From an uncultured Pseudomonadales bacterium (GTDB taxonomy: Bacteria; Pseudomonadota; Gammaproteobacteria; Pseudomonadales; Azotimanducaceae), in NCBI GenBank assembly GCA_958296195.1, contig OY282455.1, forward strand, positions 4,247,736 to 4,311,735: 64,000 nt of DNA. The letters are read 5' to 3'. Within the stretch, counting starts at the first letter, position 1. Each line of letters begins with the position of its first letter. The translations under genes and the position numbers were made by a program. The notes under the pieces were generated by a model. It saw only the letters and a list, made by a program, of their open reading frames with translations. It was not told the DNA's origin and ran no database searches. Positions 1 to 64,000 of the stretch are shown here, piece after piece.

Positions 1-1495
1 GCCCGAACGCGCCTGCCGCGGCACCGGCGGAGCGCGTCTGCTGACGAGGCTCACCGGGCAGGAACGCCGCTGCCGCGTCGCTCCACACCGGCTTGCCGCC
101 GGCTTGGACACTTAGGTGAATGGTTGGGCTCCAGCCGCCGGAACTGGCGATCAGGTCGCAGTCCAAACGGCGCGGCGGGCCGGCCAATTCGACGCCGGCG
201 ACCGGCCAATGCGCGGCGCCGTTTGGCTCTTGCGCCTCCTTGGCCGATTTTTTATCCGACGGGCCGCCGGCGGCGATGCGGAGCGGCGCGACGAGGGCAC
301 CGCGCACCCGCTTGCCGCCCACGGCTGCAATGACGCCGTGGCCGGCGATCACCTCGATGCCGGCCGCCCGCGCTTGCTGCGCCAGTGCGCCGTCAGGCTG
401 TGGCCGGGAGTCCACCACCGCGGTCACTTCGCGCCCAATCCGCCGCCAGTCCAACGCGGTGCGGTAGCCGTTGTCGTTGGTGGTGCAGAGCAGCAACCGC
501 TCCCCAGGCGCCACGGCGTAGCGGTTGACGTAGGCGGACAGGGCGGAGGCCAACATGACGCCCGGAACATCGTTGTTGGCGAATACGAGGGGCCGCTCCA
601 AGGCGCCGGTGGCCAGCACGGTCTGCTTGGCGCGGACCCGGTGCAGGCGTTGCCGCGGCGCCGCTGGGACAGTCGAAGCGGCACCTTGCGCCAGCGGTTG
701 GGCGACTAAGCCCAAATGGTCGGTGCGGCGCTCCAGAATGGTCACGAAGTTGTGGTCGTGATAGCCGAACGCCGTGCTGCGCAGCAGCAATTGCACTGCG
801 GGGAAAGTCCGCAATTCCGCCACAGTCTCGGCAACCCATTGCGCAGCGGCGGCGCCGTTCATTTCTACTGTGGAGGCCAACAGGCTGCCGCCGAATTCAG
901 GCTGCTCATCGGCAAGAATCACCCGTGCGCCAGCGCCGGCGGCCTGCAGGGCCGCCACTAGACCGGTCGGGCCGCCGCCCACCACCAGCACGTCGCAGTG
1001 CTGGTTGAACTTGTCGTAGAGGTCCGGGTCCGGGCCGGCCGGCGGCGCACCCAAGCCGGCGGCGCGGCGCAGCAGGCGCTCCCAGAACATCCACAAGCGT
1101 TTGGGACGCATGAAGGTCTTGTAGTAAAACCCGGCCGGCATCAGCCCGGCGCAGGCCCCGGCCAAGGTTTTCAGGCTTCGCTTGGCACCACTGTGCGCCG
1201 CCAAGCCCTCGTAAAGCTCCACCTGAGTGGCGCGCAGATTCGGGACGCTTGCGGCGCCCTCCCCCAAGGTGACGATGGCGTTCGGCTCCTCCGCGCCTTG
1301 GCCGATGAGGCCCCGGGGGCGGCCGTGCTTGAAACTGCGCCCGACTAGATCCACGCCATTGGCCAGCAGCGCGGAGGCCAAGGTGTCCCCGGCAAAGCCC
1401 TGCATGGCCCGGCCGTCGAAGCTGAAGTTCAACGGCTTCGACCGGTCAATGCGTCCACCGGCGGCTAGGCGGCGCGGCTGGCCGTTGGCCGGCAT
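1..1495 (-). CDS. soxA: Sarcosine oxidase alpha subunit (N-terminal half, runs off the left edge)
   Basis: SoxA is the large flavin/NAD-binding subunit of heterotetrameric sarcosine oxidase. This enzyme oxidatively demethylates sarcosine to glycine and passes the one-carbon unit to tetrahydrofolate in the cytoplasm. About 498 of an expected ~1000 residues are in the window. The N-terminus carries the 2Fe-2S-like fold segment with GDTLASALLANG (about residue 37). A dinucleotide-binding loop VVGGGPTGLVAALQAAG follows near residue 173, then an ADEQ segment typical of the family. The start ATG overlaps the soxD stop (TGATG), so translation is probably coupled. The C-terminal aminomethyltransferase-like half must lie beyond base 1. 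The frame is read from the reverse complement and stays open to the edge. Confidence 0.93.
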   Translation of the reverse strand, partial: MPANGQPRRLAAGGRIDRSKPLNFSFDGRAMQGFAGDTLASALLANGVDLVGRSFKHGRPRGLIGQGAEEPNAIVTLGEGAASVPNLRATQVELYEGLAAHSGAKRSLKTLAGACAGLMPAGFYYKTFMRPKRLWMFWERLLRRAAGLGAPPAGPDPDLYDKFNQHCDVLVVGGGPTGLVAALQAAGAGARVILADEQPEFGGSLLASTVEMNGAAAAQWVAETVAELRTFPAVQLLLRSTAFGYHDHNFVTILERRTDHLGLVAQPLAQGAASTVPAAPRQRLHRVRAKQTVLATGALERPLVFANNDVPGVMLASALSAYVNRYAVAPGERLLLCTTNDNGYRTALDWRRIGREVTAVVDSRPQPDGALAQQARAAGIEVIAGHGVIAAVGGKRVRGALVAPLRIAAGGPSDKKSAKEAQEPNGAAHWPVAGVELAGPPRRLDCDLIASSGGWSPTIHLSVQAGGKPVWSDAAAAFLPGEPRQQTRSAGAAAGAFG

Positions 1496-1764
1496 CAGGG
1501 CTCATCCCCCATTGGATAGACCTTGAGGACTGCGTAGCTCACCGTATCCCGAAGGACGTTGAAGTAGCGTCCGCAGCCAGCCGCGTGGCGCCACATTTCG
1601 CGGTGCGCCCCCCGCGAGTTGTGGCGGAAGTGGAGATAGTCGCCCCATTCCCGGTCGGTCAAAGCGGGCGGGTGAGGCGGGCGGCGAACATGAGCCTCAC
1701 CACCGTAAGCAAACTCCTCTTCGCTGCGCAGCTCGTGACAGTAGGGACAGCGGATTTGCAGCAT
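1495..1764 (-). CDS. soxD: Sarcosine oxidase delta subunit
   Basis: SoxD is the small zinc-binding subunit of heterotetrameric sarcosine oxidase. The 89 residues match the family: an N-terminal CPYC at residues 6-9, an E-F-Y-G-G-E-A segment, a Y-L-H-F-R-x-N stretch, then WRHAAGCGRYF, which supplies further zinc ligands. It is slightly shorter than usual (~95-105). The ATG lacks a strong Shine-Dalgarno sequence. In other bacteria soxD follows soxB directly. Here soxB is about 9.8 kb upstream, so soxDA must rely on readthrough or on a promoter in 1765-1954. That stretch is AT-richer than its surroundings and contains no recognised gene. Confidence 0.93.
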   Translation of the reverse strand: MLQIRCPYCHELRSEEEFAYGGEAHVRRPPHPPALTDREWGDYLHFRHNSRGAHREMWRHAAGCGRYFNVLRDTVSYAVLKVYPMGDEP

Positions 1765-1954
1765 GGAACTTGAAGAACCAAGAAAACTTGCGTACGGTGC
1801 GGTCTATGCAACCAGCCGCCAAAGTTCATGAAACCAGAGGCATCCAGAGGCATTATAAGGGCACTGGTCGGCAAACTCGATTGCACGGATAATATATCTA
1901 GATGTATATTTTCTGACCATGAAGCCTAGCGCTTTCCTCGATCGTTGACCTCCT

Positions 1955-2824
1955 GTGACAAGCTCGATTTGGCTGCGCCCTGAGTTACGAGATGCGCTGC
2001 TGGGCACAGGAGGTCTCCGCGCTCAGGCCGCGGCAGCCTTGCAGCGACGCGCACTTGACGCCGACGCATTGTGGCAGATCGGAGACATGGAGCGGGGGGA
2101 CGGCCATTTTACGGCCGCACATCAGGCATATCGGCGCTTGTGTACGCTCCGCCCCGGCGACCCTTGGGCCTCTTGGCTATGCGCGATCACCGGCAGCCAT
2201 CGTTTGCCGGCGCCGCCACCGGGCGTTCGGGCGGCGCCGTTCGTGCAGATCCCGAACTTCCTGACCTCCGCAGAGGGAGAACGCTTGTTGTCCTGGGCGC
2301 AGAACGAGCGCGGACGCTTCGCACCGGGGAAGGTGGGGCCAAGTGGAAAGCGCCGAGTTGACATCTCCGAACGCCGCGGATTGGCGGCGTCTTCCAAAGC
2401 CTGCAAAGACATTGGCGCATGGCTCGTCCCGAAGGTGCGCGCCGTGCTGCCAACCGTCTCGGCGCGGCTGCGGCTGCAGGGTTTCGATAACTGCCGGATC
2501 GTCCCTGTGGCGGTGGCGTATCTCAACGGGGGCTACGGCCGCCCGCATTGCGACCCGCCACCCCTTCTCGGCAACTGCTATTTTCACGCGCAGCCGCGCC
2601 GCTTCTCCGGTGGCGACTTGTTGCTCTACGATACGGAAGTCGAGACGGGGGACTTCAAAGCCTGCGCGTTCTCGCGGATCGAGCCGGCCGCCAACAGCAT
2701 CGTCTTCCATCCCGGCGCCTATATGCATGAGATCACTCGCGTGGTCTGCGGGACGGACCGCTTCACGGACGCAAGGTTCGCCGTGACTTGCACAATCTGG
2801 CCGAATGGCGGCGCAGGAACGTAG
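1955..2824 (+). CDS. 2-oxoglutarate/Fe(II)-dependent oxygenase, prolyl-4-hydroxylase-like
   Basis: Predicted cytoplasmic dioxygenase that would hydroxylate a peptide or protein side chain. The C-terminal half has the double-stranded beta-helix signature: H198-x-D200 (PHCDPPP), a GGDLLLYD strand, the distal iron ligand H258 in FHPGAYMHEI, and R274 as the probable 2-oxoglutarate anchor. Residues 1-75 look like a short TPR-type helical region (ALWQIGDMERGDGHFTAAHQ). The start is GTG and no clear ribosome binding site is visible. It is on the opposite strand to the lasso genes but is enclosed with them between soxB and soxD, so a role as a hydroxylase of the lasso peptide is attractive but inferred. 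It could instead act on another protein. Confidence 0.8.
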   Translation: MTSSIWLRPELRDALLGTGGLRAQAAAALQRRALDADALWQIGDMERGDGHFTAAHQAYRRLCTLRPGDPWASWLCAITGSHRLPAPPPGVRAAPFVQIPNFLTSAEGERLLSWAQNERGRFAPGKVGPSGKRRVDISERRGLAASSKACKDIGAWLVPKVRAVLPTVSARLRLQGFDNCRIVPVAVAYLNGGYGRPHCDPPPLLGNCYFHAQPRRFSGGDLLLYDTEVETGDFKACAFSRIEPAANSIVFHPGAYMHEITRVVCGTDRFTDARFAVTCTIWPNGGAGT

Positions 2825-2925
2825 TTGTGTGACCTGTTGAACATCCGCCATGCCGAGCGGCCCGGCCTCGCCGCTGGTGGCCCTGCTGCCGAACGCCGCG
2901 AGGCGGCTCGGGCGGGTCATCCCGT

Positions 2926-3804
2926 TCACGCTCCCGCGGCGCCTTCCCCGGCCAGGAACGCCTCGGCGTCTCGCAGATAGCCGAACCGCTCCATGACCGG
3001 CCCGTGCGCGTCCACCAGCGCCCGCACCTGCCGCGGGCGGAGCGCGGTCCGCCAAGACCCCGCCACGCCGGCCCGGAAGAAGGACGGCGACGGCGGCTGC
3101 TTCTCCTCGAACCCGATTTCCTCCTCCTGGGCGCGCAAACGGGGGAAGGCGGCGTGGTCGATGGCCCGCGCGAGGCGCGCGCCATCCCAATCGAGGCCGG
3201 CGAAGCGGACGATCGCGCCGAACGCGGCCCGCGGGTTCGCCAGCAGGTCCTCGTACCGCGTGACATGCACCGGCAGTTCCCCTTGATCCAACCAACTCGA
3301 CACATGCCCGCTCCACGTCAGCAGCGGGATCGGCAAAAAGGTGGATAGGCTGGGCCGGGCGCCCCCTAATGTGGCAGTGGAGTGGTTCATGAACGTCACG
3401 GTGTCGTCAATGGTCTGGTGCATTTGGTGCGCGTAGGAAACCACCACGTCAAGGGGATTGCGGACCAAGTAGATCACGCCGGCCGTCGCCGCCTTCGGAA
3501 ACAGGGCCGCGCCGCTTGGCGTGTGGACGCATGCCTCGTGGACTTTGACGAAGGCCGGCGGCGGCATGGCCTCGGCAAGGGCCTCGTGCAGCAGCGGGCG
3601 GTGGCGCATGATTTCCTCCGGCGTCATGTCCGACGAAGGCAGCCCGAGAAACTCGTCGAACGTAAAGCGGACGCTGGCGGCGCACCAGCCGATCAGGGCG
3701 TTGATCGAAGCCGGCTCGCCGGCCTCGTGCAAGTAGTTGGTCAGCACCGCCCGCAGCCAAGTGTTGCCGGACTTGGGGTAGGAGGCGAGCCAGAAAATCG
3801 ACAC
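2926..3804 (-). CDS. PAPS-dependent sulfotransferase (ST1), last gene of the lasso operon
   Basis: Cytosolic-type sulfotransferase of the Sulfotransfer_1 family, which transfers sulfate from PAPS to a hydroxyl group. Visible motifs are the 5'-phosphosulfate loop ASYPKSGNTW near the N-terminus, the K-V-H catalytic segment (FVKVHEACVH), the 3'-phosphate motif VRNPLDVVVSYAHQM, and the C-terminal FFRAGVAGSWR, equivalent to GxxGxWK. The GTG at 3804 is chosen because AAGGGAG lies 6 nt upstream; longer in-frame extensions are not conserved-looking. The gene lies 16 nt behind the kinase gene, so they form one transcript. The context suggests O-sulfation of the lasso peptide. Substrate is inference. 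Confidence 0.88.
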   Translation of the reverse strand: MSIFWLASYPKSGNTWLRAVLTNYLHEAGEPASINALIGWCAASVRFTFDEFLGLPSSDMTPEEIMRHRPLLHEALAEAMPPPAFVKVHEACVHTPSGAALFPKAATAGVIYLVRNPLDVVVSYAHQMHQTIDDTVTFMNHSTATLGGARPSLSTFLPIPLLTWSGHVSSWLDQGELPVHVTRYEDLLANPRAAFGAIVRFAGLDWDGARLARAIDHAAFPRLRAQEEEIGFEEKQPPSPSFFRAGVAGSWRTALRPRQVRALVDAHGPVMERFGYLRDAEAFLAGEGAAGA

Positions 3805-3820
3805 GGATGCTCCCTTGCCG

Positions 3821-4783
3821 TCACCCGGAAGCGCCGGCCGCAGGCGAGCCCGTCTTGGCCTCGCATTCGCGCTGGTCGCGCTCCCGCAAAGATCGCTCGA
3901 TCTCGTCCGCCAGCGCATTGATCCGAAACGGGTGGGCGGGCCGCTCCACTCGGGCGATCGGCACCTGCCCCGCCATGGCCGCGACGGCGCGAAAATGCAC
4001 CGGGCGCTGGCCGAGCGCGTGCAGGCATCGCTTGCGGTAGGTGTGTTGCAACAGACACTGGAAGGCCGTGTGGAGTGTGCATGTCTCGATCTCGATGCCG
4101 CTCCGGTTGTGGGGCCTCAGCATGTAGGCGGCACGCACGGCCAAGGGGGTGATGCAGAACCGCTCCATCGGCAGCAGGTATTTCTCGATGCTTTCCCGCA
4201 CTTTGCCCCGCGTCCGAGGCCACCAACCCAATTCGTCCAGGGCGTCTGTCCACAGGCGCACGGTGGGAAACGCGGGCAACGCCGTCGGACGTCCGCCGGG
4301 GTCCAGGAGGACGCCGGTGACGTCGTCGGCGAGCATGGCGTACCCCCGTTTCAGCATTGCCGAGAGCAGCGAAGACTTGCCGGCGCCGGAGGAGCCGAGA
4401 AACAACACGGCGCCGGCCCGAGTCTCGATGGCGCTGGCGTGCAAGGTGACGACGCCCCGCTGCTGCAACAGCGCGGCAAACACCGAGCCGGTGAGAAACA
4501 CGCCCACGTTGTGATCGCTGCCGTGCGGCTCAACCAGGATGTTGCGGCCTTCCGTGACCAGATACCGCGCCACCCCGTCCACGTTGATCAGGAACGCACC
4601 GGGCGTGCCTTCCCACAGCCTGGTTTTGATGACGGGCGCGGGCAGGGCCGCGGGCACCGCGCCGACGCGAATGGCGACGTCCGGCTCTTGGTCCGGGGCG
4701 CTGGGAGAGGGGGCAAAGGGCAAGGCGATGGGAGAGTGCATCCGCAGCCCGTAGGCCATGTAGTGGTGGAGCGCGCGGCTCAC
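3821..4783 (-). CDS. HPr-kinase-like peptide kinase of the lasso cluster
   Basis: 320-residue protein with the C-terminal HPr kinase/phosphorylase fold. It shows LHASAIE at 114-120, a Walker A/P-loop GSSGAGKSS at 130-138 and the LADDVTG element at 152-158. It lacks the N-terminal domain of true HprK, and no HPr or PTS gene is nearby. Proteins of this kind in lasso clusters (the paeninodin kinase is the known example) phosphorylate a Ser at the C-terminus of the precursor. The precursor at 6883-7071 ends in Phe-Ser-Leu, so Ser16 of its core is the obvious candidate. The GTG start overlaps the stop of a small upstream frame (GTGA), which suggests translational coupling. Confidence 0.87.
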   Translation of the reverse strand: MSRALHHYMAYGLRMHSPIALPFAPSPSAPDQEPDVAIRVGAVPAALPAPVIKTRLWEGTPGAFLINVDGVARYLVTEGRNILVEPHGSDHNVGVFLTGSVFAALLQQRGVVTLHASAIETRAGAVLFLGSSGAGKSSLLSAMLKRGYAMLADDVTGVLLDPGGRPTALPAFPTVRLWTDALDELGWWPRTRGKVRESIEKYLLPMERFCITPLAVRAAYMLRPHNRSGIEIETCTLHTAFQCLLQHTYRKRCLHALGQRPVHFRAVAAMAGQVPIARVERPAHPFRINALADEIERSLRERDQRECEAKTGSPAAGASG

Positions 4784-4917
4784 GCGAGAGTCGCTCCCGC
4801 GCCCTCGAACACCTTAAAGATGAAGTGGACGCGGTCCTGATCGCCGCCGTTGAACGCGCGTTGCCATTTTCTAGCCGTGTAGCCGTGTGGAAGAGGTTGG
4901 GCCACTTTTGCCTTCAA
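4780..4917 (-). CDS. Small unexplained ORF overlapping the second precursor-like gene
   Basis: A 45-codon frame that opens after a stop and could start at TTG 4917 (or GTG a few codons later). It ends in a TGA that overlaps the kinase start codon (GTGA), an arrangement usually seen with a translated upstream gene. The C-terminal part reads RAFNGGDQDRVHFIFKVFEG, which looks protein-like but matches no family I recognise. It overlaps the 3' part of the 4871-5026 frame in another phase. It may be a true small protein, a decayed gene end, or the product of a frameshift in the precursor-like gene. Confidence 0.3.
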   Translation of the reverse strand: MKAKVAQPLPHGYTARKWQRAFNGGDQDRVHFIFKVFEGAGATLA

Positions 4918-5026
4918 TGAAATGTCCTATTGCTCTGATGGTCGGTTTGGTCAAGGGCTTCGGCGTCGGCGGGTCGGTCAGGTCTTCTGAACCAGCACAG
5001 GCCGTCGTTCCCGCTTGTGCCCGCAC
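4871..5026 (-). CDS. Second precursor-like peptide of the lasso cluster (divergent)
   Basis: 51-residue peptide starting at GTG 5026, chosen because it gives a leader of normal length; the ribosome binding site is weak. It shares the leader recognition segment of the main precursor: KPLTKPTIRAI here against KPWTKPIVRII there. That is the element a PqqD-like protein binds. The rest is GHFIEGKSGPTSSTRLHG. No Asp or Glu falls 7-9 residues after a plausible Gly1, so a normal lasso ring cannot be drawn. The C-terminal stretch is rich in Ser/Thr, which would suit kinase, sulfotransferase or glycosyltransferase substrates. It lies between ST2 and the kinase in the operon. It may be a non-lasso substrate or a decayed paralogue. 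Confidence 0.5.
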   Translation of the reverse strand: MRAQAGTTACAGSEDLTDPPTPKPLTKPTIRAIGHFIEGKSGPTSSTRLHG

Positions 5027-5075
5027 CTTGAACTCTGGGCGTGGCGTCAGCTTGGAGTCCGTTGACAAGGACGGG

Positions 5076-5921
5076 TCACATGAGGGCGTAGCCAAAATAG
5101 TCAAGGAGGTCCCGATGCGCCCGGAACACGCGATTGAACGCCGCAATATCCTGGGCGTCAAGGCGCGCGATCTGCCGGGCGTTCATATCGGTCAGCATGT
5201 CTTCGTAGTCCTTCACCCGGAGGCGTTGCCGCAGGTTCAGATCGTCGAGCTCGGGAACCAGCGCCCGAATCTCCTGCGCGACTCGCTCAGGCTGGGCGCA
5301 CATTGTCTCGTAGGTGAAGAAGACCCCGCGGCTCCGGTGTGCCTCGATGTTGCGGCGCTGCCAAGTCAGGCAGGTGACGACGTGGGTCGCCGCGGTCTCG
5401 GGCAAACTCCTGCCCTGCGCCGCGAACTGGCTCCAGTGCCGGACGAGTCTGGTGCGGTAGCGTCGGCAGATCCCTTCGCAGACCGCGTAGGGATTGCGCA
5501 CCATGAACAGGAACCGAGCGTTGCCGAAGTGTTGCGCCAACTGGTCCACGCAGAGGACATGCGGCGGCGATTTGGTGACGAACACCGAGGCGTGGGGGCT
5601 TCTGGCGCGGGCCTGGAAGTACCAGGTCTTGCGGGTGCGCGGCCAGTTGTAGCGGCCCGGGTCCGCGAAGGCGGCCACCCAACTCGGTTCGGCGGCCCAG
5701 ATCAGACGGGGGCTCGGGCAGCCGGGCTCCACCGGCTCCCTAGGGCGCGGCCCGGCGAAGCCGCGCATCCCATGACCTTCCCGGGGCAGACTCCAGGTCG
5801 CTCGGCAGGTCGCCAGCGCCTTGCTCAGGAAGGACGAGCCGCTGTTGTTCTGACAGATGACGAACAGATGCATGGTGATCACCCGCTCCATGTCGCGCCC
5901 GGCGCCGTACATGCGGGTCAT
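5076..5921 (-). CDS. Sulfotransferase-like protein (ST2) of the lasso cluster
   Basis: 281-residue protein of the broad P-loop sulfotransferase superfamily, clearly different from ST1. The N-terminal phosphosulfate loop is FVICQNNSGSSFLSKAL (about residues 20-36). The 3'-phosphate region is FLFMVRNPYAVCEGICRR, and a TSW-like WQRRNIEAH segment follows. The start ATG at 5921 overlaps the glycosyltransferase stop (ATGA), so the two are translationally coupled. As part of the lasso operon it probably modifies the same peptide or a sugar placed on it by the GT8 enzyme. Acceptor specificity cannot be read from the sequence. Confidence 0.82.
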   Translation of the reverse strand: MTRMYGAGRDMERVITMHLFVICQNNSGSSFLSKALATCRATWSLPREGHGMRGFAGPRPREPVEPGCPSPRLIWAAEPSWVAAFADPGRYNWPRTRKTWYFQARARSPHASVFVTKSPPHVLCVDQLAQHFGNARFLFMVRNPYAVCEGICRRYRTRLVRHWSQFAAQGRSLPETAATHVVTCLTWQRRNIEAHRSRGVFFTYETMCAQPERVAQEIRALVPELDDLNLRQRLRVKDYEDMLTDMNARQIARLDAQDIAAFNRVFRAHRDLLDYFGYALM

Positions 5922-6862
5922 CCGGCGTCCCTTTCGTCCTGCGGCTTGAGCCTGCGGCGCAGGTACACGCTCGCCAGGATGTCCACGTAGGTGTCGTACC
6001 AGAGCTTGAACATCGGCATCGGTGGGCGATCCGGACTGCCTCGTGTCCAGTGGAGCATGGCGTCCGGCATCCACGGTTTTACGGCTTCGCTGAAGTGCAG
6101 CACCTTGGCGCTGCCGGCGTCCACCCCGTCCTTCGCCCGGATGGCCGCTGCCCAGGGCAGCAGGAAGTTGTAGGTCCATCCGACCAGCGTCTGTCGCCCG
6201 GCGAAATACCGGTTCAGGATGAGTTGATCCGTGTGCGTGATGGGGGCGTCGTCCCAGGTCTCCGGGGACACCAAGGCCACGAGGTCCGCATGGCAGCGCT
6301 CGCCGGTGAACCGCTCGTCGATCAGCAGGAAACCGGCGTTGAAGGTCCGCTCGAAGACGCCCGCGGGGCCTGCCGGCGCCTCGGGCGGCAGGGGCGCGAA
6401 ACTGGCGGCGTCCCGGCGCTTGTCGCGCAGGGCCACGGCGTCGCCGCAGCACAGCAGCGGCTCGTCGCGGTCGAACAGGTCGTCGACGGGCGCTTGGACC
6501 AGCACGTCGCTGTCGTAGAACAGCACCTTGCGGTAGCCTCGCAGCCGGAAGGCTTCGAGCGAGTAGAGCAGGGCGGGTTGTGCGAAGTCCGGGCGCGCGG
6601 CGCACAAGCCGGCCAGCCGGGTGCGCAGCCCGGGCGAGACCGGCTCGAACCGCACGCCATCGATCGCTGCGGTGAGCCGCATGCGGTTCTCCGCGGACAG
6701 ATTGTCGTGGATGACTTTGATGTCGCCATCGAAGCGCGGATGGTGTTTAAGGAAGGACCGGAGGGTGACCAGCGTGCCCGGCACGAAGCGGTCCGTGGTC
6801 GCGGTGGCCAAGCAGATTTTCGAGGACCCGGCAGGAACCCTGGGCAGTGGCACGACAGGCAT
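5918..6862 (-). CDS. GT8-type glycosyltransferase of the lasso cluster
   Basis: 314-residue nucleotide-sugar transferase of the GT8 (GT-A fold) type. It has an N-terminal ICLATATTDRFVPGTLVTLRS strand, the metal-binding D117-x-D119 in LFYDSDVLV, the acceptor-side FNAGFLLID motif, THTDQLILN, and a late LHFSEAVKPW equivalent to the family HxxGxxKPW. The ATG lies only about 20 nt behind the precursor stop, so it is the first tailoring gene after the precursor. Lasso clusters with a GT8 gene are not a standard architecture known to me. Candidate acceptors in the core are Ser, Thr or Tyr side chains. The sugar is unknown. Confidence 0.85.
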   Translation of the reverse strand: MPVVPLPRVPAGSSKICLATATTDRFVPGTLVTLRSFLKHHPRFDGDIKVIHDNLSAENRMRLTAAIDGVRFEPVSPGLRTRLAGLCAARPDFAQPALLYSLEAFRLRGYRKVLFYDSDVLVQAPVDDLFDRDEPLLCCGDAVALRDKRRDAASFAPLPPEAPAGPAGVFERTFNAGFLLIDERFTGERCHADLVALVSPETWDDAPITHTDQLILNRYFAGRQTLVGWTYNFLLPWAAAIRAKDGVDAGSAKVLHFSEAVKPWMPDAMLHWTRGSPDRPPMPMFKLWYDTYVDILASVYLRRRLKPQDERDAG

Positions 6863-6882
6863 TTCTGCAGAAGACTCGCCTG

Positions 6883-7071
6883 CTACAAACTGAAGAAGTA
6901 CCCCGAGTTTTCAGTCGTACCCGATTTGGGTCCGCCTTTCGTCAGCAGCGCACCGTCCTTAGCAATAATCCTCACGATCGGCTTGGTCCAAGGTTTCTTC
7001 GGTGCGCCAGCCGCCGTTTCTGCTTCTGCTTGGGGGGGGGGGAGGGGGGGGGGGGTAATTTCATCAGCCAT
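6883..7071 (-). CDS. Lasso peptide precursor
   Basis: 62-residue RiPP precursor. The leader is acidic and Pro-rich and carries KPWTKPIVRIIAKDG, the Y/WxxP recognition element bound by PqqD-like RRE proteins. It ends ALLTK with the conserved Thr at the penultimate position. The predicted core is GGPKSGTTENSGYFFSL. Gly1 and Glu9 are correctly placed for a nine-residue macrolactam ring, leaving an eight-residue tail with bulky Tyr13-Phe14-Phe15 as possible steric plugs and Ser16 next to the end. An AGGAG ribosome binding site lies 9 nt before the ATG. Codons 6-13 are encoded by C12 and C11 tracts. A short gene with leader, core and neighbouring B1 and C genes makes the call strong; ring chemistry is inferred from family rules. 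Confidence 0.85.
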   Translation of the reverse strand: MADEITPPPLPPPQAEAETAAGAPKKPWTKPIVRIIAKDGALLTKGGPKSGTTENSGYFFSL

Positions 7072-7130
7072 AGTTTGTTCTCCTAGCCGTTGGATTGGTG
7101 AATCCTAACATTGCTGCTTGGAAGAGGGAG

Positions 7131-7159
7131 AATATAGACCGTCGCGTCTGCTGTGTACA
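7131..7159 (-). promoter_or_regulatory. Predicted sigma-70 promoter of the lasso precursor operon
   Basis: On the minus strand TGTACA (7154-7159, four of six matches to TTGACA) is followed after exactly 17 bp by TATATT (7131-7136, five of six matches to TATAAT). It is about 60 bp upstream of the precursor ATG. The IS target duplication begins at 7160, the very next base after the -35 box, so the element has replaced everything upstream of the core promoter. Confidence 0.5.
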
Positions 7160-7175
7160 GGTCCGCGTCGCGTCC
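7160..7175. repeat. Left 16-bp target site duplication of the IS element
   Basis: GGTCCGCGTCGCGTCC here is repeated exactly at 8688-8703 on the other side of the element, immediately outside the TGTCA...TGACA termini. A perfect duplication points to a fairly recent insertion. Confidence 0.9.
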
Positions 7176-8687
7176 TGTCAGCCCAAAGCTGTAATGTCCC
7201 CTTTCTCCAAAGTAGAAATGTCCCCTTTTGGCTGTGCCGGAGGGCGGGCGGATGTCGGAAGGACTGGTGTTGATGAGCGGCAAGAAGGCGGACAGGCTTG
7301 GCGTGGTCAGGGACGCGGCGGAGGGTCGGATTCGGCAGCGCCAGGCGGCCGAGCGGCTGGGCTTGGGGGTTCGCCAGGTCAAGCGCCTGGTGCGGCGCTA
7401 TCGGGAGCGGGGTGCGTCGGGGTTGGTGTCGAGGCGCCGGGTTCGGCGGCCGAACAACGCGATTGCGCCGGAGGTGCGCGGGCGGGCGATGGACTTGGTT
7501 CGGGAGCGCTACGCGGACTTCGGGCCGACGTTCGCTCGGGAGAAGCTGGTGGAGGTTCACGGCTTCAGGCTGTCGGCGGAGACGCTGCGCAAGTGGATGC
7601 TTGAGGACGGCCTGCGGCGGGCCAAGCCGCGCCGGGGGGCGCCGGTTCGCCAGAGGCGCCCCCGTCGTCCGTGCTTCGGGGAGCTGGTTCAGGTCGACGG
7701 CTCGGAGCACGCCTGGTTCGAGGACCGGGGGCCGCGGTGCTCGCTGATCGTGTTCATCGACGACGCGACCAGCCGGCTTTTGGCTCTGCGGTTCGTCCCG
7801 GCGGAGACCACCGAGGCCTACATGGAGGTGCTGCGCGGCCACTTGGGCGGGCATGGCCGCCCGGTGGCGGTTTATTCGGACAAGCATGGGGTCTTCCGGG
7901 TGAACCATCGGGAGCGCGAGGGGGAGCTGACGCAGTTCGGGCGGGCGCTGAGGACGCTGGACATCGAGCCGATCCATGCGGGCAGCCCGCAGGCGAAGGG
8001 GCGGGTGGAGCGGGCCAACGGGACGCTGCAGGACCGCTTGGTCAAGGAGATGCGGCTGCGGGGCATCGACGGCATGGAGGCCGGCAACGCCTTCCTGCCG
8101 GAGTTCATGGAGGACCACAACCGGCGCTTCGCGGTGGAGCCCCTTTGCCCGGCGGACGCGCACCGGCCGGTGCTGCACGACGCGGCGGAGCTGGGCCTGA
8201 TCCTGTCCCTGCACTCGACACGCAAGGTGTCGAGGAGCCTGACGCTCCGCTACCGCGGTCGGGAGCACCAGATCCAGGTTCGGGGCCAAGGCTACGGACT
8301 GCGCGGCGCCCGGGTGACGGTCTGCGAGGGCTTCGACGGGCGGGTGGCGATTCTTCGGGACGGGCGGCCGCTTGCGTTCCGGGTGCTGGCCGAGGGGGAG
8401 CCGCCCGTTTCCGTGGAGGACGAAAAGAGCGTCCGCCATGCGGTGGACCGGGCCAAGGCGCGCCAACAGGCACGCCCGAACTGGAAGCCCGCCCCGGACC
8501 ATCCTTGGAGGCGGGCGGCGCACGTCGGCGCCGAGCGCACCGCGGCGGGGCCGTGACTTCCGGTCGCTCCGCTCCCTCCGTTCACGGCCCCGCCGCCCCC
8601 CGGCGAATCCAGCGACGGCCGCCAAGGAACCGGAAAGGGGACATTTCTGCTTTGGAGAAAAGGGGACATTTCTGCTTTGGTTTGACA
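7176..8687 (+). mobile_element. Complete IS element of the IS1202 / ISNCY type
   Basis: 1512-bp element with inverted ends TGTCA...TGACA. Each end carries two copies of a motif close to AAAGCAGAAATGTCCCCTTT, at about 7184-7230 and, inverted, 8634-8681; these are probable transposase binding sites. A single transposase gene fills the inside. The 16-bp perfect target duplication fits the long duplications known for IS1202 relatives. It lies between the lasso cyclase and precursor genes. Confidence 0.9.
7252..8556 (+). CDS. IS1202-type (ISNCY family) DDE transposase
   Basis: 434-residue transposase. It has an N-terminal helix-turn-helix (RQRQAAERLGLGVRQVKRLV) and a second DNA-binding segment, followed by an rve-type catalytic core. 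Visible catalytic residues are Asp in VQVDGSEHAWFED, Asp in AVYSDKHGVF, and Glu in GRVERANGTLQDRLVKEMR. The C-terminal domain (LTLRYRGREHQIQV) is characteristic of this group. ATG 7252 is preferred to an upstream frame extension because GGAGGG lies about 8 nt before it. No internal stop or frameshift is present, so the element may be active. Confidence 0.92.
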   Translation: MSEGLVLMSGKKADRLGVVRDAAEGRIRQRQAAERLGLGVRQVKRLVRRYRERGASGLVSRRRVRRPNNAIAPEVRGRAMDLVRERYADFGPTFAREKLVEVHGFRLSAETLRKWMLEDGLRRAKPRRGAPVRQRRPRRPCFGELVQVDGSEHAWFEDRGPRCSLIVFIDDATSRLLALRFVPAETTEAYMEVLRGHLGGHGRPVAVYSDKHGVFRVNHREREGELTQFGRALRTLDIEPIHAGSPQAKGRVERANGTLQDRLVKEMRLRGIDGMEAGNAFLPEFMEDHNRRFAVEPLCPADAHRPVLHDAAELGLILSLHSTRKVSRSLTLRYRGREHQIQVRGQGYGLRGARVTVCEGFDGRVAILRDGRPLAFRVLAEGEPPVSVEDEKSVRHAVDRAKARQQARPNWKPAPDHPWRRAAHVGAERTAAGP

Positions 8688-8703
8688 GGTCCGCGTCGCG
8701 TCC
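8688..8703. repeat. Right 16-bp target site duplication of the IS element
   Basis: Exact copy of 7160-7175. Removing 7176-8703 restores a short uninterrupted spacer between the cyclase stop and the precursor promoter. Confidence 0.9.
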
Positions 8704-8770
8704 GGTTGTGCCCTCCCCTTGAAATTTGGGCGCAGCCTGGACGGACCCCGGGGCGCAGCGTTTTGTCCGG

Positions 8771-10606
8771 TCAGAAGTCAAGGAACTGCACGGCGTTGTG
8801 AATGGGCATGAGTTGCGGCTTGGCCCGGAACAGGTCCGGGTCCAGGCGCTCAAGGAGGCGCGGCATGTCGATGAAGCGGGCGCGGGATGGTGCGGCGCCG
8901 GTGGCCAGCGCCCGCCGGACCACCGGCAGGGCCTCGGCGAAGGATTCGATGAACGGCTCATAGCGGGCCGGATCGGCCTTGCTCGAGTTCCAGCAGAGTT
9001 CGGGCGGCAGTACCGACCGGAGCGCGTGGCGCATCAGCCAGCGGGTCTGCCGCCCGCGCCTGAACTGCTCGGGCGGCAGGCCCAGCGCAAACTCCAGCAA
9101 CCGGCGGTCCAGCAGCGGGTAACGGTACTCCATGCCGTGCGCCGCGCCGCTCGCGGCCCACCCTTCGATGCGTTGGCTCAGATGCCCGGCCTGCAGCATC
9201 TGTAACTGCGTGTCCCGCACGCCGACCTGCCGGGGAATTCGCCTGGGCGCGGGTTTCACGCGGCGGGCGAACGCCGGGTCAATGAGCCAGCGCCGATGAC
9301 GAAGCCCGTCTCCTCGCCGCAGCCTGCGAAGGATGCCCGGCAGGTCGGGATGCACGAGGGGCAGCGCGACGCTCGCCAGGAACTTGATCGGGTTGACCTC
9401 GCGGGCGCGGCCCTCGGTGAGCAACCTCAGCCAGCGCCCGGTGAGGAGCAGGTGCGCGTGGTGGCCGTGGCCGTTGAACGACGCGCCCTCGTCGCCGCCC
9501 CATCCCGACAGCAGCACGCGCACGCCTTGTTCCGCGGCGCAGCGCTGCACCACCATCTCGTTCGGGTGGACGTGGACGCCGGGGCAGGCCCCGTCGCGCC
9601 GCAGCATGGCGACGACGTCGCCCGGGCTCGGCGCCCGGTGAAAGACCTGGATCCCTTCCTGCGCGCACACCGCGGCGATGGCGTCGTACTCGGCCGCGTG
9701 AGACTCGCTGGGTGGGTGGTCGCCAAGCGTTGGCAGCCAACTGAAGGCGAGCGGCGACGGCCGGCCTTGACGCCGCAATTCACGGGCGGCCAACACCGCA
9801 ATGCTGGAGGAATCCAGGCCGCCGCTGAGGTGCACGCCCACGGGGTCGGGGCCGCGCAAACGGTCCGTCACGGCCTGCGCGTAGAGATTCAGGAACTCCT
9901 CGGCGTAGGCGTCGTCGGAGGCCGCTCGAGCCGCGGGCGCATGCTCGGGACGCCAGTACCGTTCCAGCCGTGCCTCTCCACCCTTGATGGTCAGCGTATG
10001 GCCGGGCGGCAGCTTGCGGACCGCCTTGAAGAACGTGTGCGTCGTCGTTCCCAGCATGGGGCGCGTCAAGTGCGCCGCCACGGTGGCTTCATCCAGTTCG
10101 CCGGAGACGCCGGGCGCGGCGAGCACGGCTTCGACGGCGCTGGCGAAGACGAGGCCTCGCGGCGTCTGGGCGTAGTGGAAGGGCCGGGCGCCGGCGTGGT
10201 CGCGGGCGCAGAAGAGCACGCGCTGCTTGGCGTCCCATACGGCGAAGGCGTAGTCCCCGAGCAGGTGGGTCGGACACGCCCGGCCCCAGCGCGCGTAGGC
10301 TCGGAGAATGAGTTCGTCGTCGGTGACGTCGGCCCGGTCGGGGTGAGGGACGCCGAGGGCGTCGCAGAGCGACTCGCGGTCGTCAAGGCGGGCGTCCGCG
10401 GTGAGGGCGAGGCCGGTCGCGGGGTCGAAGCGGGGCAGGCGGTCGGCTCGCTCGCCCTCCGTCCCCGTGCGCCGGCAGCCGAGCCCAACGCCTGCGTCCG
10501 TCCACGTCGCGCCGTCGGCCCCGTAGTCGGAGAGTGCCGCCAGCATGGGGTCGAGGCCGTTTGCGCCCTCCTGGCGACGGAGCTGGCATCCGCAGATGGC
10601 GCGCAT
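8771..10606 (-). CDS. Lasso peptide cyclase (asparagine-synthetase-like, C protein)
   Basis: 611-residue protein with an N-terminal glutaminase-like Ntn domain and a C-terminal asparagine-synthetase domain. The PP-loop VHLSGGLDSSSIAVLAA lies at about residues 258-274 and binds ATP. In lasso biosynthesis it adenylates the core Asp/Glu side chain and closes the macrolactam on Gly1. The N-terminus is MRAICGCQL, so the Cys is not at position 2 as glutamine-dependent asparagine synthetases require. This argues for a cyclase. The ATG overlaps a tiny 11-codon frame (TGATG). It follows the RRE gene by 68 nt and ends 83 nt before the IS. Confidence 0.88.
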   Translation of the reverse strand: MRAICGCQLRRQEGANGLDPMLAALSDYGADGATWTDAGVGLGCRRTGTEGERADRLPRFDPATGLALTADARLDDRESLCDALGVPHPDRADVTDDELILRAYARWGRACPTHLLGDYAFAVWDAKQRVLFCARDHAGARPFHYAQTPRGLVFASAVEAVLAAPGVSGELDEATVAAHLTRPMLGTTTHTFFKAVRKLPPGHTLTIKGGEARLERYWRPEHAPAARAASDDAYAEEFLNLYAQAVTDRLRGPDPVGVHLSGGLDSSSIAVLAARELRRQGRPSPLAFSWLPTLGDHPPSESHAAEYDAIAAVCAQEGIQVFHRAPSPGDVVAMLRRDGACPGVHVHPNEMVVQRCAAEQGVRVLLSGWGGDEGASFNGHGHHAHLLLTGRWLRLLTEGRAREVNPIKFLASVALPLVHPDLPGILRRLRRGDGLRHRRWLIDPAFARRVKPAPRRIPRQVGVRDTQLQMLQAGHLSQRIEGWAASGAAHGMEYRYPLLDRRLLEFALGLPPEQFRRGRQTRWLMRHALRSVLPPELCWNSSKADPARYEPFIESFAEALPVVRRALATGAAPSRARFIDMPRLLERLDPDLFRAKPQLMPIHNAVQFLDF

Positions 10607-10674
10607 CACGCGCCGTTCCCGTGGGGTCGGAAGTGGGTCATGTCGCCCGATGTGCCGTCCAGGGTCCGAATGGT

Positions 10675-11025
10675 CTAGGCCTGATCGGATTGAACGTGGA
10701 TGATCCTCAGGGTGCTCGCCGCTTGCAGGAATTCCAGAGTATCGCGGCGGCAGACGTCGAGATCGACGTCGTACTCGGCCGCCAGCGCGTCGCAGATTTC
10801 GGCGGTGGGCCGGGCGGTTTCCAACAATGTCCAGATTTTCGCGGCGACCGGACCGAATTCGTAGTACTGCTCCTCGTCAACGTCCATCATGATGATGACG
10901 TCGTCGAGATCCGTGAAGACGATGGCTTCGTTGCGCACCACCCGGGAGGTGAGTTCGATGACTGCGTCTGATTGACTTGGGGTGTCGCGGTCGCTTTGGT
11001 TGTTAGGCGCATCCTTTGACATCAT
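10675..11025 (-). CDS. PqqD-family RRE protein (lasso leader-binding B1 protein)
   Basis: 116-residue PqqD-like protein that binds the precursor leader and presents it to the leader peptidase and cyclase. The fold is visible as VVRNEAIVFTDLDDVIIMMD, YYEFGPVAAKIWTLLE, then TAEICDALAAEYDVDLDVC and LQAASTLRIIHV. The N-terminal 25 residues are polar and probably disordered. Two adjacent ATGs (11025 and 11022) follow AGGAA; a longer extension has no support. It is the first gene of the lasso operon. In split-B clusters it acts with a separate transglutaminase-like protease B2, which is not found in this window. Confidence 0.88.
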   Translation of the reverse strand: MMSKDAPNNQSDRDTPSQSDAVIELTSRVVRNEAIVFTDLDDVIIMMDVDEEQYYEFGPVAAKIWTLLETARPTAEICDALAAEYDVDLDVCRRDTLEFLQAASTLRIIHVQSDQA

Positions 11026-11135
11026 GGTTCCTAGATTCAACTCACAAACGCGATTTCTCCCCGGCGGCGGGGATGGGTGGGCTGGCATAATGCAGGCTGT
11101 CCCGTTCCCCCTGCTACAGACGAAGGAGAAAGCGC

Positions 11136-11290
11136 ATGCACAGCCAGCTCACCCAAGAGCAAAGATGCCAGATCGAGGCGCTCGCTTCCATAGGCGAGAA
11201 GCAGACGACCCTCGCCGGCGTGGTCGGAGTTCACCCGTCCACCATCAGCAGGGAGACGTCCCGGAACCAACCGCCAGGGAAGCAAGGCTG
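11136..11290 (+). pseudogene. IS30-family transposase, N-terminal fragment
   Basis: From ATG 11136 the frame reads MHSQLTQEQRCQIEALASIG and continues through GVHPSTISRE, the N-terminal helix-turn-helix of IS30-type transposases. Similarity stops after about 50 codons, and the catalytic domain is gone. The GGAGAAAGCGC before the ATG looks like an original ribosome binding site. Part of the element debris between the lasso genes and soxB. Confidence 0.7.
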
Positions 11291-11312
11291 CTTGGGCATT
11301 CGGGAACTGACA

Positions 11313-11498
11313 TGAACAAACAGACATTTGGCAGCGTTTGGGACGCTATTGAGGCAGCGGGAGGCTGCGCAGCTTTTGGGCATTTCGCAGCCGCGGGTGA
11401 GCACCCTGATGAAAGGCAGCTACGAGTCGTTTCGCTTGGACACCTTAGTTGAATTCGCTTTAAGGTGCGGGCGCACCATAGACATTAACGCCGGCTAA
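11313..11498 (+). pseudogene. Decayed HigA-type (XRE) antitoxin gene
   Basis: The start encodes MNKQTFGSVWDAIE, the usual opening of HigA2-like XRE antitoxins. In a different reading frame the 3' part encodes REAAQLLGISQPRVSTLMKG, then SFRLDTLVEFA, and ends TIDINAG-stop at 11498. The middle, including the first part of the helix-turn-helix domain, is deleted around 11350. No partner toxin is visible. Probably a remnant of a mobile toxin-antitoxin pair. Confidence 0.65.
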
Positions 11499-11544
11499 CA
11501 AACCCAACAAGCAAGGACGCTTGCTGATAGGCTGGTTGCGGGTT

Positions 11545-12795
11545 TCAATGGGCCACGCCGGCGGCCCCGTGCTCGTCTATCAGCGCCCCTGTGTGAAAGC
11601 GCTCCAAGCTGAACGGCGCGGCCAGTGGATGCGGGCGATCGTTGGCCAGCGTGTCGGCGAACACGTAGCCGGAACCGGGCGTGGCCTTGAAGCCGCCGGT
11701 GCCCCAGCCGCAGTTGAAGTACAGCCCGTCCACCGGCGTCTTGCCGATGATGGGGCAGGCGTCCGGGCAGACATCGACGATGCCGGCCCATTGCCGGTTC
11801 ATGCGCACCCGGCCAAAGGCCGGAAAGAGTTCGCACACCGCCTGCAGAGCCTGTTCGACGACATGGAAGGAGCCTCGCTGGCCGTAGCCGTTGTAGGCGT
11901 CCGCACCGGCCCCGATCACCAGATCGCCCTTGTCCGACTGGCTGATGTAGCAATGCACCGCGTTGGACATCACCACGGTGTCCAGGCAGGGCTTCAAGGG
12001 TTCCGAGACCAGCGCCTGCAGGGGGCGGGACTCGATTGGCAGGCGCAGCCCGGCCAGCGCCGCCAAAACTCCGGAGTGGCCGGCCGCCACGCAGCCGACC
12101 TTGTGCGCGCCGATGAATCCTCGGCTGGTTGCCACGCCCACCGCGGCGCCTTTTTCGATGCGAATGCCCGTCACCTCCGTATGCTGCAGCAAGTCCACGC
12201 CCAAGGCGTCCGCGGCGCGGGCGAAGCCCCAGGCCACGGCGTCATGGCGGGCGACGCCGCCGCGCGGCTGCCAAGAGGCGCCCAACACCGGATAGCGGGC
12301 CTTGGGCGAACAGTTCAGCAAAGGAACCTTCGCCTGCACTTCGGCGGCGGTCAGCACTGCGCCGTCGATGCCGTTCAATTGGTTGGCATTGACGCGCCGT
12401 TCGATGTCCCGCATTTCCTGCAGGGAGTGCCCCAAGTTGAGCACCCCCCGGGGGCTGAACATGACGTTGAAGTTCAGCTCCAGGCTTAGGTTCTCCCATA
12501 GCTTGAGGGCGAACTCATAGAGGTGCGCCGCCTCGTCGCGCAGGTAGTTGGAGCGCACGATGGTGGTGTTGCGCCCGGTGTTGCCGCCGCCGAGCCAGCC
12601 CTTCTCCAGCACCGCCACGTCGGTGACGCCATGTTCCTTGGCCAAGTAGTAGGCGGTGGCCAAGCCGTGCCCGCCGCCGCCGACGATGACCACCTCGTAG
12701 GCTTCCCGCGGCGTCGGGCTGCGCCAGGCGGGACGCCAGTTCTCATGGTGGCGGGCGGCGTGCTTGACGAGGTTCAAAAAGGAGTACTTCTCCAT
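11545..12795 (-). CDS. soxB: Sarcosine oxidase beta subunit
   Basis: 416-residue flavoprotein subunit that carries the sarcosine-oxidising site. Features are [19 protein letters not shown] (FAD Rossmann loop, about residue 36), [20 protein letters not shown], the typical heterotetrameric SoxB segment, and the C-terminal [20 protein letters not shown]. Full length with an intact C-terminus ([12 protein letters not shown]). ATG 12795 is preferred over a TTG two codons upstream. soxD and soxA, which normally follow directly, are displaced to 1-1764 by the lasso locus. Confidence 0.95.
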
Positions 12796-13226
12796 GCTCA
12801 AGCAACCCGCTTGCAGACTGTTGGACGGAATCTTCCGCTCACCTTCAAATTCACCCTTGATTCATCCTCAGCCAAGCCGCCGGCCCCATACCGCCAAGGC
12901 GCATCCTAGACGCGCCGCGGTTGCGTTCCAAGCATAGGCCGAAGCGGCCACGCCACCCAAGATTCGCTGGACAAAGGATTTCCGGCCCCTACAATTGCCT
13001 CCACCGATTTGGAGTGACCAAATTGGCCGCAACACCCACATTCAACGGGCAACGCTGGATTTTCAACGGGCAACGCTGGATTTTCGGCGAACAATGCAGC
13101 CCATGCACACCATGCACAAGCAGACCGCCGAGCTTTTTTCGGCGAAATTTTGTCCCGACGCCGCCAGACCAAGTATAAGCCGCCATCGGATGCGGTGCTT
13201 CATCCAACGGTGGAGGCGGTGACGCC
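12796..13226. other. Intergenic region between soxB and the RND operon
   Basis: 431 bp between two divergent genes with no convincing gene. It should hold the soxB promoter and the efflux promoter, but no clear -35/-10 pair or operator was recognised. The only structured feature is the tandem duplication at 13041-13082. Confidence 0.5.
13041..13082. repeat. Tandem duplication of a 21-bp unit
   Basis: Two exact, adjacent copies of a 21-bp unit that begins TTCAACGGGCAACGCTGGAT (13041-13061 and 13062-13082). It lies about 145 bp before the efflux adaptor start. Confidence 0.85.
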
Positions 13227-14405
13227 GTGAACTGGGAATGGCTGATCGCCGCCTCCGCGAAGCGTCAATGGCTGCTTCCCAGCCTAGTCATCCTCGCGGC
13301 GCTCTGCGGCGCCGCGCTGCTCATCTTGACCAGCCCGCAGGTGGAGCCCAACAGCCCGGAACCCTTGGCGCCTACGGTGCGGGTGCGGGAAGCCGTTCCC
13401 CAAGCGGTGCGTTTGCTCGTGCATTCGCAAGGCACGGTGGTGCCGAACAAGATCACCGCGCTGATCCCGGAGGTGGCCGGGCGAGTGGTCTGGATTGCCC
13501 CAACGCTGGTAAACGGCGGCTATTTCCAGCAGGGCGACGTCTTGTTGCGGCTGGACGACAAGGACCACCGCTCCGCCCTGCAGCGGGCGCAAGCGGCCTT
13601 GACTCGGGCGGAGGCCGAATACGACCACGCCCGCTACGAATATCAACGCATGCTGAGCTTGGAGCAACGCAGACTGGCCAGCCGCTCGCAGATGGAGAAC
13701 GCCTTGAAGGAGTCTCGGGTCAAAGAGGCGGCCCAGCAGGACGCCCGCGCCAACCTGGACCAAGCACAGCGGGACTTGCAGCGCACCGAGGTTAAGGCGC
13801 CCTTCACCGGGTTGGTGCAAAACGAGTCGGTTGACGTCGGTCAGCTAGTCGGTCGCAACTCCGCGGTCGCCACCCTCTACGCCGTTGACCAAGTGGAGGT
13901 GCGCCTGCCCATTGCAGACCGGCAACTCGCCTTCCTCAGCCTTCCAGTCGGGCAACGGGGCGCCCTGCCCGAGGGCCGGCAACCGGCCGTCCAGCTTTCC
14001 GCCGACTACGCCGGCCGCACCCTGGGCTGGCCCGCTCGCATCGTCCGCACCGAAGCGGAAATCGACGTCGCCAGCCGCATGGTGAACGTAGTCGCCCGGG
14101 TGGAGGCCGATAGCCACGCGGATCTCCCAGCGGTTGGTTTGTTCGTTGAGGCAGAAATCGAGGGCTTGCTGGTCGATGACATCGTGGTGATGCCGCGCAA
14201 TGTCCTGCGCAACGGCAACCGGGTGTTGATCGTCGATGCGGACAATCGCCTGCGCTTCCGCGACATCGAGCCCTTGCGCCTGTACCAGGACGACGTGCTT
14301 ATCCGCAGCGGGCTGGCGCAGGGGGAGCGAGTTTGCCTCTCCACCTTGCAGACCCCCATAGAGGGGATGCGCGTTCTCCCCATTAAGGAAGCCGCAACCG
14401 GCTGA
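13227..14405 (+). CDS. RND efflux periplasmic adaptor (membrane fusion protein)
   Basis: 392-residue HlyD/AcrA-type adaptor that links an inner-membrane RND pump to an outer-membrane channel. One transmembrane anchor is at about residues 15-36 (SLVILAALCGAALLIL). A lipoyl/beta-hairpin region follows, then a coiled coil (ALQRAQAALTRAEAEYDHAR and onward), the second lipoyl half (ALTR to KAPFTGLVQNESVDVGQLV) and a beta-barrel C-terminal part. Starts at GTG with GGAGGCGG about 10 nt upstream. The pump gene starts 13 nt after the stop, so they are one operon. No TolC-type gene is present. Confidence 0.88.
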   Translation: MNWEWLIAASAKRQWLLPSLVILAALCGAALLILTSPQVEPNSPEPLAPTVRVREAVPQAVRLLVHSQGTVVPNKITALIPEVAGRVVWIAPTLVNGGYFQQGDVLLRLDDKDHRSALQRAQAALTRAEAEYDHARYEYQRMLSLEQRRLASRSQMENALKESRVKEAAQQDARANLDQAQRDLQRTEVKAPFTGLVQNESVDVGQLVGRNSAVATLYAVDQVEVRLPIADRQLAFLSLPVGQRGALPEGRQPAVQLSADYAGRTLGWPARIVRTEAEIDVASRMVNVVARVEADSHADLPAVGLFVEAEIEGLLVDDIVVMPRNVLRNGNRVLIVDADNRLRFRDIEPLRLYQDDVLIRSGLAQGERVCLSTLQTPIEGMRVLPIKEAATG

Positions 14406-14418
14406 TCGGAACCCGTTC

Positions 14419-17400
14419 ATGCACACCGCCATCGCTTGGTTTACGCGCAATCCGGTCGCCGCCAACTTGCTCATGAGCTTGCTCTGCATCAGCGGAATCA
14501 TGTCGTTGCTCGTCGTCAATCAAGAAGAGTTCCCCAACATTGACCCACAGGTGGTGTCCATCACCGTGCCCTACCTGGGCGCCGCGCCGGCCGAAGTGGA
14601 GCAGGGCGTGTGCATTCGCATCGAGGAGGCCATCGATGGCGTCGAAGGCATCGACAGCATGCAATCCAACGCCGGCGAAGGCGCCTGCAACCTCATGGTG
14701 GAGCTGGAGCTTGACGCCGACCCAGTGGTGGTGCTGAACGAAATCAAGAGCCATGTGGATGGCATCAACAGCTTCCCGGTGGAGACCGAGAAGCCCATAG
14801 TCTCCAAGTTGTCCCTGAACCGGCAGGTGGTGCAGGTCGCCGTGTCAGGCGACACCAGCGAACGCGCCCTCAAGGAGGTGGGTCAAAGGCTGCGCGACGG
14901 CATCGCCGCCTTGGACGGCGTCTCCCAAGTAAGCCTCAAGTACGTTCGCCCCTACGAGATATCCATAGAGGTTTCCGAGCAGGCCCTGCGGCGCCACGGC
15001 ATCACCTTGGAGCATGTGACCCACGCCGTCCGCAACAGTTCGCTGGACATGCCCGGCGGCACCATCAAGTCCGAGGGGGGGGAGATACTCATCCGCTCCA
15101 AGGGGCAGGCCTACCACGGCGAGGAGTTCGAAGCCATCGTGGTGCTGACCCGCACCGACGGCCACAAGGTCACCCTGGCGGAGATCGCGGACATCCGCGA
15201 CAGCTTTGAGGAAGGCGACCTGTACGCTCGCTTCAACGGCAACCCGGCGGTGGTGGTCGATGTGGCGCAGGTGGGGGAGGAGGACCTTCTGCGAATCGCC
15301 GAGGACGTCAAGGGCTACGTCGCCGAGGCCCAGCGCATGGCGCCGGAGGGGTTGACCTTCACCATCTGGACCGACACCTCCGTGGAGCTGATAGATCGCC
15401 TCAACGCCTTGAAAAGCACCGCCGGCGGCGGCCTAGTGCTGGTGCTCATCATATTGGCGCTGTTTCTTCGCTTCCGCCTTGCCATGTGGGTGGCGGCCGG
15501 CATTCCCATCGCCCTGTTGGGCTGCATCGGCACCTTCCCCTACGTTGACGTCAACATCAGCACCCTGACGGTCATCGCCTTCATTCTGGTGCTGGGCATT
15601 CTGGTGGATGACGCCATCGTGGTGGGGGAGCGCGTCCACGCCCATGAACAACTGGGCAAGGGCCGGGTGCAGGCCGCCATTGACGGCACCCGGGAGGTCT
15701 CCATACCAGTCATCTTCGGGGTGCTGACCACGATGGCGGCGTTCCTGCCCTTGGTGCTCGTGGAAGGCCGCCTGGGGGACTTCTTCGGCTCCATCGGCTT
15801 CGTGGTCATCATCGCCCTCGTCTTCAGCATCATCGAATCCCAATTGATCCTGCCCGCCCACTTGGCCTATCGCAAGCGCGACCAGGAGGGCGGTGGCTTC
15901 ATCAGCCGCTGGAACCGGATGCAGGGGCGCATGGCGGACGGCCTGCAGCACCTGGCCGACCGCTACTACCTGCCGCTGGCGCGGCGCGCCATCGCTAGGC
16001 GCTACCTCACCGCCGCCATCGGCGTGGCGGTGCTGATTCTGGCCTTGGCGCTGATTGCCAGCGGTCGGGTGGTGTTCAGCTTTTTCCCATCCATTGAAGG
16101 CGACCGCATCTACGCCGCGGTGGAGCTGCCGGAAGGGGTCCCGGTCGAGGAGACCATTCGCGCCGCCCAACAGATTGAGCGGGCCGCCTTCGAGTTGAAC
16201 GAAGAGCTTGCCGAAACCCTGGGACTGGAGAGCGGCCCCATCGCCAACCAACTGACCAGCATCGGCACGGCCGTGAGTCGGGACGGCCCCGGCCGCCCGC
16301 CGCAGCCCGGCCGCAGCCACTTTGCGGAGATCGTCGTTGAACTGCCGTCCGACGTATTGGACGATCTCAGCACCAAGGAACTCGCCAAGCGCTGGCGCGA
16401 GCTGGCCGGCCCCATCCCCGACGCCGTGAAGCTGACCTTCAACGCCGATCAGTTCTCGGTGGGGGAGCCGATCAACTACGAGATCAGCGGTGCGGACGTG
16501 GACCAGCTGCGGGCGGCGGCGGCGGAGCTGCGCGCCGAGCTCAGCCGCTACGCCGGGGTCTTCGACATCGCCGACTCCTTCCGCGCCGGCAAGCAGGAGA
16601 TCAAGCTGAACTTGCTGCCGGAGGCGCGCAACCTGGGCCTCACCTTGGGAGATCTAGCCCGCCAAGTGCGCAACGCCTTCTACGGCGCCGAGGCGCAACG
16701 GGTGCAGCGCGGCCGGGATGACCTGCGGGTGATGGTGCGCTTTCCTGAAGAGGAGCGAAGGTCCCTCGGCAACCTGGAGGACATGTACATCCGCACCCCG
16801 GACGGCAAGGAAGTGCCCTTCCACAGCGTCGCCCAGTTCGAGTTGGGCCGCGGCTACTCCTCCATTCGCCGTGCCGACCGACAACGGGTGGTCAACGTGA
16901 CGGCCGATGTTGACCGAGCGCAGATCCGGCCGGAGGAGGTGATGAACAGCCTCGACAGCGAAGTGCTGCCGAAGCTGAAGCGCAAGTTCCCCGGCATCCG
17001 CATCAACAAGGAGGGCGAACAGGAGGAGCGGGACGAAGGCATGATGGCCTTGGCCCAAGGCGCTCTGCTTTCATTGGTGATGATCTACGGGCTGCTGGCG
17101 GTGCCGCTCAGAAGCTATGTGCAGCCGCTGGTCATCATGAGCGTCATACCCTTCGGCGCGGTGGGCGCCATCTTCGGCCACTGGGTGATGGGAGTGCAGC
17201 TCATGTTCTTCTCGGCCCTCGGCATGGTGGCGCTTTCCGGCGTGGTGGTGAACGCCAGCCTCGTGCTGGTGGACTACGTCAACCGGCGGCGGCGGGAGGG
17301 CATGTCCGTGGATGAAGCCTTGGTGACCAGTTGTGGGGTGCGCTTCCGAGCCATCATCTTGACTTCGGTGACCACCTTCGTCGGTCTCATCCCGCTGATG

Positions 17401-17589
17401 AGCAACCAAACGCCGAACACCCTGCCCTTCATCCCCATGGCCATCGCCCTAGCCTACGGGGTGCTGTTCGCCACGTTCATCACTTTATTCTATGTCCCCG
17501 TGCTGTACCGCATCGCTGAGGACATCTTCGGCTGGAATCCCGTTACGCAAGGCATGGGCAAGGCTGAGGCGCAGGCCGCTGAGATCTGA
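14419..17589 (+). CDS. RND-family efflux pump inner-membrane subunit
   Basis: 1056-residue AcrB/MexF-superfamily proton antiporter. The N-terminal helix (WFTRNPVAANLLMSLLCISG) is followed by a large periplasmic domain, transmembrane helices 2-6 with the proton-relay motif LGILVDDAIVVGERV near residue 395, a second periplasmic domain and helices 8-12 (GALLSLVMIYGLLAVPLRSY, then VVVNASLVLVDYVNRRR). The divergent periplasmic loops resemble the subgroup often annotated as hydrophobe/amphiphile or unclassified RND rather than classic multidrug AcrB. Substrate cannot be assigned. Confidence 0.92.
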   Translation: MHTAIAWFTRNPVAANLLMSLLCISGIMSLLVVNQEEFPNIDPQVVSITVPYLGAAPAEVEQGVCIRIEEAIDGVEGIDSMQSNAGEGACNLMVELELDADPVVVLNEIKSHVDGINSFPVETEKPIVSKLSLNRQVVQVAVSGDTSERALKEVGQRLRDGIAALDGVSQVSLKYVRPYEISIEVSEQALRRHGITLEHVTHAVRNSSLDMPGGTIKSEGGEILIRSKGQAYHGEEFEAIVVLTRTDGHKVTLAEIADIRDSFEEGDLYARFNGNPAVVVDVAQVGEEDLLRIAEDVKGYVAEAQRMAPEGLTFTIWTDTSVELIDRLNALKSTAGGGLVLVLIILALFLRFRLAMWVAAGIPIALLGCIGTFPYVDVNISTLTVIAFILVLGILVDDAIVVGERVHAHEQLGKGRVQAAIDGTREVSIPVIFGVLTTMAAFLPLVLVEGRLGDFFGSIGFVVIIALVFSIIESQLILPAHLAYRKRDQEGGGFISRWNRMQGRMADGLQHLADRYYLPLARRAIARRYLTAAIGVAVLILALALIASGRVVFSFFPSIEGDRIYAAVELPEGVPVEETIRAAQQIERAAFELNEELAETLGLESGPIANQLTSIGTAVSRDGPGRPPQPGRSHFAEIVVELPSDVLDDLSTKELAKRWRELAGPIPDAVKLTFNADQFSVGEPINYEISGADVDQLRAAAAELRAELSRYAGVFDIADSFRAGKQEIKLNLLPEARNLGLTLGDLARQVRNAFYGAEAQRVQRGRDDLRVMVRFPEEERRSLGNLEDMYIRTPDGKEVPFHSVAQFELGRGYSSIRRADRQRVVNVTADVDRAQIRPEEVMNSLDSEVLPKLKRKFPGIRINKEGEQEERDEGMMALAQGALLSLVMIYGLLAVPLRSYVQPLVIMSVIPFGAVGAIFGHWVMGVQLMFFSALGMVALSGVVVNASLVLVDYVNRRRREGMSVDEALVTSCGVRFRAIILTSVTTFVGLIPLMSNQTPNTLPFIPMAIALAYGVLFATFITLFYVPVLYRIAEDIFGWNPVTQGMGKAEAQAAEI

Positions 17590-17631
17590 CATTTCTCCCA
17601 TCCCCGAACGAGGCGCACACTCGGCCGCCGG

Positions 17632-18786
17632 CTACAGTGCGTCGGCCAGCGCGTTGATGAGTGCGGCTCGGTGCTCGCGCAGTGCGTCGTCCCCGGCGTT
17701 CGGCCAGGCGGCGTGCTGGGCGATGACGATGTTGCGGACCGGGTCTATCCAGATCTGCTGGCCGAAGATGCCCAAGCCGCCGTATAGGCCGCCCCCGAAC
17801 AGCCACCAATAGTAGCCATAGCCCTCATAGGCCGGGGATGGTGCAACGGACTCCCCTATCCAGCCCTCCGGCAACACCCGTCGGCCTAGGGGCGTAACCC
17901 CGTCCTTTAAGGCGAACAGGCCGATCCGGGCGTAGTCCCGCAGGGTGGCGTTGATGCAGCAGCCTCCGTACTCCACCCCGCCCGGCTGGTCGATGACCCA
18001 ACTGCCGTCCGCCTCCATGCCGAAGGGTTGCCAGATTTTGTGGGAGAGGTAGGTGGCCAGGTTGTTGCCGATGGCCGCCCGCAACAGCGCTCCGGCGATG
18101 CTGGTCTCCCCGGTGTTGTAGTTGAACTTGGCGCCGGGGGGCGCAACCCTGGGCAGAACGCGCATGTGTTCCACTAGGGCCATGCCGCCGCCGGGGGCCT
18201 TGGCGGTGTCTGAATTCGGGTCCGCATAGTCCTCGTTCCAAGCCACGCCCGATGACATTTGCAGGATGTGCCTGATGGTCACCGCGTCGTAGGCGCCGCC
18301 CTTGAGCCGCGGCAGGTAGTCCACCACTGGATCGTCCACGCTGGCGATGTAGCCGTCCTGAATGGCTGCCCCAATGAGCATGCTGACCACGGACTTGGCG
18401 ACGGAGAAGGATATCCAGCGGCTGCTGGCGTCGTTGCCCAAACCGTACCGCTCCAAATGCACCTTGCCGTCCTTGACGGCGATCAGCCCGGCGATGCGCT
18501 GGCTTTGCATGTAGTCATCCAGGCTGCGGCGCACCCCTTGGTGCTTGTAGCGAAAGTCTGCAAAGTCGCTGTGGGCGGGAACCAGGGGATAGGCATGGGC
18601 GCCGGCCTTGATCTCCCGGGTGGGATAAAGGCTGTCGATGGCCCGGTAGCCGATGATCTGCTGCTCCGGCGACCAGAACAGAATGCCCTCCCCGCCATGC
18701 AGGTCCACCTCCTCCGCCCAAGCCCCCCACGCCGCCATGCAGATGGCGGCCAGCGCCCAAGTGCGCATCTGCCTCACTGCGCCCAT
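17632..18786 (-). CDS. Serine hydrolase, class C beta-lactamase fold, exported
   Basis: 384-residue periplasmic protein of the beta-lactamase/esterase family. ATG 18786 follows GGAGAAG and starts a signal peptide (RTWALAAICMAAWGAWAEE). The nucleophile motif S-x-x-K appears as SFSVAKSV near residue 160, and a Y-N-T element in KFNYNTGETS is the likely counterpart of YxN. VDLHGGEGILFWSPEQQ opens the mature protein. Such proteins include esterases, peptidases and 6-aminohexanoate-dimer hydrolases. The exact substrate is unknown. It converges on the RND operon with a 42-bp gap. Confidence 0.85.
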   Translation of the reverse strand: MGAVRQMRTWALAAICMAAWGAWAEEVDLHGGEGILFWSPEQQIIGYRAIDSLYPTREIKAGAHAYPLVPAHSDFADFRYKHQGVRRSLDDYMQSQRIAGLIAVKDGKVHLERYGLGNDASSRWISFSVAKSVVSMLIGAAIQDGYIASVDDPVVDYLPRLKGGAYDAVTIRHILQMSSGVAWNEDYADPNSDTAKAPGGGMALVEHMRVLPRVAPPGAKFNYNTGETSIAGALLRAAIGNNLATYLSHKIWQPFGMEADGSWVIDQPGGVEYGGCCINATLRDYARIGLFALKDGVTPLGRRVLPEGWIGESVAPSPAYEGYGYYWWLFGGGLYGGLGIFGQQIWIDPVRNIVIAQHAAWPNAGDDALREHRAALINALADAL

Positions 18787-18909
18787 AGCTTCTCCTTCAA
18801 GTGTGCAGCCCAAATGTGATCGCCCCAGCGAAGCCAACCGGCCCCGAGCGAGGCGCATCGCCGTTGTGCAGTTTACCTTCGCTTGAGTAGGGCGTTGCGC
18901 CTAAACCTT

Positions 18910-19075
18910 TAGTGTGGTGTCCCGCAAATAACCACACCTTATCTACGGGTCTTTTTGGGCTCCTGGCTGCGTTGCTCCGCCTTGTGTGGAGCCCGCCACA
19001 CGGCGTTGTCGCGCCTTGCCAGGAACCAAAAATCCCTCGCATCCAAAGCGCACTCATTTACGGGACAGCACACTA
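18910..19075. mobile_element. 166-bp MITE-like palindromic element
   Basis: Bounded by 21-bp terminal inverted repeats matching at 18 positions: TAGTGTGGTGTCCCGCAAATA on the left and, on the reverse complement of the right end, TAGTGTGCTGTCCCGTAAATG. The interior contains a second long imperfect palindrome, TTTTTGGGCTCCTGGC against TTTTTGGTTCCTGGC of the opposite strand. No coding frame. Outer TA dinucleotides would fit a TA target, as used by IS630/Tc1-type transposases, but the family is inference. Confidence 0.6.
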
Positions 19076-19221
19076 GGTTGGCGTCACCGCCTCGCTCCGT
19101 TGCAGCGCCGAACAGGATTGGATTTGACCGGGAAGGCTCTGGGCGCTGATTCGACGGATGTGCCATGATGGGCGGTCTCGATTAGGAAAATCCGCCTGCC
19201 GGCGGATGCAAGGAGGCATTT

Positions 19222-19929
19222 ATGGGCCAGGAAATTTGTTTGATTACCGGAGTGGGTCCCGGCACCGGCAAGGCCCTGGTCGAGCGCTTTGCCGATGCCT
19301 ATCAAGTGGCCATGCTGGCCCGCAATCGCGAGCGGCTTCAGGGGATTGAGGAGGCGGTGCCCAACACAAAGGGCTATCCCTGCGATGTGGCCGACCCGGA
19401 ACAGCTGCAGACCACTCTAGCGGCGATCAAAGCCGAGCTTGGCGCTCCCTCCGTGGTCATCCACAACGCCGTGGGCGGCGCTTTCGGCAATTTTTTGAGC
19501 ATCGACCCGGAGGCGCTGAACCGCAATTTTCAGATCAACACCACGGCCTTGCTGCGCTTAGCCCAAGCCACGGCCCCGTCCATGATCGACGCCGGCCAAG
19601 GCGCCATCCTCTGCACCGGCAACACCGCCGCCTACCGGGGCGTGGAGAACTTCGCCGGGTTCGCGCCCACCAAGGCGGCGCAACGCATCCTCTGCGAATC
19701 CATGGCCCGCCACTTAGGGCCAAAGGGCGTGCATGTGGCCTTCATCGCCATCGACGCCGTCATCAACGTGCCTTGGACTCGCAAGCGCTTCGCCGACCAA
19801 CCCGACGACTTTTTCTGCCAGCCCAAGGACATCGCCGCCGAATGCTGGCACGTCGCCCATCAACCGCGCTCCGCCTGGAGCTTCAACGTCCTGATCCGCC
19901 CCCATCGAGAGCCTTGGTCCATCTCCTAG
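19222..19929 (+). CDS. Short-chain dehydrogenase/reductase with an altered catalytic Tyr
   Basis: 235-residue Rossmann-fold protein. The coenzyme loop is LITGVGPGTGKALVERF at the N-terminus, followed by CDVADPEQ and VVIHNAVGGAFGNFL, the NNAG-equivalent. The catalytic segment reads GFAPTKAAQR, where the YxxxK Tyr is replaced by Phe. The Ser position is TGNTAAY. Normal SDR catalysis is therefore doubtful unless another residue substitutes. An AAGGAGGC ribosome binding site precedes the ATG. No functional link to neighbours. Confidence 0.85.
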   Translation: MGQEICLITGVGPGTGKALVERFADAYQVAMLARNRERLQGIEEAVPNTKGYPCDVADPEQLQTTLAAIKAELGAPSVVIHNAVGGAFGNFLSIDPEALNRNFQINTTALLRLAQATAPSMIDAGQGAILCTGNTAAYRGVENFAGFAPTKAAQRILCESMARHLGPKGVHVAFIAIDAVINVPWTRKRFADQPDDFFCQPKDIAAECWHVAHQPRSAWSFNVLIRPHREPWSIS

Positions 19930-20046
19930 GTGGTTCCGCATGGCTCTTCGCTGCGGCGGCCGCTAGGTGCTCCCGTACAAGTGCTTGACGTGCTCCCGTC
20001 CAACGCCAACAATGGCGGCGTCTGTCCGGTGCCAAGGGGTGCAGCC

Positions 20047-20493
20047 ATGCCTTTTGAGGAACAGCAGGAAGTCCAATACATTGGCTTTTGGTGGCGAGTC
20101 TGCGCCACCATCGTGGACACCATTCTGGTGGGCATCATCGCCACTCCCATTCTGCTCCATGCATACGGGGACCAATACTGGCAGTCCGAAGACCTCGTTC
20201 AAGGCCCGCTGGACTTCCTTTTGACTTGGGTGGCCCCCGCCATAGTGGTCATCCTGTTCTGGATGTACAAAGCGGCCACTCCGGGTAAAATGGCCGTCAG
20301 CGCCAAGATAGTGGATGCGCAGACCGGGGAGCGCCCATCGACCGGCCAGTTTGTGGGCAGGTACTTCGCCTATTTCGTGTCGGTGTTGCCGCTGGGCCTC
20401 GGTGTGCTATGGGTCGCTTTCGACAAAAGAAAACAAGGCTGGCATGACAAATTGGCCGGCACGGTGGTGATACGGAACGATGCAGAGAAATAA
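20047..20493 (+). CDS. RDD-family membrane protein
   Basis: 148-residue integral membrane protein. It carries the defining R in FWWRVCATIVDTILVGIIATP, an Asp in the first helix (VDT), a second helix (LLTWVAPAIVVILFWMYKA) and the conserved GKMAVSAKIVDAQTGERPS before a third helix and a WHDKLAGTVVIR tail. RDD proteins are linked to Na+/H+ antiport in one case, but most are unassigned. It starts at ATG 20047, before which the frame has no family similarity. The next gene starts 59 nt downstream of its stop. Confidence 0.85.
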   Translation: MPFEEQQEVQYIGFWWRVCATIVDTILVGIIATPILLHAYGDQYWQSEDLVQGPLDFLLTWVAPAIVVILFWMYKAATPGKMAVSAKIVDAQTGERPSTGQFVGRYFAYFVSVLPLGLGVLWVAFDKRKQGWHDKLAGTVVIRNDAEK

Positions 20494-20551
20494 GCCACTC
20501 GGTTTGGGATTGGCTGAGCTTCGCGTTTCGCCATGCCGCGGAAAAAGACCA

Positions 20552-21487
20552 ATGGAAAGGGCGGCTCGGCTGTGGTTGGCGGCCTTGGCGGTGCTGATGG
20601 CGCAGACAGCACAGGCCGCTTGCGTTGAGGTCATCGCCCACCGGGGCGCTTCCGGCTATCTGCCGGAGCATACCCTGCCGGCCTACGCCCTAGGCTACGG
20701 GCAAGGAGCCCATTGGATTGAACCGGACGTGGTGCTGACGGCGGACGGAGTGCCCATCGCCCTGCATGATCTGACGCTGAACCGAACCACCAACGTCGCT
20801 GAAGCCTTCCCCGACCGAGCGCGGGAGGACTGCCTCCATCACGCCGCCGACTTCACCTACGCGGAAATACAGCAACTGCTTGTGGTGGAGTCCACGCCGG
20901 GACGGTTCCCGCACAGGACCTTCCGGGTGCCCCGCTTGGCGGAAGTGCTGGACCTCGTTGAGGGCTTGAACCGCACGACCGGACAGCGGGTGGGCATCTA
21001 CCCGGAGTTGAAGGACCCAGCGCTGCAGCCGGAGCTGGCTGATGCCCTGCTGCAAACGCTGGCTCCCTATGATTTGCCGGTGCTGATCCAGTCCTTTGAC
21101 GCCAAAGCGCTGGCGGCTCTGGAAACCGAACATCCCAAGGTGCAGCTTATCGATTGGAACGAGGCCGTCACCGAGTCATTGCTTGATCGCATCGCCAGCT
21201 ACGCGGTGGGCATTGGCGCTCCCAAAGCTCTGCTGCTGAACGCTCCAAACATCGTCGAGCAAGCCCATGACCGCAACCTCGCGGTGCATGTTTACACGCT
21301 GCGGGCGGATCGGCTGGGGGAGGGGTTCGAGTCCTTCGCGGACGAGGTCAGGGCGCTGCTGGACATCGGGGTGGACGCTCTGTTCACCGACCATCCCGAC
21401 CAAGCCCTGGCGCTCATTGACACTGACGAAAGGCTCTGCAAGACCTTGCGGGCGCCGGTCGCCAGCCCGGAGAAACCAATCCCCTAA
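20552..21487 (+). CDS. Glycerophosphodiester phosphodiesterase, periplasmic
   Basis: 311-residue GlpQ-type enzyme that hydrolyses glycerophosphodiesters to glycerol-3-phosphate and an alcohol. A signal peptide (RLWLAALAVLMAQTAQAA) precedes the TIM barrel. Catalytic and metal residues are in EVIAHRGASGYLPEHTLPAY (HR and E), then WIEPDVVLTADGVPIALHD, with YPELKDP as a later metal ligand and LFTDHPDQAL at the end. ATG 20552 is chosen because it starts the signal peptide. Also a little like GlpQ of Gram-negatives in length. Confident by motifs. Confidence 0.9.
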   Translation: MERAARLWLAALAVLMAQTAQAACVEVIAHRGASGYLPEHTLPAYALGYGQGAHWIEPDVVLTADGVPIALHDLTLNRTTNVAEAFPDRAREDCLHHAADFTYAEIQQLLVVESTPGRFPHRTFRVPRLAEVLDLVEGLNRTTGQRVGIYPELKDPALQPELADALLQTLAPYDLPVLIQSFDAKALAALETEHPKVQLIDWNEAVTESLLDRIASYAVGIGAPKALLLNAPNIVEQAHDRNLAVHVYTLRADRLGEGFESFADEVRALLDIGVDALFTDHPDQALALIDTDERLCKTLRAPVASPEKPIP

Positions 21488-21653
21488 ACGGCGTCCCTGT
21501 GCGCTGGTCTCTCGAAAGCCTTGGCGAAAACTCCCCCATTGCCATATAGCAACGGGCGTATCCACAGGTGATGCCGCAAGAATCTGTCGGTGTGCCGCCG
21601 CAGCCAAGTCTTCTTCGATTGCATGACCGCCGTGAGGCCAAGCGTTTGCAGGG

Positions 21654-21742
21654 CGAATGCCTATAGGCGCGTGGCGGCGATCGCTGTGGATCCCCACCAC
21701 CGCCCGCTGCGCGTCGAATGCCCACAGGCGCGTGGAGACGAT
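21654..21742. repeat. Pair of 28-bp direct repeats in an intergenic region
   Basis: The unit beginning CGAATGCCTATAGGCGCGTG (21654-21681) recurs at 21715-21742 with four substitutions. The 327-bp gap between the phosphodiesterase and the next SDR gene contains nothing else I can identify. Function unknown. Confidence 0.6.
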
Positions 21743-21814
21743 GGCGGGGTGTTTGGGAAGCCTATCACCAAGGCATGAAGTGATAACATCGCCCCTCCAC
21801 CTAGGGAGGACAAC

Positions 21815-22684
21815 ATGCAGGATTTGGCGGGCAAGACGGCGTTCATTACTGGCGGCGCCAGCGGTTTGGGCTTGGCGATGGCGCATAGCTTCTGCGCGGC
21901 CGGAATGAGGGTGGCGATTGCGGACATCGAGCAAGCGGCGCTGGAAAAAGCGGAGGCTGAACTGCGCCCCAGCAATGCGGAGGTGCTCGCCTTGCAGTTG
22001 GACGTCACCGACCGGGCGGCGATGGCCCAGGCTGCGGACCGCACGGAGCAGGCTTTCGGCAAGGTGCATGTGGTGTGCAACAACGCCGGCGTCGCGGTGG
22101 CCGGCACCGTGGAGCAGATGGCTTACTCGGACTGGGATTGGGTGGTCGGCGTCAATCTGCAAGGCGTCGTCAACGGTGTGCAGACCTTCCTTGAGCGAAT
22201 CAAATCCCACGGCGAGGGCGGCCACTTCGTGAACACCGCATCCGTGGCGGGGCTGTTGCCTTTTCCGGGTTTAAGCGTTTACAACACCACCAAGTACGCG
22301 GTCCTCGGCCTGTCCGAGGCGATGCGCACCGACCTCGCCGCCCAAGGCATCGGTGTTTCCGTGCTCTGCCCCGGCGTCGTCAACACCAACATCTTCGACT
22401 CCGACCGCAACCGCCCGGCGGCGCTGCAATCCCAAGCCGGCCCCGCCACGATCAGTTTGGCGGACCAATTGCCGGACGACGAGCAATCGGCGCGGATTCA
22501 GTCCTTGCTGGCCAACGCCCTGGAGCCGAGCGTCGTCGGCGACATGGTGCTGCACGCCATTCAAAAGGACGAGCCCTACATCTTCACCCATCCGCAGTTT
22601 GCAGAGATGGTCGTGGCCCGCCATCAGGAAATGCTGGGCGCCTTCGAGCGATGGCGCAGCTATCGGGAAGAACACGGAGTCTGA
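21815..22684 (+). CDS. Short-chain dehydrogenase/reductase (classical)
   Basis: 289-residue NAD(P)-dependent oxidoreductase. It has FITGGASGLGLAMAHSF (cofactor loop), DIEQAALEKAE suggesting NAD preference (Asp after beta-2), CNNAGVAVAG, the catalytic Ser in VNTASVAGLL and YNTTKYAVLGLSEA (YxxxK). The C-terminal 60 residues (LPDDEQSARIQSLLANALEP and IFTHPQFAEMV) are typical of the subgroup annotated as SDR family oxidoreductase with unknown alcohol substrates. GGAGGACAAC precedes the ATG. Unlike the SDR at 19222, its active site is complete. Confidence 0.9.
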   Translation: MQDLAGKTAFITGGASGLGLAMAHSFCAAGMRVAIADIEQAALEKAEAELRPSNAEVLALQLDVTDRAAMAQAADRTEQAFGKVHVVCNNAGVAVAGTVEQMAYSDWDWVVGVNLQGVVNGVQTFLERIKSHGEGGHFVNTASVAGLLPFPGLSVYNTTKYAVLGLSEAMRTDLAAQGIGVSVLCPGVVNTNIFDSDRNRPAALQSQAGPATISLADQLPDDEQSARIQSLLANALEPSVVGDMVLHAIQKDEPYIFTHPQFAEMVVARHQEMLGAFERWRSYREEHGV

Positions 22685-22766
22685 ACTCCCTGATCCCCGG
22701 TTGAGAAATTCAAGCTCTGGCGGTCGGCAGCTTCAACCTCGTACCGGCGAACCTAAACCCCAGGCT

Positions 22767-23369
22767 TCAGCCCAGCAGATTGGCGCCGCCGTCGTCCAGT
22801 TTCTCTGGGCGCAGCCAGTAGGAATACTGGGGCGTCCAGTCCTTCTCGCCGAGGCCGGCGAGGCCGGCCAAGCTCCAAAAGGCGCAGTAGAGATCGCCCG
22901 GGCCGAATACGCAGGCATTCTTGCGGAAGACTTGCCCGCTCTCCCGTTCGTAGAGCACCGCGCCGGCGTACAGGTCGCCGCAATCCAGGAAATTCTGCTC
23001 CTGCAAGTAGCTGCTGCCGCCGTGGGAGGCAAGGCGGAAACGCCAGCCTCGGACGTTGGCGAAGCGGCGCTGGGTTTCCGGGGGGTCCTTGGAGAGCAGC
23101 ACCACGGAGAAGATGGATTCCAGGTGCGGCAGCAGGCCATTGAAGCCGTCCGCCCAGAGGGTGCAGTAGCGGCACCCTTGGCCCATGTTGTGAATGGCGA
23201 GCAACTGCTCCCGGTCGCCGAACAGGTCAAGCAGGGAGACCTCCCCGGAGAGGGTACGGAATGCGTAGTTCGGCACCGGCTCGCGAGAACTGGCCTTGCG
23301 CAGCGCATTGAGGCGAGCGATACGCTCAGCAATTTCCTGTTCCAGAGCGACGATTTCCTGACTGGACAT
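22767..23369 (-). CDS. DUF899-type thioredoxin-fold protein
   Basis: 200-residue protein of the DUF899 / peroxiredoxin-like group. The N-terminal helix (IVALEQEIAERIARLNALRK) is followed by a thioredoxin-like fold with C-x-x-C in MGQGCRYCTLWADGFNG. The rest has LLSKDPPETQRRFANVRGW and a C-terminal NACVFGPGDLYCAFWSLAGL. Function is not established; a redox role is inferred from the fold. Transcribed alone, opposite to the SDR gene. Confidence 0.85.
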   Translation of the reverse strand: MSSQEIVALEQEIAERIARLNALRKASSREPVPNYAFRTLSGEVSLLDLFGDREQLLAIHNMGQGCRYCTLWADGFNGLLPHLESIFSVVLLSKDPPETQRRFANVRGWRFRLASHGGSSYLQEQNFLDCGDLYAGAVLYERESGQVFRKNACVFGPGDLYCAFWSLAGLAGLGEKDWTPQYSYWLRPEKLDDGGANLLG

Positions 23370-23711
23370 CTTGCTGTCTCCCTATGGCCTTGAACCAGTC
23401 ACTTTAGCAGGTTGCAGGCCATGCGGGATCGCCGCCTTGCGCATCCGCCGCCGCGCCTAGGAATGTTCGCCCTCTCGCCATGTCCCTCATCCTGATGGTG
23501 GCCCGCCGCCCTCCGCATCCAACCCAAGGGCAGGCTACCCCTCCTCGCACCGCCGCACAAGAAAGCGTCCAGCATCACCACTCATGGCACTAAGTTCAGG
23601 CCGCCATCTGCTGATTTTGGAGCTTGGCATGGTGCTCGTTCGTGACAGAGTGTTGACGTGCCAAGCGCCGTCGCGCTATCCTGCCGGTCAGTCAGCGCCC
23701 TAGTGCAAGCC

Positions 23712-24089
23712 ATGATCATCGACGCTCTCGCCGCTGCCAAAGCCCTCGAAAGGGCAGGCATGGACAACGGCCAAGCGGAGGCCGTCACCAACGTCATTCG
23801 GGATGCAACGGCGGACCTCGCCACTAAAGCCGATCTGAACTCCGCCCTAGCCGGATTGGAAGAGAGGCTGAACGAAAGGCTTGACGCCCAAGAAGCCAAA
23901 CTGGGCTCCGCCTTGGACACCCAAGAAAGCAAATTAGGCTCGGCCTTGGCCGCCCAGGAAGGTCGCCTCCGCGGCGAACTCTACAAGGCGTTGTGGGTCT
24001 TTGGGCTCGGTGTCATCACCGTCAACATTGCGGTTGTCAGCGCAGCAGTCGGCGTTGCCCTGTGGCTGTGGCCGCCGGGAGCGGGCTGA
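23712..24089 (+). CDS. Coiled-coil protein with a C-terminal membrane anchor
   Basis: 125-residue protein resembling the DUF1640/CCDC90 type. The N-terminus (ALAAAKALERAGMDNGQAEA) is followed by a long coiled coil built from three 11-residue repeats, LDAQEAKLGSA, LDTQESKLGSA and LAAQEGRLRGE, and one transmembrane helix near the end (FGLGVITVNIAVVSAAVGVA). ATG 23712 is chosen over an upstream frame extension that has no family similarity. Function unknown; relatives are common next to mobile genes. Confidence 0.7.
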   Translation: MIIDALAAAKALERAGMDNGQAEAVTNVIRDATADLATKADLNSALAGLEERLNERLDAQEAKLGSALDTQESKLGSALAAQEGRLRGELYKALWVFGLGVITVNIAVVSAAVGVALWLWPPGAG

Positions 24090-24120
24090 CAATGCACCGC
24101 TGCTCATTCGGAGGCTGAAT

Positions 24121-24543
24121 TCAAAGCGCCGCAACCGCGAGCGATTGGATGAAGTGAATGCCCGGCACGACGTGCCGGCTGAGTCGCTGGTCGTTGGTGA
24201 TGAACATGTCCACGCCGGCCACGGAGGCGCAGGCCAGTTGGATCGCATCTGCGGGCTGGATCGAGCGGTCTTGGCGAACGGCGCCGAAGGCAGCAGCAGC
24301 AGCCTGATCGAAGGGCTGCACGGCAGCGCTGGCGGTGATCGAACGCTCGTAGCGCCGCATGAGTTGCTCGTCGCCGGCCTCCAAGGGTTTCACAAGAATT
24401 TCGCCCAGCGTCAAGGCGGAGGTAAGCAACTGGTCCTGGCGCTCGATCATCCGTTCGCGCAGCGACACAACTCGTTCGGTGAGTTCGCCCTTGTCCTCGA
24501 ACAGATAGATGAAAAGGTTGGTATCCCAGAAGATCCGGCTCAT
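24121..24543 (-). CDS. PIN-domain toxin (VapC-like ribonuclease)
   Basis: 140-residue PIN nuclease. Acidic metal-binding residues are visible: Asp in MSRIFWDTNLFIYLFEDKG, Glu in LTLGEILVKPLE, Asp in PADAIQLACA and Asp in FITNDQRLS. In VapBC systems such enzymes cut RNA and are held inactive by the partner. The start ATG overlaps the upstream gene stop (ATGA) and has GGAAGGGA 6 nt before it. The partner is not a classic VapB, so the pair is atypical. Confidence 0.85.
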   Translation of the reverse strand: MSRIFWDTNLFIYLFEDKGELTERVVSLRERMIERQDQLLTSALTLGEILVKPLEAGDEQLMRRYERSITASAAVQPFDQAAAAAFGAVRQDRSIQPADAIQLACASVAGVDMFITNDQRLSRHVVPGIHFIQSLAVAAL

Positions 24544-25034
24544 TGCCATCCCTTCCGTTGGCGATGCACATAGGCATCGGCATCCTCGTCCGCCCAGACT
24601 TCGCTACCCACCCCACGCAACGCCAAGATGGGGTCTTCCACGGTGCCCGAAGGCCCAGCCGCATACACGTCTTCGTACCAATCGATGAGGTCGCCGTAGG
24701 CGGGTGGCAGATCGTGTCGCTTCGGCGCGTCCTTTCCCGACGACCGTCTGGGGTGGCAGGGGTCGCCGGGTCGGAACAGGCGGCGACGACCGGTTGCCGT
24801 CTCGACGAGCATGCGGTAGCGACCGGGATTGGGCGGCCTGTTGGCGACGCAGTGCAGGTAGATGTGGATCTTGACGCCCGGGCGCAGCGGCTTCACGCCG
24901 GTGACGTTCGCGGACTCGGCCTGCGCCATGATCTCAGCAATCGTAAAGTCCGGTGCCTGCGGATGGCTGCGGTGCAGGGACGCCGCGGCGATCCAGACTT
25001 CGTCAGCGACACGAACACGGGGATTTGACAGCAC
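24540..25034 (-). CDS. Probable antitoxin partner of the PIN toxin, uncharacterised winged-helix-like protein
   Basis: 164-residue protein in the antitoxin position, overlapping the toxin by 4 nt. The N-terminus (DEVWIAAASLHRSHPQAPDF and TIAEIMAQAESANV) looks like a winged-helix domain of about 65 residues; KIHIYLHCVANRPPNPGRYR follows. The rest is a positively charged linker and an acidic C-terminal tail (WADEDADAY) that could insert into the toxin active site. It is about twice the length of VapB antitoxins. A GTG start with AGGAGCTC upstream is preferred. Function inferred from gene order. Confidence 0.6.
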   Translation of the reverse strand: MLSNPRVRVADEVWIAAASLHRSHPQAPDFTIAEIMAQAESANVTGVKPLRPGVKIHIYLHCVANRPPNPGRYRMLVETATGRRRLFRPGDPCHPRRSSGKDAPKRHDLPPAYGDLIDWYEDVYAAGPSGTVEDPILALRGVGSEVWADEDADAYVHRQRKGWQ

Positions 25035-25446
25035 AATGAGCTCCTATCTATCCAAGTGTACTCCTAGATTACTATGTATTTGAGAGGATACGAATATGTA
25101 CCGGACGAGGGCAAGGCTAATACAAGCTAGCAGGCGGAGACGCCCCTTCCGGAACCCGCCGTTTCCCAACTTGGCTCATCCTAAATGCAGGACCGAAGCG
25201 GAACAGCTTCGCCAGCAAACGACTCTAAAATCGCCTTGGGCGATCCCCTACAGAGAGTTGGAGTGAGTGCGCAAGGCGTTATGCTTCCTCGCCTAGCATT
25301 CTGAACCAAGGACTCGCGACATGGGCGACCCCAAGTCCGGCGACATCCCCACGGCCCCCGAAGCCATTGCCGGCTCGATATCCCGCATCAACGACTTCGG
25401 GTTGGTTGTGCGAAGTACGGTCCGTGGAGTGAGAATCCCCTTCACC

Positions 25447-25713
25447 CATGACGGCCAAGCCGACCAGCATGGGCTTGTCCAAGCGCTCAGCGAGCAGTGG
25501 GGCGGGGACGTCCGCGAAGGCAAGGCCCAACATCCGCAAGTCGATGATGAGCAGCATGCCCAAAAACAGCGTCAGCGCCAGCACATGGGTGGACTCCACC
25601 CAAGCGTGTAGGTAAAGCGACTCGTGCAGCGCCGTGCTCCAGGGCATGGCGTCCAGCCAAAGCGCCCAGCTCACCAGCAGTTCATTCAGCACGCCCAGCT
25701 CCCTAGGGCGCAA
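25447..25713 (-). pseudogene. Truncated membrane protein gene (N-terminal part only)
   Basis: About 85 codons resemble the start of a small multi-helix membrane protein, likely of the DUF6644 kind: STALHESLYLHAWVESTHVL, then LTLFLGMLLIIDLRMLGLAF and LAERLDKPMLVGLAVM. After about base 25447 similarity ends and the frame continues into sequence that is open in several frames and matches nothing I know, down to about 25260. The gene appears broken by a deletion or a short insertion. Confidence 0.5.
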
Positions 25714-25764
25714 GAAAAAGGCAGGCCAAGGCTAGTCCAACTCTTTTGCAAAGCGCAGTTCGGC

Positions 25765-27501
25765 TTAGAACGCCTGCTCCGGCATGTCCATCACCGCCCC
25801 CGCCCCCGCCCGAATGGAGCTGGTCAGCGCTTCGGCCTTGGGCAGCAGCTTTTGGAAGAAGAACCTCGCCGTGCGCCGCTTGGCTTGGCCGAAGGCGTCG
25901 TCCGGGGCGGCGGCGGCCATGCGCGCCCACAGCCACGCGTAGATGGTCAGCCCGGCCAACTCCAAGTAGTCGGTGGAGGCGGCGCCGGGCAGGTTGGGGT
26001 CTTCGGGAGCTTTGGCCACCAGCCAGTCGGTGACGCCGAGCAAGCGGTCGAAGGCACTGCGCAGAGGTTCCCCGTATTCCTTCGGCACTTCGTCCGCGGC
26101 CATTTCCGCCACGAACCGCCGCAGGGCGCCGCCGCCGTCGCGCAGCACCTTGCGGCCGATCAGGTCCAACGCCTGCACACCGTTGGCGCCCTCGTAGATG
26201 GGCGCGATGCGCACGTCGCGCACGATCTGCTCCATGCCCCATTCCTTTATGTAGCCGTGCCCGCCGAAGACCTGCTGCGCGAGCACCGCGGATTCAAAAC
26301 CCCGGTCGCTCAAATACGCCTTGGCGATGGGGGTTAGCAAGTCCGCCAACGCTTGGCTGTATGGGTCACCCGAATGCTTGGCGCGGTCCAGGCTGCGCCC
26401 GACCAGCATGGCGAAGGCCCGCCCACCCTCCGTGTAGGCGCGAATGGTCAGCAGCATGCGGCGCACGTCTGGATGGACCAGCAAAGGGTCCGCCTCAGCG
26501 TCAGGGTTTTGGGGGCCGCCAGGGGCGCGGCCTTGCAGCCGCTCCTTGGCGTATTCCGCGGCCTGCTGATAGGCCAGTTCGCCGGCACCCAGCCCTTGCA
26601 GCCCTACGGCCAGCCGCTCGTGGTTCATCATGGTGAACATGCAGGCGAGGCCGGCGTTTTCCTCCCCCACCCGATAACCCACGGCGTCCTCGTAGTTCAT
26701 CAGGTTGGTGGCGCTGCCGCCCACGCCCATCTTGTGTTCGATGGCGCCGCTGGCGACGCCGTTGCGCACTCCCGGAAGGCCGTTTTCGTCGGGAATGAAC
26801 TTCGGCACGATGAACAGGCTGATTCCGCCAGTGCCCTTGGGGGCGCCCTCGACGCGGGCGATCACCAAGTGGACGATGTTTTGGGATAGGTCGTGCTCGC
26901 CGCTGGTGATGAATATCTTGCTGCCGGATATGCGGTAGGTTCCGTCGTCGGCCGGCGCGGCGCGGGTGCGCAGCAGGCCGAGGTCGGTGCCGGCCTGGGG
27001 TTCGGTCAGGTCCATGGCGGCGGACCACTCGCCGCTGTAGAGCTTTGGTAGATAGAGCCGCTTCTGCGCGTCGCTGCCGTGGGCCTCTATGCAGATGGCG
27101 GCCCCCACGGAGAGGGTGCCGTACAGATACAAGCCGGTGTTGGCGCCCCAGAACATCTCCTCAACTAGGCAGCCGAGGAGCTTGGGCATGCCTTGGCCGC
27201 CGTGGGCGGGGCTGCCTGACAGGCCCAGCCAGCCGCCTTCGGCCAATTGGCGATAGGCCGGCTTGAACGCCGCCGGCGCCTCGACCACCCCATCGCTCCA
27301 ACGGCAGCCAACCCGGTCTCCCTCCTGATTGACGGGCGCCATCACAGCGCTGGCCAACTTGCCGGCTTCGCTCAAAACCGCTCGCGCCAGATCCGCGTCC
27401 AAGTCGGCAAACGCCGGCGCTTCAGCCCATTCCCGGTTGACCTGAAACAGGTCGAACAGCAGAAATTCCATGTCCTGTTGCGGCGCTTGGTACTTGAGCA
27501 T
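25765..27501 (-). CDS. Acyl-CoA dehydrogenase, DmdC-like long form
   Basis: 578-residue flavin-dependent acyl-CoA dehydrogenase. The ATG is placed 10 nt after AGGAGGAG, starting MLKYQAPQQDMEFLL. The FAD-binding and active-site region includes AMDLTEPQAGTDLGLLRTRA, FITSGEHDLSQNIVHLV, the MMNHERLAVGLQGLGAGELA segment, QVFGGHGYIKEWGMEQIVRD and PIYEGANGVQALDL with the catalytic Glu. A C-terminal extension of about 120 residues is typical of the group that includes 3-methylmercaptopropionyl-CoA dehydrogenase. Substrate is therefore either 3-methylmercaptopropionyl-CoA or a medium/long-chain acyl-CoA; the sequence alone does not decide. Confidence 0.88.
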   Translation of the reverse strand: MLKYQAPQQDMEFLLFDLFQVNREWAEAPAFADLDADLARAVLSEAGKLASAVMAPVNQEGDRVGCRWSDGVVEAPAAFKPAYRQLAEGGWLGLSGSPAHGGQGMPKLLGCLVEEMFWGANTGLYLYGTLSVGAAICIEAHGSDAQKRLYLPKLYSGEWSAAMDLTEPQAGTDLGLLRTRAAPADDGTYRISGSKIFITSGEHDLSQNIVHLVIARVEGAPKGTGGISLFIVPKFIPDENGLPGVRNGVASGAIEHKMGVGGSATNLMNYEDAVGYRVGEENAGLACMFTMMNHERLAVGLQGLGAGELAYQQAAEYAKERLQGRAPGGPQNPDAEADPLLVHPDVRRMLLTIRAYTEGGRAFAMLVGRSLDRAKHSGDPYSQALADLLTPIAKAYLSDRGFESAVLAQQVFGGHGYIKEWGMEQIVRDVRIAPIYEGANGVQALDLIGRKVLRDGGGALRRFVAEMAADEVPKEYGEPLRSAFDRLLGVTDWLVAKAPEDPNLPGAASTDYLELAGLTIYAWLWARMAAAAPDDAFGQAKRRTARFFFQKLLPKAEALTSSIRAGAGAVMDMPEQAF

Positions 27502-27705
27502 GGGGGGCAACTCCTCCTGCTGCTTCCGCTTCGCTCCATCTTACCGCACCGCAATCCAAGCGGCTGGAACGGCGGCTTCGACAGCTGCGAGCGGCCTGGA
27601 GATCCTGCAGGCGAATGCGGCAGTGGCGGAGTTCGTCGATTTCCTACATGGATTGCGGCGGTCGCCGCTAGCGGAGGGCGGTTCCGCTCGGAAAAATGGT
27701 TGCCC

Positions 27706-28383
27706 ATGAACTGGGTCGATATTCTGTTGCCCCGAATTTGCCGGCTGTGCGATGCGCCTGTGAACGCCGACCTTGATCTGTGCCCGCCGTGCCGACGCAG
27801 CCTGCCCTGGAACCGGCAAGCCTGCCGCCGTTGCGGGTTGCCGCTGCTTGCCGCTGCTGACCAGTGTGCTCAATGCGTCATCAAGCCGCCGCCCTTTCAA
27901 AGTGTCATCGCCCCGTTGCTTTTTGCAGGGCCGGTCCCAAAGCTGGTGTACGCCATCAAGTTCGGCAAGGGCTATGGAGAGGCAAAACTCCTAAGCCGCC
28001 TGTTGGGGGACGCCGTTGCAGCGTCCGGCGAACCTTTGCCGGACCTGCTGGCGCCAGTGCCGTTGGCGACCGGTCGGCTGTGGCGGCGCGGCCACAACCA
28101 AGCCATTCTGCTGGCGGCGCCCTTGGCGCGGCGCTTCGGCATTCCGTTGCGCCGGACGGGTGTGCGCCGCAGCGGACGCGGCAAGCCCCAAAGGGGGCAG
28201 TCCCGAACCGCCCGCACCGCCAGCGTGCGCGGCGCGTTTCAGGCGCGGCGGCCCTGCAGCGGCGTGGTCGCCATCGTCGATGACGTCATGACTACGGGCG
28301 CCACCGCCAGCGAACTGGCCCGCACACTTTTGGCCGCCGGTGCGGACGAAACGGTGGTCTGGGCGGCGGCCAGAGCGGCTTAA
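27706..28383 (+). CDS. comF: ComF-family phosphoribosyltransferase-like protein
   Basis: 225-residue protein linked to natural transformation in other bacteria. The N-terminal zinc finger has CRLCDAP, CPPC, CRRCGLP and CAQC. Then comes a PRT fold with VYAIKFGKGYGEAKLLSR, LLAPVPLATGRLWRRGHNQA and the PRPP loop VVAIVDDVMTTGATASELA. ATG 27706 starts the zinc finger. With comM (57277-58797) and a pilT gene in the same window, DNA uptake is conceivable. The next gene begins 3 nt after the stop. Confidence 0.9.
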   Translation: MNWVDILLPRICRLCDAPVNADLDLCPPCRRSLPWNRQACRRCGLPLLAAADQCAQCVIKPPPFQSVIAPLLFAGPVPKLVYAIKFGKGYGEAKLLSRLLGDAVAASGEPLPDLLAPVPLATGRLWRRGHNQAILLAAPLARRFGIPLRRTGVRRSGRGKPQRGQSRTARTASVRGAFQARRPCSGVVAIVDDVMTTGATASELARTLLAAGADETVVWAAARAA

Positions 28384-28386
28384 ACT

Positions 28387-29304
28387 ATGGGGGTGAAACC
28401 GCAACGGGGACCGACCAAGATAGGCCGACTGGGAATGGGCATCGGGGTGCTGGCCTTGGTGTGGGCGCTGGAAGGCTTGGGGGCGGCCGCCAATTCCGGC
28501 CTGAGAATCGCCGTGGCGGCCAATTTCAGGGCGCCCTTTGCGGTGCTGGGTGCGGATTTCACCAAGGCCGCAGGCATTGAACTGACCCCGGTCTTCGGCG
28601 CTAGCGGACTGTTGGCGACGCAGATCCGGCAAGGGGCGCCGTTCGACGCCTTCCTTTCCGCCGACTTGGCAAGGCCCCAAGCCTTGGTTGACGACGGCTT
28701 GGCGGCTGGGCCGGTGCGCCGCTACGCCCGAGGGCTGGTGGCCCTGTGGACGCCGGGGCGTCAGGCTGGCCCAGCGGCGCTCGGTCTTGGACGCATCGCC
28801 TTGCCCAATCCGAAGCTCGCGCCCTACGGTCAAGCGGCGGTGGAGTGCCTGCAAGCGCTGCAACTTCGGCGCCCGCAGCAAGACAGCCTGGTGTTCGGCG
28901 CCAACGTAGCGCAAGTGGGCCACTTCCTGAGCTCCGGCGCCTTGCCCTCCGGCTTTGTCGCCTTGGGCCAACTCAAGGCCCTGGACGTGCCGGCGGAGCA
29001 CTACTGGGTCTGTCCGCAGCACACCCATCAACCCATCGACCAAGGGGCGGTGCTGCTGCATGGCGCCGCCGCCGGTCAAGCAGCCTCTTTTTTGGACTTC
29101 ATAACTGGGCCAAGCGTTCAGGCGCGATTAGCCGAGCTTGGCTACGCCCCTGTCGCGGACCAGCGCCAAACTTCCTCCATCGATCTCGGTCATGCCCGCA
29201 ACGCTGGCCCAGATCATGCCTTTGACGCCGATTTGGAGCGTGCGTCCGATCCTGCTTCCAGCTATGCCCCTGACGCCGGTTGGGGGGCCGCCCCCAATGG
29301 ATGA
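28387..29304 (+). CDS. modA: Molybdate ABC transporter substrate-binding protein
   Basis: 305-residue periplasmic protein that captures molybdate or tungstate. An N-terminal signal-anchor (MGIGVLALVWALEGLGAAAN) is followed by LRIAVAANFRAPFAVLGADF, FGASGLLATQIRQGAPFDAF and later ELGYAPVADQ. The normal ModA end is near residue 260; a further ~45 residues, Ser/Asp/Ala-rich, have no family counterpart and overlap the modB start. No D-Y-x-x-E motif check is possible, but the order modA-modB-modC supports the name. Confidence 0.85.
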   Translation: MGVKPQRGPTKIGRLGMGIGVLALVWALEGLGAAANSGLRIAVAANFRAPFAVLGADFTKAAGIELTPVFGASGLLATQIRQGAPFDAFLSADLARPQALVDDGLAAGPVRRYARGLVALWTPGRQAGPAALGLGRIALPNPKLAPYGQAAVECLQALQLRRPQQDSLVFGANVAQVGHFLSSGALPSGFVALGQLKALDVPAEHYWVCPQHTHQPIDQGAVLLHGAAAGQAASFLDFITGPSVQARLAELGYAPVADQRQTSSIDLGHARNAGPDHAFDADLERASDPASSYAPDAGWGAAPNG

Positions 29305-29959
29305 CGGCGTTTTGACCGCCTTGGTTCTGACGGCGGCGCTGGCGGCGGTCACCACCTTGGTTTTGCTGGTGATTGCCCCGCCGCTGGCATGGTGGCTGGC
29401 GCACAGCCGGCGCGCCGGGGCCTCCTTCGTGGAGGCGTTGGTGGCGCTGCCCTTGGTGCTGCCGCCCACGGTGCTTGGTTTCTACCTGCTGTTGGCGATG
29501 GCCGGAGACAGCTGGCTTGGCGGCGCGTGGCGGGCGCTTACCGGGCAGCCCTTGGCCTTCACCTTCAGCGGCTTGGTGATCGCCTCCATCCTGTATTCGC
29601 TGCCCTTTGTCAGTCAGCCTTTGACGGCCAGCTTTCGCAATACGCCCTCGGAACTGCTTGATGCGGCTGCGGTCATGGGCGTGGCGCCGGCGGCGCGGTT
29701 TCTGCGCCTCATGCTGCCCCTGCACTGGCGGGCGCTGCTGGCCGCGGCGGTGTTGGGCTTCGCCCACACGGTGGGGGAGTTCGGCATCGTGCTGATGATC
29801 GGCGGCAGCATTCCGGGGGAGACCCGGGTGCTGTCCATTCTGCTGTTCGACCAAGTGGAGTCCTTGGACTACGTCAGCGCCCACCTCACCGCCGGCATTT
29901 TGCTCGCCGTCTCCTTGGCGGCGCTGACCTTCACCTACGGCGTTCTGCGGCGGCGATGA
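29297..29959 (+). CDS. modB: Molybdate ABC transporter permease
   Basis: 220-residue inner-membrane permease with six predicted helices. It contains ALVALPLVLPPTVLGFYLLL, ASILYSLPFVSQPLTASF and the EAA-type loop (ELLDAAAVMGVAPAARFLRL) that contacts ModC. The ATG at 29297 overlaps the modA stop by 8 nt (ATGGATGA), so it is coupled. A longer in-frame extension upstream is only a shadow of modA. It lies 67 nt before modC. Confidence 0.9.
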   Translation: MDDGVLTALVLTAALAAVTTLVLLVIAPPLAWWLAHSRRAGASFVEALVALPLVLPPTVLGFYLLLAMAGDSWLGGAWRALTGQPLAFTFSGLVIASILYSLPFVSQPLTASFRNTPSELLDAAAVMGVAPAARFLRLMLPLHWRALLAAAVLGFAHTVGEFGIVLMIGGSIPGETRVLSILLFDQVESLDYVSAHLTAGILLAVSLAALTFTYGVLRRR

Positions 29960-30026
29960 GTCGGCAACCGGAAGATGGGCTCCCATCCGTAGGCGGCCGG
30001 CGCCTTTGCGGAGCGGTGCAGCGGCG

Positions 30027-31073
30027 ATGAGCTTGCGACTAAAGGGCGCCCTGCAAAGCGCCGACGGCTTCCGTCTGCAGGTGGATTTGGAGTTGCCGAG
30101 CGTCGGCGTCACCGCCCTCATTGGCGCATCAGGGGCCGGCAAGTCCACTTTGCTGCGCATCATTGCGGGGTTGGCAAGGCCGGACGGCTTCACGCTGTCC
30201 TTCAACGGCCAACGTTGGGACGCTCTGCCCGCCCATCGCCGCCCGATCAGCATGACCTTACAGCAGCCGGCGCTGTTTCCGCATCTAACGGTGGCCGGCA
30301 ACCTAAGGGCGGTTCCGGGCGCCAAGCAGATCGATGCGGCAGCGGCGCGATTCGGCCTGCAGGACCTCTTGGCGCGCAAGCCGGCCACCCTGTCCGGCGG
30401 CCAGCAGCAACGGGTGGCGTTGGCCCGAGCGTACCTCAAGCCAGCGCTCCTTTGGCTGCTCGATGAACCCCTTTCAGCCTTGGACCCTTTGGCCCGAGCG
30501 GAATTGGCGCCCATGCTCCGGCGGCTTTGCCGCACCCTGAACCGTCCGGTGATCTACGTCACCCACGCCTTGGCGGAGGTGCTGCAAATCGCCGATCATC
30601 TGGTGGTCATGGAGGCGGGAGAAGTCATCGGCGCCGGTTCGCCGGAAACCGTGGCGGCGCAACTCGACCATCCCCTGTCGCCGCTGATCGACACCGGCGG
30701 CATACTCGAAGCGGTCTTTGAGGCATACGACCCCGAGAGCCGCCTGAGCACCCTGCGCCTGGGCGCCCAAAGGCTCTGGGTGGGCGGAGATCTGCGCGAC
30801 GCCCCTTCCCCCGTGCGGGTGCAAATCCTTGCCCGGGACCTGGCCCTGGCCCTGGAGCGGCCGGCCGGCACGAGCATCCTCAATATCCTGGCCGTCACCC
30901 TAACTGGCCTTGCGCCAGCCGGCGACGGCGCCCTGTTCGCGGAACTGGACTGCGCCGGCCAACGCCTGCGCGCCCGCATCACCCGCCCCTCCCAAGCAAA
31001 CCTCGGCCTCAAACCGGGCATGGCCCTGTTCGCCTTGGTGAAGTCCACGGCGCTGGACCTGCACGGCGCCTGA
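30027..31073 (+). CDS. modC: Molybdate ABC transporter ATP-binding protein
   Basis: 348-residue ATPase. Walker A is LIGASGAGKSTLLRIIAGLA, the ABC signature is LSGGQQQRVALARAYLKPAL, Walker B is LWLLDEPLSALD and the H-loop is VIYVTHALAEV. The C-terminal ~100 residues form a TOBE/molybdate-binding domain (GTSILNILAVTLTGLAPAGD), as in ModC. ATG 30027 follows a GCGGAGCGGTGC stretch with a weak ribosome binding site. Third gene of the mod operon. It probably serves molybdoenzymes not present in this window. Confidence 0.92.
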   Translation: MSLRLKGALQSADGFRLQVDLELPSVGVTALIGASGAGKSTLLRIIAGLARPDGFTLSFNGQRWDALPAHRRPISMTLQQPALFPHLTVAGNLRAVPGAKQIDAAAARFGLQDLLARKPATLSGGQQQRVALARAYLKPALLWLLDEPLSALDPLARAELAPMLRRLCRTLNRPVIYVTHALAEVLQIADHLVVMEAGEVIGAGSPETVAAQLDHPLSPLIDTGGILEAVFEAYDPESRLSTLRLGAQRLWVGGDLRDAPSPVRVQILARDLALALERPAGTSILNILAVTLTGLAPAGDGALFAELDCAGQRLRARITRPSQANLGLKPGMALFALVKSTALDLHGA

Positions 31074-31186
31074 GTGGCCGTGTTGTCGAACCGCTCGCCC
31101 GCAATCCGCCTCCGCTTGACTGCCGCCCACTAGGAGGCTGGTGCAGCAAGCGGCTTGGGGCAATAGGCGGGCTGGGGCAACAGGAA

Positions 31187-32332
31187 TCATTCGAGCGCTT
31201 CGCGGAAGCGCTGCTTGTTGCGAATCAGGTTGGCGTACTGCTGGAACAGGTAGGGTCGCTGCGCATCAGGGCAAGCTGCGATCTGTTGGGCAAAGGCGTC
31301 ATCCACCTCGGCGTTCTCGGGCGCGGAGGCGGGCAGCTCGGGCAAGCCTAGGCGCTGAGCCGCCGCCACATGGGTGGGGAAGACTTTGAGACCGGCGACT
31401 ATTTCCTGGTCGATGGCCTCGGCTAGGCCCTCCGCGGAGTCGAATGGGCCGGCTGCGGGCGCCCCGAAGTGCAGGTGGACGCGGCCCTTGAAGCCCAGCA
31501 TCCCCTCGACGATGCTGATCAAGTCCTCGCCCTCCGGCTTGTCGTACTTGCCCTCGGCCTCGCGGATGCACAGTTCCCGGGCCTTGCGCGCGGCGCCGGG
31601 GTCGAGTTCGTAGGTGATGGCCACGGGCGTGACCTTGATGCGGGTACACAGGTCGCCCAAGTCCGCAACCTCGTCGCGCCAAGCCAAGGCCAACATCTTG
31701 ATGACTGCCGGGTCCGTGCGGTCCAGGCCGTCCTTGGAGCGGCCTTCCCGCTGCGCGATCCAAACCGATTCGGATGCCTCCAGGGAAGCGCGTATGAAGG
31801 CTGACGTTCGCTGCAGGGACTGATAGACCGCCTTGGCGCCGGTGACGCTGCGCTCGATCACGAAGCTCTTGTTCAGCCGCATCAGGTCGGCGGCGTAGGC
31901 CCTGTCGAGCAGGTTGTCGCCTATGGCGATCCTCGATGTGTCGTGTCCGGCGCGATGAATGGCGAAGTTGATGAGGCCGGTGTCCATGATGATGTCGCGG
32001 TGGGTCGAGATGAACAGGTAGGGTTCGCCCAAGACCAGACGCTCCAAGCCGCTGACCTGAAGTTCGAGAATGGTCTGCTCGATCAGCGTTTCCATGTAGC
32101 CGGAGAGCAGCGTCTGCACCTGCGCCACCGTTTGCAGCCGGCTCGCTTGGCGGCGGAGCAGGCCGCTGGCCGCCAGCCGCCCAAAAGCGGGCAGGGTGCG
32201 GGTGGTGCGCGGAAAAAGAAACTGGGCCATCGCCCGCCGCAGATCCCGGTCCCGCGCCAGCCGCGCCAAAACCGCCGGCACTTCATCGTCGCGGTAGGGG
32301 CGGATCGCGTCAAAGTTCTCCATGCCTGGCAT
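31187..32332 (-). CDS. Acyltransferase of the 1-acyl-glycerol-3-phosphate type
   Basis: Protein of about 381 residues of the PlsB/PlsC acyltransferase group. The HxxxxD catalytic motif is STHRDIIMD, preceded by LERLVLGEPYLFI. Later segments are LNKSFVIERSVTGAKAVYQS and WIAQREGRSKDGLDRTDPAV, which are the second and third acyltransferase blocks. The start is either ATG 32332 or 32323; neither has a strong ribosome binding site. It would act on glycerophospholipid or another acyl acceptor at the inner membrane. It stands alone, opposite to modABC. Confidence 0.82.
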   Translation of the reverse strand: MPGMENFDAIRPYRDDEVPAVLARLARDRDLRRAMAQFLFPRTTRTLPAFGRLAASGLLRRQASRLQTVAQVQTLLSGYMETLIEQTILELQVSGLERLVLGEPYLFISTHRDIIMDTGLINFAIHRAGHDTSRIAIGDNLLDRAYAADLMRLNKSFVIERSVTGAKAVYQSLQRTSAFIRASLEASESVWIAQREGRSKDGLDRTDPAVIKMLALAWRDEVADLGDLCTRIKVTPVAITYELDPGAARKARELCIREAEGKYDKPEGEDLISIVEGMLGFKGRVHLHFGAPAAGPFDSAEGLAEAIDQEIVAGLKVFPTHVAAAQRLGLPELPASAPENAEVDDAFAQQIAACPDAQRPYLFQQYANLIRNKQRFREALE

Positions 32333-32548
32333 GTTACCGATAATCCACCGCCGCGGCGCAAACACCGCCCCCCGAACCAGTCCACCTATTGCAGCAAGAC
32401 GGTCGATTGCATCAGCCGCGCAGCGGATGAGGTGGAACGCTGGGTGAGATCGTCAAGTTGGCGTTTCCCCAAGCAATCTGTTGGCCGGCTTCTTGCCGCT
32501 CAGGCAGTTGGCGTAAGATGCGGCTCGGGCAACTGATGGAGGGCGTTC

Positions 32549-33514
32549 ATGCGGCTTGGAACCCGGCCTTACGAGCGCGGCTTGCTGGACCTTGGCGATG
32601 GCGGCTACGCATGGCTGCAACCCGATGGCGGTTGGGGATGGAGCAACGCCGGCCTCATCGTCGATGGCGATCAGTCCCTCATTGTGGACACCCTGTTCGA
32701 CAAGCCCCTCACCCGCGCCATGCTGCGGGCCATGAGAGCCGCCGAACCCAAGGCCGGCAAGCGCTTCGACTTTCTAGTCAACACCCACGCCAACGCCGAC
32801 CACTGCAACGGCAACGAGCTGGTGGAAGGCGCCGAGATCATCGCCTCCAAGGCCTGCTGCGACGAACTCGCCCGCGAAGACCCGAACCGGCTGCAGGCGA
32901 TGATGGAGCAGGCGCCGACGATGGGCGAAGTGGGCGCGTTCCTGGTCCACTGCTTCGACGCCTTCGACTTTCGCGGCATCAACCGGACATTGCCGGCCCG
33001 CACCTTTGAGGATGAGATGGATCTGAAAGTCGGGCGGAAGACCGTTCGCCTCAAACAGGTCGGCCCCGCCCACACCGATGGCGACCTCCTGGTCCATGTA
33101 CCGGAGGATCGGCTGATCTTCACCGGCGACATTCTCTTCGTTGAAGGGCACCCGATCATCTGGGCCGGCCCCGTCGGCAATTGGATATCCGCCTGCGACT
33201 ACATGCTGGACTTGGATCTGCAGTGCGTCGTGCCCGGCCACGGCCCAGTGACCGACAAACGCGGCGTTCGCGCCATGCGCGAATACCTGTGCTACGTCAA
33301 GGCCGAAGCCCGGCGGCGTTTCGACGCCGGCATGAGCGTGATGGAGGCGGCGCTCGACATCTCCTTGGCGGACTATGACTCTTGGGGAGACGCCGAGCGC
33401 ATCGTCGTCAACGTCGCAACGCTCTACAAGGAGTTCGCTGGGGACTCCACGCCAAGCTCGATAACCGAAATGTTTGCGATGATGGCCGCAGTGCATCGGC
33501 AGCGCCGCTCCTGA
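32549..33514 (+). CDS. Metallo-beta-lactamase-fold hydrolase
   Basis: 321-residue MBL-fold protein. The metal motif H-x-N-x-D-H is FLVNTHANADHCNGN, later ligands are QVGPAHTDGDLLVH, LIFTGDILF and CVVPGHGPVTD. The C-terminal helices (FDAGMSVMEAALDIS) are typical of the cyclase/alkyl-sulfatase-like branch. Note the first motif has Asn where the usual HxHxDH second His would be. Substrate unknown. It is transcribed opposite to the preceding acyltransferase, with about 216 bp between. Confidence 0.82.
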   Translation: MRLGTRPYERGLLDLGDGGYAWLQPDGGWGWSNAGLIVDGDQSLIVDTLFDKPLTRAMLRAMRAAEPKAGKRFDFLVNTHANADHCNGNELVEGAEIIASKACCDELAREDPNRLQAMMEQAPTMGEVGAFLVHCFDAFDFRGINRTLPARTFEDEMDLKVGRKTVRLKQVGPAHTDGDLLVHVPEDRLIFTGDILFVEGHPIIWAGPVGNWISACDYMLDLDLQCVVPGHGPVTDKRGVRAMREYLCYVKAEARRRFDAGMSVMEAALDISLADYDSWGDAERIVVNVATLYKEFAGDSTPSSITEMFAMMAAVHRQRRS

Positions 33515-33623
33515 GGCCGCAAAACCCGGTGTTCGGAATGCGGGGCCATTTCCCTCCTGAACAGGTGGGCGGGTTAGAATGCTGGCCGGAACGCCGCTGG
33601 GCGGCGCCGGGAGGCAAGGAGAC

Positions 33624-33992
33624 ATGAAGACCGCATTGGTTGTGTTCGCAGCAATCTTGAGCGTCGTTCTTAGCGAGGCGGGGCTCGTGGCTTGGGTTGT
33701 GGTCAGCGGCGGTTGGATGGACGTCACCGGCAACCTTTGGCTGCGCGGCGTGGCGCCGGTGGTGCTGGTCGTGGTGGCGTTGCAAACCGCAGCGCTGTGG
33801 CGGGTCTATCGCAGTGCGCCGCGGCGCTTCGGGCTGATCTTCGGCGGCACCTACGCCTTGCTGCACACTCTGGGGCTGAATGCGATGGGCAACCCCGGCG
33901 CGGATGTGGCTCGTTTTCTGGTGACGGACATTGTTTCCGCAGCCCTTGTCATAGGCGGCTGCTGGTTTTTATTTTGGCGCCGCGCTGAGTGA
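33624..33992 (+). CDS. Small four-helix membrane protein of unknown function
   Basis: 122-residue protein with four predicted transmembrane helices: ALVVFAAILSVVLSEAGLVA, GVAPVVLVVVALQTAALWRV, a middle helix around GLIFGGTYALLHTLGL, and FLVTDIVSAALVIGGCWFLF. GGAGGCAAGGAGAC lies just before the ATG. No family recognised. It ends 12 nt before the HAD phosphatase gene and may share its transcript. Confidence 0.7.
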   Translation: MKTALVVFAAILSVVLSEAGLVAWVVVSGGWMDVTGNLWLRGVAPVVLVVVALQTAALWRVYRSAPRRFGLIFGGTYALLHTLGLNAMGNPGADVARFLVTDIVSAALVIGGCWFLFWRRAE

Positions 33993-34004
33993 TTCGGGCG
34001 GCCG

Positions 34005-34823
34005 GTGCCCAACCCATCCCCTTTTCGACTATTGGCGCTCGACCTCGACGGCACCCTGCTGGTCGGCGAGGACCTGCCGAACGCGAATCGGGACGCCTTG
34101 CGCAAGGCTAGGGACGCCGGCTACCGCGTCGTCATCGCCACGGCTCGGTGGAAGGAGGCGGCACTGGGCATCGCCGAGCGGATCGGCGTCAAGGATCCGG
34201 TCATCGCCTGCTCCGGCGCCCAAGTTCATGATCCGGCCAGCGGCTCGGACATATTCGATGAACGCCTGCCGGAGAACTTCATCCGGGAGCTCTACTCCAT
34301 CTGCAACGAGGAGCGCTGCATCGCCACCCTGACGGTGAGCGAACAGGTCTGGGTGAAGTTGGAGGGCGACCCGAACCCCGCCTTGATGAACCCGGAAATG
34401 CGCCCGGTCCAGCGGCTTGAATTGAACGGCGGCGACCTGCCCAGAATCGCCGCCGTCCAAGGCCGCCGGGCCATCGCCCGCATCAGGGCGGAACTGGAGG
34501 ATCGGTTTCGTCCCAAGGTCAATGTCTTTGACTCCGTCGGCCCCACCGGCAAGATCATTCTCACGCTCACCGCCAAGAACGCCACCAAGGGGGCCGCGCT
34601 CAGGGCGGCTTGCGCCCATCTCGGCATCGACCCCGAAGCGGCCGTGGCTTTTGGGGACGCCGAAAACGATCTTCCCCTGTTCGCCGCCGCCGGTGCCGCG
34701 GTGGCGATGGGACAGGCCGCCGCCGAGGTCAAGGCCGCCGCCAGCTTCGTCAGCAAGCCCCATGATGCGGGCGGCGTCGCCCATGCGGTGAACTTGCTGC
34801 TGGCCAGCGGCAAACTGCCCTAA
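34005..34823 (+). CDS. Cof-type HAD-superfamily phosphatase
   Basis: 272-residue cytoplasmic phosphatase. Motif I is LLALDLDGTLL (nucleophile and acid Asp), motif II is VVIATARWKEAALG, a Lys lies in GKIILTLTAKNATKG, and the last motif is AAVAFGDAENDLPLF. The C2-type cap is between motifs II and III. Starts at GTG. Members dephosphorylate small sugar phosphates or flavin mononucleotide; the substrate is not readable. Confidence 0.88.
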   Translation: MPNPSPFRLLALDLDGTLLVGEDLPNANRDALRKARDAGYRVVIATARWKEAALGIAERIGVKDPVIACSGAQVHDPASGSDIFDERLPENFIRELYSICNEERCIATLTVSEQVWVKLEGDPNPALMNPEMRPVQRLELNGGDLPRIAAVQGRRAIARIRAELEDRFRPKVNVFDSVGPTGKIILTLTAKNATKGAALRAACAHLGIDPEAAVAFGDAENDLPLFAAAGAAVAMGQAAAEVKAAASFVSKPHDAGGVAHAVNLLLASGKLP

Positions 34824-34892
34824 TTTGTTCAGTGAAAACAGCCGAGAGGGAGCGTTCGCCGGCCGCATCGCTTGGCTGGACCAGGGGGCAGG

Positions 34893-35912
34893 TTAGCTAG
34901 CCGGCGCCCTCGGCCAATCTGGATGGGCGGCGGCGTCGCCCTGGGCGAGCACCCGCTCGTGGACCGACTGCATGGCGTGGAATATCAGGTTGGTGGCTTC
35001 CGGCACCGAAGTTCCCGGCTGGAAACGGATCGGGTCCAGCACATGGGCCGCCACCGGCCCCGGAGTGGCTTCCCGGACGCCGGGAAGGCGGATGCGCCTA
35101 AGACCGGTCATGTAAATCGGCACCACCGGCACCCCCCTGTCGAGCGCCAGCAGGGAGACGCCGTGCTTGAACTTGGACAGACGCCGCCCGCGGGCGCGCG
35201 TGCCTTCCGGAAACAGCATCAGGTTGGCGCCCAAGTCCAGCAACCGTTTGGGGTAGTCCAGAGTGCGGGTGCCGCCGCCCCGGTGAATGGGATACAGGCC
35301 CATCACCAAGGACTGATACCAAGGCCGCAGCGTGATCTCCTTGCGGCCTTTCAGGAACCAGCGGTCGGCGGCTGCGCCTAGGAATATGTTGCTGCGGACG
35401 CGCCAAGGCAACGCCTTCATCAGGCAGTATTGATCGAAGTGGCTGGCGTGGTTGGCGACGACGATGCAAGGCCCTTGGATGAGGCCGAATTTCTCCTTGC
35501 CGGTGACCCTGTGCTCGGTGAAGTAGCGCCTTGCCCAGCGGCCATAGGCGTAGTCGTACATCAGCACCCGCACCCATTTGGCCCACCAGTGGGTTTGCCA
35601 TTCGAACGGCCCTTCGGTTTCCGTGGTCTGGGAAATCAGGCGCTCGAACAGCGGCAGGTCGATGGCAGGCATGATCTGGGTGCTGGCCGTGGTGCTCAGC
35701 TCTTGGGCCAGGGTGGCCCGATACGCCTTGAAGTTGTCCGGCGCGTCGATGATGGTGCATTGGTCCCACTCGCCCAGCAGGTGGTAGCTGCCCAGCACTT
35801 TCGCCTCCCAACGCTCGATGGCGGCGTGAACGCCCGTCAGGAAGTTGGGGTCCTGCTTGGTGGCCCGAAGGCCCTCGGAATGGTATTTCATCAACAGGAC
35901 GTAGTGGCCCAT
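34893..35912 (-). CDS. GYD-domain / PlsC-type acyltransferase fusion
   Basis: 339-residue two-domain protein. Residues 1-95 (YVLLMKYHSEGLRATKQDPN; LGSYHLLGEWDQCTIIDAPD) resemble a GYD domain (ferredoxin-like, same fold as the small protein at 35979-36308). A PlsC acyltransferase domain follows from about 130: CIVVANHASHFDQY (HxxxxD), LFPEGTRARGRRL and PVVPIYMTG. Such a fusion is not common to my knowledge. It would acylate lysophospholipid or another acceptor at the inner membrane, with the GYD domain as an unknown sensor or adaptor. Confidence 0.85.
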   Translation of the reverse strand: MGHYVLLMKYHSEGLRATKQDPNFLTGVHAAIERWEAKVLGSYHLLGEWDQCTIIDAPDNFKAYRATLAQELSTTASTQIMPAIDLPLFERLISQTTETEGPFEWQTHWWAKWVRVLMYDYAYGRWARRYFTEHRVTGKEKFGLIQGPCIVVANHASHFDQYCLMKALPWRVRSNIFLGAAADRWFLKGRKEITLRPWYQSLVMGLYPIHRGGGTRTLDYPKRLLDLGANLMLFPEGTRARGRRLSKFKHGVSLLALDRGVPVVPIYMTGLRRIRLPGVREATPGPVAAHVLDPIRFQPGTSVPEATNLIFHAMQSVHERVLAQGDAAAHPDWPRAPAS

Positions 35913-35978
35913 GGGAACTTCCGTGCTGTCCTGCTGTTGGTTTAGCTAGGTCCGCCTGTAGGGACAGCCGCCTGTGGG

Positions 35979-36308
35979 TTAGCTGGAGTCCGCCGCCGGG
36001 GGAGCTTCTTGCGTGGGCGGCGACGCTTGGAGCATCTCCACGAATTGGTCGATGGACATGCCCGGCAGGGTGGTCACCTTGATGGTGCCGCGGGAGCCGA
36101 GCTCCATGGCGATGCGGGCCATCACCTCGTTGCTGGGCGCCTCGATGACGTTGACGAAGTCGTAGCCGCCGAGCACTGCGTACTGCGAAGTGACTCGGGC
36201 GCCCATGGACTCCACTTCCTTGTTGACCGCCTTCAGCCGCTCCGGGCGCTCCTTCAAGGTCTTGCGGCCTTCATCGGTCAATGTGCTGAGCATGATGTAG
36301 GTGGTCAT
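35979..36308 (-). CDS. GYD-domain protein
   Basis: 109-residue protein matching the GYD family: MTTYIMLSTLTDEGRKTLKE, then SQYAVLGGYDFVNVIEAPSN and GTIKVTTLPGMSIDQFVEML. A GGGGAGGAG ribosome binding site precedes ATG 36308. Its fold is repeated as the N-terminal domain of the next gene, 66 nt downstream in the same direction, so one is probably a duplicate of the other. Function unknown. Confidence 0.85.
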   Translation of the reverse strand: MTTYIMLSTLTDEGRKTLKERPERLKAVNKEVESMGARVTSQYAVLGGYDFVNVIEAPSNEVMARIAMELGSRGTIKVTTLPGMSIDQFVEMLQASPPTQEAPPAADSS

Positions 36309-36419
36309 GGCGCTCCTCCCCAACGAACTCCGGCGAGATTACTTGAATGTGGGCGGGGCCGCCATACCAACTGGGGCCTTTCTCCTGCGTCCCTTCCCTT
36401 GGGCGCAAGGCGCTGTCGG

Positions 36420-36453
36420 GAAAAAAGCCCGCTGGCCGATCATGGCCAGCGGG
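36420..36453 (-). terminator. Rho-independent terminator downstream of phasin
   Basis: On the minus strand the stem CCCGCTGGCC / GGCCAGCGGG (10 bp, 6-nt loop) is followed by C and a T6 run. It lies about 110 nt after the phasin stop, with the right orientation. Confidence 0.75.
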
Positions 36454-36565
36454 TCGGAATCCGTTGGGCCGACGAGAGCGCTTGGGGCCGTCATTCCAGC
36501 CCCAAGCGCTTCAGTCGCTCGGCCATTGCGCTCCCCAATGCCTTGGGGAGGTGGAGGAAGGGCGG

Positions 36566-36931
36566 CTAGGCGGCGGCGCTGGCCGCGGCGGGCTTGGAGG
36601 TCTTCTCGGCCGCCTTCGGCGCCTTCGGCTCATCGGCGACGAAGGTGCTGCGCAGCAGTTCGCCGGCGCTTTCAGCGGCTTCCTGCAGGACTTCCCCGTT
36701 CGCTTTCAAGCCCTCGGTGAAGCCCTTCCAGACCGCCTCGCCGTACTCGCGCTGGAGCTCCATGAACGTGGAGACGTCCTTGATGCCGGGCAACTTCTCG
36801 GCGAAGGCTTGGTTGGTCTCGAAATACTGGCGCACACCGTTGGTTTGCAGTTCGGCCAGCCGCCGCAGGGTGCCGGTGTTTAGGTCGAACAGTTCGCGGC
36901 CCAGAGCGGCTTGCTTTTCGAGTGTGGTCAT
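36566..36931 (-). CDS. Phasin family protein
   Basis: 121-residue helical protein that coats polyhydroxyalkanoate granules. It shows the family pattern with LFDLNTGTLRRLAELQTNGV, FMELQREYGEAVWKGFTEGL and an Ala/Lys/Pro-rich C-terminal tail (SAGELLRSTFVADEPKAPKA). A PhaR-type regulator is 1.3 kb away and a candidate operator region lies directly upstream, so it is probably repressed by PhaR until PHA accumulates. No PHA synthase is in the window. Confidence 0.85.
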   Translation of the reverse strand: MTTLEKQAALGRELFDLNTGTLRRLAELQTNGVRQYFETNQAFAEKLPGIKDVSTFMELQREYGEAVWKGFTEGLKANGEVLQEAAESAGELLRSTFVADEPKAPKAAEKTSKPAAASAAA

Positions 36932-37030
36932 TGTCTGGTTCTCCTATCGGTTTTCGGTTTCCTTGCGGCGCCTCGCGTGAAGCCCCTTCCTGTGCGCTCC
37001 TTGTTCATGCTGCATCCGCACAAAGCAGTA

Positions 37031-37299
37031 TTGCTGCAACGCACAATGAGCCATTATGGGGACTGAATTGTGCAATGCAACATTTTTTCGATTTTTTTGG
37101 TGAATCTTTGGCAGGAGGCTCGTTAGCGGTGGCGTAGTGTTCGTTCTCACGCGGGCGAGGGAACGCAAAATTTCCGGCAAAAGGTCACCTTGTTCTGACC
37201 GAGCGGTAGCTTGGGGCCGTCTTGCTGCGGCGTTGTGACCGAGGAACGACGCTTTTGCTGAATTCGGTCGGAGGGTCGATGTATTGCATTGCATCAAAA
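37031..37299. promoter_or_regulatory. Candidate PhaR operator region (TGC/GCA-rich) between phasin and the hydrolase
   Basis: The divergent 444-bp gap contains TTGCTGCAACGCA (37031-37043), TTGTGCAATGCAACA (37068-37082) and GTATTGCATTGCATC (37281-37295). All have TGC and GCA half-sites 0-3 nt apart, resembling sequences bound by PhaR repressors in other proteobacteria. The first two are 90-150 nt before the phasin start; the third is about 80 nt before the hydrolase. Nothing else was recognised in the gap. Confidence 0.4.
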
Positions 37300-37375
37300 A
37301 AATTGACCTGCCCGAAGGAATTGGCCAAACTCCCGCTGAGTTTGCCGGCGATGCCGCGGGAAAGTAAGGGGGACG

Positions 37376-38197
37376 TTGCCTTTGTACGAGGAACCTGACT
37401 TGGGGCCGCAGGCATCGCAGCCGCCGCCTTGGCTTTACTCCCTTGCGGAGTTGCCGAGGGTTTTTGGGGAGGCGGCCTCGCTCTCCCTGAGTTGGCCGTC
37501 GCTGATGGCTAGCGCCCCGCGGGGCGATGGGCATCCGGTTCTGGCGCTGCCTGGGTTCGCCGCCGGCGACGGCTCCACCTTGGTGCTGCGGCGGTTCCTG
37601 ACTCGGCTCGGCTACAACGCCCTGCCTTGGCTGCTTGGCCCCAACCGCGGGGCGCCCGTGCAGTTGCATAGCCTGATGCGGCGCTTCTACCGCCTAGCCC
37701 AAACCTACAACGAACCCATCTCCATCGTCGGCCAGAGCTTGGGAGGCATTTACGGTCGAGAGCTGGCCCGAGAGTTTCCCGGCTCGGTGCGTGGCGTCAT
37801 CACCTTAGGCAGCCCCTTCGCCACCACGAGCCGGCAGTCCACCAACCCGTTGGTGGCGCGGCTGTTCGAGCGGATGTCCGGCGTCAGTGTCGAGCAAATG
37901 CGCACCGAGATGGCCCGCGAGGACTCCAGAGTGCCGCCGCCCGTTCCCGTGACTGCCGTGTACAGCAAATCCGACGGAGTGGTTAACTGGCACGGCTGCA
38001 TGGAGGTGGAAACCGACAAGACCGAGAACATCGAAGTGGTGGGCAGCCACAGCGGCATGGCCATGCATCCTCTGGTGCTGCACGTCATCGCCGACCGACT
38101 AGGGCAGAAACGGGGAGCGTGGCGAAAGTTCGAGCGCAAGCGCGGCTGGCGCGCTCTGGTCTATCCCCAGCCGTCGCGCCCTCCTCCTGCGCACTAA
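37376..38197 (+). CDS. Alpha/beta hydrolase near the PHA locus
   Basis: 273-residue serine hydrolase. The nucleophile elbow is SIVGQSLGGIYGRELA (G-x-S-x-G), an oxyanion-side VLALPGFAAGDGS appears earlier, and later residues include the His in VVGSHSGMAMHPLVLHV. It starts at TTG with AGGGGG about 4 nt before. It is followed after 6 nt by phaR. Relatives are annotated as lipases or triacylglycerol-type hydrolases. A link to PHA depolymerisation is inferred from location only. Confidence 0.75.
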   Translation: MPLYEEPDLGPQASQPPPWLYSLAELPRVFGEAASLSLSWPSLMASAPRGDGHPVLALPGFAAGDGSTLVLRRFLTRLGYNALPWLLGPNRGAPVQLHSLMRRFYRLAQTYNEPISIVGQSLGGIYGRELAREFPGSVRGVITLGSPFATTSRQSTNPLVARLFERMSGVSVEQMRTEMAREDSRVPPPVPVTAVYSKSDGVVNWHGCMEVETDKTENIEVVGSHSGMAMHPLVLHVIADRLGQKRGAWRKFERKRGWRALVYPQPSRPPPAH

Positions 38198-38203
38198 GCC
38201 GCC

Positions 38204-38671
38204 ATGCACCGGCTCAAAAAGTACCCCAACCGGCGGCTTTACGATACGACGGACAGCCGCTACGTCACCATCGGCGACCTGCGCCGGCTCATCATCGCCG
38301 GCGAGAGCATTCAAGTGGAGGACAGCCGCGACGGTGGCGACCTCACCCGTTCCGTGCTGATGCAGATATTGACGGAGCAGGAGGCCGAAGGCCACGAGCC
38401 GGTGCTGACCAACCGCGCCTTGGAGCAGATCATCCGCTTCTACGGCGACCGCTTGGGCAGCTTGGCCTCGCGCTACATAGAACAGTCCATTCTCGCGTTG
38501 CTGGAGCATCAGGACCAGTTCCGCGCCCGCATGAGGCAACTGAGCGACCTAAGCCCGCTGGCCATGATGCGCCAAACTCTGGACGGCCCGACAGCGAAGA
38601 AAACGGCGGCGTCCGCGGACAAGCCCGCAAGCGCTCCCCCCGAAGGCTCAGCCAACGCCAAACAGCCCTAG
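38204..38671 (+). CDS. phaR: Polyhydroxyalkanoate synthesis repressor
   Basis: 155-residue DNA-binding protein with the diagnostic PHB/PHA accumulation regulator N-terminus, MHRLKKYPNRRLYDTTDSRY followed by VTIGDLRRLIIAGESIQVED. The C-terminal region (LTRSVLMQILTEQEAEGHEP) is the PHB_acc domain. In other species it binds phasin and its own promoters and is released when PHA accumulates. It is co-oriented with and 6 nt behind the hydrolase. Confidence 0.93.
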   Translation: MHRLKKYPNRRLYDTTDSRYVTIGDLRRLIIAGESIQVEDSRDGGDLTRSVLMQILTEQEAEGHEPVLTNRALEQIIRFYGDRLGSLASRYIEQSILALLEHQDQFRARMRQLSDLSPLAMMRQTLDGPTAKKTAASADKPASAPPEGSANAKQP

Positions 38672-38929
38672 GAGGGCAATGCGCCTTGAAGCGGTGCCCC
38701 TTCTGGTGGAGCGGTGCCGCCGCATCGTTCCCCGTCAGCGCGCCTTGCGCCCGAGGCTTTCCCCAAAAATGGCTAGGTAGCTGGTTAAAAGAAAGGAACC
38801 TTTCGGCTTTGGGTGAGCGGCTTGGTGCAATATGCGGGCTAGGTTTTCCGCCGTCGCGGATATCACATGGCGGCAACCCGAAATGAGGGAGTGGAATTGT
38901 CGACGACTTTCGGGGCTTCGCAACTAGGG

Positions 38930-39571
38930 CTAGCGGTTCCGCCCTGCTCCTGCAACCTTATTCTGAAATTCCGCGGTGCTGTTGACGCTGGGGTAGGGTT
39001 CGTCCGGCTGTGGCTGGCCCAGAAACTCGCACAGCGGCGGCCAGCCGGCGGCGGGGTCGAAGACCAGCAGCCGCTCGGCCGGCGCCTGCTGCTTGACCTC
39101 TTGGTTGTGGGCGAGGTAACGGGCGATCACAGCGTCCTTGTCATCCATGCGGCCGTCGAACGCGCCATCCCAGATCACTTCATAAATCATGGCCGAAAAG
39201 TCCTTGGCGGAAGGGTCGGCGGCGGCGTCCCGGGCGGCTGCGGAGCTTGGGTAGATGGTGTTCATGATGCTGGCGTACCAGCGCTCCGGTTCGCGCTCGG
39301 TGAGGATCACCCTGGCGCCGGGAAACGCCTCCAGTTGCGCCTCCCAGTAGCTGCAGACCGGCCAGTCCACCGCCGCTTGGTAGCCTTGAAACAGCGTTGT
39401 CCAATCCACCGGCCGGCCCGCCGCCGCGTCTCGCCAAAGGGCAATGTGATCGGGATGCTTGCCCACCTCCAGCATGTGGTAGCAGGGGCCGAAGCCGAGC
39501 TTCTCCAAGGCCAGCTTCAAGGAAAGGGTGCCGGTGCGCCCGAAGCCGGCGCCGACGACTTTCAGGCCCAA
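38930..39571 (-). CDS. Sulfotransferase-family protein (P-loop)
   Basis: 213-residue protein with VVGAGFGRTGTLSLKLALEK, the sulfotransferase phosphosulfate-loop variant, LGFGPCYHMLEV and ARVILTEREPERWYASIM. This is the subgroup often annotated as sulfotransferase or nucleotide-binding family of unknown role. It is distinct from ST1 and ST2 of the lasso locus. Its short length and lack of a partner gene give no substrate. It starts at an ATG at 39571 followed at once by GLKVVG. Confidence 0.85.
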   Translation of the reverse strand: MGLKVVGAGFGRTGTLSLKLALEKLGFGPCYHMLEVGKHPDHIALWRDAAAGRPVDWTTLFQGYQAAVDWPVCSYWEAQLEAFPGARVILTEREPERWYASIMNTIYPSSAAARDAAADPSAKDFSAMIYEVIWDGAFDGRMDDKDAVIARYLAHNQEVKQQAPAERLLVFDPAAGWPPLCEFLGQPQPDEPYPSVNSTAEFQNKVAGAGRNR

Positions 39572-39659
39572 TGTCGGCCTCCGTCAACCGAGAACCGGCA
39601 GCGATGCGCCGGCGGCGCAGGCCGCCACCGAACTTTGGGGCGAGCGCTCGATTGGACGC

Positions 39660-40688
39660 TCATGGTCCCGCTTCGGGCAGTCGATAGGCCGTCGCCGCGG
39701 CGTCGTGGAACAGCCAGGACTTCTCCGTCTCCGATGCGTCCGCCACCAGCTTCTTGAAGGCGTTCCACAGCACCGCGTAGGAGCAACTGGCCTTATCGAC
39801 CGGGAAGTTGCTCTCGAACATGCAGCGCTGCGGGCCGAAGCAGTCGATGGCGTGGCGGTAGTAGCGCCCCGTGGCGGCGACGATTGCGTCCGAAGTGGCC
39901 GGCTTCTCCCCCTTGTGGAAGCCGAAACCGTTGATCGGCATTTGGATGCCGCCGATTTTGGCGTAAACGTTTTCGCACTCCGCCAGCGCCGCCACGTCCT
40001 TCTTCCACTGCTGGTAAATCTCCTCCCGCCGGCCGATGTAGGGGCCTATGCCCAGGGGGCCGCCGAAATGATCGAAGACGATGGTGGTGTCCGGGAAGGC
40101 GCGGGCAAGGTCGGTCAATTCCGGTATTTGCGGGTGGTACAGCCAAGCGTCGAAGGAAAGACCGCGCTTGCCCAGTTCCGCAAAGCCCTTGCGAAAGATC
40201 GCGTCCGCCAAGAGGTGCTGGGTTGGGTTGGTGTGGGAGTTGCGCACGGCGTCGCTGGCGTCCCAGCCGGAGGCGTGGCGAATGCCCCGGAATCTGGGGC
40301 TGGCGGCGATGTGCGCGTCCAACACGGGGCCGATCTCGGTGCCCAGCGTTAGGTCCGCGAAGCTGACGATGCCGGCGCAGGCGCGCACCTCCCCATAGGC
40401 GCCGCTGGCGAACATGGCCGCCACGCCGTTGACGAACTCTGTCTCCCCCAAGGGCTTCAGCGCCTCTGGCCCGGCGGCGCGGTACATGGCGGCGCATTCG
40501 ACAAACACGGTGCTGACCACGTTGTGGCCGCTGCCGAGGTCGGCGAGCAGTTCGTCGTGCAGATAGCGGCTGCCCTTGAGGCCGGGGATGTTGAGATGGT
40601 CCCAGAGATGATGGTGCGGGTCGCAGATGGGGCGCTCCGGCTCGATGATCTCCTCCTGAACCAGGTTCAGCCAGTCTTCTCGATTCAT
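39660..40688 (-). CDS. Amidohydrolase-family TIM-barrel enzyme
   Basis: 342-residue metal-dependent hydrolase. The metal motif is RPICDPHHHLWDHLN at the N-terminus. Later motifs are FRGIRHASGWDASD, IVFDHFGGPLG and the metal/catalytic Asp in CMFESNFPVDKAS. This is the subfamily that includes 2-pyrone-4,6-dicarboxylate lactonase-like and amidohydrolase-2 enzymes, substrate unknown. ATG 40688 is preferred to a TTG two codons upstream. Located between a sulfotransferase and a formaldehyde dehydrogenase. Confidence 0.85.
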   Translation of the reverse strand: MNREDWLNLVQEEIIEPERPICDPHHHLWDHLNIPGLKGSRYLHDELLADLGSGHNVVSTVFVECAAMYRAAGPEALKPLGETEFVNGVAAMFASGAYGEVRACAGIVSFADLTLGTEIGPVLDAHIAASPRFRGIRHASGWDASDAVRNSHTNPTQHLLADAIFRKGFAELGKRGLSFDAWLYHPQIPELTDLARAFPDTTIVFDHFGGPLGIGPYIGRREEIYQQWKKDVAALAECENVYAKIGGIQMPINGFGFHKGEKPATSDAIVAATGRYYRHAIDCFGPQRCMFESNFPVDKASCSYAVLWNAFKKLVADASETEKSWLFHDAAATAYRLPEAGP

Positions 40689-40822
40689 GTGCAAGCCCTA
40701 CTTTTTTTCAACAACGCGATTTAGGTTAGCAAACCAGTCTGTGTGGGGTCGCTTACCCTCTGGATTTTCCCGTTCGGCAGCCGTGCGATTTTCGCCGAAG
40801 CGTCATCCCAGCAGCCATGCGG

Positions 40823-41974
<1,152 letters not shown>

Positions 41975-42059
41975 TCACTGGGTGATGCTCAAGGGGTGGA
42001 AGCCGCTATGTTCGTTCTTCCCGTCCAAGTGTGGCAATCCGCATGGAGAAGGGGCTCGC

Positions 42060-43961
42060 CTAGGGAGGGCCGGTGGTCTCCACTGCGTCAAACGCCGCCA
42101 TCTCCCAGCCGTGGAAGACCACCGCCAAGCCGATGTGCCGCACTTTGGGCAGGCGCTTGCGCAAGCCTTCGTCCGCCAAGTAGCGCTCAAGCTGTTGCTT
42201 GGCTGCGTTCAGCCTTTCCCGCACCGTTTCCTCGTCCGCCGCCTCGCTCCGCTTCAGGTACTTCACCTCAATGACGTAGCCATGGGAAATGCTGGGGTAC
42301 TGGGCCAGGAACGGCTCCAAGTGCAGGTCCGCGTAGCCCTTGTTCAGTTCGCGCTCCGCATGGATCAGAAACTGCCCCACCACACTGAAGTGCGCCGCCA
42401 GGAAGGCGTGGACCACCTTCTCCCCGTCGATGTAGTCGCGGATGCCGGTCTGCTCGGCGATGGCGTCGCGAATGAACTCCAGGGCGGGCCGCCAGTCGCC
42501 CCGATAGGCCATGTCCCGCACCAGGCGGGAGAAGTGGTAATGGCTGACGGAGAAGATCCCCACATCGTGGTAGGCGTCCCGCAGGTAGCCGTACATGAGG
42601 CGCCGCACGGTCTGGTTGGGAATGCCGAGGCGGACGGCGCCGTTGGCGACGCCGCGGATGCTCAGCAGGCCGAAGTAGTGCAGCAGGGAGAGGAAGTTCT
42701 CCGGCTGGTCCAGGCGCTCCAAGGGGAAGCCGAGGCTCAGCTCGGCCTCCGCCGACCCTTCGCCGATGATGCGGCGCAGCAGGTCGAAGTTGCCGTTCAG
42801 TTCCCTGCCTTCGGAAGGAGGCCGGCGGCGCTCCTCGGTTTGCGTTGCCGCCGGCGCTTCGCCTGTGAAGGTTTGGCCGGCGCGTTCCTTGGCTGAAATC
42901 TCGCGGTTGACGGTCAGCAGATGGCGCAGCTTGCCGTAGTCGATGCGCACGTTGACGTCGATGGGGTCGTCCGGCATCGGCTCGTTGGGGACGGAGTGCT
43001 TCAGGTAGTAGAGCACCATATCGGTGTTGTAGAGGTCGGTCTTGGCGGCCTTGGCGAATCGGTAGCCGTTGTACCACTCGCGCATCAGGCCCAGCGCCTC
43101 GTCCAGGTCTTGGTTGAAAGCGCCCAAATCCCGGTAGGTTTCCAGCAGGCCGCGCACCTCCGGCTCGGTGAAGCCAAGCATCTCGTTGAACTTGGGGCTT
43201 AGGCTGACGTTGGCGCCGATGTTGAAGCCGCTGGTGACGTCGTCCAAGGTGATGGGGGAGACGCCCGTGATGAACAGGCGCTCCAGGCCGCCGTTTTCCC
43301 CGGCGCCGGCCTTCAGGGTGGCGAAGAAGTTGCGGTAGAAGCCGCCGCCGTGGGTGAAGGATTGGTAGGCCTCGGCGCCATGGTAGGCCAATATGGTGTT
43401 CGCGAAGTTGTCGTATTCGTCAATGAGGACGTAGATCAAGATGCCGTGCTCGCCGGCATGGAGGAACAGCGCGTTGAGCATGCCGTGGATGCCGGGCTGC
43501 GAGAGAATGTTCTGTCTTGCATGCTCGGGGAACAGGTCTTGGTTGCGCTCCAAGGTGGCGCGGAGGTGCAGTTGGCAATACTCCGCAAAGCGCTGCTCCA
43601 AGGTCTCCAGTTTGTCGTCAAAGGCGGAGAAGTTGAAGCGCAGCACGACGTAGCGGCCCCGCTCCTCCGTGGGGCGCCGGCCTATGTCGGTGCCGTCGAA
43701 CAGATCCTCAAACCGGTCGGCCCAATGGCGCCCGTAGTAGCACTCCAGCAGGGACAGCCAGCAGGACTTGCCGAAGCGCCGGGGGCGGATGAAGAAGACG
43801 TAGCGCTCGTTCTCCAGTTCGCGCAGGAAGCGGGTCTTGTCAACGTAGAGCCACTGGTTTAGGCGAATCCGGGCGAAGGACGCCTCGCCGTAGGGTATGC
43901 GGGGGTAGTTGCTCGTCACCTCATGGCCCCTTATTGCCAACTCAAGCTCGGCCTTGCGCAT
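42060..43961 (-). CDS. AAA-ATPase-like / PD-(D/E)XK nuclease fusion (DUF1703 type)
   Basis: About 633 residues. The ATPase half has FFIRPRRFGKSCWLSLLECY (Walker A) and ILIYVLIDEYDNFAN (Walker B). The C-terminal part has the nuclease-like element HGYVIEVKYLKRSE (E-x-K). Proteins of this architecture are common in bacteria, often in clusters with mobile genes, with no settled function; defence is a frequent guess. ATG 43961 is supported by GAGG upstream; GTG 43919 (VTSNYPRIPYGEASF) is an alternative with a similar site and starts closer to the conserved part. Confidence 0.8.
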   Translation of the reverse strand: MRKAELELAIRGHEVTSNYPRIPYGEASFARIRLNQWLYVDKTRFLRELENERYVFFIRPRRFGKSCWLSLLECYYGRHWADRFEDLFDGTDIGRRPTEERGRYVVLRFNFSAFDDKLETLEQRFAEYCQLHLRATLERNQDLFPEHARQNILSQPGIHGMLNALFLHAGEHGILIYVLIDEYDNFANTILAYHGAEAYQSFTHGGGFYRNFFATLKAGAGENGGLERLFITGVSPITLDDVTSGFNIGANVSLSPKFNEMLGFTEPEVRGLLETYRDLGAFNQDLDEALGLMREWYNGYRFAKAAKTDLYNTDMVLYYLKHSVPNEPMPDDPIDVNVRIDYGKLRHLLTVNREISAKERAGQTFTGEAPAATQTEERRRPPSEGRELNGNFDLLRRIIGEGSAEAELSLGFPLERLDQPENFLSLLHYFGLLSIRGVANGAVRLGIPNQTVRRLMYGYLRDAYHDVGIFSVSHYHFSRLVRDMAYRGDWRPALEFIRDAIAEQTGIRDYIDGEKVVHAFLAAHFSVVGQFLIHAERELNKGYADLHLEPFLAQYPSISHGYVIEVKYLKRSEAADEETVRERLNAAKQQLERYLADEGLRKRLPKVRHIGLAVVFHGWEMAAFDAVETTGPP

Positions 43962-44079
43962 CGACCTCAGCTTGCCGGCGCCTATTCGCGGAGCAGTCTG
44001 GCCCCGCACCAACTGAGCCGTTAGTGGCAGTTTACGCCCGCCGCCCCCGTTTTGGCGAGTGCCGCAGCGCCGGCGGCGG

Positions 44080-44320
44080 TTGTTGCGCGGATGGTGGAGG
44101 GGCGTCCTTCGCCCTGTCCGCCGGGCTGCTGACCGACGCCTTGAGCCTCGGTGCCGCGCCGGCCATCTTCAACACGGATCAGGACCAGTGCCGTCTTCAC
44201 CGAGGCGGTCATGGGTTGCGGTGCCCGGGTGTAGATGGACGGCAGGGGTCGGTGGATGGACAATGTCTTTATGGAGCGGCTCTGGCGCAGCCTCAACGGC
44301 GCCGCCAAACGTCCGCGCCG
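44080..44320 (+). pseudogene. IS3-family transposase (orfB) remnant
   Basis: Frame-shifted pieces of an IS3-type integrase core: PAIFNTDQ, then, in another frame, MDGRGRWMDNVFMERLWRSL, matching the same motifs in the copy at 53003-53940. The start and end of the element are missing and the frames change. The last piece runs in frame into the following arfB gene. Confidence 0.75.
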
Positions 44321-44393
44321 CGGCCGCAATAGGGGGGCGAGGGCCAACTTGGATTCGGCTCGCGGCCCCAGCAACCCTTGCGTGGATGCCCGT

Positions 44394-44828
44394 ATGCCTA
44401 AGATCGACATCGGTGGCCTAGGAATCCCAAAGTCTGCGTTGCGGTGGAAATTCACGCACGCTTCGGGGCCTGGCGGCCAGAACGTCAATAAGGTCTCCAC
44501 GGCCGCGGAATGTCGCCTGCGCCTTGATGTCGCCGGCTTGCCGGACGATGTTCGGCGCCGGCTGGAGAAACTGGCCGGCAGCCGGCTGAATGCGGCCGGC
44601 GAAGTTGTGGTCTTCGCCGACACCCAGCGCAGCCAAACGCTTAACCGGAAGGCGGCCCTAGCCCGCTTGGCAGCCCTGATCGAACGCGCTTGCCAAGCCC
44701 CTAAGCCGCGGCTGCCCACCGCGCCGTCCGCAAGCGCCGCTGCCCGACGGCGCGAAGACAAGCGACGGCGCAGCGCCGCCAAGGAGTGGCGGCAGGCCCC
44801 GCTCATTCCTGACGAAGACCGCGGGTAG
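44394..44828 (+). CDS. arfB: Alternative ribosome-rescue factor (class I release-factor-like)
   Basis: 144-residue YaeJ/ArfB homologue that rescues stalled ribosomes by hydrolysing peptidyl-tRNA. The GGQ motif is in FTHASGPGGQNVNKVSTAAE. A Lys/Arg-rich C-terminal tail (RRREDKRRRSAAKEWRQAPL) is expected to enter the mRNA channel. ATG 44394 (MPKIDIGG) is chosen because upstream codons belong to an IS3 remnant that reads in the same frame. No strong ribosome binding site is seen, and the element may have replaced the original promoter. Confidence 0.88.
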   Translation: MPKIDIGGLGIPKSALRWKFTHASGPGGQNVNKVSTAAECRLRLDVAGLPDDVRRRLEKLAGSRLNAAGEVVVFADTQRSQTLNRKAALARLAALIERACQAPKPRLPTAPSASAAARRREDKRRRSAAKEWRQAPLIPDEDRG

Positions 44829-44996
44829 GCAATAGGGCATGGAGTCACTGCATGGCCCCTCCACGGGGTTTGGCCACCCGGCATCAAGGCCGAACACCGC
44901 CGCGCCGTTCCGACGATTCGCCAAACTGTCTCCACTGCGTATAAAATGCTTTTATTTCAGCATCTTAAAGCGCAGTGATCGACGTTTTGGCGGACC

Positions 44997-46757
44997 ATGC
45001 CGGATAAACCAGCAAGTCATGCGGGTGCCTACGCCAGCGATGGGGGTAGCTATGCGCCCTTGATCGGGTTCCTGCGGCGCTATGGACGCGGGGACTTCCA
45101 GCGGGATCTGATTGCCGGGCTGATCGTCGCCGCCATTTCCGTGCCCCAGGCGGTGGCCTACGCTTTTTTGGCTGGGCTGCCGCCCCAGGCGGGGCTGTAC
45201 GCTTGCTTGGCGCCGATGGTTTTGTACGCCATTTTGGGTTCATCGCGCCATCTGGTGGTCGGCCCGGTGGCGGTGGCGGCGTTGATGGTGGCGGCGGCCA
45301 TCGGGATACATGCGCCGAACTATCAGGACAACCATCTGGGCGTGGCCACGGTCATCTGTTTTGAGGCGGGGCTCTTTCTGCTGCTGTTGCGGGTCACGCA
45401 GATGGGCGGCCTGGTCCACTTGCTCAGCCACCCCGTGGTCACCGGCTTCATCAACGCCGCCGCCATACTCATCATCGTCAGCCAACTCAGCGCGCTCACC
45501 GGCATACCCAAGGAGGCCGGCGGCGTTCCGGTCGCTGCGGTCTGGTCCATCTTGACCCAAGCGTCCGCGGTGAACGTCGCCACCTTGGTGCTTGGCGTTG
45601 CCAGCTTGGCGTTGCTGTGGTTGGCCCGCCGCTACGGGGACCGCTTGGCGGGTCGGTTCTGGGCGCCCCTAGCCAACTCCCAGACCGTGGCCAGAGCCGC
45701 CCCCTTGGTGGTGTTGCTGCTGGCCAGCCTCGTTGCGGCCCTGTTTGCCTTGGATGCCGAGTTCGGCGTTGCGATGGCCGGCCATGTTCCCGGAGGGCTG
45801 CCGGAACTCAGGTTGCCGCCGCTTGAGCCGCTGATGTGGATTGAGGTCATGCCCTCGTCGGCCATGATCGCCGCGGTCGCCTTCGTCGAGAGCTACACCA
45901 TCGGCACTTCGCTGGCGGCACGGGAGCACACCCGGCTGGACAACAGCCAGGAGCTTCTGGCCTTGGGCGCCGCCAACCTCGCCGCCGGCTTCACCGGCGC
46001 CACTCCGGTGGCCGGCAGTTTTTCGCGCAGCAGCGTGAACTACCAATCCGGTGCCCGCACACCGGTCAGTTCGCTGGTGTGCGCGACGGTCATTCTGCTG
46101 GTTCTGCTGTTCCTAACGCCCCTGTTCGCCGCTCTGCCCCAGGCCGTTTTGGCCGCCGTGGTGATTCTGTTCGTGGTCGGCTTGATCGACCTGAAGTCCA
46201 TTGTGCGGCACTGGAAGTTCTACCGGGAGGACGGCGTCACCGAACTGATCACCCTGGCCACGGTGCTAGCCTTCGGCGTGGAGACCGGCCTGATCGCCGG
46301 TGTGCTGCTGTCCATCGCCTTCTTCGTGCGCCGCTCCAGCCGCCCGCACATCGCCTTGGTGGGGCGCGTTGGCGAGTCGCAGAGCTTTCGCGCCGTGCGC
46401 CGCCACGACGTGGAGACCCATGACCACATCGCCGTGCTGCGCATTGACGAGAACATCTACTTCGCCAATGCCTACAACATTGAAACCAAGCTGCACCAAG
46501 TCATCCGCCGCCGCCCGGCCACGGATCACGTGGTGCTGGTGTGCAGCGCCGTCAACATCATTGACGTGAGCGGCATCGAAATGCTGGTTCGCTTGAATGA
46601 CAACCTAAACGAACGAGGCATCAAGCTGCACCTGTCCGTGGTGAAGGGACGGGTGCTGGCGCGGCTGAAGGATTCGCCGCTGCTGGAGAAGTTGACCGGC
46701 CATGTTTACTTCACTACGAACGAGGCCATGAACAAACTTGCGGAGTCAGGCAGTTAG
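44997..46757 (+). CDS. SulP-family anion transporter (sulfate permease type)
   Basis: 586-residue inner-membrane transporter. About 11-12 helices are visible from DLIAGLIVAAISVPQAVAYA and GLPPQAGLYACLAPMVLYAI onward. A C-terminal cytoplasmic STAS domain has VCSAVNIIDVSGIEMLVRLN. Other SulP members carry sulfate, bicarbonate or dicarboxylate; sulfate is a reasonable guess in a genome with several sulfotransferases, but is not shown. A stretch of TATAAAAT about 60 bp upstream may be part of its promoter. Confidence 0.88.
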   Translation: MPDKPASHAGAYASDGGSYAPLIGFLRRYGRGDFQRDLIAGLIVAAISVPQAVAYAFLAGLPPQAGLYACLAPMVLYAILGSSRHLVVGPVAVAALMVAAAIGIHAPNYQDNHLGVATVICFEAGLFLLLLRVTQMGGLVHLLSHPVVTGFINAAAILIIVSQLSALTGIPKEAGGVPVAAVWSILTQASAVNVATLVLGVASLALLWLARRYGDRLAGRFWAPLANSQTVARAAPLVVLLLASLVAALFALDAEFGVAMAGHVPGGLPELRLPPLEPLMWIEVMPSSAMIAAVAFVESYTIGTSLAAREHTRLDNSQELLALGAANLAAGFTGATPVAGSFSRSSVNYQSGARTPVSSLVCATVILLVLLFLTPLFAALPQAVLAAVVILFVVGLIDLKSIVRHWKFYREDGVTELITLATVLAFGVETGLIAGVLLSIAFFVRRSSRPHIALVGRVGESQSFRAVRRHDVETHDHIAVLRIDENIYFANAYNIETKLHQVIRRRPATDHVVLVCSAVNIIDVSGIEMLVRLNDNLNERGIKLHLSVVKGRVLARLKDSPLLEKLTGHVYFTTNEAMNKLAESGS

Positions 46758-46974
46758 CCCCGCGCCGCCGCCGTCTCCTAGGGCCACCCGCCACGGCGTT
46801 GACAGCTTGTGCGGCGTTCCCCTAAGGTCGCTGGGGTTTGCAGCCGTCCAAGCCGCCGTCTGTTGATTTGCTTGCTGATTATTGAGGTTCGGGCCTGTGC
46901 GTGTCCCCAACATCTTCCTCCAGGCGCTGGCTTGGCGCATCGCCGCCATCTTCCCGCCCGGAGCCAGTCGGCAC

Positions 46975-47508
46975 CTATTTGGCCGGGAAGCGGGTGCGGC
47001 GGCGCAGAATGAAGGCCAAGCGTTCCGCCATGGAGACGAGGGTGGAGGCCACCAACAGCCAACCGGCGCCCCAAGCCAAGCCGGCCGGCGGACCTAGCTG
47101 CAGCGCATGGGGGAGGACGATCAAAGCGCCCAGCGCGTAGTAACCGATGCCATTGGCCTTGCCGAGGCCGTTGGTGCGCAGCTTCTCCCCGGCCAAGGCC
47201 TGCGAATCCAGCACATATTGAATGAAGGCCAAGGGAATCAGCGCTGGCAGCACCCAAGGCGCCCATCCCGCTTGGGCCAGCCCCGCCAACAGGCAGGTGA
47301 CGAACAGGCAGTCCACGCCGTGGTCGAACAGGCCACCTTGGTTGGACGCCTGCCCCAGCCGCCGGGCCAGAAAGCCGTCCAGCACATCGGTGGCGATGGC
47401 GCCGAGCAGCAACAGCGCCGCCACTGGCCAGTTGCCGACGGCGGCGAACCAGCCCACCGCCGGCGCCGCCGCCAAGCGCAGAGCCGTAACGAGGTTGGCC
47501 CAGTTCAT
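46975..47508 (-). CDS. CDP-alcohol phosphatidyltransferase family protein
   Basis: 177-residue membrane enzyme with the full signature D-x2-D-G-x2-A-R-x8-G-x3-D-x3-D, visible as DVLDGFLARRLGQ and GGLFDHGVD. About five helices follow. It would transfer a phosphatidyl group from CDP-diacylglycerol to an alcohol such as glycerol phosphate or inositol phosphate. ATG 47508 is chosen to start at MNWANLVTALRLAAAPAVG, which aligns with the family N-terminus. Confidence 0.85.
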   Translation of the reverse strand: MNWANLVTALRLAAAPAVGWFAAVGNWPVAALLLLGAIATDVLDGFLARRLGQASNQGGLFDHGVDCLFVTCLLAGLAQAGWAPWVLPALIPLAFIQYVLDSQALAGEKLRTNGLGKANGIGYYALGALIVLPHALQLGPPAGLAWGAGWLLVASTLVSMAERLAFILRRRTRFPAK

Positions 47509-47600
47509 GGGCGGATGGTAGCAGCTAGCGTTGCCGCAGTGGGATTGGGCCTTGGCTCCTTGGACAAGACCCCAGCCCGCATGGTGCATTGAACGCCGCC

Positions 47601-48632
47601 ATGACCGTTCGGCTGCGCGTGGATTTGCAGGCTTTGGCGGCGAACTACCGCAAGTTCCGCGCCGCGGCGGCGGGAGAGGTCGGCGCCGTAGTCAAGGCGG
47701 ACGCCTACGGCATGGGCGCCTTGGCGGTTGCCCGGGCGCTCTTTGCAGCCGGTTGCCGCCACTTTTTTGTGGCGCGCGCGGGGGAGGGCGTCGAACTGCG
47801 CCGCGGCCTGGCGACGCCGCGCATCTATGTATTCGAGGGCGCGTTGCCGGAAACCGTTGCTGCACTGGCGGAGCACGGGCTGACTCCGGTGTTGAACAGC
47901 CTAGGACAGCTCAGCTTCTGGAGACCCCATTGCCGAGGTTCCGTCGCCGTGCATGTGGACACCGGCATGAATCGCTTAGGTTTCCCGGCGGACGTGGGCG
48001 CGGACGCCTTCAAGGGCCATGACCTCAGCCTCCTCGTCACCCACTTGGCTTGCGCCGACGAGCCGGAGCATCCTCTCAACGCCTTGCAGCTGCAACGCAT
48101 CAAGGCGTTGCGGATGCGCTTTCCCGGCGTTCCCTTGAGCATTGGCAACTCGGCTGGCGTTCTGAACGGCGGCGATTTCCAAGGGGATTTGGCGCGTCCA
48201 GGCATCGGCCTTTACGGGGGCAATCCGTGGACAGGCCGCCCCAACCCCATGCGGACGGTGGCTGCGTTGGAAGCTCAAGTGGTGCAGATGCGCAGCCTAG
48301 CGGCGAACGAAACGGTGGGCTATGGCGCATCCTACCGAGCCGCTGCGCCGCTGCCGGCCGCGGTGGTCGGCATTGGCTATGCGGACGGCCTGCCCCGCGC
48401 CCTCTCCAACTGCGGCGAATTCCACGCCGCCGAGCGACGCTGCCCCATCATCGGGCGAGTGTCCATGGATCTCACCACCATAGGGGTCGCCGGCGCGAAC
48501 CTAAACCCGGGGAATTGGGTGGAGGTGTTCGGCCCCAACATTTCGGTCGATGAGGTGGCGGAGAAGGCCGGCACCGCCGCCTATGAGATTTTCACCGGCG
48601 TTTCTCCTCGAGTGCGCCGCGTTTACCACTAG
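47601..48632 (+). CDS. alr: Alanine racemase
   Basis: 343-residue PLP enzyme interconverting L- and D-alanine. The PLP Lys is in GAVVKADAYGMGA. The opposite catalytic Tyr is in VGYGASYRAAA. LSIGNSAGVL, ARPGIGLYG and GRVSMDLTTI are family landmarks. Starts at ATG 47601. Next to an Lrp-type regulator and alanine dehydrogenase, so it may feed D-alanine into catabolism as well as cell-wall synthesis. Confidence 0.93.
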   Translation: MTVRLRVDLQALAANYRKFRAAAAGEVGAVVKADAYGMGALAVARALFAAGCRHFFVARAGEGVELRRGLATPRIYVFEGALPETVAALAEHGLTPVLNSLGQLSFWRPHCRGSVAVHVDTGMNRLGFPADVGADAFKGHDLSLLVTHLACADEPEHPLNALQLQRIKALRMRFPGVPLSIGNSAGVLNGGDFQGDLARPGIGLYGGNPWTGRPNPMRTVAALEAQVVQMRSLAANETVGYGASYRAAAPLPAAVVGIGYADGLPRALSNCGEFHAAERRCPIIGRVSMDLTTIGVAGANLNPGNWVEVFGPNISVDEVAEKAGTAAYEIFTGVSPRVRRVYH

Positions 48633-48699
48633 ACGCCGCCAACGGCCAAGCATCGCCATCTCAATTTTCGCCGCCGCAACGGTGCCGGCCGATTCCCAA

Positions 48700-49176
48700 T
48701 CAGCCCCGCACGGGCAGTTCGGTGCGCTTGAGCACCGTGCGCAGGGCGAAACTGGAATGCACCCGGTCCACCCCCGGCAGGCGCGTGAGAAAACGGCTGT
48801 GGATGCGTTCGTAGTCGCGGGCGTCGCGGACGATCACGCGCAGCAGATAATCCGCCTCCCCGGACATCATGTGGCATTCCATCACTTCAGGCAGCTCCTT
48901 CACCTCCCGCTCGAAGGCCGCTAAATCCGTTTGCTGTTGGCTTTCAAGGGTGATGGTCACGAACACGTTGTCTGGATAGCCGGCCTTGGATTGATCCACC
49001 AAGGCGACGTAGCCGCGCAGCATGCCGCTCTCCTCCAGCCGTCGCACCCGCCGCAGGCAGGCGGATTCGGAAAGGTTGACCCGCTCCGCTAAGGCGCTGT
49101 TGGCGAGCCGGCCGTTGTGCTGGAGCTCGTGCAGAATGCGGCGGTCAGTTCGGTCCAAACTGCCATTATCTTGCAT
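48700..49176 (-). CDS. Lrp/AsnC-family regulator (probable alanine-responsive)
   Basis: 158-residue regulator with an N-terminal helix-turn-helix (LDRTDRRILHELQHNGRLAN then LAERVNLSESACLRRVRRLE) and a C-terminal RAM effector-binding domain (DLAAFEREVKELPEVMECHM). It is divergent from alanine dehydrogenase with a 135-bp AT-rich spacer. That arrangement is typical of AldR/PutR-like regulators that activate ald when alanine is abundant. Ligand is inferred. Confidence 0.85.
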   Translation of the reverse strand: MQDNGSLDRTDRRILHELQHNGRLANSALAERVNLSESACLRRVRRLEESGMLRGYVALVDQSKAGYPDNVFVTITLESQQQTDLAAFEREVKELPEVMECHMMSGEADYLLRVIVRDARDYERIHSRFLTRLPGVDRVHSSFALRTVLKRTELPVRG

Positions 49177-49311
49177 AACAACCTCGAATAAGCAGATATT
49201 GTTGCACTTAATACGCAAAAACACGCAAGAAAGAAAGACTATTCGACACCGCTTGGCCTACATTGAGTCTAAATCGACTGTGCGGCTCGTAGGCCGCGAT
49301 GGAGGCCGGTC

Positions 49312-50418
49312 ATGCGCATCGGGGTGCCGAAGGAAGTAAAGGTTCATGAATATCGGGTGGGCCTGTCACCGGATTCGGTGGCGCAACTCACCGCTTTGGG
49401 GGCGGAGGTGGTAGTGGAAGCCGGGGCCGGGGCCGGCATCGGCTTCAGCGACCGGGAGTACCGCGCCGCCGGGGCGCAGATGGGCGTGGCGGAGGACGCC
49501 TTCGCCACCGACCTGATCGTCAAGGTCAAGGAGCCGCTGCTGAACGAATGCGCCCGGCTGCGGTCGGGGCAAACCCTGTTCACCTATCTGCACTTGGCGG
49601 CTAACGAACCCCTGACCCAAGCGTTGCTGCACTCCGGCGCCACCGCCATCGCCTACGAGACCGTTCAGGACAGCCGATGTGCCCTGCCATTGCTGCGGCC
49701 CATGAGCGAAGTGGCCGGGCGCATGTCGGTGCAGGTGGGCGCCTACGCGTTGCAGAAGGCCAGCGGCGGGCGCGGCGTCCTGCTTGGCGGCGTCCCCGGA
49801 GTGGCGCCGGCCAAGGTGGTCATCCTCGGCGGCGGCGTCGCCGGTACGCAAGCCGCGTACATGGCCACCGGCCTGCAAGCCGACGTCACCATCTTGGACA
49901 AGTCCGTCAATCGCCTTTGTGTGCTAAGCGAGCAGTTCGCCGGTCGCGCCAGGGTGCTGATGGCCTCCCCGCAGACCGTTCGCCAAGAGGTGCTGTCAGC
50001 GGATCTGGTGATCGGCGCCGTCTTGGTGCCCGGCGGCGCGGCGCCCAAGCTGGTGAGCCGGGATCTAGTGCGGCGGATGCGGGAAGGAGCGGCCATGGTA
50101 GATATCTCCATCGACCAGGGCGGCTGCTTTGAGACCAGCCGCCCAACCACCCATGACGCCCCCACCTACGTCGAGGAGGGGGTGGTGCATTATTGCGTCA
50201 CCAACATGCCGGGCGCTGTGGCCAGGACCGCCGCGCTGGCGCTCAACAACGTTACCCTGCCCTACGTCAAGGCCTTGGCGGTGGGTGGTTGGCGGCGGGC
50301 CTTCAAGGAGGATGCGGGGTTCGCCGCTGGGCTGAATGTCCACAACGGCGAGGTTCGCCATGCCAAGGTGGCGGAATCCCTCGGTTTGCATTTGCATCGG
50401 ATGGGTTGCGCAGCATAG
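49312..50418 (+). CDS. ald: Alanine dehydrogenase
   Basis: 368-residue NAD-dependent enzyme that deaminates L-alanine to pyruvate and ammonium. Substrate-site Lys is in LIVKVKEPL and His in TLFTYLHLAANEPL. The NAD loop is VVILGGGVAGTQAAYMATGL. MRIGVPKEVKVHEYRVGLSP is the typical start. It is divergent from the Lrp-type gene and followed by an aminotransferase in the same direction. Confidence 0.94.
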   Translation: MRIGVPKEVKVHEYRVGLSPDSVAQLTALGAEVVVEAGAGAGIGFSDREYRAAGAQMGVAEDAFATDLIVKVKEPLLNECARLRSGQTLFTYLHLAANEPLTQALLHSGATAIAYETVQDSRCALPLLRPMSEVAGRMSVQVGAYALQKASGGRGVLLGGVPGVAPAKVVILGGGVAGTQAAYMATGLQADVTILDKSVNRLCVLSEQFAGRARVLMASPQTVRQEVLSADLVIGAVLVPGGAAPKLVSRDLVRRMREGAAMVDISIDQGGCFETSRPTTHDAPTYVEEGVVHYCVTNMPGAVARTAALALNNVTLPYVKALAVGGWRRAFKEDAGFAAGLNVHNGEVRHAKVAESLGLHLHRMGCAA

Positions 50419-50555
50419 GCTTGCGCAGCGAAAAGGTACGCTTCCCTGCCCGTTTCCTGCTGCTGGGGATGGGCGGCAAGTGAGTTGAGTTCTTTTGCTC
50501 GGTGGCGGATTCCCGCAGGTCTGCGGCACCGCCCCACGGCGCATTGGAGGAAAAA

Positions 50556-51953
50556 ATGGCCGACCCCCTGCACAACGAATTGCCCCCCGGCTCCTTGGAG
50601 GCCCGAGATCTGGAGCATCTGTTGCACCCCACCACCAACCTGAAGCATTTGCACAGCAAGGGCCCCGTCGTCCATGCGCGGGCCAAGGGGGTGCATCTGT
50701 GGGACAACCACGGCAAGCAGTATCTGGAGGGCATGGCCGGGCTCTGGTGTACGGCGCTCGGCTACGGGGAGGAGGAATTGGCCCGGACGGCGGCGGAGCA
50801 GTTGCGAACGCTCAGCTACTCCCAACTTTTCGCCGGCCGGACCAACGAGCCGAGCATTCTGTTGGCGGAGAAGCTGAAGGCCATGATGCCCTTCGACGCC
50901 GGCCGAGTGTTCTTCGGGCTGTCCGGCAGCGACGCCAACGACACCCAAATCAAACTGATGTGGTACTACCACAACGCCATCGGCAAGCCGGAGAAGAAGA
51001 AGATCATCTCCCGCATCGGCGGCTACCACGGCGTCACCATCGGTTCCGGCTCCCTGACCGGCCTGCCGCCGTTCCACAAGAGCTTCGATCTGCCCATCAA
51101 GCAGGTGCTGCACACGGACCGGCCGCACTACTACCGGGATGGGGAGGCCGGCGAAACCGAAGCCCAGTTCCGCGACCGCATCGTCGCCAACCTGGAGGAC
51201 CTGATCCTGCGCGAGGGGCCGGAAACCGTCGCCGCCTTCATCGCCGAACCGGTGTTGGGGGCCGGCGGCGTCATCGTGCCACCGGCCGGCTACTACGAAA
51301 GGGTGCAGGCGGTTCTAGCCAAATACGACGTTCTGTTCATCGACGACGAGGTGATCTGCGGCTTTGGGCGCACCGGCAACGCCTTCGGTGCCGAGACCTT
51401 GGGCATCAGGCCCACCACCATGAGCGTCGCCAAGGCGCTCAGCTCCGCCTACCAGCCCATTTCCGCAGTCATCATTCCCGAATTCATGTACGAACCGTTC
51501 ATTGAGGCCAGCGCCAAGAACGGCCTCTTCGGGCACGGCTTCACCTACACCGGCCATCCGGTGTGCGCGGCGGTGGCGCTGCGCAACTTGGAGCTGATGG
51601 AGGAGCGGGACATCTTCGCCCACGCCGCCAAGGTGGGCGCTGTCTTTCAGGAGCGGTTGGCGCTTCTGGCCGAACACCCCTTGGTCGGCGACAGCCGCGG
51701 CCGGGGGCTGCTCGGCGGCTTGGAGCTGATGGCGGACAAGGAAACCAAGACGGCTTTTCCGGCGCCGCAACAGGTGGGCGAACACTGCTCCGACCGGTGC
51801 GCCGCCCAAGGCCTGATCCTGCGCAACATGGGGGACATCATGGCCATCTGCCCGCCGCTCATCATCAGCGAAGATCAGGTGGACGAACTGTTCACCAAGC
51901 TGGAGCGGGCCTTGGACGACACCCTAGGCTGGGCGACCAAGGCGGCGGCCTGA
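50556..51953 (+). CDS. Class III aminotransferase (omega-amino acid : pyruvate type)
   Basis: 465-residue PLP enzyme. The Lys Schiff-base site is in [17 protein letters not shown]. The PLP-binding Asp is in [19 protein letters not shown], and [20 protein letters not shown] holds the cofactor-phosphate region. The family includes beta-alanine:pyruvate and putrescine aminotransferases, so the product amino acid is likely alanine, which ald could then deaminate. ATG 50556 follows TTGGAGGAAAAA. Part of an alanine module. Confidence 0.88.
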
Positions 51954-52242
51954 CTGTCCCGGCACGGCTTGCCGGCGGACGAAAAAATTTGCAGGAATCC
52001 TTGACATCCCGAAATTGCCCCCTATGGTTTGCAACTTTTCGGCATGGGCTTGAGGGGAGCTTTCCGGTGGATCAACGCGCTCGAAGCGGACTTCGGCTGC
52101 GCCTTGCGGCCTTGACGGCCGGCTGCGGCCGGTCCGCGGCTGACCCGCGCAAGCCCCCGCCTCCCCGCGAAGCGGCCCATGCGCACCCATTGAATGCTCC
52201 AGACGCCAAGGGCGCTGGAACGCCGGTTGAATGGATTGAGAG

Positions 52243-53001
52243 ATGAAGGATTTACTGCTGTTTGCCGCCATTGCCGCCCTCATCGTCGCGGTGGCCTATT
52301 TTGGCGTCTCCAACGCCAAGAGGATGGATGAAGTTGCCGAAGGCGTCGGCAGGGTCGAAAAGTTGCTGAACGACTTCATACCCACTATTGACGGGCGCAT
52401 TGCGAACGCCGTCAAGGAAGGGCTGGAGGGCGTTGACGGGCGCGTGGCCGACAAAGTGCTGGAAAGGTTGCTGCAGGAGGGCCTCTGCCTGTCAAAGGGT
52501 TCCTGCGGGGTTGGCGCACGTGCGCCGATGGAGTCGAACTTCGTTCTATTCCACGAGAACGCCCGGCTTGACTCCGACGACTCCTTGAATGAAGACAGCT
52601 ACGGCATCCGTTTGACTGACGAGCACAAAACAAGGCTGGACGGCATAGCCAGCGCATTTGCGCCCTGTGCGCGGCCGCCGGACCATGCCGTCGAGTTCAA
52701 GGTCAGCGGCCACTCCAGCACGGCGAAGTTCAAAATGCTTCCCTTGGACGACAGCAACAGGCTCAATCTTGATGCTGCGAATCTAAGGGCGAAAGTTGTG
52801 GCCGACTATCTTGAGGGGAATGGCTTTACGGCCAATTGGGAAAGTTGGACGTCGTATGACGCCATCCGCCGTCCTTACTTGGACAATTCCAAGTTTCTTT
52901 CCGGCGAGACGACCCAGGAGACATTGAACCGATCCGTGTTCATTCAAGTGGCGGACGCCGGCGCCTGCGACAATCGGGAGAGGTCGGCTGCGAACCCGTA
53001 G
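52243..53001 (+). CDS. Single-helix membrane protein with OmpA-like periplasmic domain
   Basis: 252-residue protein. An N-terminal helix (LLLFAAIAALIVAVAYFGVS) is followed by a probable coiled coil (ERLLQEGLCLSK region) and a C-terminal OmpA/MotB-like domain: FVLFHENARLDSD, a long DEHKTRLDGIASAFAPC helix, VSGHSSTAKF, NLDAANLRAKVVADYL and LNRSVFIQVADAGAC. It is likely anchored in the inner membrane facing the cell wall. It is a paralogue of the gene at 54010. Confidence 0.7.
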   Translation: MKDLLLFAAIAALIVAVAYFGVSNAKRMDEVAEGVGRVEKLLNDFIPTIDGRIANAVKEGLEGVDGRVADKVLERLLQEGLCLSKGSCGVGARAPMESNFVLFHENARLDSDDSLNEDSYGIRLTDEHKTRLDGIASAFAPCARPPDHAVEFKVSGHSSTAKFKMLPLDDSNRLNLDAANLRAKVVADYLEGNGFTANWESWTSYDAIRRPYLDNSKFLSGETTQETLNRSVFIQVADAGACDNRERSAANP

Positions 53002-53002
53002 G

Positions 53003-53940
53003 ACATCCGCTTCCGTCAGGCGGATACGGTTTCAGTCATCGCCGCCCGCCACGGCGTGCATCCCAACCAAGTGCGGGATTGGCGAAGCCAGGCCAAAAGC
53101 CACATCAAGGATGCGTTCGGCGCATCCCCCAAGGCCCACGCCGAATCGGAGGCCGTCATCAAGGACCTCCACGCCAAAATCGGGGAACTGACGATGGAAC
53201 AGGATTTTTTTGCCGTGCATCCGCAACAACATAAGCCATGCCGAACGCAGAGACAAACTTGAATGGCACGGCCCCATGAGCATCGCCCGGCAATGCCGAC
53301 TGCTGGGCATCAGCCGCCGCCCCGCGCCACGCCGCCGCCAAGGACCTGGCGCTGATGCGGCGCATTGACGATCTGCACACGGTGCACCCGTGTTACGGCA
53401 GCCGCCATATGGTCAGCCACCTACGGCTGGAAGGCGTCTGGACGGGCTGCAACCGAGTGCGCCGACATCACCTACATCCCGATGCGTTCCGGCTTTCTGT
53501 ACTTGGTGACCGTCATGGACTGGGCTACCCGCTTTGTCCTGTCATGGCGGCTGTCGAACTGCATGGACGCAGCGTTCTGCGTGGCGGCGCTGGACGACGC
53601 CCTGCGGAGCGCCGAGCGCCCGCCGGGCATCTTCAACACGGACCAAGGGGTTCAGTTCACCAGCGTCGCCTTCGTGGACGCCGTGCAGGGCTGCGGGGCG
53701 CAAGTTTCAATGGACGGCCGCGGCCGGTGGATGGACAACGTGTTCATCGAGCGGTTATGGTGTTCCTTGAAGCTGGAGGCGGTGCATCTGCATGAGCTGG
53801 CGAACGGCATCAAGGCGAACCGGGTCATCGGCGGCTGGATCGATTTCTACAACCGCGTCCGATCGCACTCAGCCCTCGGCGGCATCACGCCGGCTACGGC
53901 CTACGAGCGAAAAACGTCGACGTGGCAAAAAGCCGCTTGA
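53003..53940 (+). pseudogene. Decayed IS3-family element (orfA and orfB fragments)
   Basis: The first part reads orfA-like GVHPNQVRDWRSQAKSHIKD and KIGELTMEQDFF, then frames break. The orfB part shows LALMRRIDDLHTVHPCYGSR, then, after a deletion, ADITYIPMRSGFLYLVTVMD, GIFNTDQGVQFTS and MDGRGRWMDNVFIERLW, and ends near SHSALGGITPATAYERKTS. The catalytic Asp, Asp and Glu are still readable, but the element cannot make one intact transposase. It lies between two OmpA-like paralogues. Confidence 0.85.
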
Positions 53941-54009
53941 CAATGGAGCCGGCGACGGCATACTCAATCAACCAAGAGGAATGCACTTAAATCAGCCACT
54001 GACCTGTGC

Positions 54010-55131
54010 ATGAGATCGGATCCACCTCTGAGTTCAAGGATGATTTTAGTTCGGCTAATCCTGTTTCCCCTTCACTTCCTGTTCCGTGTGGTTGCGCGGA
54101 CCTTCCTGCTAATTACTACATTGGGGACGGCCTTGCTTCTCCCGTTCTTGGTGCTTTATGCATCGACCACATTTGGTGGCGAATGGGTGATGAGTCCGAT
54201 CCACTTTTTTTCAGGAGAAATGGGCCTCGTTGCCGTTCTGAGCACATTGGGCATATTTTCGATTGTTCTAAACAAAACTTGGGAGGCTGTTCTCGGCTCC
54301 CTTTCAAAAATCGGCAAAGAGGGCTGGAGGATTGTTGCGGAGGGCTGGATGCCGAATCCAGCGTTGGACTTCGGCACAAGCCTGTCAACAACGTGGAGCG
54401 ACAACGTCGCCCAACTGTTTCCAAAAGCGAAGAAAGTGTTCCTGTCTTCTGGGGAACTAATCTTTTCGCTACTTTTGCTTTTTTTGGTGTTGGGGCTGAC
54501 CTATTTGTCGGTGGAGGAAGAGCAGCGATTGAGAAAAGAACCCAATGGGTCGCCCCCGGATCCGCCGCCGCACATAGTGCAACATCCGCCCAATGTGGTG
54601 GTGGTAACGCCCGAAGATAGTATCGAATCTTATCTATTTCAGAAGGGAACGGTGTTTTCGTTGGCTTTTATTGACAATGGAAGCCCCAAGACAGGTGATG
54701 GAATTTGCCTCACTGAAGGTCATAAAGCATGGCTGACGGAATTCAAGAAGGCCATTGAGAAGTGCTCCGAGAAGTCGAAAATCCGTTTGGAGGTTATGGG
54801 GTTTGCCAGCATAGCGCCTGCGAAGGGAAAGGGTCTTGGCGGGGCTGACGCCTCCTCATCGGCTGCATTGAATTGCGAAATTTCCAATAGCCGTGCGGAG
54901 GAGGTGGTTGATTTCCTGATTGGTGATGCAGGCGATGATTTTGAATGCGGCATTGGCGCCAATAGGCGCCGCAATGATGATGACCGCTACGGCAGGACTG
55001 GCCAATGCCAGAGATCAAAATCAGAATTTGAATTTAAGGCAGGTCCAAATTTGACAATTTCCTATAAACCATGGCCAAGCCACGATCAGTTGGTGTTGGA
55101 AAAGCCGGCGGACGACGGGCGCTTGGAGTAG
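54010..55131 (+). CDS. Multi-helix membrane protein with OmpA-like domain, in-frame stop near its end
   Basis: 373-residue frame. N-terminal helices (LVRLILFPLHFLFRVVARTF and LLITTLGTALLLPFLVLY), a third around IFSIVLNKTWEAVL and a helix at LIFSLLLLFLVLGLTYLSVE precede a periplasmic OmpA-like domain with GICLTEGHKAWLTEFKKAIE and ISNSRAEEVVDFLIG. The frame ends at TAG 55131, but 30 further codons stay in frame to TAG 55224 and encode LYDVEFLNRSVHLRLGEDAC, the usual end of this domain and the counterpart of LNRSVFIQVADAGAC in the paralogue. Either the gene is inactivated or the stop is read through. Base use is more AT-rich than its neighbours. Confidence 0.6.
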   Translation: MRSDPPLSSRMILVRLILFPLHFLFRVVARTFLLITTLGTALLLPFLVLYASTTFGGEWVMSPIHFFSGEMGLVAVLSTLGIFSIVLNKTWEAVLGSLSKIGKEGWRIVAEGWMPNPALDFGTSLSTTWSDNVAQLFPKAKKVFLSSGELIFSLLLLFLVLGLTYLSVEEEQRLRKEPNGSPPDPPPHIVQHPPNVVVVTPEDSIESYLFQKGTVFSLAFIDNGSPKTGDGICLTEGHKAWLTEFKKAIEKCSEKSKIRLEVMGFASIAPAKGKGLGGADASSSAALNCEISNSRAEEVVDFLIGDAGDDFECGIGANRRRNDDDRYGRTGQCQRSKSEFEFKAGPNLTISYKPWPSHDQLVLEKPADDGRLE

Positions 55132-55283
55132 GGGCAGCGGCTCTACGACGTCGAGTTTCTTAACCGCTCGGTGCATTTGAGGCTTGGCGAAGACGCCTGC
55201 AGAGTGGCGGCTGTGGGCAACTAGGGGAAAAGCGCGCGCCCAACCAACGGGCTATCACGCTCGGAAAGTGCCATAATCGGCCC

Positions 55284-56924
55284 ATGCGCTTCTTCAACAC
55301 CGCTGGGCCGGTGCGCCCAGACGACCACTACGCCATCCCACCGCTGGAGCGGATGGACGTCGATGAACTTCTGGCCCTGATTCGGGCCAAGCAGTACTTC
55401 GTGCTGCACGCGCCGCGGCAGACCGGCAAGACCTCCGCGCTCATCGCCCTGCGCGACCTCCTGAACAGCGGCGCAGTGGGCAACTTCCGTTGCGTACACA
55501 CCAACGTGGAGGTTGGCCAGGTGGCGCGCGACGACACGGCGCGCGGCCTGCGCGCCATCCTGAGCCGGCTGGCCATGCGGGCGCGGTTGCTGCAGGACGA
55601 GTTCCCGCACGAGGCGTGGCGCGCCGTGCTGGAGGCGTCGGGGCCGGACGATGCGCTGGGCGATCTGCTGTCCAACTGGTGCGTGGCGAACCCGACGCCG
55701 CTGGTGCTGTTGGTGGACGAGATCGACTCGCTGGTCGGCGACACGCTGCTCTCGGTGCTGCGCCAGCTCCGCGCCGGCTACGAACAGCGCCCCGAGGGCT
55801 TCCCGCAAAGCGTGGTGCTGTGCGGGGTGCGCGACATTCGGGACTACCGCATCCGGTCGAGCGCCGGGGAAGTCATCGCCGGCGGCAGCCCGTTCAACGT
55901 GGCGGCGAAGTCGCTGCGCATGGGGGACTTCACGGAAGCGGAGACCCGTGCGCTGATGGCGCAGCACACGGAGGAAACCGGCCAGCCCTTTTCGGCGGCG
56001 GCGCAGGCGGCGGTGTGGACGCAGACCCTAGGCCAGCCGTGGCTGGTGAACGCGCTGTGCGCGGGGGCGTGCTTCGACAGCAAGGCGGGGCGGGACCGCT
56101 CGCGGACCGTTGAAGCGGACCACATTCACGCCGCGCGGGAGGAACTGATCCTGTCGCGGCGCACGCATCTGGACCAGTTGGCACACAAGCTGGAGGAAGC
56201 GCGGGTGCGGCGGGTCGTCGAGCCGATTCTGAGTGGCGGCGCTGCGCGGCACGAAATTCGGGATCTGGAATACGTCCGCGACCTAGGCCTGATCGACGGA
56301 AACCAGCCGCCACGCATCGCCAACCCGATCTACCAAGAGGTGGTGCCGCGGGAACTCGGCTACATCCTGCAGAGCAGCCTGGACCAGAACCCGTCGTGGT
56401 ACTTGGACGGCGATGGCGGGCTGGACATGGACAAGCTGCTGAGGGCGTTCGGCACGTTCTTCGGCGAGCACGCGGAGCACTGGCTGGGCCGCTTTGACGA
56501 CTACCGGGAAGCCGCCCCGCAGCTCATCTTGCAGGCGTACCTGCAGCGGATCGTGAACGGCGGCGGCCGCATCGAGCGGGAGTACGGGCTGGGGCGGGGC
56601 AGGACGGACCTGCTGGTGCTGTGGCCGCGCCAGGCGGGTCAGCCGTCGGACCTGTGGGAGCGGTTCGTGATTGAATGCAAGGTGTTGCGCGATTCGGACC
56701 GCAAGAGCCTCGCGTGGACGGTCGAGCGGGGCGTACAGCAGACGTTGGGCTACATGAAGAAGTGCGGAGCGGAGGAAGGGCATCTGGTGGTGATCGACCA
56801 ACGCACCGGCGCGGATGAGCGGAGGCGTGGCGAGGGTGGGGAGGAGCGCCGGGTCGGAGAAGGTGAAATGGATGGAAACGGTCGCCGGCAGGACGGGCGC
56901 GGGGTGATGGTCTGGACGCTGTAG
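55284..56924 (+). CDS. ATPase / PD-(D/E)XK nuclease fusion
   Basis: 546-residue protein. Walker A is FVLHAPRQTGKTSALIALRD and Walker B is PLVLLVDEIDSLVGD. The middle has a winged-helix-like part (QTLGQPWLVNALCAGACFDS). The C-terminus has a nuclease-like pattern, GRTDLLVLW with FVIECKVL and QQTLGYMKKCGAEEGHLVV. The last 40 residues are a charged tail (RRRGEGGEERRVGEGEMDGN). It is a different family member from the protein at 42060-43961. Function unknown; defence or mobile-element roles are guesses. Confidence 0.78.
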   Translation: MRFFNTAGPVRPDDHYAIPPLERMDVDELLALIRAKQYFVLHAPRQTGKTSALIALRDLLNSGAVGNFRCVHTNVEVGQVARDDTARGLRAILSRLAMRARLLQDEFPHEAWRAVLEASGPDDALGDLLSNWCVANPTPLVLLVDEIDSLVGDTLLSVLRQLRAGYEQRPEGFPQSVVLCGVRDIRDYRIRSSAGEVIAGGSPFNVAAKSLRMGDFTEAETRALMAQHTEETGQPFSAAAQAAVWTQTLGQPWLVNALCAGACFDSKAGRDRSRTVEADHIHAAREELILSRRTHLDQLAHKLEEARVRRVVEPILSGGAARHEIRDLEYVRDLGLIDGNQPPRIANPIYQEVVPRELGYILQSSLDQNPSWYLDGDGGLDMDKLLRAFGTFFGEHAEHWLGRFDDYREAAPQLILQAYLQRIVNGGGRIEREYGLGRGRTDLLVLWPRQAGQPSDLWERFVIECKVLRDSDRKSLAWTVERGVQQTLGYMKKCGAEEGHLVVIDQRTGADERRRGEGGEERRVGEGEMDGNGRRQDGRGVMVWTL

Positions 56925-56981
56925 GGTATGGGTGCGGGAGTGGCGGCAAGCCCTGCGACACAGCAAGACGCCGTACGCCCT

Positions 56982-57194
56982 CTACGCCGAACTTTCCGTG
57001 CGTCGCCCAGTGAAGCCCTCAAACATGCCTTCAAGTCGGGCCATGCGTTCCGGCAAATCCGCGATGCGCTCGCGCACCTCACCAATATCCTTGCGCAGTT
57101 CGGCCATGTCGCTGCGCAGGTTGCGGTTGACGCTGAGGATCAGCCCAGCCAGCGCCACGCCCACTGCTGCTATCGCCCAAATTTCAGCGCCCAT
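56982..57194 (-). CDS. Small membrane-anchored coiled-coil protein
   Basis: 70-residue protein with one helix (IWAIAAVGVALAGLILSV) and a coiled coil (MAELRKDIGEVRERIADLPE). ATG 57194 starts at MGAEIW; a longer frame has no support. Similar single-helix coiled-coil proteins are widespread beside mobile genes. Function unknown. Confidence 0.6.
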   Translation of the reverse strand: MGAEIWAIAAVGVALAGLILSVNRNLRSDMAELRKDIGEVRERIADLPERMARLEGMFEGFTGRRTESSA

Positions 57195-57276
57195 GCTGCA
57201 ACCTCGTCCGCCGCATGGCCATGCTAACACGCCGCATGTTCACGTCCTCCTTGGCAATTTGGTTTCCAGAATCTCT

Positions 57277-58797
57277 TCATCGCCGCCCCATCCTTTCCCA
57301 GTCGATGGCGCGGTAGCTCAAGGCTTCGGCGATGGCGGCGGATTCGATTCGGTCGGCTTGGTCCAGGTCGCTGAGGGTCCAGGCCACCTTTATGGTCTTG
57401 TGGTAGCTGCGGGCGGACAGGCGGTATTTGTCGATGGCTTGGGTCAGCAGCGCTTGCGCGGCGCTGTTCAAAGGCGCTCGCCGGGCCGCCAATGGGCCGG
57501 ACAGATGGCCGTTCAAGACGCCTTGCCGGGCGGTTTGGTGGTGGCGGGCGGCGGCAACCTGCGCGGCTAGGGCGCGGCCGTCCGTCACCGGGGCTGCGCG
57601 CTCCGCCAGCAACTCCTTCGGCAGGTTGGGCAGCCAAAGCTGCATGTCGATGCGGTCCAGCAGCGGGCCGGACAGCCGGGCTTGGTACGCCTGCACTTGG
57701 TGCGGTTGGCAGCGGCACAGGCCCTCGGCGCAGACCCGGCCGGCCGGGCAGGGGTTCATGGCGGCGATCAGTTGGAAGTTGGCCGGGAAGGTCACCCGGT
57801 AGTTGGCCCGGGTGATGGTGGCCTGCTGCGTCTCCAGGGGCTCCCGCAGCAGGTTCAGCACCCGGGGCGGAAAGTGCGGCATTTCGTCCAAAAAGAGTAC
57901 GCCGTTGTGGGCTAGGGAGGCCTCGCCCGGGGTGGCGCTGTGGCCGCCGCCGATGATCGCCGGCGCGGTGGCGGAATGGTGCGGGTCCCGCCAAGGCGCC
58001 GAGTCGTAGGCATTGCGGATCAGCCCGGCGCTGGAATAGACCGCCGCCACCTCCAGGGCCTGCGCCTCCGTCAACTTGGGCAGCAGGCCCACCAGGCTGC
58101 GGGCCAGCATGGTCTTGCCGACGCCCGGCGGCCCCACCATCAGGAAATGGTGGCCGCCGGCCGCCGCCACCTGCAGCGCCCGCTTAGCGGCCTGTTGACC
58201 CTTGACCAAGCCGATCAAGTCCTCATGCGCAACCGGCGCCGAAGGCGTTGCAGCTCTTAAGGGCTGCGCCCGCTCCGGGTGGGCCACCAACTCCAGCACG
58301 TCCCGCAGCTCGGCGCAGGGCGCCAGGGTGCGGGAGCCGACCAGTTCGGCCTCCGCCCGGTTGGCCTCCGGGACCACCAAAATGGCGTCCTGTTCCTGCA
58401 TGGCCAAGGCCGCCGGCAAGACGCCCCGAGTGTGCCGCAGCGCCCCGTAAAGGCCGAGCTCCGCCAAGAACTCAAAGCGGCGCAAATGCTCCGTAGGCAC
58501 CTGATTGGTGGCGGCCAGGAGGCTCATGGCGATGGCGAGATCGAAGCGCCCACCCTGCTTGGCGAGGTCCGCCGGGGCTAGGTTGACCACCACCCGGCCT
58601 TGGGGAAAGCGGAAGCGGTTGTTCTCGATGGCGCTGCGCACTCGGTCCCGGGCTTCGCGCACGGCGGTTTCCGGCATTCCGACCAAGGTGAAGCGCGGCA
58701 GGCCGGCGCCTATGTGGGCCTCCACCGTGACCCTAGGCGAAGCCATGCCCAGTTGGGCCCGGCTGCGCACCGCCGCATTCCCGGAGGTTGGGTTCAA
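57277..58797 (-). CDS. comM: YifB/ComM-family Mg-chelatase-like AAA ATPase
   Basis: 506-residue ATPase related to the helicase ComM that aids branch migration in natural transformation. N-terminal ChlI-like domain: VTVEAHIGAGLPRFTLVGMP. Walker A is MVGPPGVGKTMLARSLVG and later motifs are LFLDEMPHFPPRVLNLLREP and CPCGRVC-type Cys-rich segment NPCPAGRVCAEGLCRCQPHQ. The C-terminal part (YKYRLSARSYHKTIKVAWTL-like) is the usual end. In many gammaproteobacteria it is found near glnK-amtB, as here. Confidence 0.92.
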   Translation of the reverse strand: MNPTSGNAAVRSRAQLGMASPRVTVEAHIGAGLPRFTLVGMPETAVREARDRVRSAIENNRFRFPQGRVVVNLAPADLAKQGGRFDLAIAMSLLAATNQVPTEHLRRFEFLAELGLYGALRHTRGVLPAALAMQEQDAILVVPEANRAEAELVGSRTLAPCAELRDVLELVAHPERAQPLRAATPSAPVAHEDLIGLVKGQQAAKRALQVAAAGGHHFLMVGPPGVGKTMLARSLVGLLPKLTEAQALEVAAVYSSAGLIRNAYDSAPWRDPHHSATAPAIIGGGHSATPGEASLAHNGVLFLDEMPHFPPRVLNLLREPLETQQATITRANYRVTFPANFQLIAAMNPCPAGRVCAEGLCRCQPHQVQAYQARLSGPLLDRIDMQLWLPNLPKELLAERAAPVTDGRALAAQVAAARHHQTARQGVLNGHLSGPLAARRAPLNSAAQALLTQAIDKYRLSARSYHKTIKVAWTLSDLDQADRIESAAIAEALSYRAIDWERMGRR

Positions 58798-59093
58798 CGC
58801 CGTGCCACCGCCGGCGCCGGCACTCGGCTGGTAAGGTCCCCAGTCCAGGCTTCAAAGGCCGGCAAGGCCTTCGGGCGCGTCTTGAACCGCCGCTGGCGAA
58901 TCCGCGCCGCGAGCGCCGCAAAGGACGCCTTCGCTTCGGTCATTTGAATCAGCCGGTCGTTAAGGCCCGCTCATGCTAGCCAGCGTTCGGCCTTTGCTCT
59001 AGCGCCGATATCCCACATCGCTGTGCGACAACCACCCTTTGCAATCTGAGATGAAGACCCTCTCATCCGGTTCACGGATACCAAAGGTTCCAT

Positions 59094-59131
59094 TGCACTA
59101 AGATGGTGCGACACGCGCACCAATTTGGAAC
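59094..59131 (+). promoter_or_regulatory. Two tandem NtrC-type activator sites
   Basis: TGCACTAAGATGGTGCG (59094-59110) matches the NtrC consensus TGCACY-N4-TGGTGCA at all but the last base. CGCACCAATTTGGAAC (59116-59131) is a weaker copy. Their centres are about 21 bp apart, two helical turns, which suits cooperative binding of NtrC dimers. Confidence 0.7.
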
Positions 59132-59191
59132 TCGGGCAGGCGGCCAGCGGGCTTGATCCTGGGAGCGGGACATGCGGCTCGCCGGCCGGCT

Positions 59192-59207
59192 TGGTCAATT
59201 CCTTGCG
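59192..59207 (+). promoter_or_regulatory. Candidate sigma-54 (RpoN) promoter of the porin-glnK-amtB block
   Basis: TGGTCAATTCCTTGCG has the -24 GG and -12 GC elements separated by exactly 10 bp, as in TGGCACG-N4-TTGC. A start about 12 bp later would put the two NtrC sites near -95 and -116, a normal enhancer distance. Other near-matches in the region have wrong spacing. Confidence 0.5.
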
Positions 59208-59338
59208 AAAACGCCGTGGTTGAACTTGGTTGGCGTCTCCTTGCGCCGGTTTGGCACGGATCGTGATTGCGTTGGGGTGCGTTGGGTGAAACAAGGGCCG
59301 CTGATGCGGCAATGACAACGGACTTAAGGAGCCAATCC

Positions 59339-60052
59339 ATGAAACAACTACTTGCAGGCATTCTGGCCATGGCCGCCGGCTATGCGGCGGCGGCGGAGTT
59401 TTCCGGCAACCTCACCTACGCGACGGACTACCGCTTCCGCGGCATCTCCCAAGTTGACCGATCCCAGGCCATTCAGGGCGGGTTCGATATCGAACTCGAC
59501 AACGGCCTGTACTTCGGCACTTGGGCGTCGAATGTCGGCGACTGGTCCGGCGGCACCATTGAGGTGGACTACTACGGTGGCTACGCCATGGACCTTTCGG
59601 AGAGCACTTCCGCCGACGTGGGGGTGATCTACTACGGCTATCCCGAGGACGACGCAGACCCGGATCTGGACTACGTTGAGGTTTACGGCAGCCTATCCTT
59701 TCAGGACTTTACAGTGGGCGCCGCCTTCTCCAACGACTACTTCGCCAGCACCAACACCTTTTGGTATCTGTACGGCGACTACTCGCTGGGCTTGGCGGAA
59801 AACGTTTCCCTTGATCTGCACTTGGGCTGGAACCTCTTCAAGGACAAGGAGTCCGGTGGCGCCTTCGGCATCGGCGACGTGGATGACCCTGACGACAGCT
59901 ACATCGACTATTCGGTGGGGCTGGGCACTTCAGGGATGGGCCTCGACTGGGGCCTCACGTTGCTCGGCACCAATCTAAGCAAGAGCGAGTGCTTCGACGG
60001 CACCAAGCTCTGCAACACCTCGGTGGTGGTGTCGGTATCAAAAAGCCTGTAA
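59339..60052 (+). CDS. TorF-family putative outer-membrane porin
   Basis: 237-residue beta-barrel-like protein with a signal peptide (QLLAGILAMAAGYAAAAEFS). It begins SGNLTYATDYRFRGISQVDR, the family hallmark, continues with alternating aromatic/Asp strands (TIEVDYYGGYAMDLSES; TFWYLYGDYSLGLAENVSLD) and ends in Leu (SVSKSL). Such genes often sit just upstream of glnK-amtB and may supply nitrogen compounds across the outer membrane. It lies behind the NtrC/sigma-54 array, so it is probably induced by nitrogen limitation. Confidence 0.85.
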   Translation: MKQLLAGILAMAAGYAAAAEFSGNLTYATDYRFRGISQVDRSQAIQGGFDIELDNGLYFGTWASNVGDWSGGTIEVDYYGGYAMDLSESTSADVGVIYYGYPEDDADPDLDYVEVYGSLSFQDFTVGAAFSNDYFASTNTFWYLYGDYSLGLAENVSLDLHLGWNLFKDKESGGAFGIGDVDDPDDSYIDYSVGLGTSGMGLDWGLTLLGTNLSKSECFDGTKLCNTSVVVSVSKSL

Positions 60053-60056
60053 TTGA

Positions 60057-60458
<402 letters not shown>

Positions 60459-60524
60459 CGCCGCGGCCCGCGAGCAATTGCGGGCCGGCGCGACCGCGCA
60501 GGACCCAAGCAAGGAGACAAGATC

Positions 60525-61769
60525 GTGGAAGATCTGATTCAAACCAACTATGCGCTCGACACCTTCTATTTCTTGGTCATGGGGGTGTTGGTGATGTTCA
60601 TGGCGCCTGGTTTCGCCATGCTGGAGGCCGGCATGGTGCGCGCCAAGAACACTTCGGAAATTCTGACCAAGAACGTGGCGCTGTTCGCCATAGCCTGCAT
60701 CATGTACATGCTCTGCGGCTACGCCATCATGTACCCGGGCGCCGGCACCGGTGCCTGGCTTCCCATTCTGGGCCTCGGCATTGGCGAGGAGAACGCCACT
60801 GACGCGGTGCTCGCCTCCGGCGGGGACACCTACTACTCGGCGCGTTCGGACCACTTCTTTCAGGTGGTGTTCGTGGCCACAGCCATGTCCATCGTTTCGG
60901 GGGCGGTGGCCGAACGCATGAAGCTGTGGGCGTTCCTCGCCTTCGCCGTGGTGATGACCGGCTTCATCTACCCAGTGCAAGGCTTCTGGAAATGGGGCGG
61001 CGGCGCCCTTGACGAGGCCGGCTTCCTAGACTTCGCCGGTTCCGGCGTGGTCCACCTGTGCGGCGCCACCGCCGCCTTGGCCGGAGTGCTGCTGCTGGGG
61101 CCACGCACTGGCAGGTACGGCCCGGATGGCCGGGTAAATGCTTTGCCTGGCGCCAACATGCCGTTGGCCGCCTTGGGCATGTTCATTCTTTGGTTCGGCT
61201 GGTTCGGCTTCAACGGCGGCTCCGAACTCAAGCTCAGCAACGTTGACGAGGCCAACGCCGTCGCTCAAGTGTTCGTCAACACCAACATCGCCGCCTGCGG
61301 CGGCCTGATCGCAGCGCTGATCACCGCCCGTCTGCTTTACGGCAAGGCGGACCTCACCATGGCCCTGAACGGCGCGCTCGCCGGGCTGGTGTCCATCACC
61401 GCCGAACCCCTGACGGGCAGCATTCAGCTGTCCATGCTGGTCGGAGCTATCGGCGGCGTTCTGGTGGTGCTGTCCATCTCGGCTTTGGACAAGCTTAGGA
61501 TCGACGATCCGGTGGGGGCCATTTCCGTGCATGGCGCCGCCGGCGTCTGGGGGTTGCTGGCGGTCTGCATCACCAACTCGGACGCGAGCTTCACGGCGCA
61601 ACTGCTGGGCATCGCGTCGATCTTCGCTTGGACCTTCGCCGCCAGCTTCATCGTCTGGCTGGCGCTGAAGAAGCTGCTGGGCATCCGCATAACGGAAGAG
61701 GAGGAGTACACGGGCGCGGACTTGGCCGAAACCGGAATCGAAGCCTATCCGGAGTTCGTCAAGGCGTAA
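60525..61769 (+). CDS. amtB: Ammonium transporter
   Basis: 414-residue inner-membrane channel with about 11 helices. Landmarks are DTFYFLVMGVLVMFMAPGFA, MLEAGMVRAKNTSEILTKNV, the conserved GSGVVHLCGATAALAG with the first pore His, and GAISVHGAAGVWGLL with the second. The C-terminal tail (GVEAYPEFVKA-like) is the GlnK-binding region. Starts at GTG 60525 with AAGGAGACAAG. No cleaved signal peptide, so it may be the short-form family type. Ends ahead of a strong terminator. Confidence 0.93.
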   Translation: MEDLIQTNYALDTFYFLVMGVLVMFMAPGFAMLEAGMVRAKNTSEILTKNVALFAIACIMYMLCGYAIMYPGAGTGAWLPILGLGIGEENATDAVLASGGDTYYSARSDHFFQVVFVATAMSIVSGAVAERMKLWAFLAFAVVMTGFIYPVQGFWKWGGGALDEAGFLDFAGSGVVHLCGATAALAGVLLLGPRTGRYGPDGRVNALPGANMPLAALGMFILWFGWFGFNGGSELKLSNVDEANAVAQVFVNTNIAACGGLIAALITARLLYGKADLTMALNGALAGLVSITAEPLTGSIQLSMLVGAIGGVLVVLSISALDKLRIDDPVGAISVHGAAGVWGLLAVCITNSDASFTAQLLGIASIFAWTFAASFIVWLALKKLLGIRITEEEEYTGADLAETGIEAYPEFVKA

Positions 61770-61804
61770 ACGCTTGGCCTGCCAACCTCAAAGTAGGTGG
61801 ACGG

Positions 61805-61847
61805 AAAGCGCCTAGGGCGGGATACTGCCCTAGGCGCTTTCTTTTGT
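61805..61847 (+). terminator. Strong Rho-independent terminator after amtB
   Basis: AAAGCGCCTAGGGC, an 8-nt loop and GCCCTAGGCGCTTT form a perfect 14-bp stem followed by CTTTTGTTT. It is placed 35 nt after the amtB stop and separates the nitrogen block from thrC. Confidence 0.9.
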
Positions 61848-61868
61848 TTGGCACGGTGATCGGGGGCG

Positions 61869-63224
61869 ATGCGCTACATCAGCACAAGGGGGGAGACCGA
61901 GCCGCTGCGGTTTCAGGATGCGATCCTCACCGGCTTGGCGCCGGACGGAGGGCTGCTGCTGCCGGAGACGATCCCCAGCGTGGCCGGCGAACTCGAGAGC
62001 CTGCGGGGGCTGGACTTTCGGGCGCTGGCCAAGGCGCTGCTGCCCAAGTTCGTCGATGACATTCCGGCGGCTGACCTTTCCGCCTTGGTGGACCAGGCCT
62101 ACGCTCACTTTGACTGCCCGGACGTAGTGCGCCTGCGTTCCGCCGGCGCCGTGCAGGTGCTGGAGCTTTTCCACGGTCCGACCTTGGCGTTCAAGGACAT
62201 CGCCCTGCAGTTTCTCGGCCGGCTGTTCGCCTACATCCTGAAGCGGCGCGGCGCCCGCCTCAACATCCTTGGCGCCACCAGCGGCGACACCGGCAGCGCG
62301 GCCATCGCCGGGGTGCGCGGCCAGCCGGGCATCGACATCTTCGTGATGTACCCCAAGGGCCGAATCAGCCGCCTGCAGGAGCTGCAGATGACCACGGTGA
62401 CGGACGCCAACGTGCATTGCCTAGCCGTTGCGGGCAGCTTTGACGACTGCCAGACCTTGATGAAGGGCATATTCGCCGACCTGGAGTTCAAGCGGCGGCA
62501 TGCCCTTGGCGCGGTGAACTCCGTCAACTGGGCCAGAGTGCTCGCCCAAGTCTTCTACTACGCCTACGCCAGCCTGCGCAGCCCAGCGCCGGTGTCCTTC
62601 TGCGTACCCACCGGCAATTTCGGCAACGTGTTCGCCGGCTACATCGCCAAGCGCATGGGCTTTCCCATCGCCCGCTTGATCGTCGCCACCAACGAAAACG
62701 ACATCCTCGCCAAGTTCTTCGCTTCCGGGCGCTACCGTCGTGGCGAGGTGCGCTTCACCGTTTCTCCAGCCATGGACATTCAGGTGGCCAGCAATTTTGA
62801 ACGCTTCCTCCATTACCATCTCGATGGGGATTCGGAGGCGCTCAAGGCGTTTATGGCGGATTTTCAAGCAAGCGGCGAAGCGAGGCTGCCGCGCCCGGAT
62901 GACGGCGCTTTCCTGGCCACGGCCGTCAATACGGAGGACACCCTGGCGGCGATTGGGGACGTTCACCGCCGCACCGGCTATGTGGCGGATCCGCACACCG
63001 CGGTCGGGCTTGCCGCCGCCATGCGCATGGCGGCGCCCGATCCCCTGATCGTTCTCGCCACCGCCCATCCAGCCAAATTCCCGGAATCCGTCAGCGAGGC
63101 GCTGGGAGCGTCGGTGGCGACCCATCCGGCTCTTGAGGCCCTAAGAGGCCGTGCGGAGCGCTGCGCCTCGCTGCCGGCCAAGGCCGACCGCATAAAGGCT
63201 TACATTGAAGCGCAAGCGACCTAA
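61869..63224 (+). CDS. thrC: Threonine synthase
   Basis: 451-residue PLP enzyme converting O-phospho-L-homoserine to threonine. MRYISTRGETEPLRFQDAIL is the usual start. The PLP Lys is in GPTLAFKDIALQFLG, the phosphate loop is ILGATSGDTGSAAI, and CVPTGNFGNVFAGYIAKRMG continues the family pattern. It follows the amtB terminator by about 22 nt, so its own promoter must lie within or before that hairpin. A GATCGGGGGCG ribosome binding site precedes the ATG. Confidence 0.94.
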   Translation: MRYISTRGETEPLRFQDAILTGLAPDGGLLLPETIPSVAGELESLRGLDFRALAKALLPKFVDDIPAADLSALVDQAYAHFDCPDVVRLRSAGAVQVLELFHGPTLAFKDIALQFLGRLFAYILKRRGARLNILGATSGDTGSAAIAGVRGQPGIDIFVMYPKGRISRLQELQMTTVTDANVHCLAVAGSFDDCQTLMKGIFADLEFKRRHALGAVNSVNWARVLAQVFYYAYASLRSPAPVSFCVPTGNFGNVFAGYIAKRMGFPIARLIVATNENDILAKFFASGRYRRGEVRFTVSPAMDIQVASNFERFLHYHLDGDSEALKAFMADFQASGEARLPRPDDGAFLATAVNTEDTLAAIGDVHRRTGYVADPHTAVGLAAAMRMAAPDPLIVLATAHPAKFPESVSEALGASVATHPALEALRGRAERCASLPAKADRIKAYIEAQAT

Positions 63225-63245
63225 CGGCCATTGTGAATAGCGTCT

Positions 63246-64000
63246 CTAGCGCTCTTCCGCGGCCTCCCGGCTGATGACGCCGGCCTCGGTCAGTTCGCGC
63301 AGATGCTGCTCCAAGGTCTGCATGCCGACCGCCCGGCCGGATTGCATGGCGGAGTGGAGTTGCGCCGGTTTGTCATCCCGCACTAGGCGGCGGACGGCGC
63401 TGGTGCCGACCATGATCTCGAAGGCCGCGACCCGTCCACCGCCCACTCGCCGGAAAAGCCTTTGCGAGACGACCGCCTGCAGGGACTCCGCCAGCATGGA
63501 GCGGGCCAAGCTCTTCTCTCCGGGCGGAAACATATCGACCACGCGGTTGATCGTCTGGCTGGCGGAGGGGGTGTGCAGGGTGCCGAGCACCAAGTGCCCA
63601 GTTTCCGCGGCGGTCAGGGCCAGGCTCATGGTCTCCTGATCCCGCATTTCCCCCACCATGATGATGTCCGGGTCCTCCCGCAGCGCCGCTCTTAGGGCGG
63701 CGGCGAAGCCGGGCGTGTGGCGGCCGGCCTCTCGTTGATGCACTAGGCAGTTCCTGCTGTGGTGGACGAACTCTATGGGGTCTTCAATGGTGAGGATGTG
63801 GGATCGCCGCTCCTCATTGATGAAGTCGAGCATCGCCGCCAAGGTGGTGCTCTTGCCGGAGCCGGTGGCGCCGGTGACCAGAACCAGCCCTTGACGACTG
63901 CGGCTGAGGCTGCGCAAAACCTCGCCGCCGCTCAATGTGGAGAGGGAGGGGATGCTGGTCGGCACCGTGCGGAAGGCGGCGCCGACGCCGCGGCTGTGGT
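63246..64000 (-). CDS. pilT: Type IV pilus retraction ATPase (C-terminal part, runs off the right edge)
   Basis: About 250 residues of a PilT/PilU-type ATPase; the N-terminal PAS-like domain is outside the window. Walker A is LVLVTGATGSGKSTTLAAML, the Asp box is HILTIEDPIEFVH, Walker B is ALREDPDIIMVGEMRDQETM, the His box is GHLVLGTLHT. It ends ISREAAEER, without the long extension of PilB. PilU is an equal option, since the partial sequence does not separate them. Drives pilus retraction in twitching and DNA uptake. Confidence 0.88.
   Translation of the reverse strand, partial: HSRGVGAAFRTVPTSIPSLSTLSGGEVLRSLSRSRQGLVLVTGATGSGKSTTLAAMLDFINEERRSHILTIEDPIEFVHHSRNCLVHQREAGRHTPGFAAALRAALREDPDIIMVGEMRDQETMSLALTAAETGHLVLGTLHTPSASQTINRVVDMFPPGEKSLARSMLAESLQAVVSQRLFRRVGGGRVAAFEIMVGTSAVRRLVRDDKPAQLHSAMQSGRAVGMQTLEQHLRELTEAGVISREAAEER

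Follow-up and report, generated by a model that had tools for sequence, protein, structure and literature searches.

A lasso-peptide locus rich in tailoring genes, probably one of several scattered gene sets that apparently share one B2 protease

The relevant passages of the cited publications describe several lasso-peptide systems with tailoring enzymes. The 'highly modified lassopeptides' of sponge metagenomes, reported in 2022, are accompanied by hydrolases, oxidoreductases, and sulfo-, glyco- and nucleotidyl-transferases (PMC9426513). Paeninodin-type kinases are reported to require a C-terminal Ser (PMC8498205), pseudomycoidin is a phospho-glycosylated lasso peptide with a kinase and a nucleotidyltransferase (PMC8498205, PMC9266682), canucin A has the 2OG beta-hydroxylase CanE (PMC8498205), and the gene of the citrulassin deiminase lies outside its cluster (PMC8498205).

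The locus described here lies in a 64-kb stretch of DNA (the window). It resembles the sponge clusters in its extra tailoring genes around lasso genes (PMC9426513), which partly pre-empt the claim of a preliminary description of this DNA that such modifications had not been described together in one locus. The comparison was made by description, and the section on the sponge clusters treats neither chromosomal dispersal, nor a single B2 protease for many cyclases, nor poly-C tracts. The paeninodin type likewise has an HPrK-like kinase gene (PMC8498205), and most precursors of the family studied here end in Ser (44 of 60 tails, but only two of the six precursors nearest a kinase gene). Unlike in that type, the intact precursor in the window ends in Ser-Leu and so lacks a C-terminal Ser, a sulfotransferase is paired with the kinase, and the protease is encoded outside the locus. 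Pseudomycoidin is matched in the kinase and in an NTP_transf_5 gene that adjoins the B2 gene in the host genome; GT8 and sulfotransferase genes are additional here. Asp/Asn beta-hydroxylase homologs in several loci (PF05118 in L025) recall canucin A, as judged from genes alone, whereas the window has only a beta-hydroxylase remnant, and its intact oxygenase is of another type. As with citrulassin, a lasso enzyme is proposed to act in trans, the remote part in our case being the essential protease. Phase-variable contingency genes likewise carry a homopolymer in the 5' coding region, for which frame-dependent expression would be expected; among the papers listed on such genes, titles and abstract openings make no mention of lasso peptides. 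A search confined largely to open-access papers, preprints aside, found no study on GT8/sulfotransferase pairs for lasso peptides.

Gene content and integrity of the locus

The RRE, lasso-type cyclase, precursor, GT8 glycosyltransferase, two sulfotransferases and HPrK-like kinase reported previously were all recovered, each as a full-length open frame on the minus strand (seven in all). The RRE (B1, PqqD family; 10675..11022, alternative start 11088) matches PF05402 with 59.4 bits, and its best NCBIfam model, NF033536, scores 55.4 bits, below the cut-off of 80. The asparagine-synthetase-like cyclase (8771..10609, minus strand) contains the SGGLDSS motif and has NF033535 as its best NCBIfam model (366.5 bits, under the curated cut-off of 525); on the cyclase tree it is sister to the cyclase of locus L031 (support 100/100). 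Precursor A (6883..7071, minus strand), which has an in-frame ATG, is supported by a whole-genome profile match (48.4 bits) and by family alignments. Its leader contains PPPLPPP and KKPWTKPIVR, and the probable core is GGPKSGTTENSGYFFSL. The leader motif is followed by an N-terminal Gly with an acidic residue in the 7-9 range (GGPKSGTTE), so that a Gly1-Glu9 ring with Thr at -2 is a possible reading of this sequence.

Downstream of precursor A on the same strand lies the GT8 glycosyltransferase (5918..6862; PF01501, 63.7 bits), whose structure model (pLDDT 87.1) has LgtC and glycogenin as nearest solved folds. Sulfotransferase 1 (ST1, Sulfotransfer_3; 5076..5921, minus strand; PF13469, 49.8 bits) gave a model with pLDDT 92.9 that is nearest to the CurM/OLS sulfotransferases and tyrosylprotein sulfotransferases; by fold, its substrate may be of the small-molecule, heparan or tyrosyl type, and a PDB sequence search with ST1 returned weak matches only (best E 0.17). 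The HPrK-like kinase (3821..4783, minus strand) has the P-loop GSSGAGKS and matches TIGR04352 (30 bits) and PF07475 (23.6 bits), both under cut-off; its best PDB match, also weak, is an HPr kinase (E 0.046), and similar kinase genes recur close to cyclases in other loci. Sulfotransferase 2 (ST2, Sulfotransfer_1; 2926..3804, minus strand; PF00685, 80.7 bits) had been called unrelated to ST1: the best matches of the two are indeed different Pfam families, but ST2 also exceeds the Sulfotransfer_3 cut-off (33.6 bits). The 2OG/Fe(II) oxygenase noted at the edge is present as a TPR/2OG-Fe(II) oxygenase-like protein (1955..2824), but it lies on the plus strand, tail to tail with ST2, and its PF13640 match is weak (E 7e-4, under the Pfam cut-off). 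A 90 per cent identical paralog adjoins the cyclase in L026, and relatives of 88-91 per cent identity adjoin cyclases in L043-L045.

Between ST1 and the kinase are approximately 290 nt of decayed sequence with two remnants on the minus strand. One is a truncated second precursor (4871..5000, its upstream limit uncertain; weak profile match, E 0.013), which retains the leader KPLTKPTIR, lacks an acidic ring residue behind the core Gly, and is the only precursor of the window's kinase cassette. The other is left over from the C-terminal end of an Asp/Asn beta-hydroxylase gene (4795..4866) and aligns to L025:8484-9089, itself a PF05118 protein, with identity at 20 of 32 positions (63 per cent) and one 8-residue gap. 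An Rfam search gave no matches, ARAGORN found no tRNAs, and a plasmid search with GT8-ST1 found no match.

The locus is incomplete and does not form one operon. The cyclase and precursor A are separated by 1.7 kb that hold an ISNCY-type element (7176..8684, plus strand; transposase ORF 7228-8556 on the strand opposite to the lasso genes; NF033594, 441 bits, over cut-off), flanked by a 19-bp target-site duplication (7157..7175 and 8685..8703). Tight coupling, as claimed earlier, holds for GT8 and ST1, which overlap (ATGA), and for the kinase and ST2, 16 nt apart, but not across the 1.7 kb or the ST1/kinase gap. The RRE, cyclase and precursor had also been taken as the minimal part of a lasso cluster; these three are present, but a B2 protease and an exporter gene were not found within the locus, and the window has no PF13471 match. 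In the host genome, PF13471 matches only at C1:1215804 and, weakly, at 3178945, and the sole B2 over cut-off is at C1:1215762 (NF033537, 71 bits against a cut-off of 33). Because B2 is encoded elsewhere, an IS lies between the genes and the oxygenase is read from the opposite strand, the gene set is not a single self-sufficient operon, contrary to the preliminary description. The whole 9.8-kb lasso block (1765..11544, between soxD and soxB; soxB, soxA and soxD assigned by TIGR01373 and TIGR01372/TIGR01374) splits a sarcosine-oxidase operon that is intact in a genome of the same genus, where soxB and soxD are approximately 0.2 kb apart (L131 alignment: soxB end 2751, soxD start 2968).

Related loci and the chromosome-wide family

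Comparable gene kinds occur with an RRE, cyclase, exporter and B2 in other genomes, in agreement with the lasso identity and tailoring set first proposed; this is the recurrence that the preliminary description had named as a check. Among the best 80 matches taken as relatives, four loci (L031, L058, L059 and L068) hold an HPrK-like kinase, two or three sulfotransferases, a GT8 and an Asp-hydroxylase together with these four lasso genes inside 12-17 kb; the tailoring genes and the B2 group are separated by 6.6 kb in L031 and 4.1 kb in L068. L031 has a similar gene run without an IS. The L059 contig matches most of L058 at 98-99 per cent identity and is possibly misbinned. L068 belongs to a named isolate, Sphingorhabdus soli (now Flavisphingopyxis soli), in which the complete set lies within approximately 15 kb and the precursor is canonical (core GGPITSAPEQPFYSVS, Thr at -2). 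Given the family scores and this recurrence in other genomes, the gene set is more than a chance assembly. In a further locus, L022, a kinase is fused to a 2OG domain.

Dispersal over the genome and poly-C tracts were absent from the preliminary description. The host genome contains nine full-length close cyclase paralogs at scattered sites and a single B2; full-length close cyclases number 11 in G042 and 6, 5, 4, 3, 3 and 1 in the remaining OY282 genomes, and one B2 over cut-off was found in each of 13 of the 14 genomes, with two in G044. On the tree, the host's nine cyclases fall into nine different supported clades, each shared with other genomes, and recent duplication was therefore rejected as their origin. 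Some cassettes are nonetheless recent copies (L125/L126 and the L022 tandem). The five PqqD matches in the host genome comprise two of the window type, two of another lasso branch and one partial match split over two frames. At least 10 GT8 and at least 11 ST1 copies are present there, and precursor-GT8-sulfotransferase cassettes without a cyclase occur. With matches under 70 per cent of full length dropped, ST2 adjoins an HPrK-like gene in 18 of 19 cases and ST1 adjoins a GT8 in 26 of 39. The 28 GT8/ST1 pairs and 18 HPrK/ST2 pairs compare with maxima of 15 and 8 over 1000 shuffles; since both exceed every shuffle, chance adjacency was rejected. The family is also not a common trait of the lineage: in a survey that scored the three best candidates per genome, it was found at E<=1e-120 in 4 of 390 genomes of the order and 2 of 398 of the phylum (the host counted in both), and eight genomes of the same genus gave no strong match (best E 2e-39).

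The precursors are similarly dispersed. The host genome has 18 open precursor frames with the leader motif and one truncated frame (eight further pattern hits were judged chance and dropped, and two WTEP-type precursors were counted apart), and the precursor profile gave 24 matches at E<=0.05. The pattern found no precursor for the profile matches in L123, L124, L127 and L128, of which L127 and L128 do have a precursor-like frame. In the 60 family tails, five of them false positives that were kept in these counts, a ring spacing of 8 occurs 32 times against a maximum of 24 in 500 shuffles. Spacing 9, with 22 occurrences, only equals its maximum of 22, and no other ring size from 4 to 14 exceeds its own. 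The locus in the window is one of about nine scattered gene sets that probably make knotted peptides with sugar, sulfate and phosphate, and these sets apparently rely on one shared cutting enzyme, B2.

Poly-C tracts at precursor starts

Directly after its start, precursor A carries a poly-C tract (7032..7055, minus strand; coding strand 12 C, T, 11 C); no other C/G run in the window reaches 9. Many precursors have such tracts, up to 33 nt long, right behind the start codon, and 31 of 60 family members have at least 9 consecutive C in the 220 nt upstream. The 384,019 bp examined in the host genome were selected near lasso loci, which leaves 128 of the genome's 258 C14 windows outside; they contain 17 tracts of at least 14, of which 13 lie directly before a precursor motif and two more before profile matches. 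In G042, 6 of 13 tracts among those listed lie at most 50 nt before profile matches. Such runs also occur apart from the family and the family apart from such runs: G005, which is of the same genus and lacks the family, has 193 C14 windows, and no C14 run occurs in G041 or G044, both of which have the family.

Tract lengths differ between close copies. In a tandem of three precursors whose sequence around the tract is the same, the runs are of 13, 17 and 19 C, and two copies that are 99.5 per cent identical over 2,279 bp have 25 and 33 C; these lengths were read from the assembly and may include sequencing error, and because homopolymer lengths are error-prone in sequencing, the exact frames are uncertain. 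With the five false positives left out, 17 of the 33 copies whose tract has at least 9 C show an in-frame ATG, as do 24 of the 29 other copies (Fisher p 0.015, with related copies that are not independent of one another). Allowing GTG and TTG gave 23 of 33 tract copies and 27 of 29 others (p 0.026), and a stricter start rule, unequal between the two classes, gave 15 of 33 tract copies (p 0.0035). From their sequence, the tracts look like phase variation, and the slippery C runs may switch each peptide on and off at random.

Proposed system and alternative explanations

We regard it as fairly probable that the locus belongs, as one module among others, to a chromosome-wide lasso-peptide system with a B2 protease acting in trans, poly-C switching and cassette tailoring. 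The precursors, with their common leader (in many cases poly-Pro followed by K-P-W-[STA]-K-P-x-[IVLT]), would be presented by the RRE to the single B2 protease encoded elsewhere, and the AsnB-type cyclase would close a Gly1-Glu8/9 ring around a presumably threaded fold. The GT8 and ST1 cassette would glycosylate and sulfate the ring or tail, the HPrK and ST2 cassette would phosphorylate and sulfate it, and the oxygenases would hydroxylate it. In living cells, the tracts would slip at replication, and the resulting frame would set a precursor on or off.

A tract that merely codes for poly-proline, with assembly errors in its length, would be no switch. This explanation is rather doubtful, even though the tracts do encode Pro, CCC makes up 43 per cent of Pro codons in nine window genes, homopolymer errors are common and the difference in frame is modest. 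The same nine genes have no run of four Pro, C/G runs above 8 are confined, within the window, to the tract, an in-frame start is commoner among tract-free copies, and the break in a G040 cyclase falls exactly at a run of at least 16 C. We also think it unlikely that the locus is a decaying, non-functional relict in the sox operon and that only other host loci work. The truncated precursor, the hydroxylase remnant, the inserted IS and the missing B2 and exporter would fit decay, as would dN/dS of 0.60-0.69 for the cyclase, ST2 and kinase against L031. The cyclase value, 0.60, is the highest among 13 orthologue pairs and could reflect relaxed constraint. Against decay, the seven frames are open, precursor A keeps its ATG in frame, all dN/dS values are below 1, those for the RRE, ST1 and GT8 against L031 are 0.28-0.41, and the 12 other cyclase pairs give 0.27-0.59.

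That the AsnB-like enzyme makes another amide (an unthreaded macrolactam or other amidation), and the product is a RiPP other than a lasso peptide, is very unlikely in our view. The RRE and cyclase both score under the lasso cut-offs, and not every core has a Gly together with an acidic residue at ring positions 7-9; yet the lasso models score best, B2 exceeds its cut-off, a Gly to Asp/Glu distance of 8 is over-represented, and the L068 core is canonical. A pathway in which the locus alone makes the product, its leader cut by an unrelated protease or kept, is highly improbable: the RRE, cyclase and precursor do lie together, as in the uninterrupted run of L031, but L031, L058, L059 and L068 all keep a B2 near the same gene set, and the host genome has exactly one B2 over cut-off.

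Beyond the chromosome-wide system that we favor, a stochastic combinatorial repertoire is a tentative proposal, and we lean slightly against it. One B2 and one or two RREs would suffice for 9-11 cyclases and about 20 dispersed precursors, slippage would toggle precursors (and, in G040, a cyclase), and the blend of sulfated, glycosylated and phosphorylated lasso peptides would differ from cell to cell. This would be somewhat like antigenic variation, but the product would be a secreted natural product.

The family offers about 15 distinct cores under one leader motif, cyclases to mix, GT8 and sulfotransferase pairs, and an isolate with the complete set (L068). If the proposed system is correct, cluster finders could miss cyclase-free cassettes and label loci without B2 incomplete, and the one-cluster-one-product rule behind genome mining would be broken. 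Lasso enzymes would then act in trans over a whole chromosome, and natural-product genes would be under contingency-locus control.

The window locus and its insertions

On the minus strand, the window locus encodes an RRE protein (PqqD family), an AsnB-like cyclase, a precursor of 62 residues (precursor A), a GT8 enzyme, a sulfotransferase (ST1, Sulfotransfer_3), an HPrK-like kinase, and a second sulfotransferase (ST2, Sulfotransfer_1). It contains letter strings that we take to be a P-loop and an SGGLDSS loop. Precursor A reads MADEITPPPLPPPQ...KKPWTKPIVRIIAKDGALLTK|GGPKSGTTENSGYFFSL, where the bar marks the cut site that we infer from the Gly1-Glu9 spacing and from Thr at position -2, a residue typical of lasso precursors. 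Neither a B2 leader protease nor an exporter was found in the locus.

The preliminary description treated positions 1955-11025 as a lasso locus with unusual tailoring enzymes, most of them in the same operon. The locus is indeed of lasso type and the reported tailoring genes are present, but they do not form a single operon. Cyclase and precursor are kept apart by an element of the ISNCY type, flanked by a 19-bp direct repeat; in the gap between ST1 and the kinase, a second precursor is present in truncated form, along with some 24 C-terminal residues of an Asp/Asn beta-hydroxylase (AspH); and the gene for a TPR/2OG-Fe(II)-like protein lies on the plus strand. Locus L019 has a corresponding order of precursor, hydroxylase remnant, kinase (81 per cent), and ST2 (88 per cent). 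The block at 1765-11544 interrupts a soxB-soxD-soxA operon between soxB and soxD, which are ~0.2 kb apart in G001, a genome of the same genus (locus L131). A short ORF at 11136-11315, which by eye resembles the N-terminus of an IS30-type transposase, had no NCBIfam match.

Distribution within and among genomes

The source genome (G000), a single contig of 4,311,735 bp, holds nine full-length cyclases (950-1089 bits with the cyclase profile), besides fragments and more distant members, and one B2 (NF033537), adjoined by an NTP_transf_5 gene. GT8, ST1, a cyclase fragment, HPrK, and ST2 are found 7-11 kb from this B2, on the far side of genes for an MFS protein and a TonB receptor; a second RRE of the window type (52 per cent identical) adjoins an ABC-transporter gene. 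Counting copies of at least 70 per cent length and subtracting genes seen twice in overlapping loci, the G000 loci examined carry at least 10 GT8, 11 ST1, 7 HPrK, and 4 ST2 copies, of which two HPrK and one ST2 come from the less closely related L017 branch. Cassettes of precursor, GT8, and ST1 with no cyclase nearby occur at chromosomal positions 419874, 786478, and 2562220 (in the last, both the GT8 and the ST1 match are in two pieces), and the precursor at 456751 has no GT8, ST1, or cyclase near it. Close to a 631-residue HPrK-TPR-2OG fusion (L022:240-2135) lie three precursor copies in tandem. L017 and L018 (2118000-2148000) are two additional lasso-type loci, less closely related and likewise without B2, that contain RRE, cyclase, an ERKAWTEP-type precursor, HPrK, and 2OG, with ST2 in one; C20 and C22 tracts lie just upstream of their kinase matches.

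A genome scan for the cyclase family yielded at least 79 loci, and neighbours were annotated in 37 of them (L031-L066 and L068). Among the loci listed, 28 of the 30 with at least 52 per cent identity lie on OY282xxx MAG chromosomes that carry a Pseudomonadales or a Gammaproteobacteria label. Full-length cyclases (>800 bits) number 11 in G042, six in G039, five plus one split in G040, four in G041, three each in G043 and G038, and one in G044, and the remaining six genomes have one best copy each (508-801 bits). A single B2 is present in 13 of 14 genomes. In a tree of 47 cyclases, the nine G000 copies fall into nine clades, each with relatives in other genomes; the window cyclase pairs with that of L031 (86 per cent identity; support 100/100).

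Complete sets were found in four loci of other genomes: L031 (GT8, ST1, AspH, HPrK, ST2, RRE, and cyclase, with NTP_transf_5, B2, and ABC genes 6.6 kb further), L058 (all within 12 kb), its near-copy L059, and L068 from Sphingorhabdus soli, now Flavisphingopyxis soli (core GGPITSAPEQPFYSVS, Thr at -2). Because L059 (labelled Gemmatimonadetes) is 98-99 per cent identical to most of L058 (labelled Gammaproteobacteria), a likeness due to either recent transfer or misbinning, the pair does not establish transfer between phyla. L048 is labelled Verrucomicrobia on the basis of a single 14-kb contig.

Tailoring enzymes and their candidate substrates

Across the 37 annotated loci, ST2 adjoins HPrK in 18 of 19 cases and ST1 adjoins GT8 in 26 of 39. 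The nearest downstream same-strand gene of 58 precursors is GT8 (16), ST1 (13), HPrK (6), AspH (5), RRE (2), 2OG (1), or cyclase (1); 14 have none of these within 900 nt. All 29 precursors followed by GT8 or ST1 carry Tyr within the last 12 residues, which would fit tyrosyl or sugar sulfation, albeit weakly, since Tyr occurs in 53 of 60 tails of the whole family. Two long precursors (L025:7681-8241 and L057:11841-12179), each adjoined by an Asp/Asn hydroxylase gene, have two Cys in the probable core and are possibly disulfide-bearing variants.

As described in sections of PMC8498205, lasso kinases act on a C-terminal Ser, some Firmicutes lasso clusters contain a putative sulfotransferase gene, and the hexoses of pseudomycoidin are added by a nucleotidyltransferase. 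The C-terminal Ser rule fails for precursor A and for four of the six precursors nearest a kinase. The parts of PMC9266682 covered name neither sulfation nor a GT8 enzyme. Highly modified lassopeptide clusters are reported from sponge metagenomes in part of PMC9426513. That the G000 organism is itself a sponge symbiont is our guess.

The nearest folds to the ST1 model (pLDDT 92.9) are CurM, OLS, and tyrosylprotein sulfotransferases (TM 0.46-0.58, top 15), and those to the GT8 model (pLDDT 87.1) are LgtC and glycogenin; by fold likeness, several acceptors would be possible for both enzymes. GT8 residues D117 and D119 are invariant among 27 aligned sequences. Relative to L031, dN/dS is higher for the cyclase (0.60), ST2 (0.63), and HPrK (0.69) than for RRE (0.28, 77 codons), ST1 (0.34), and GT8 (0.41); 12 other cyclase pairs give 0.27-0.59.

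Poly-C tracts in precursor genes

In many precursor genes, a stretch of as many as 33 C shortly after the start codon codes for the Pro run of the leader, and 31 of 60 precursors have a C run of at least 9. The precursor A tract (12 and 11 C with a T between) comprises the only C/G runs of at least 9 in the window, and an in-frame ATG is present. Of G000, 384,019 bp were examined; they contain 17 tracts of at least 14, of which 13 are followed by a precursor motif, two by profile matches (1222968 and 2982212), and the remaining two, at close range, by kinase matches of the L017 branch. In G042, six of the 13 tracts listed fall within 50 nt before precursor profile matches.

Tract lengths differ between close copies: the three L022 tandem precursors share the sequence that flanks the tract and contain 19, 13, and 17 C (17 being out of frame), and the L125 and L126 copies, 99.5 per cent identical over 2,279 bp, have 25 versus 33. 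When the two classes are judged by one rule, an ATG in frame lies within 130 nt in 17 of 33 precursors with a tract of at least 9 and in 24 of the 29 that lack one (Fisher P = 0.015), or, with GTG and TTG allowed, in 23 of 33 versus 27 of 29 (P = 0.026), related copies not being independent in either comparison. A G040 cyclase (G040:C1:4873240-4875124) likewise falls into two frames, with the break at a C run (C14 windows from 4874623).

We consider it probable that the tracts switch the precursors, although homopolymer length errors in assembly and biased sampling of the examined DNA speak against this. Counted per genome as overlapping windows, C14 occurs 258 times in G000 (130 in the examined DNA, 88 of them in the 13 motif-preceding tracts), 215 in G039, 137 in G042, 54 in G040, 43 in G043, 13 in G038, and once in G045; however, G041 and G044 also have the family and show none. 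Conversely, among genomes without a close cyclase (20 windows in G006, 14 in G001, and none in G009 and G016), G005, of the same genus, has 193, and tracts may occur in other genes of that genome. The literature searched yielded no description of lasso genes undergoing phase variation. The interest of the locus lies in the dispersed one-protease system and in the probable switching of its precursors.
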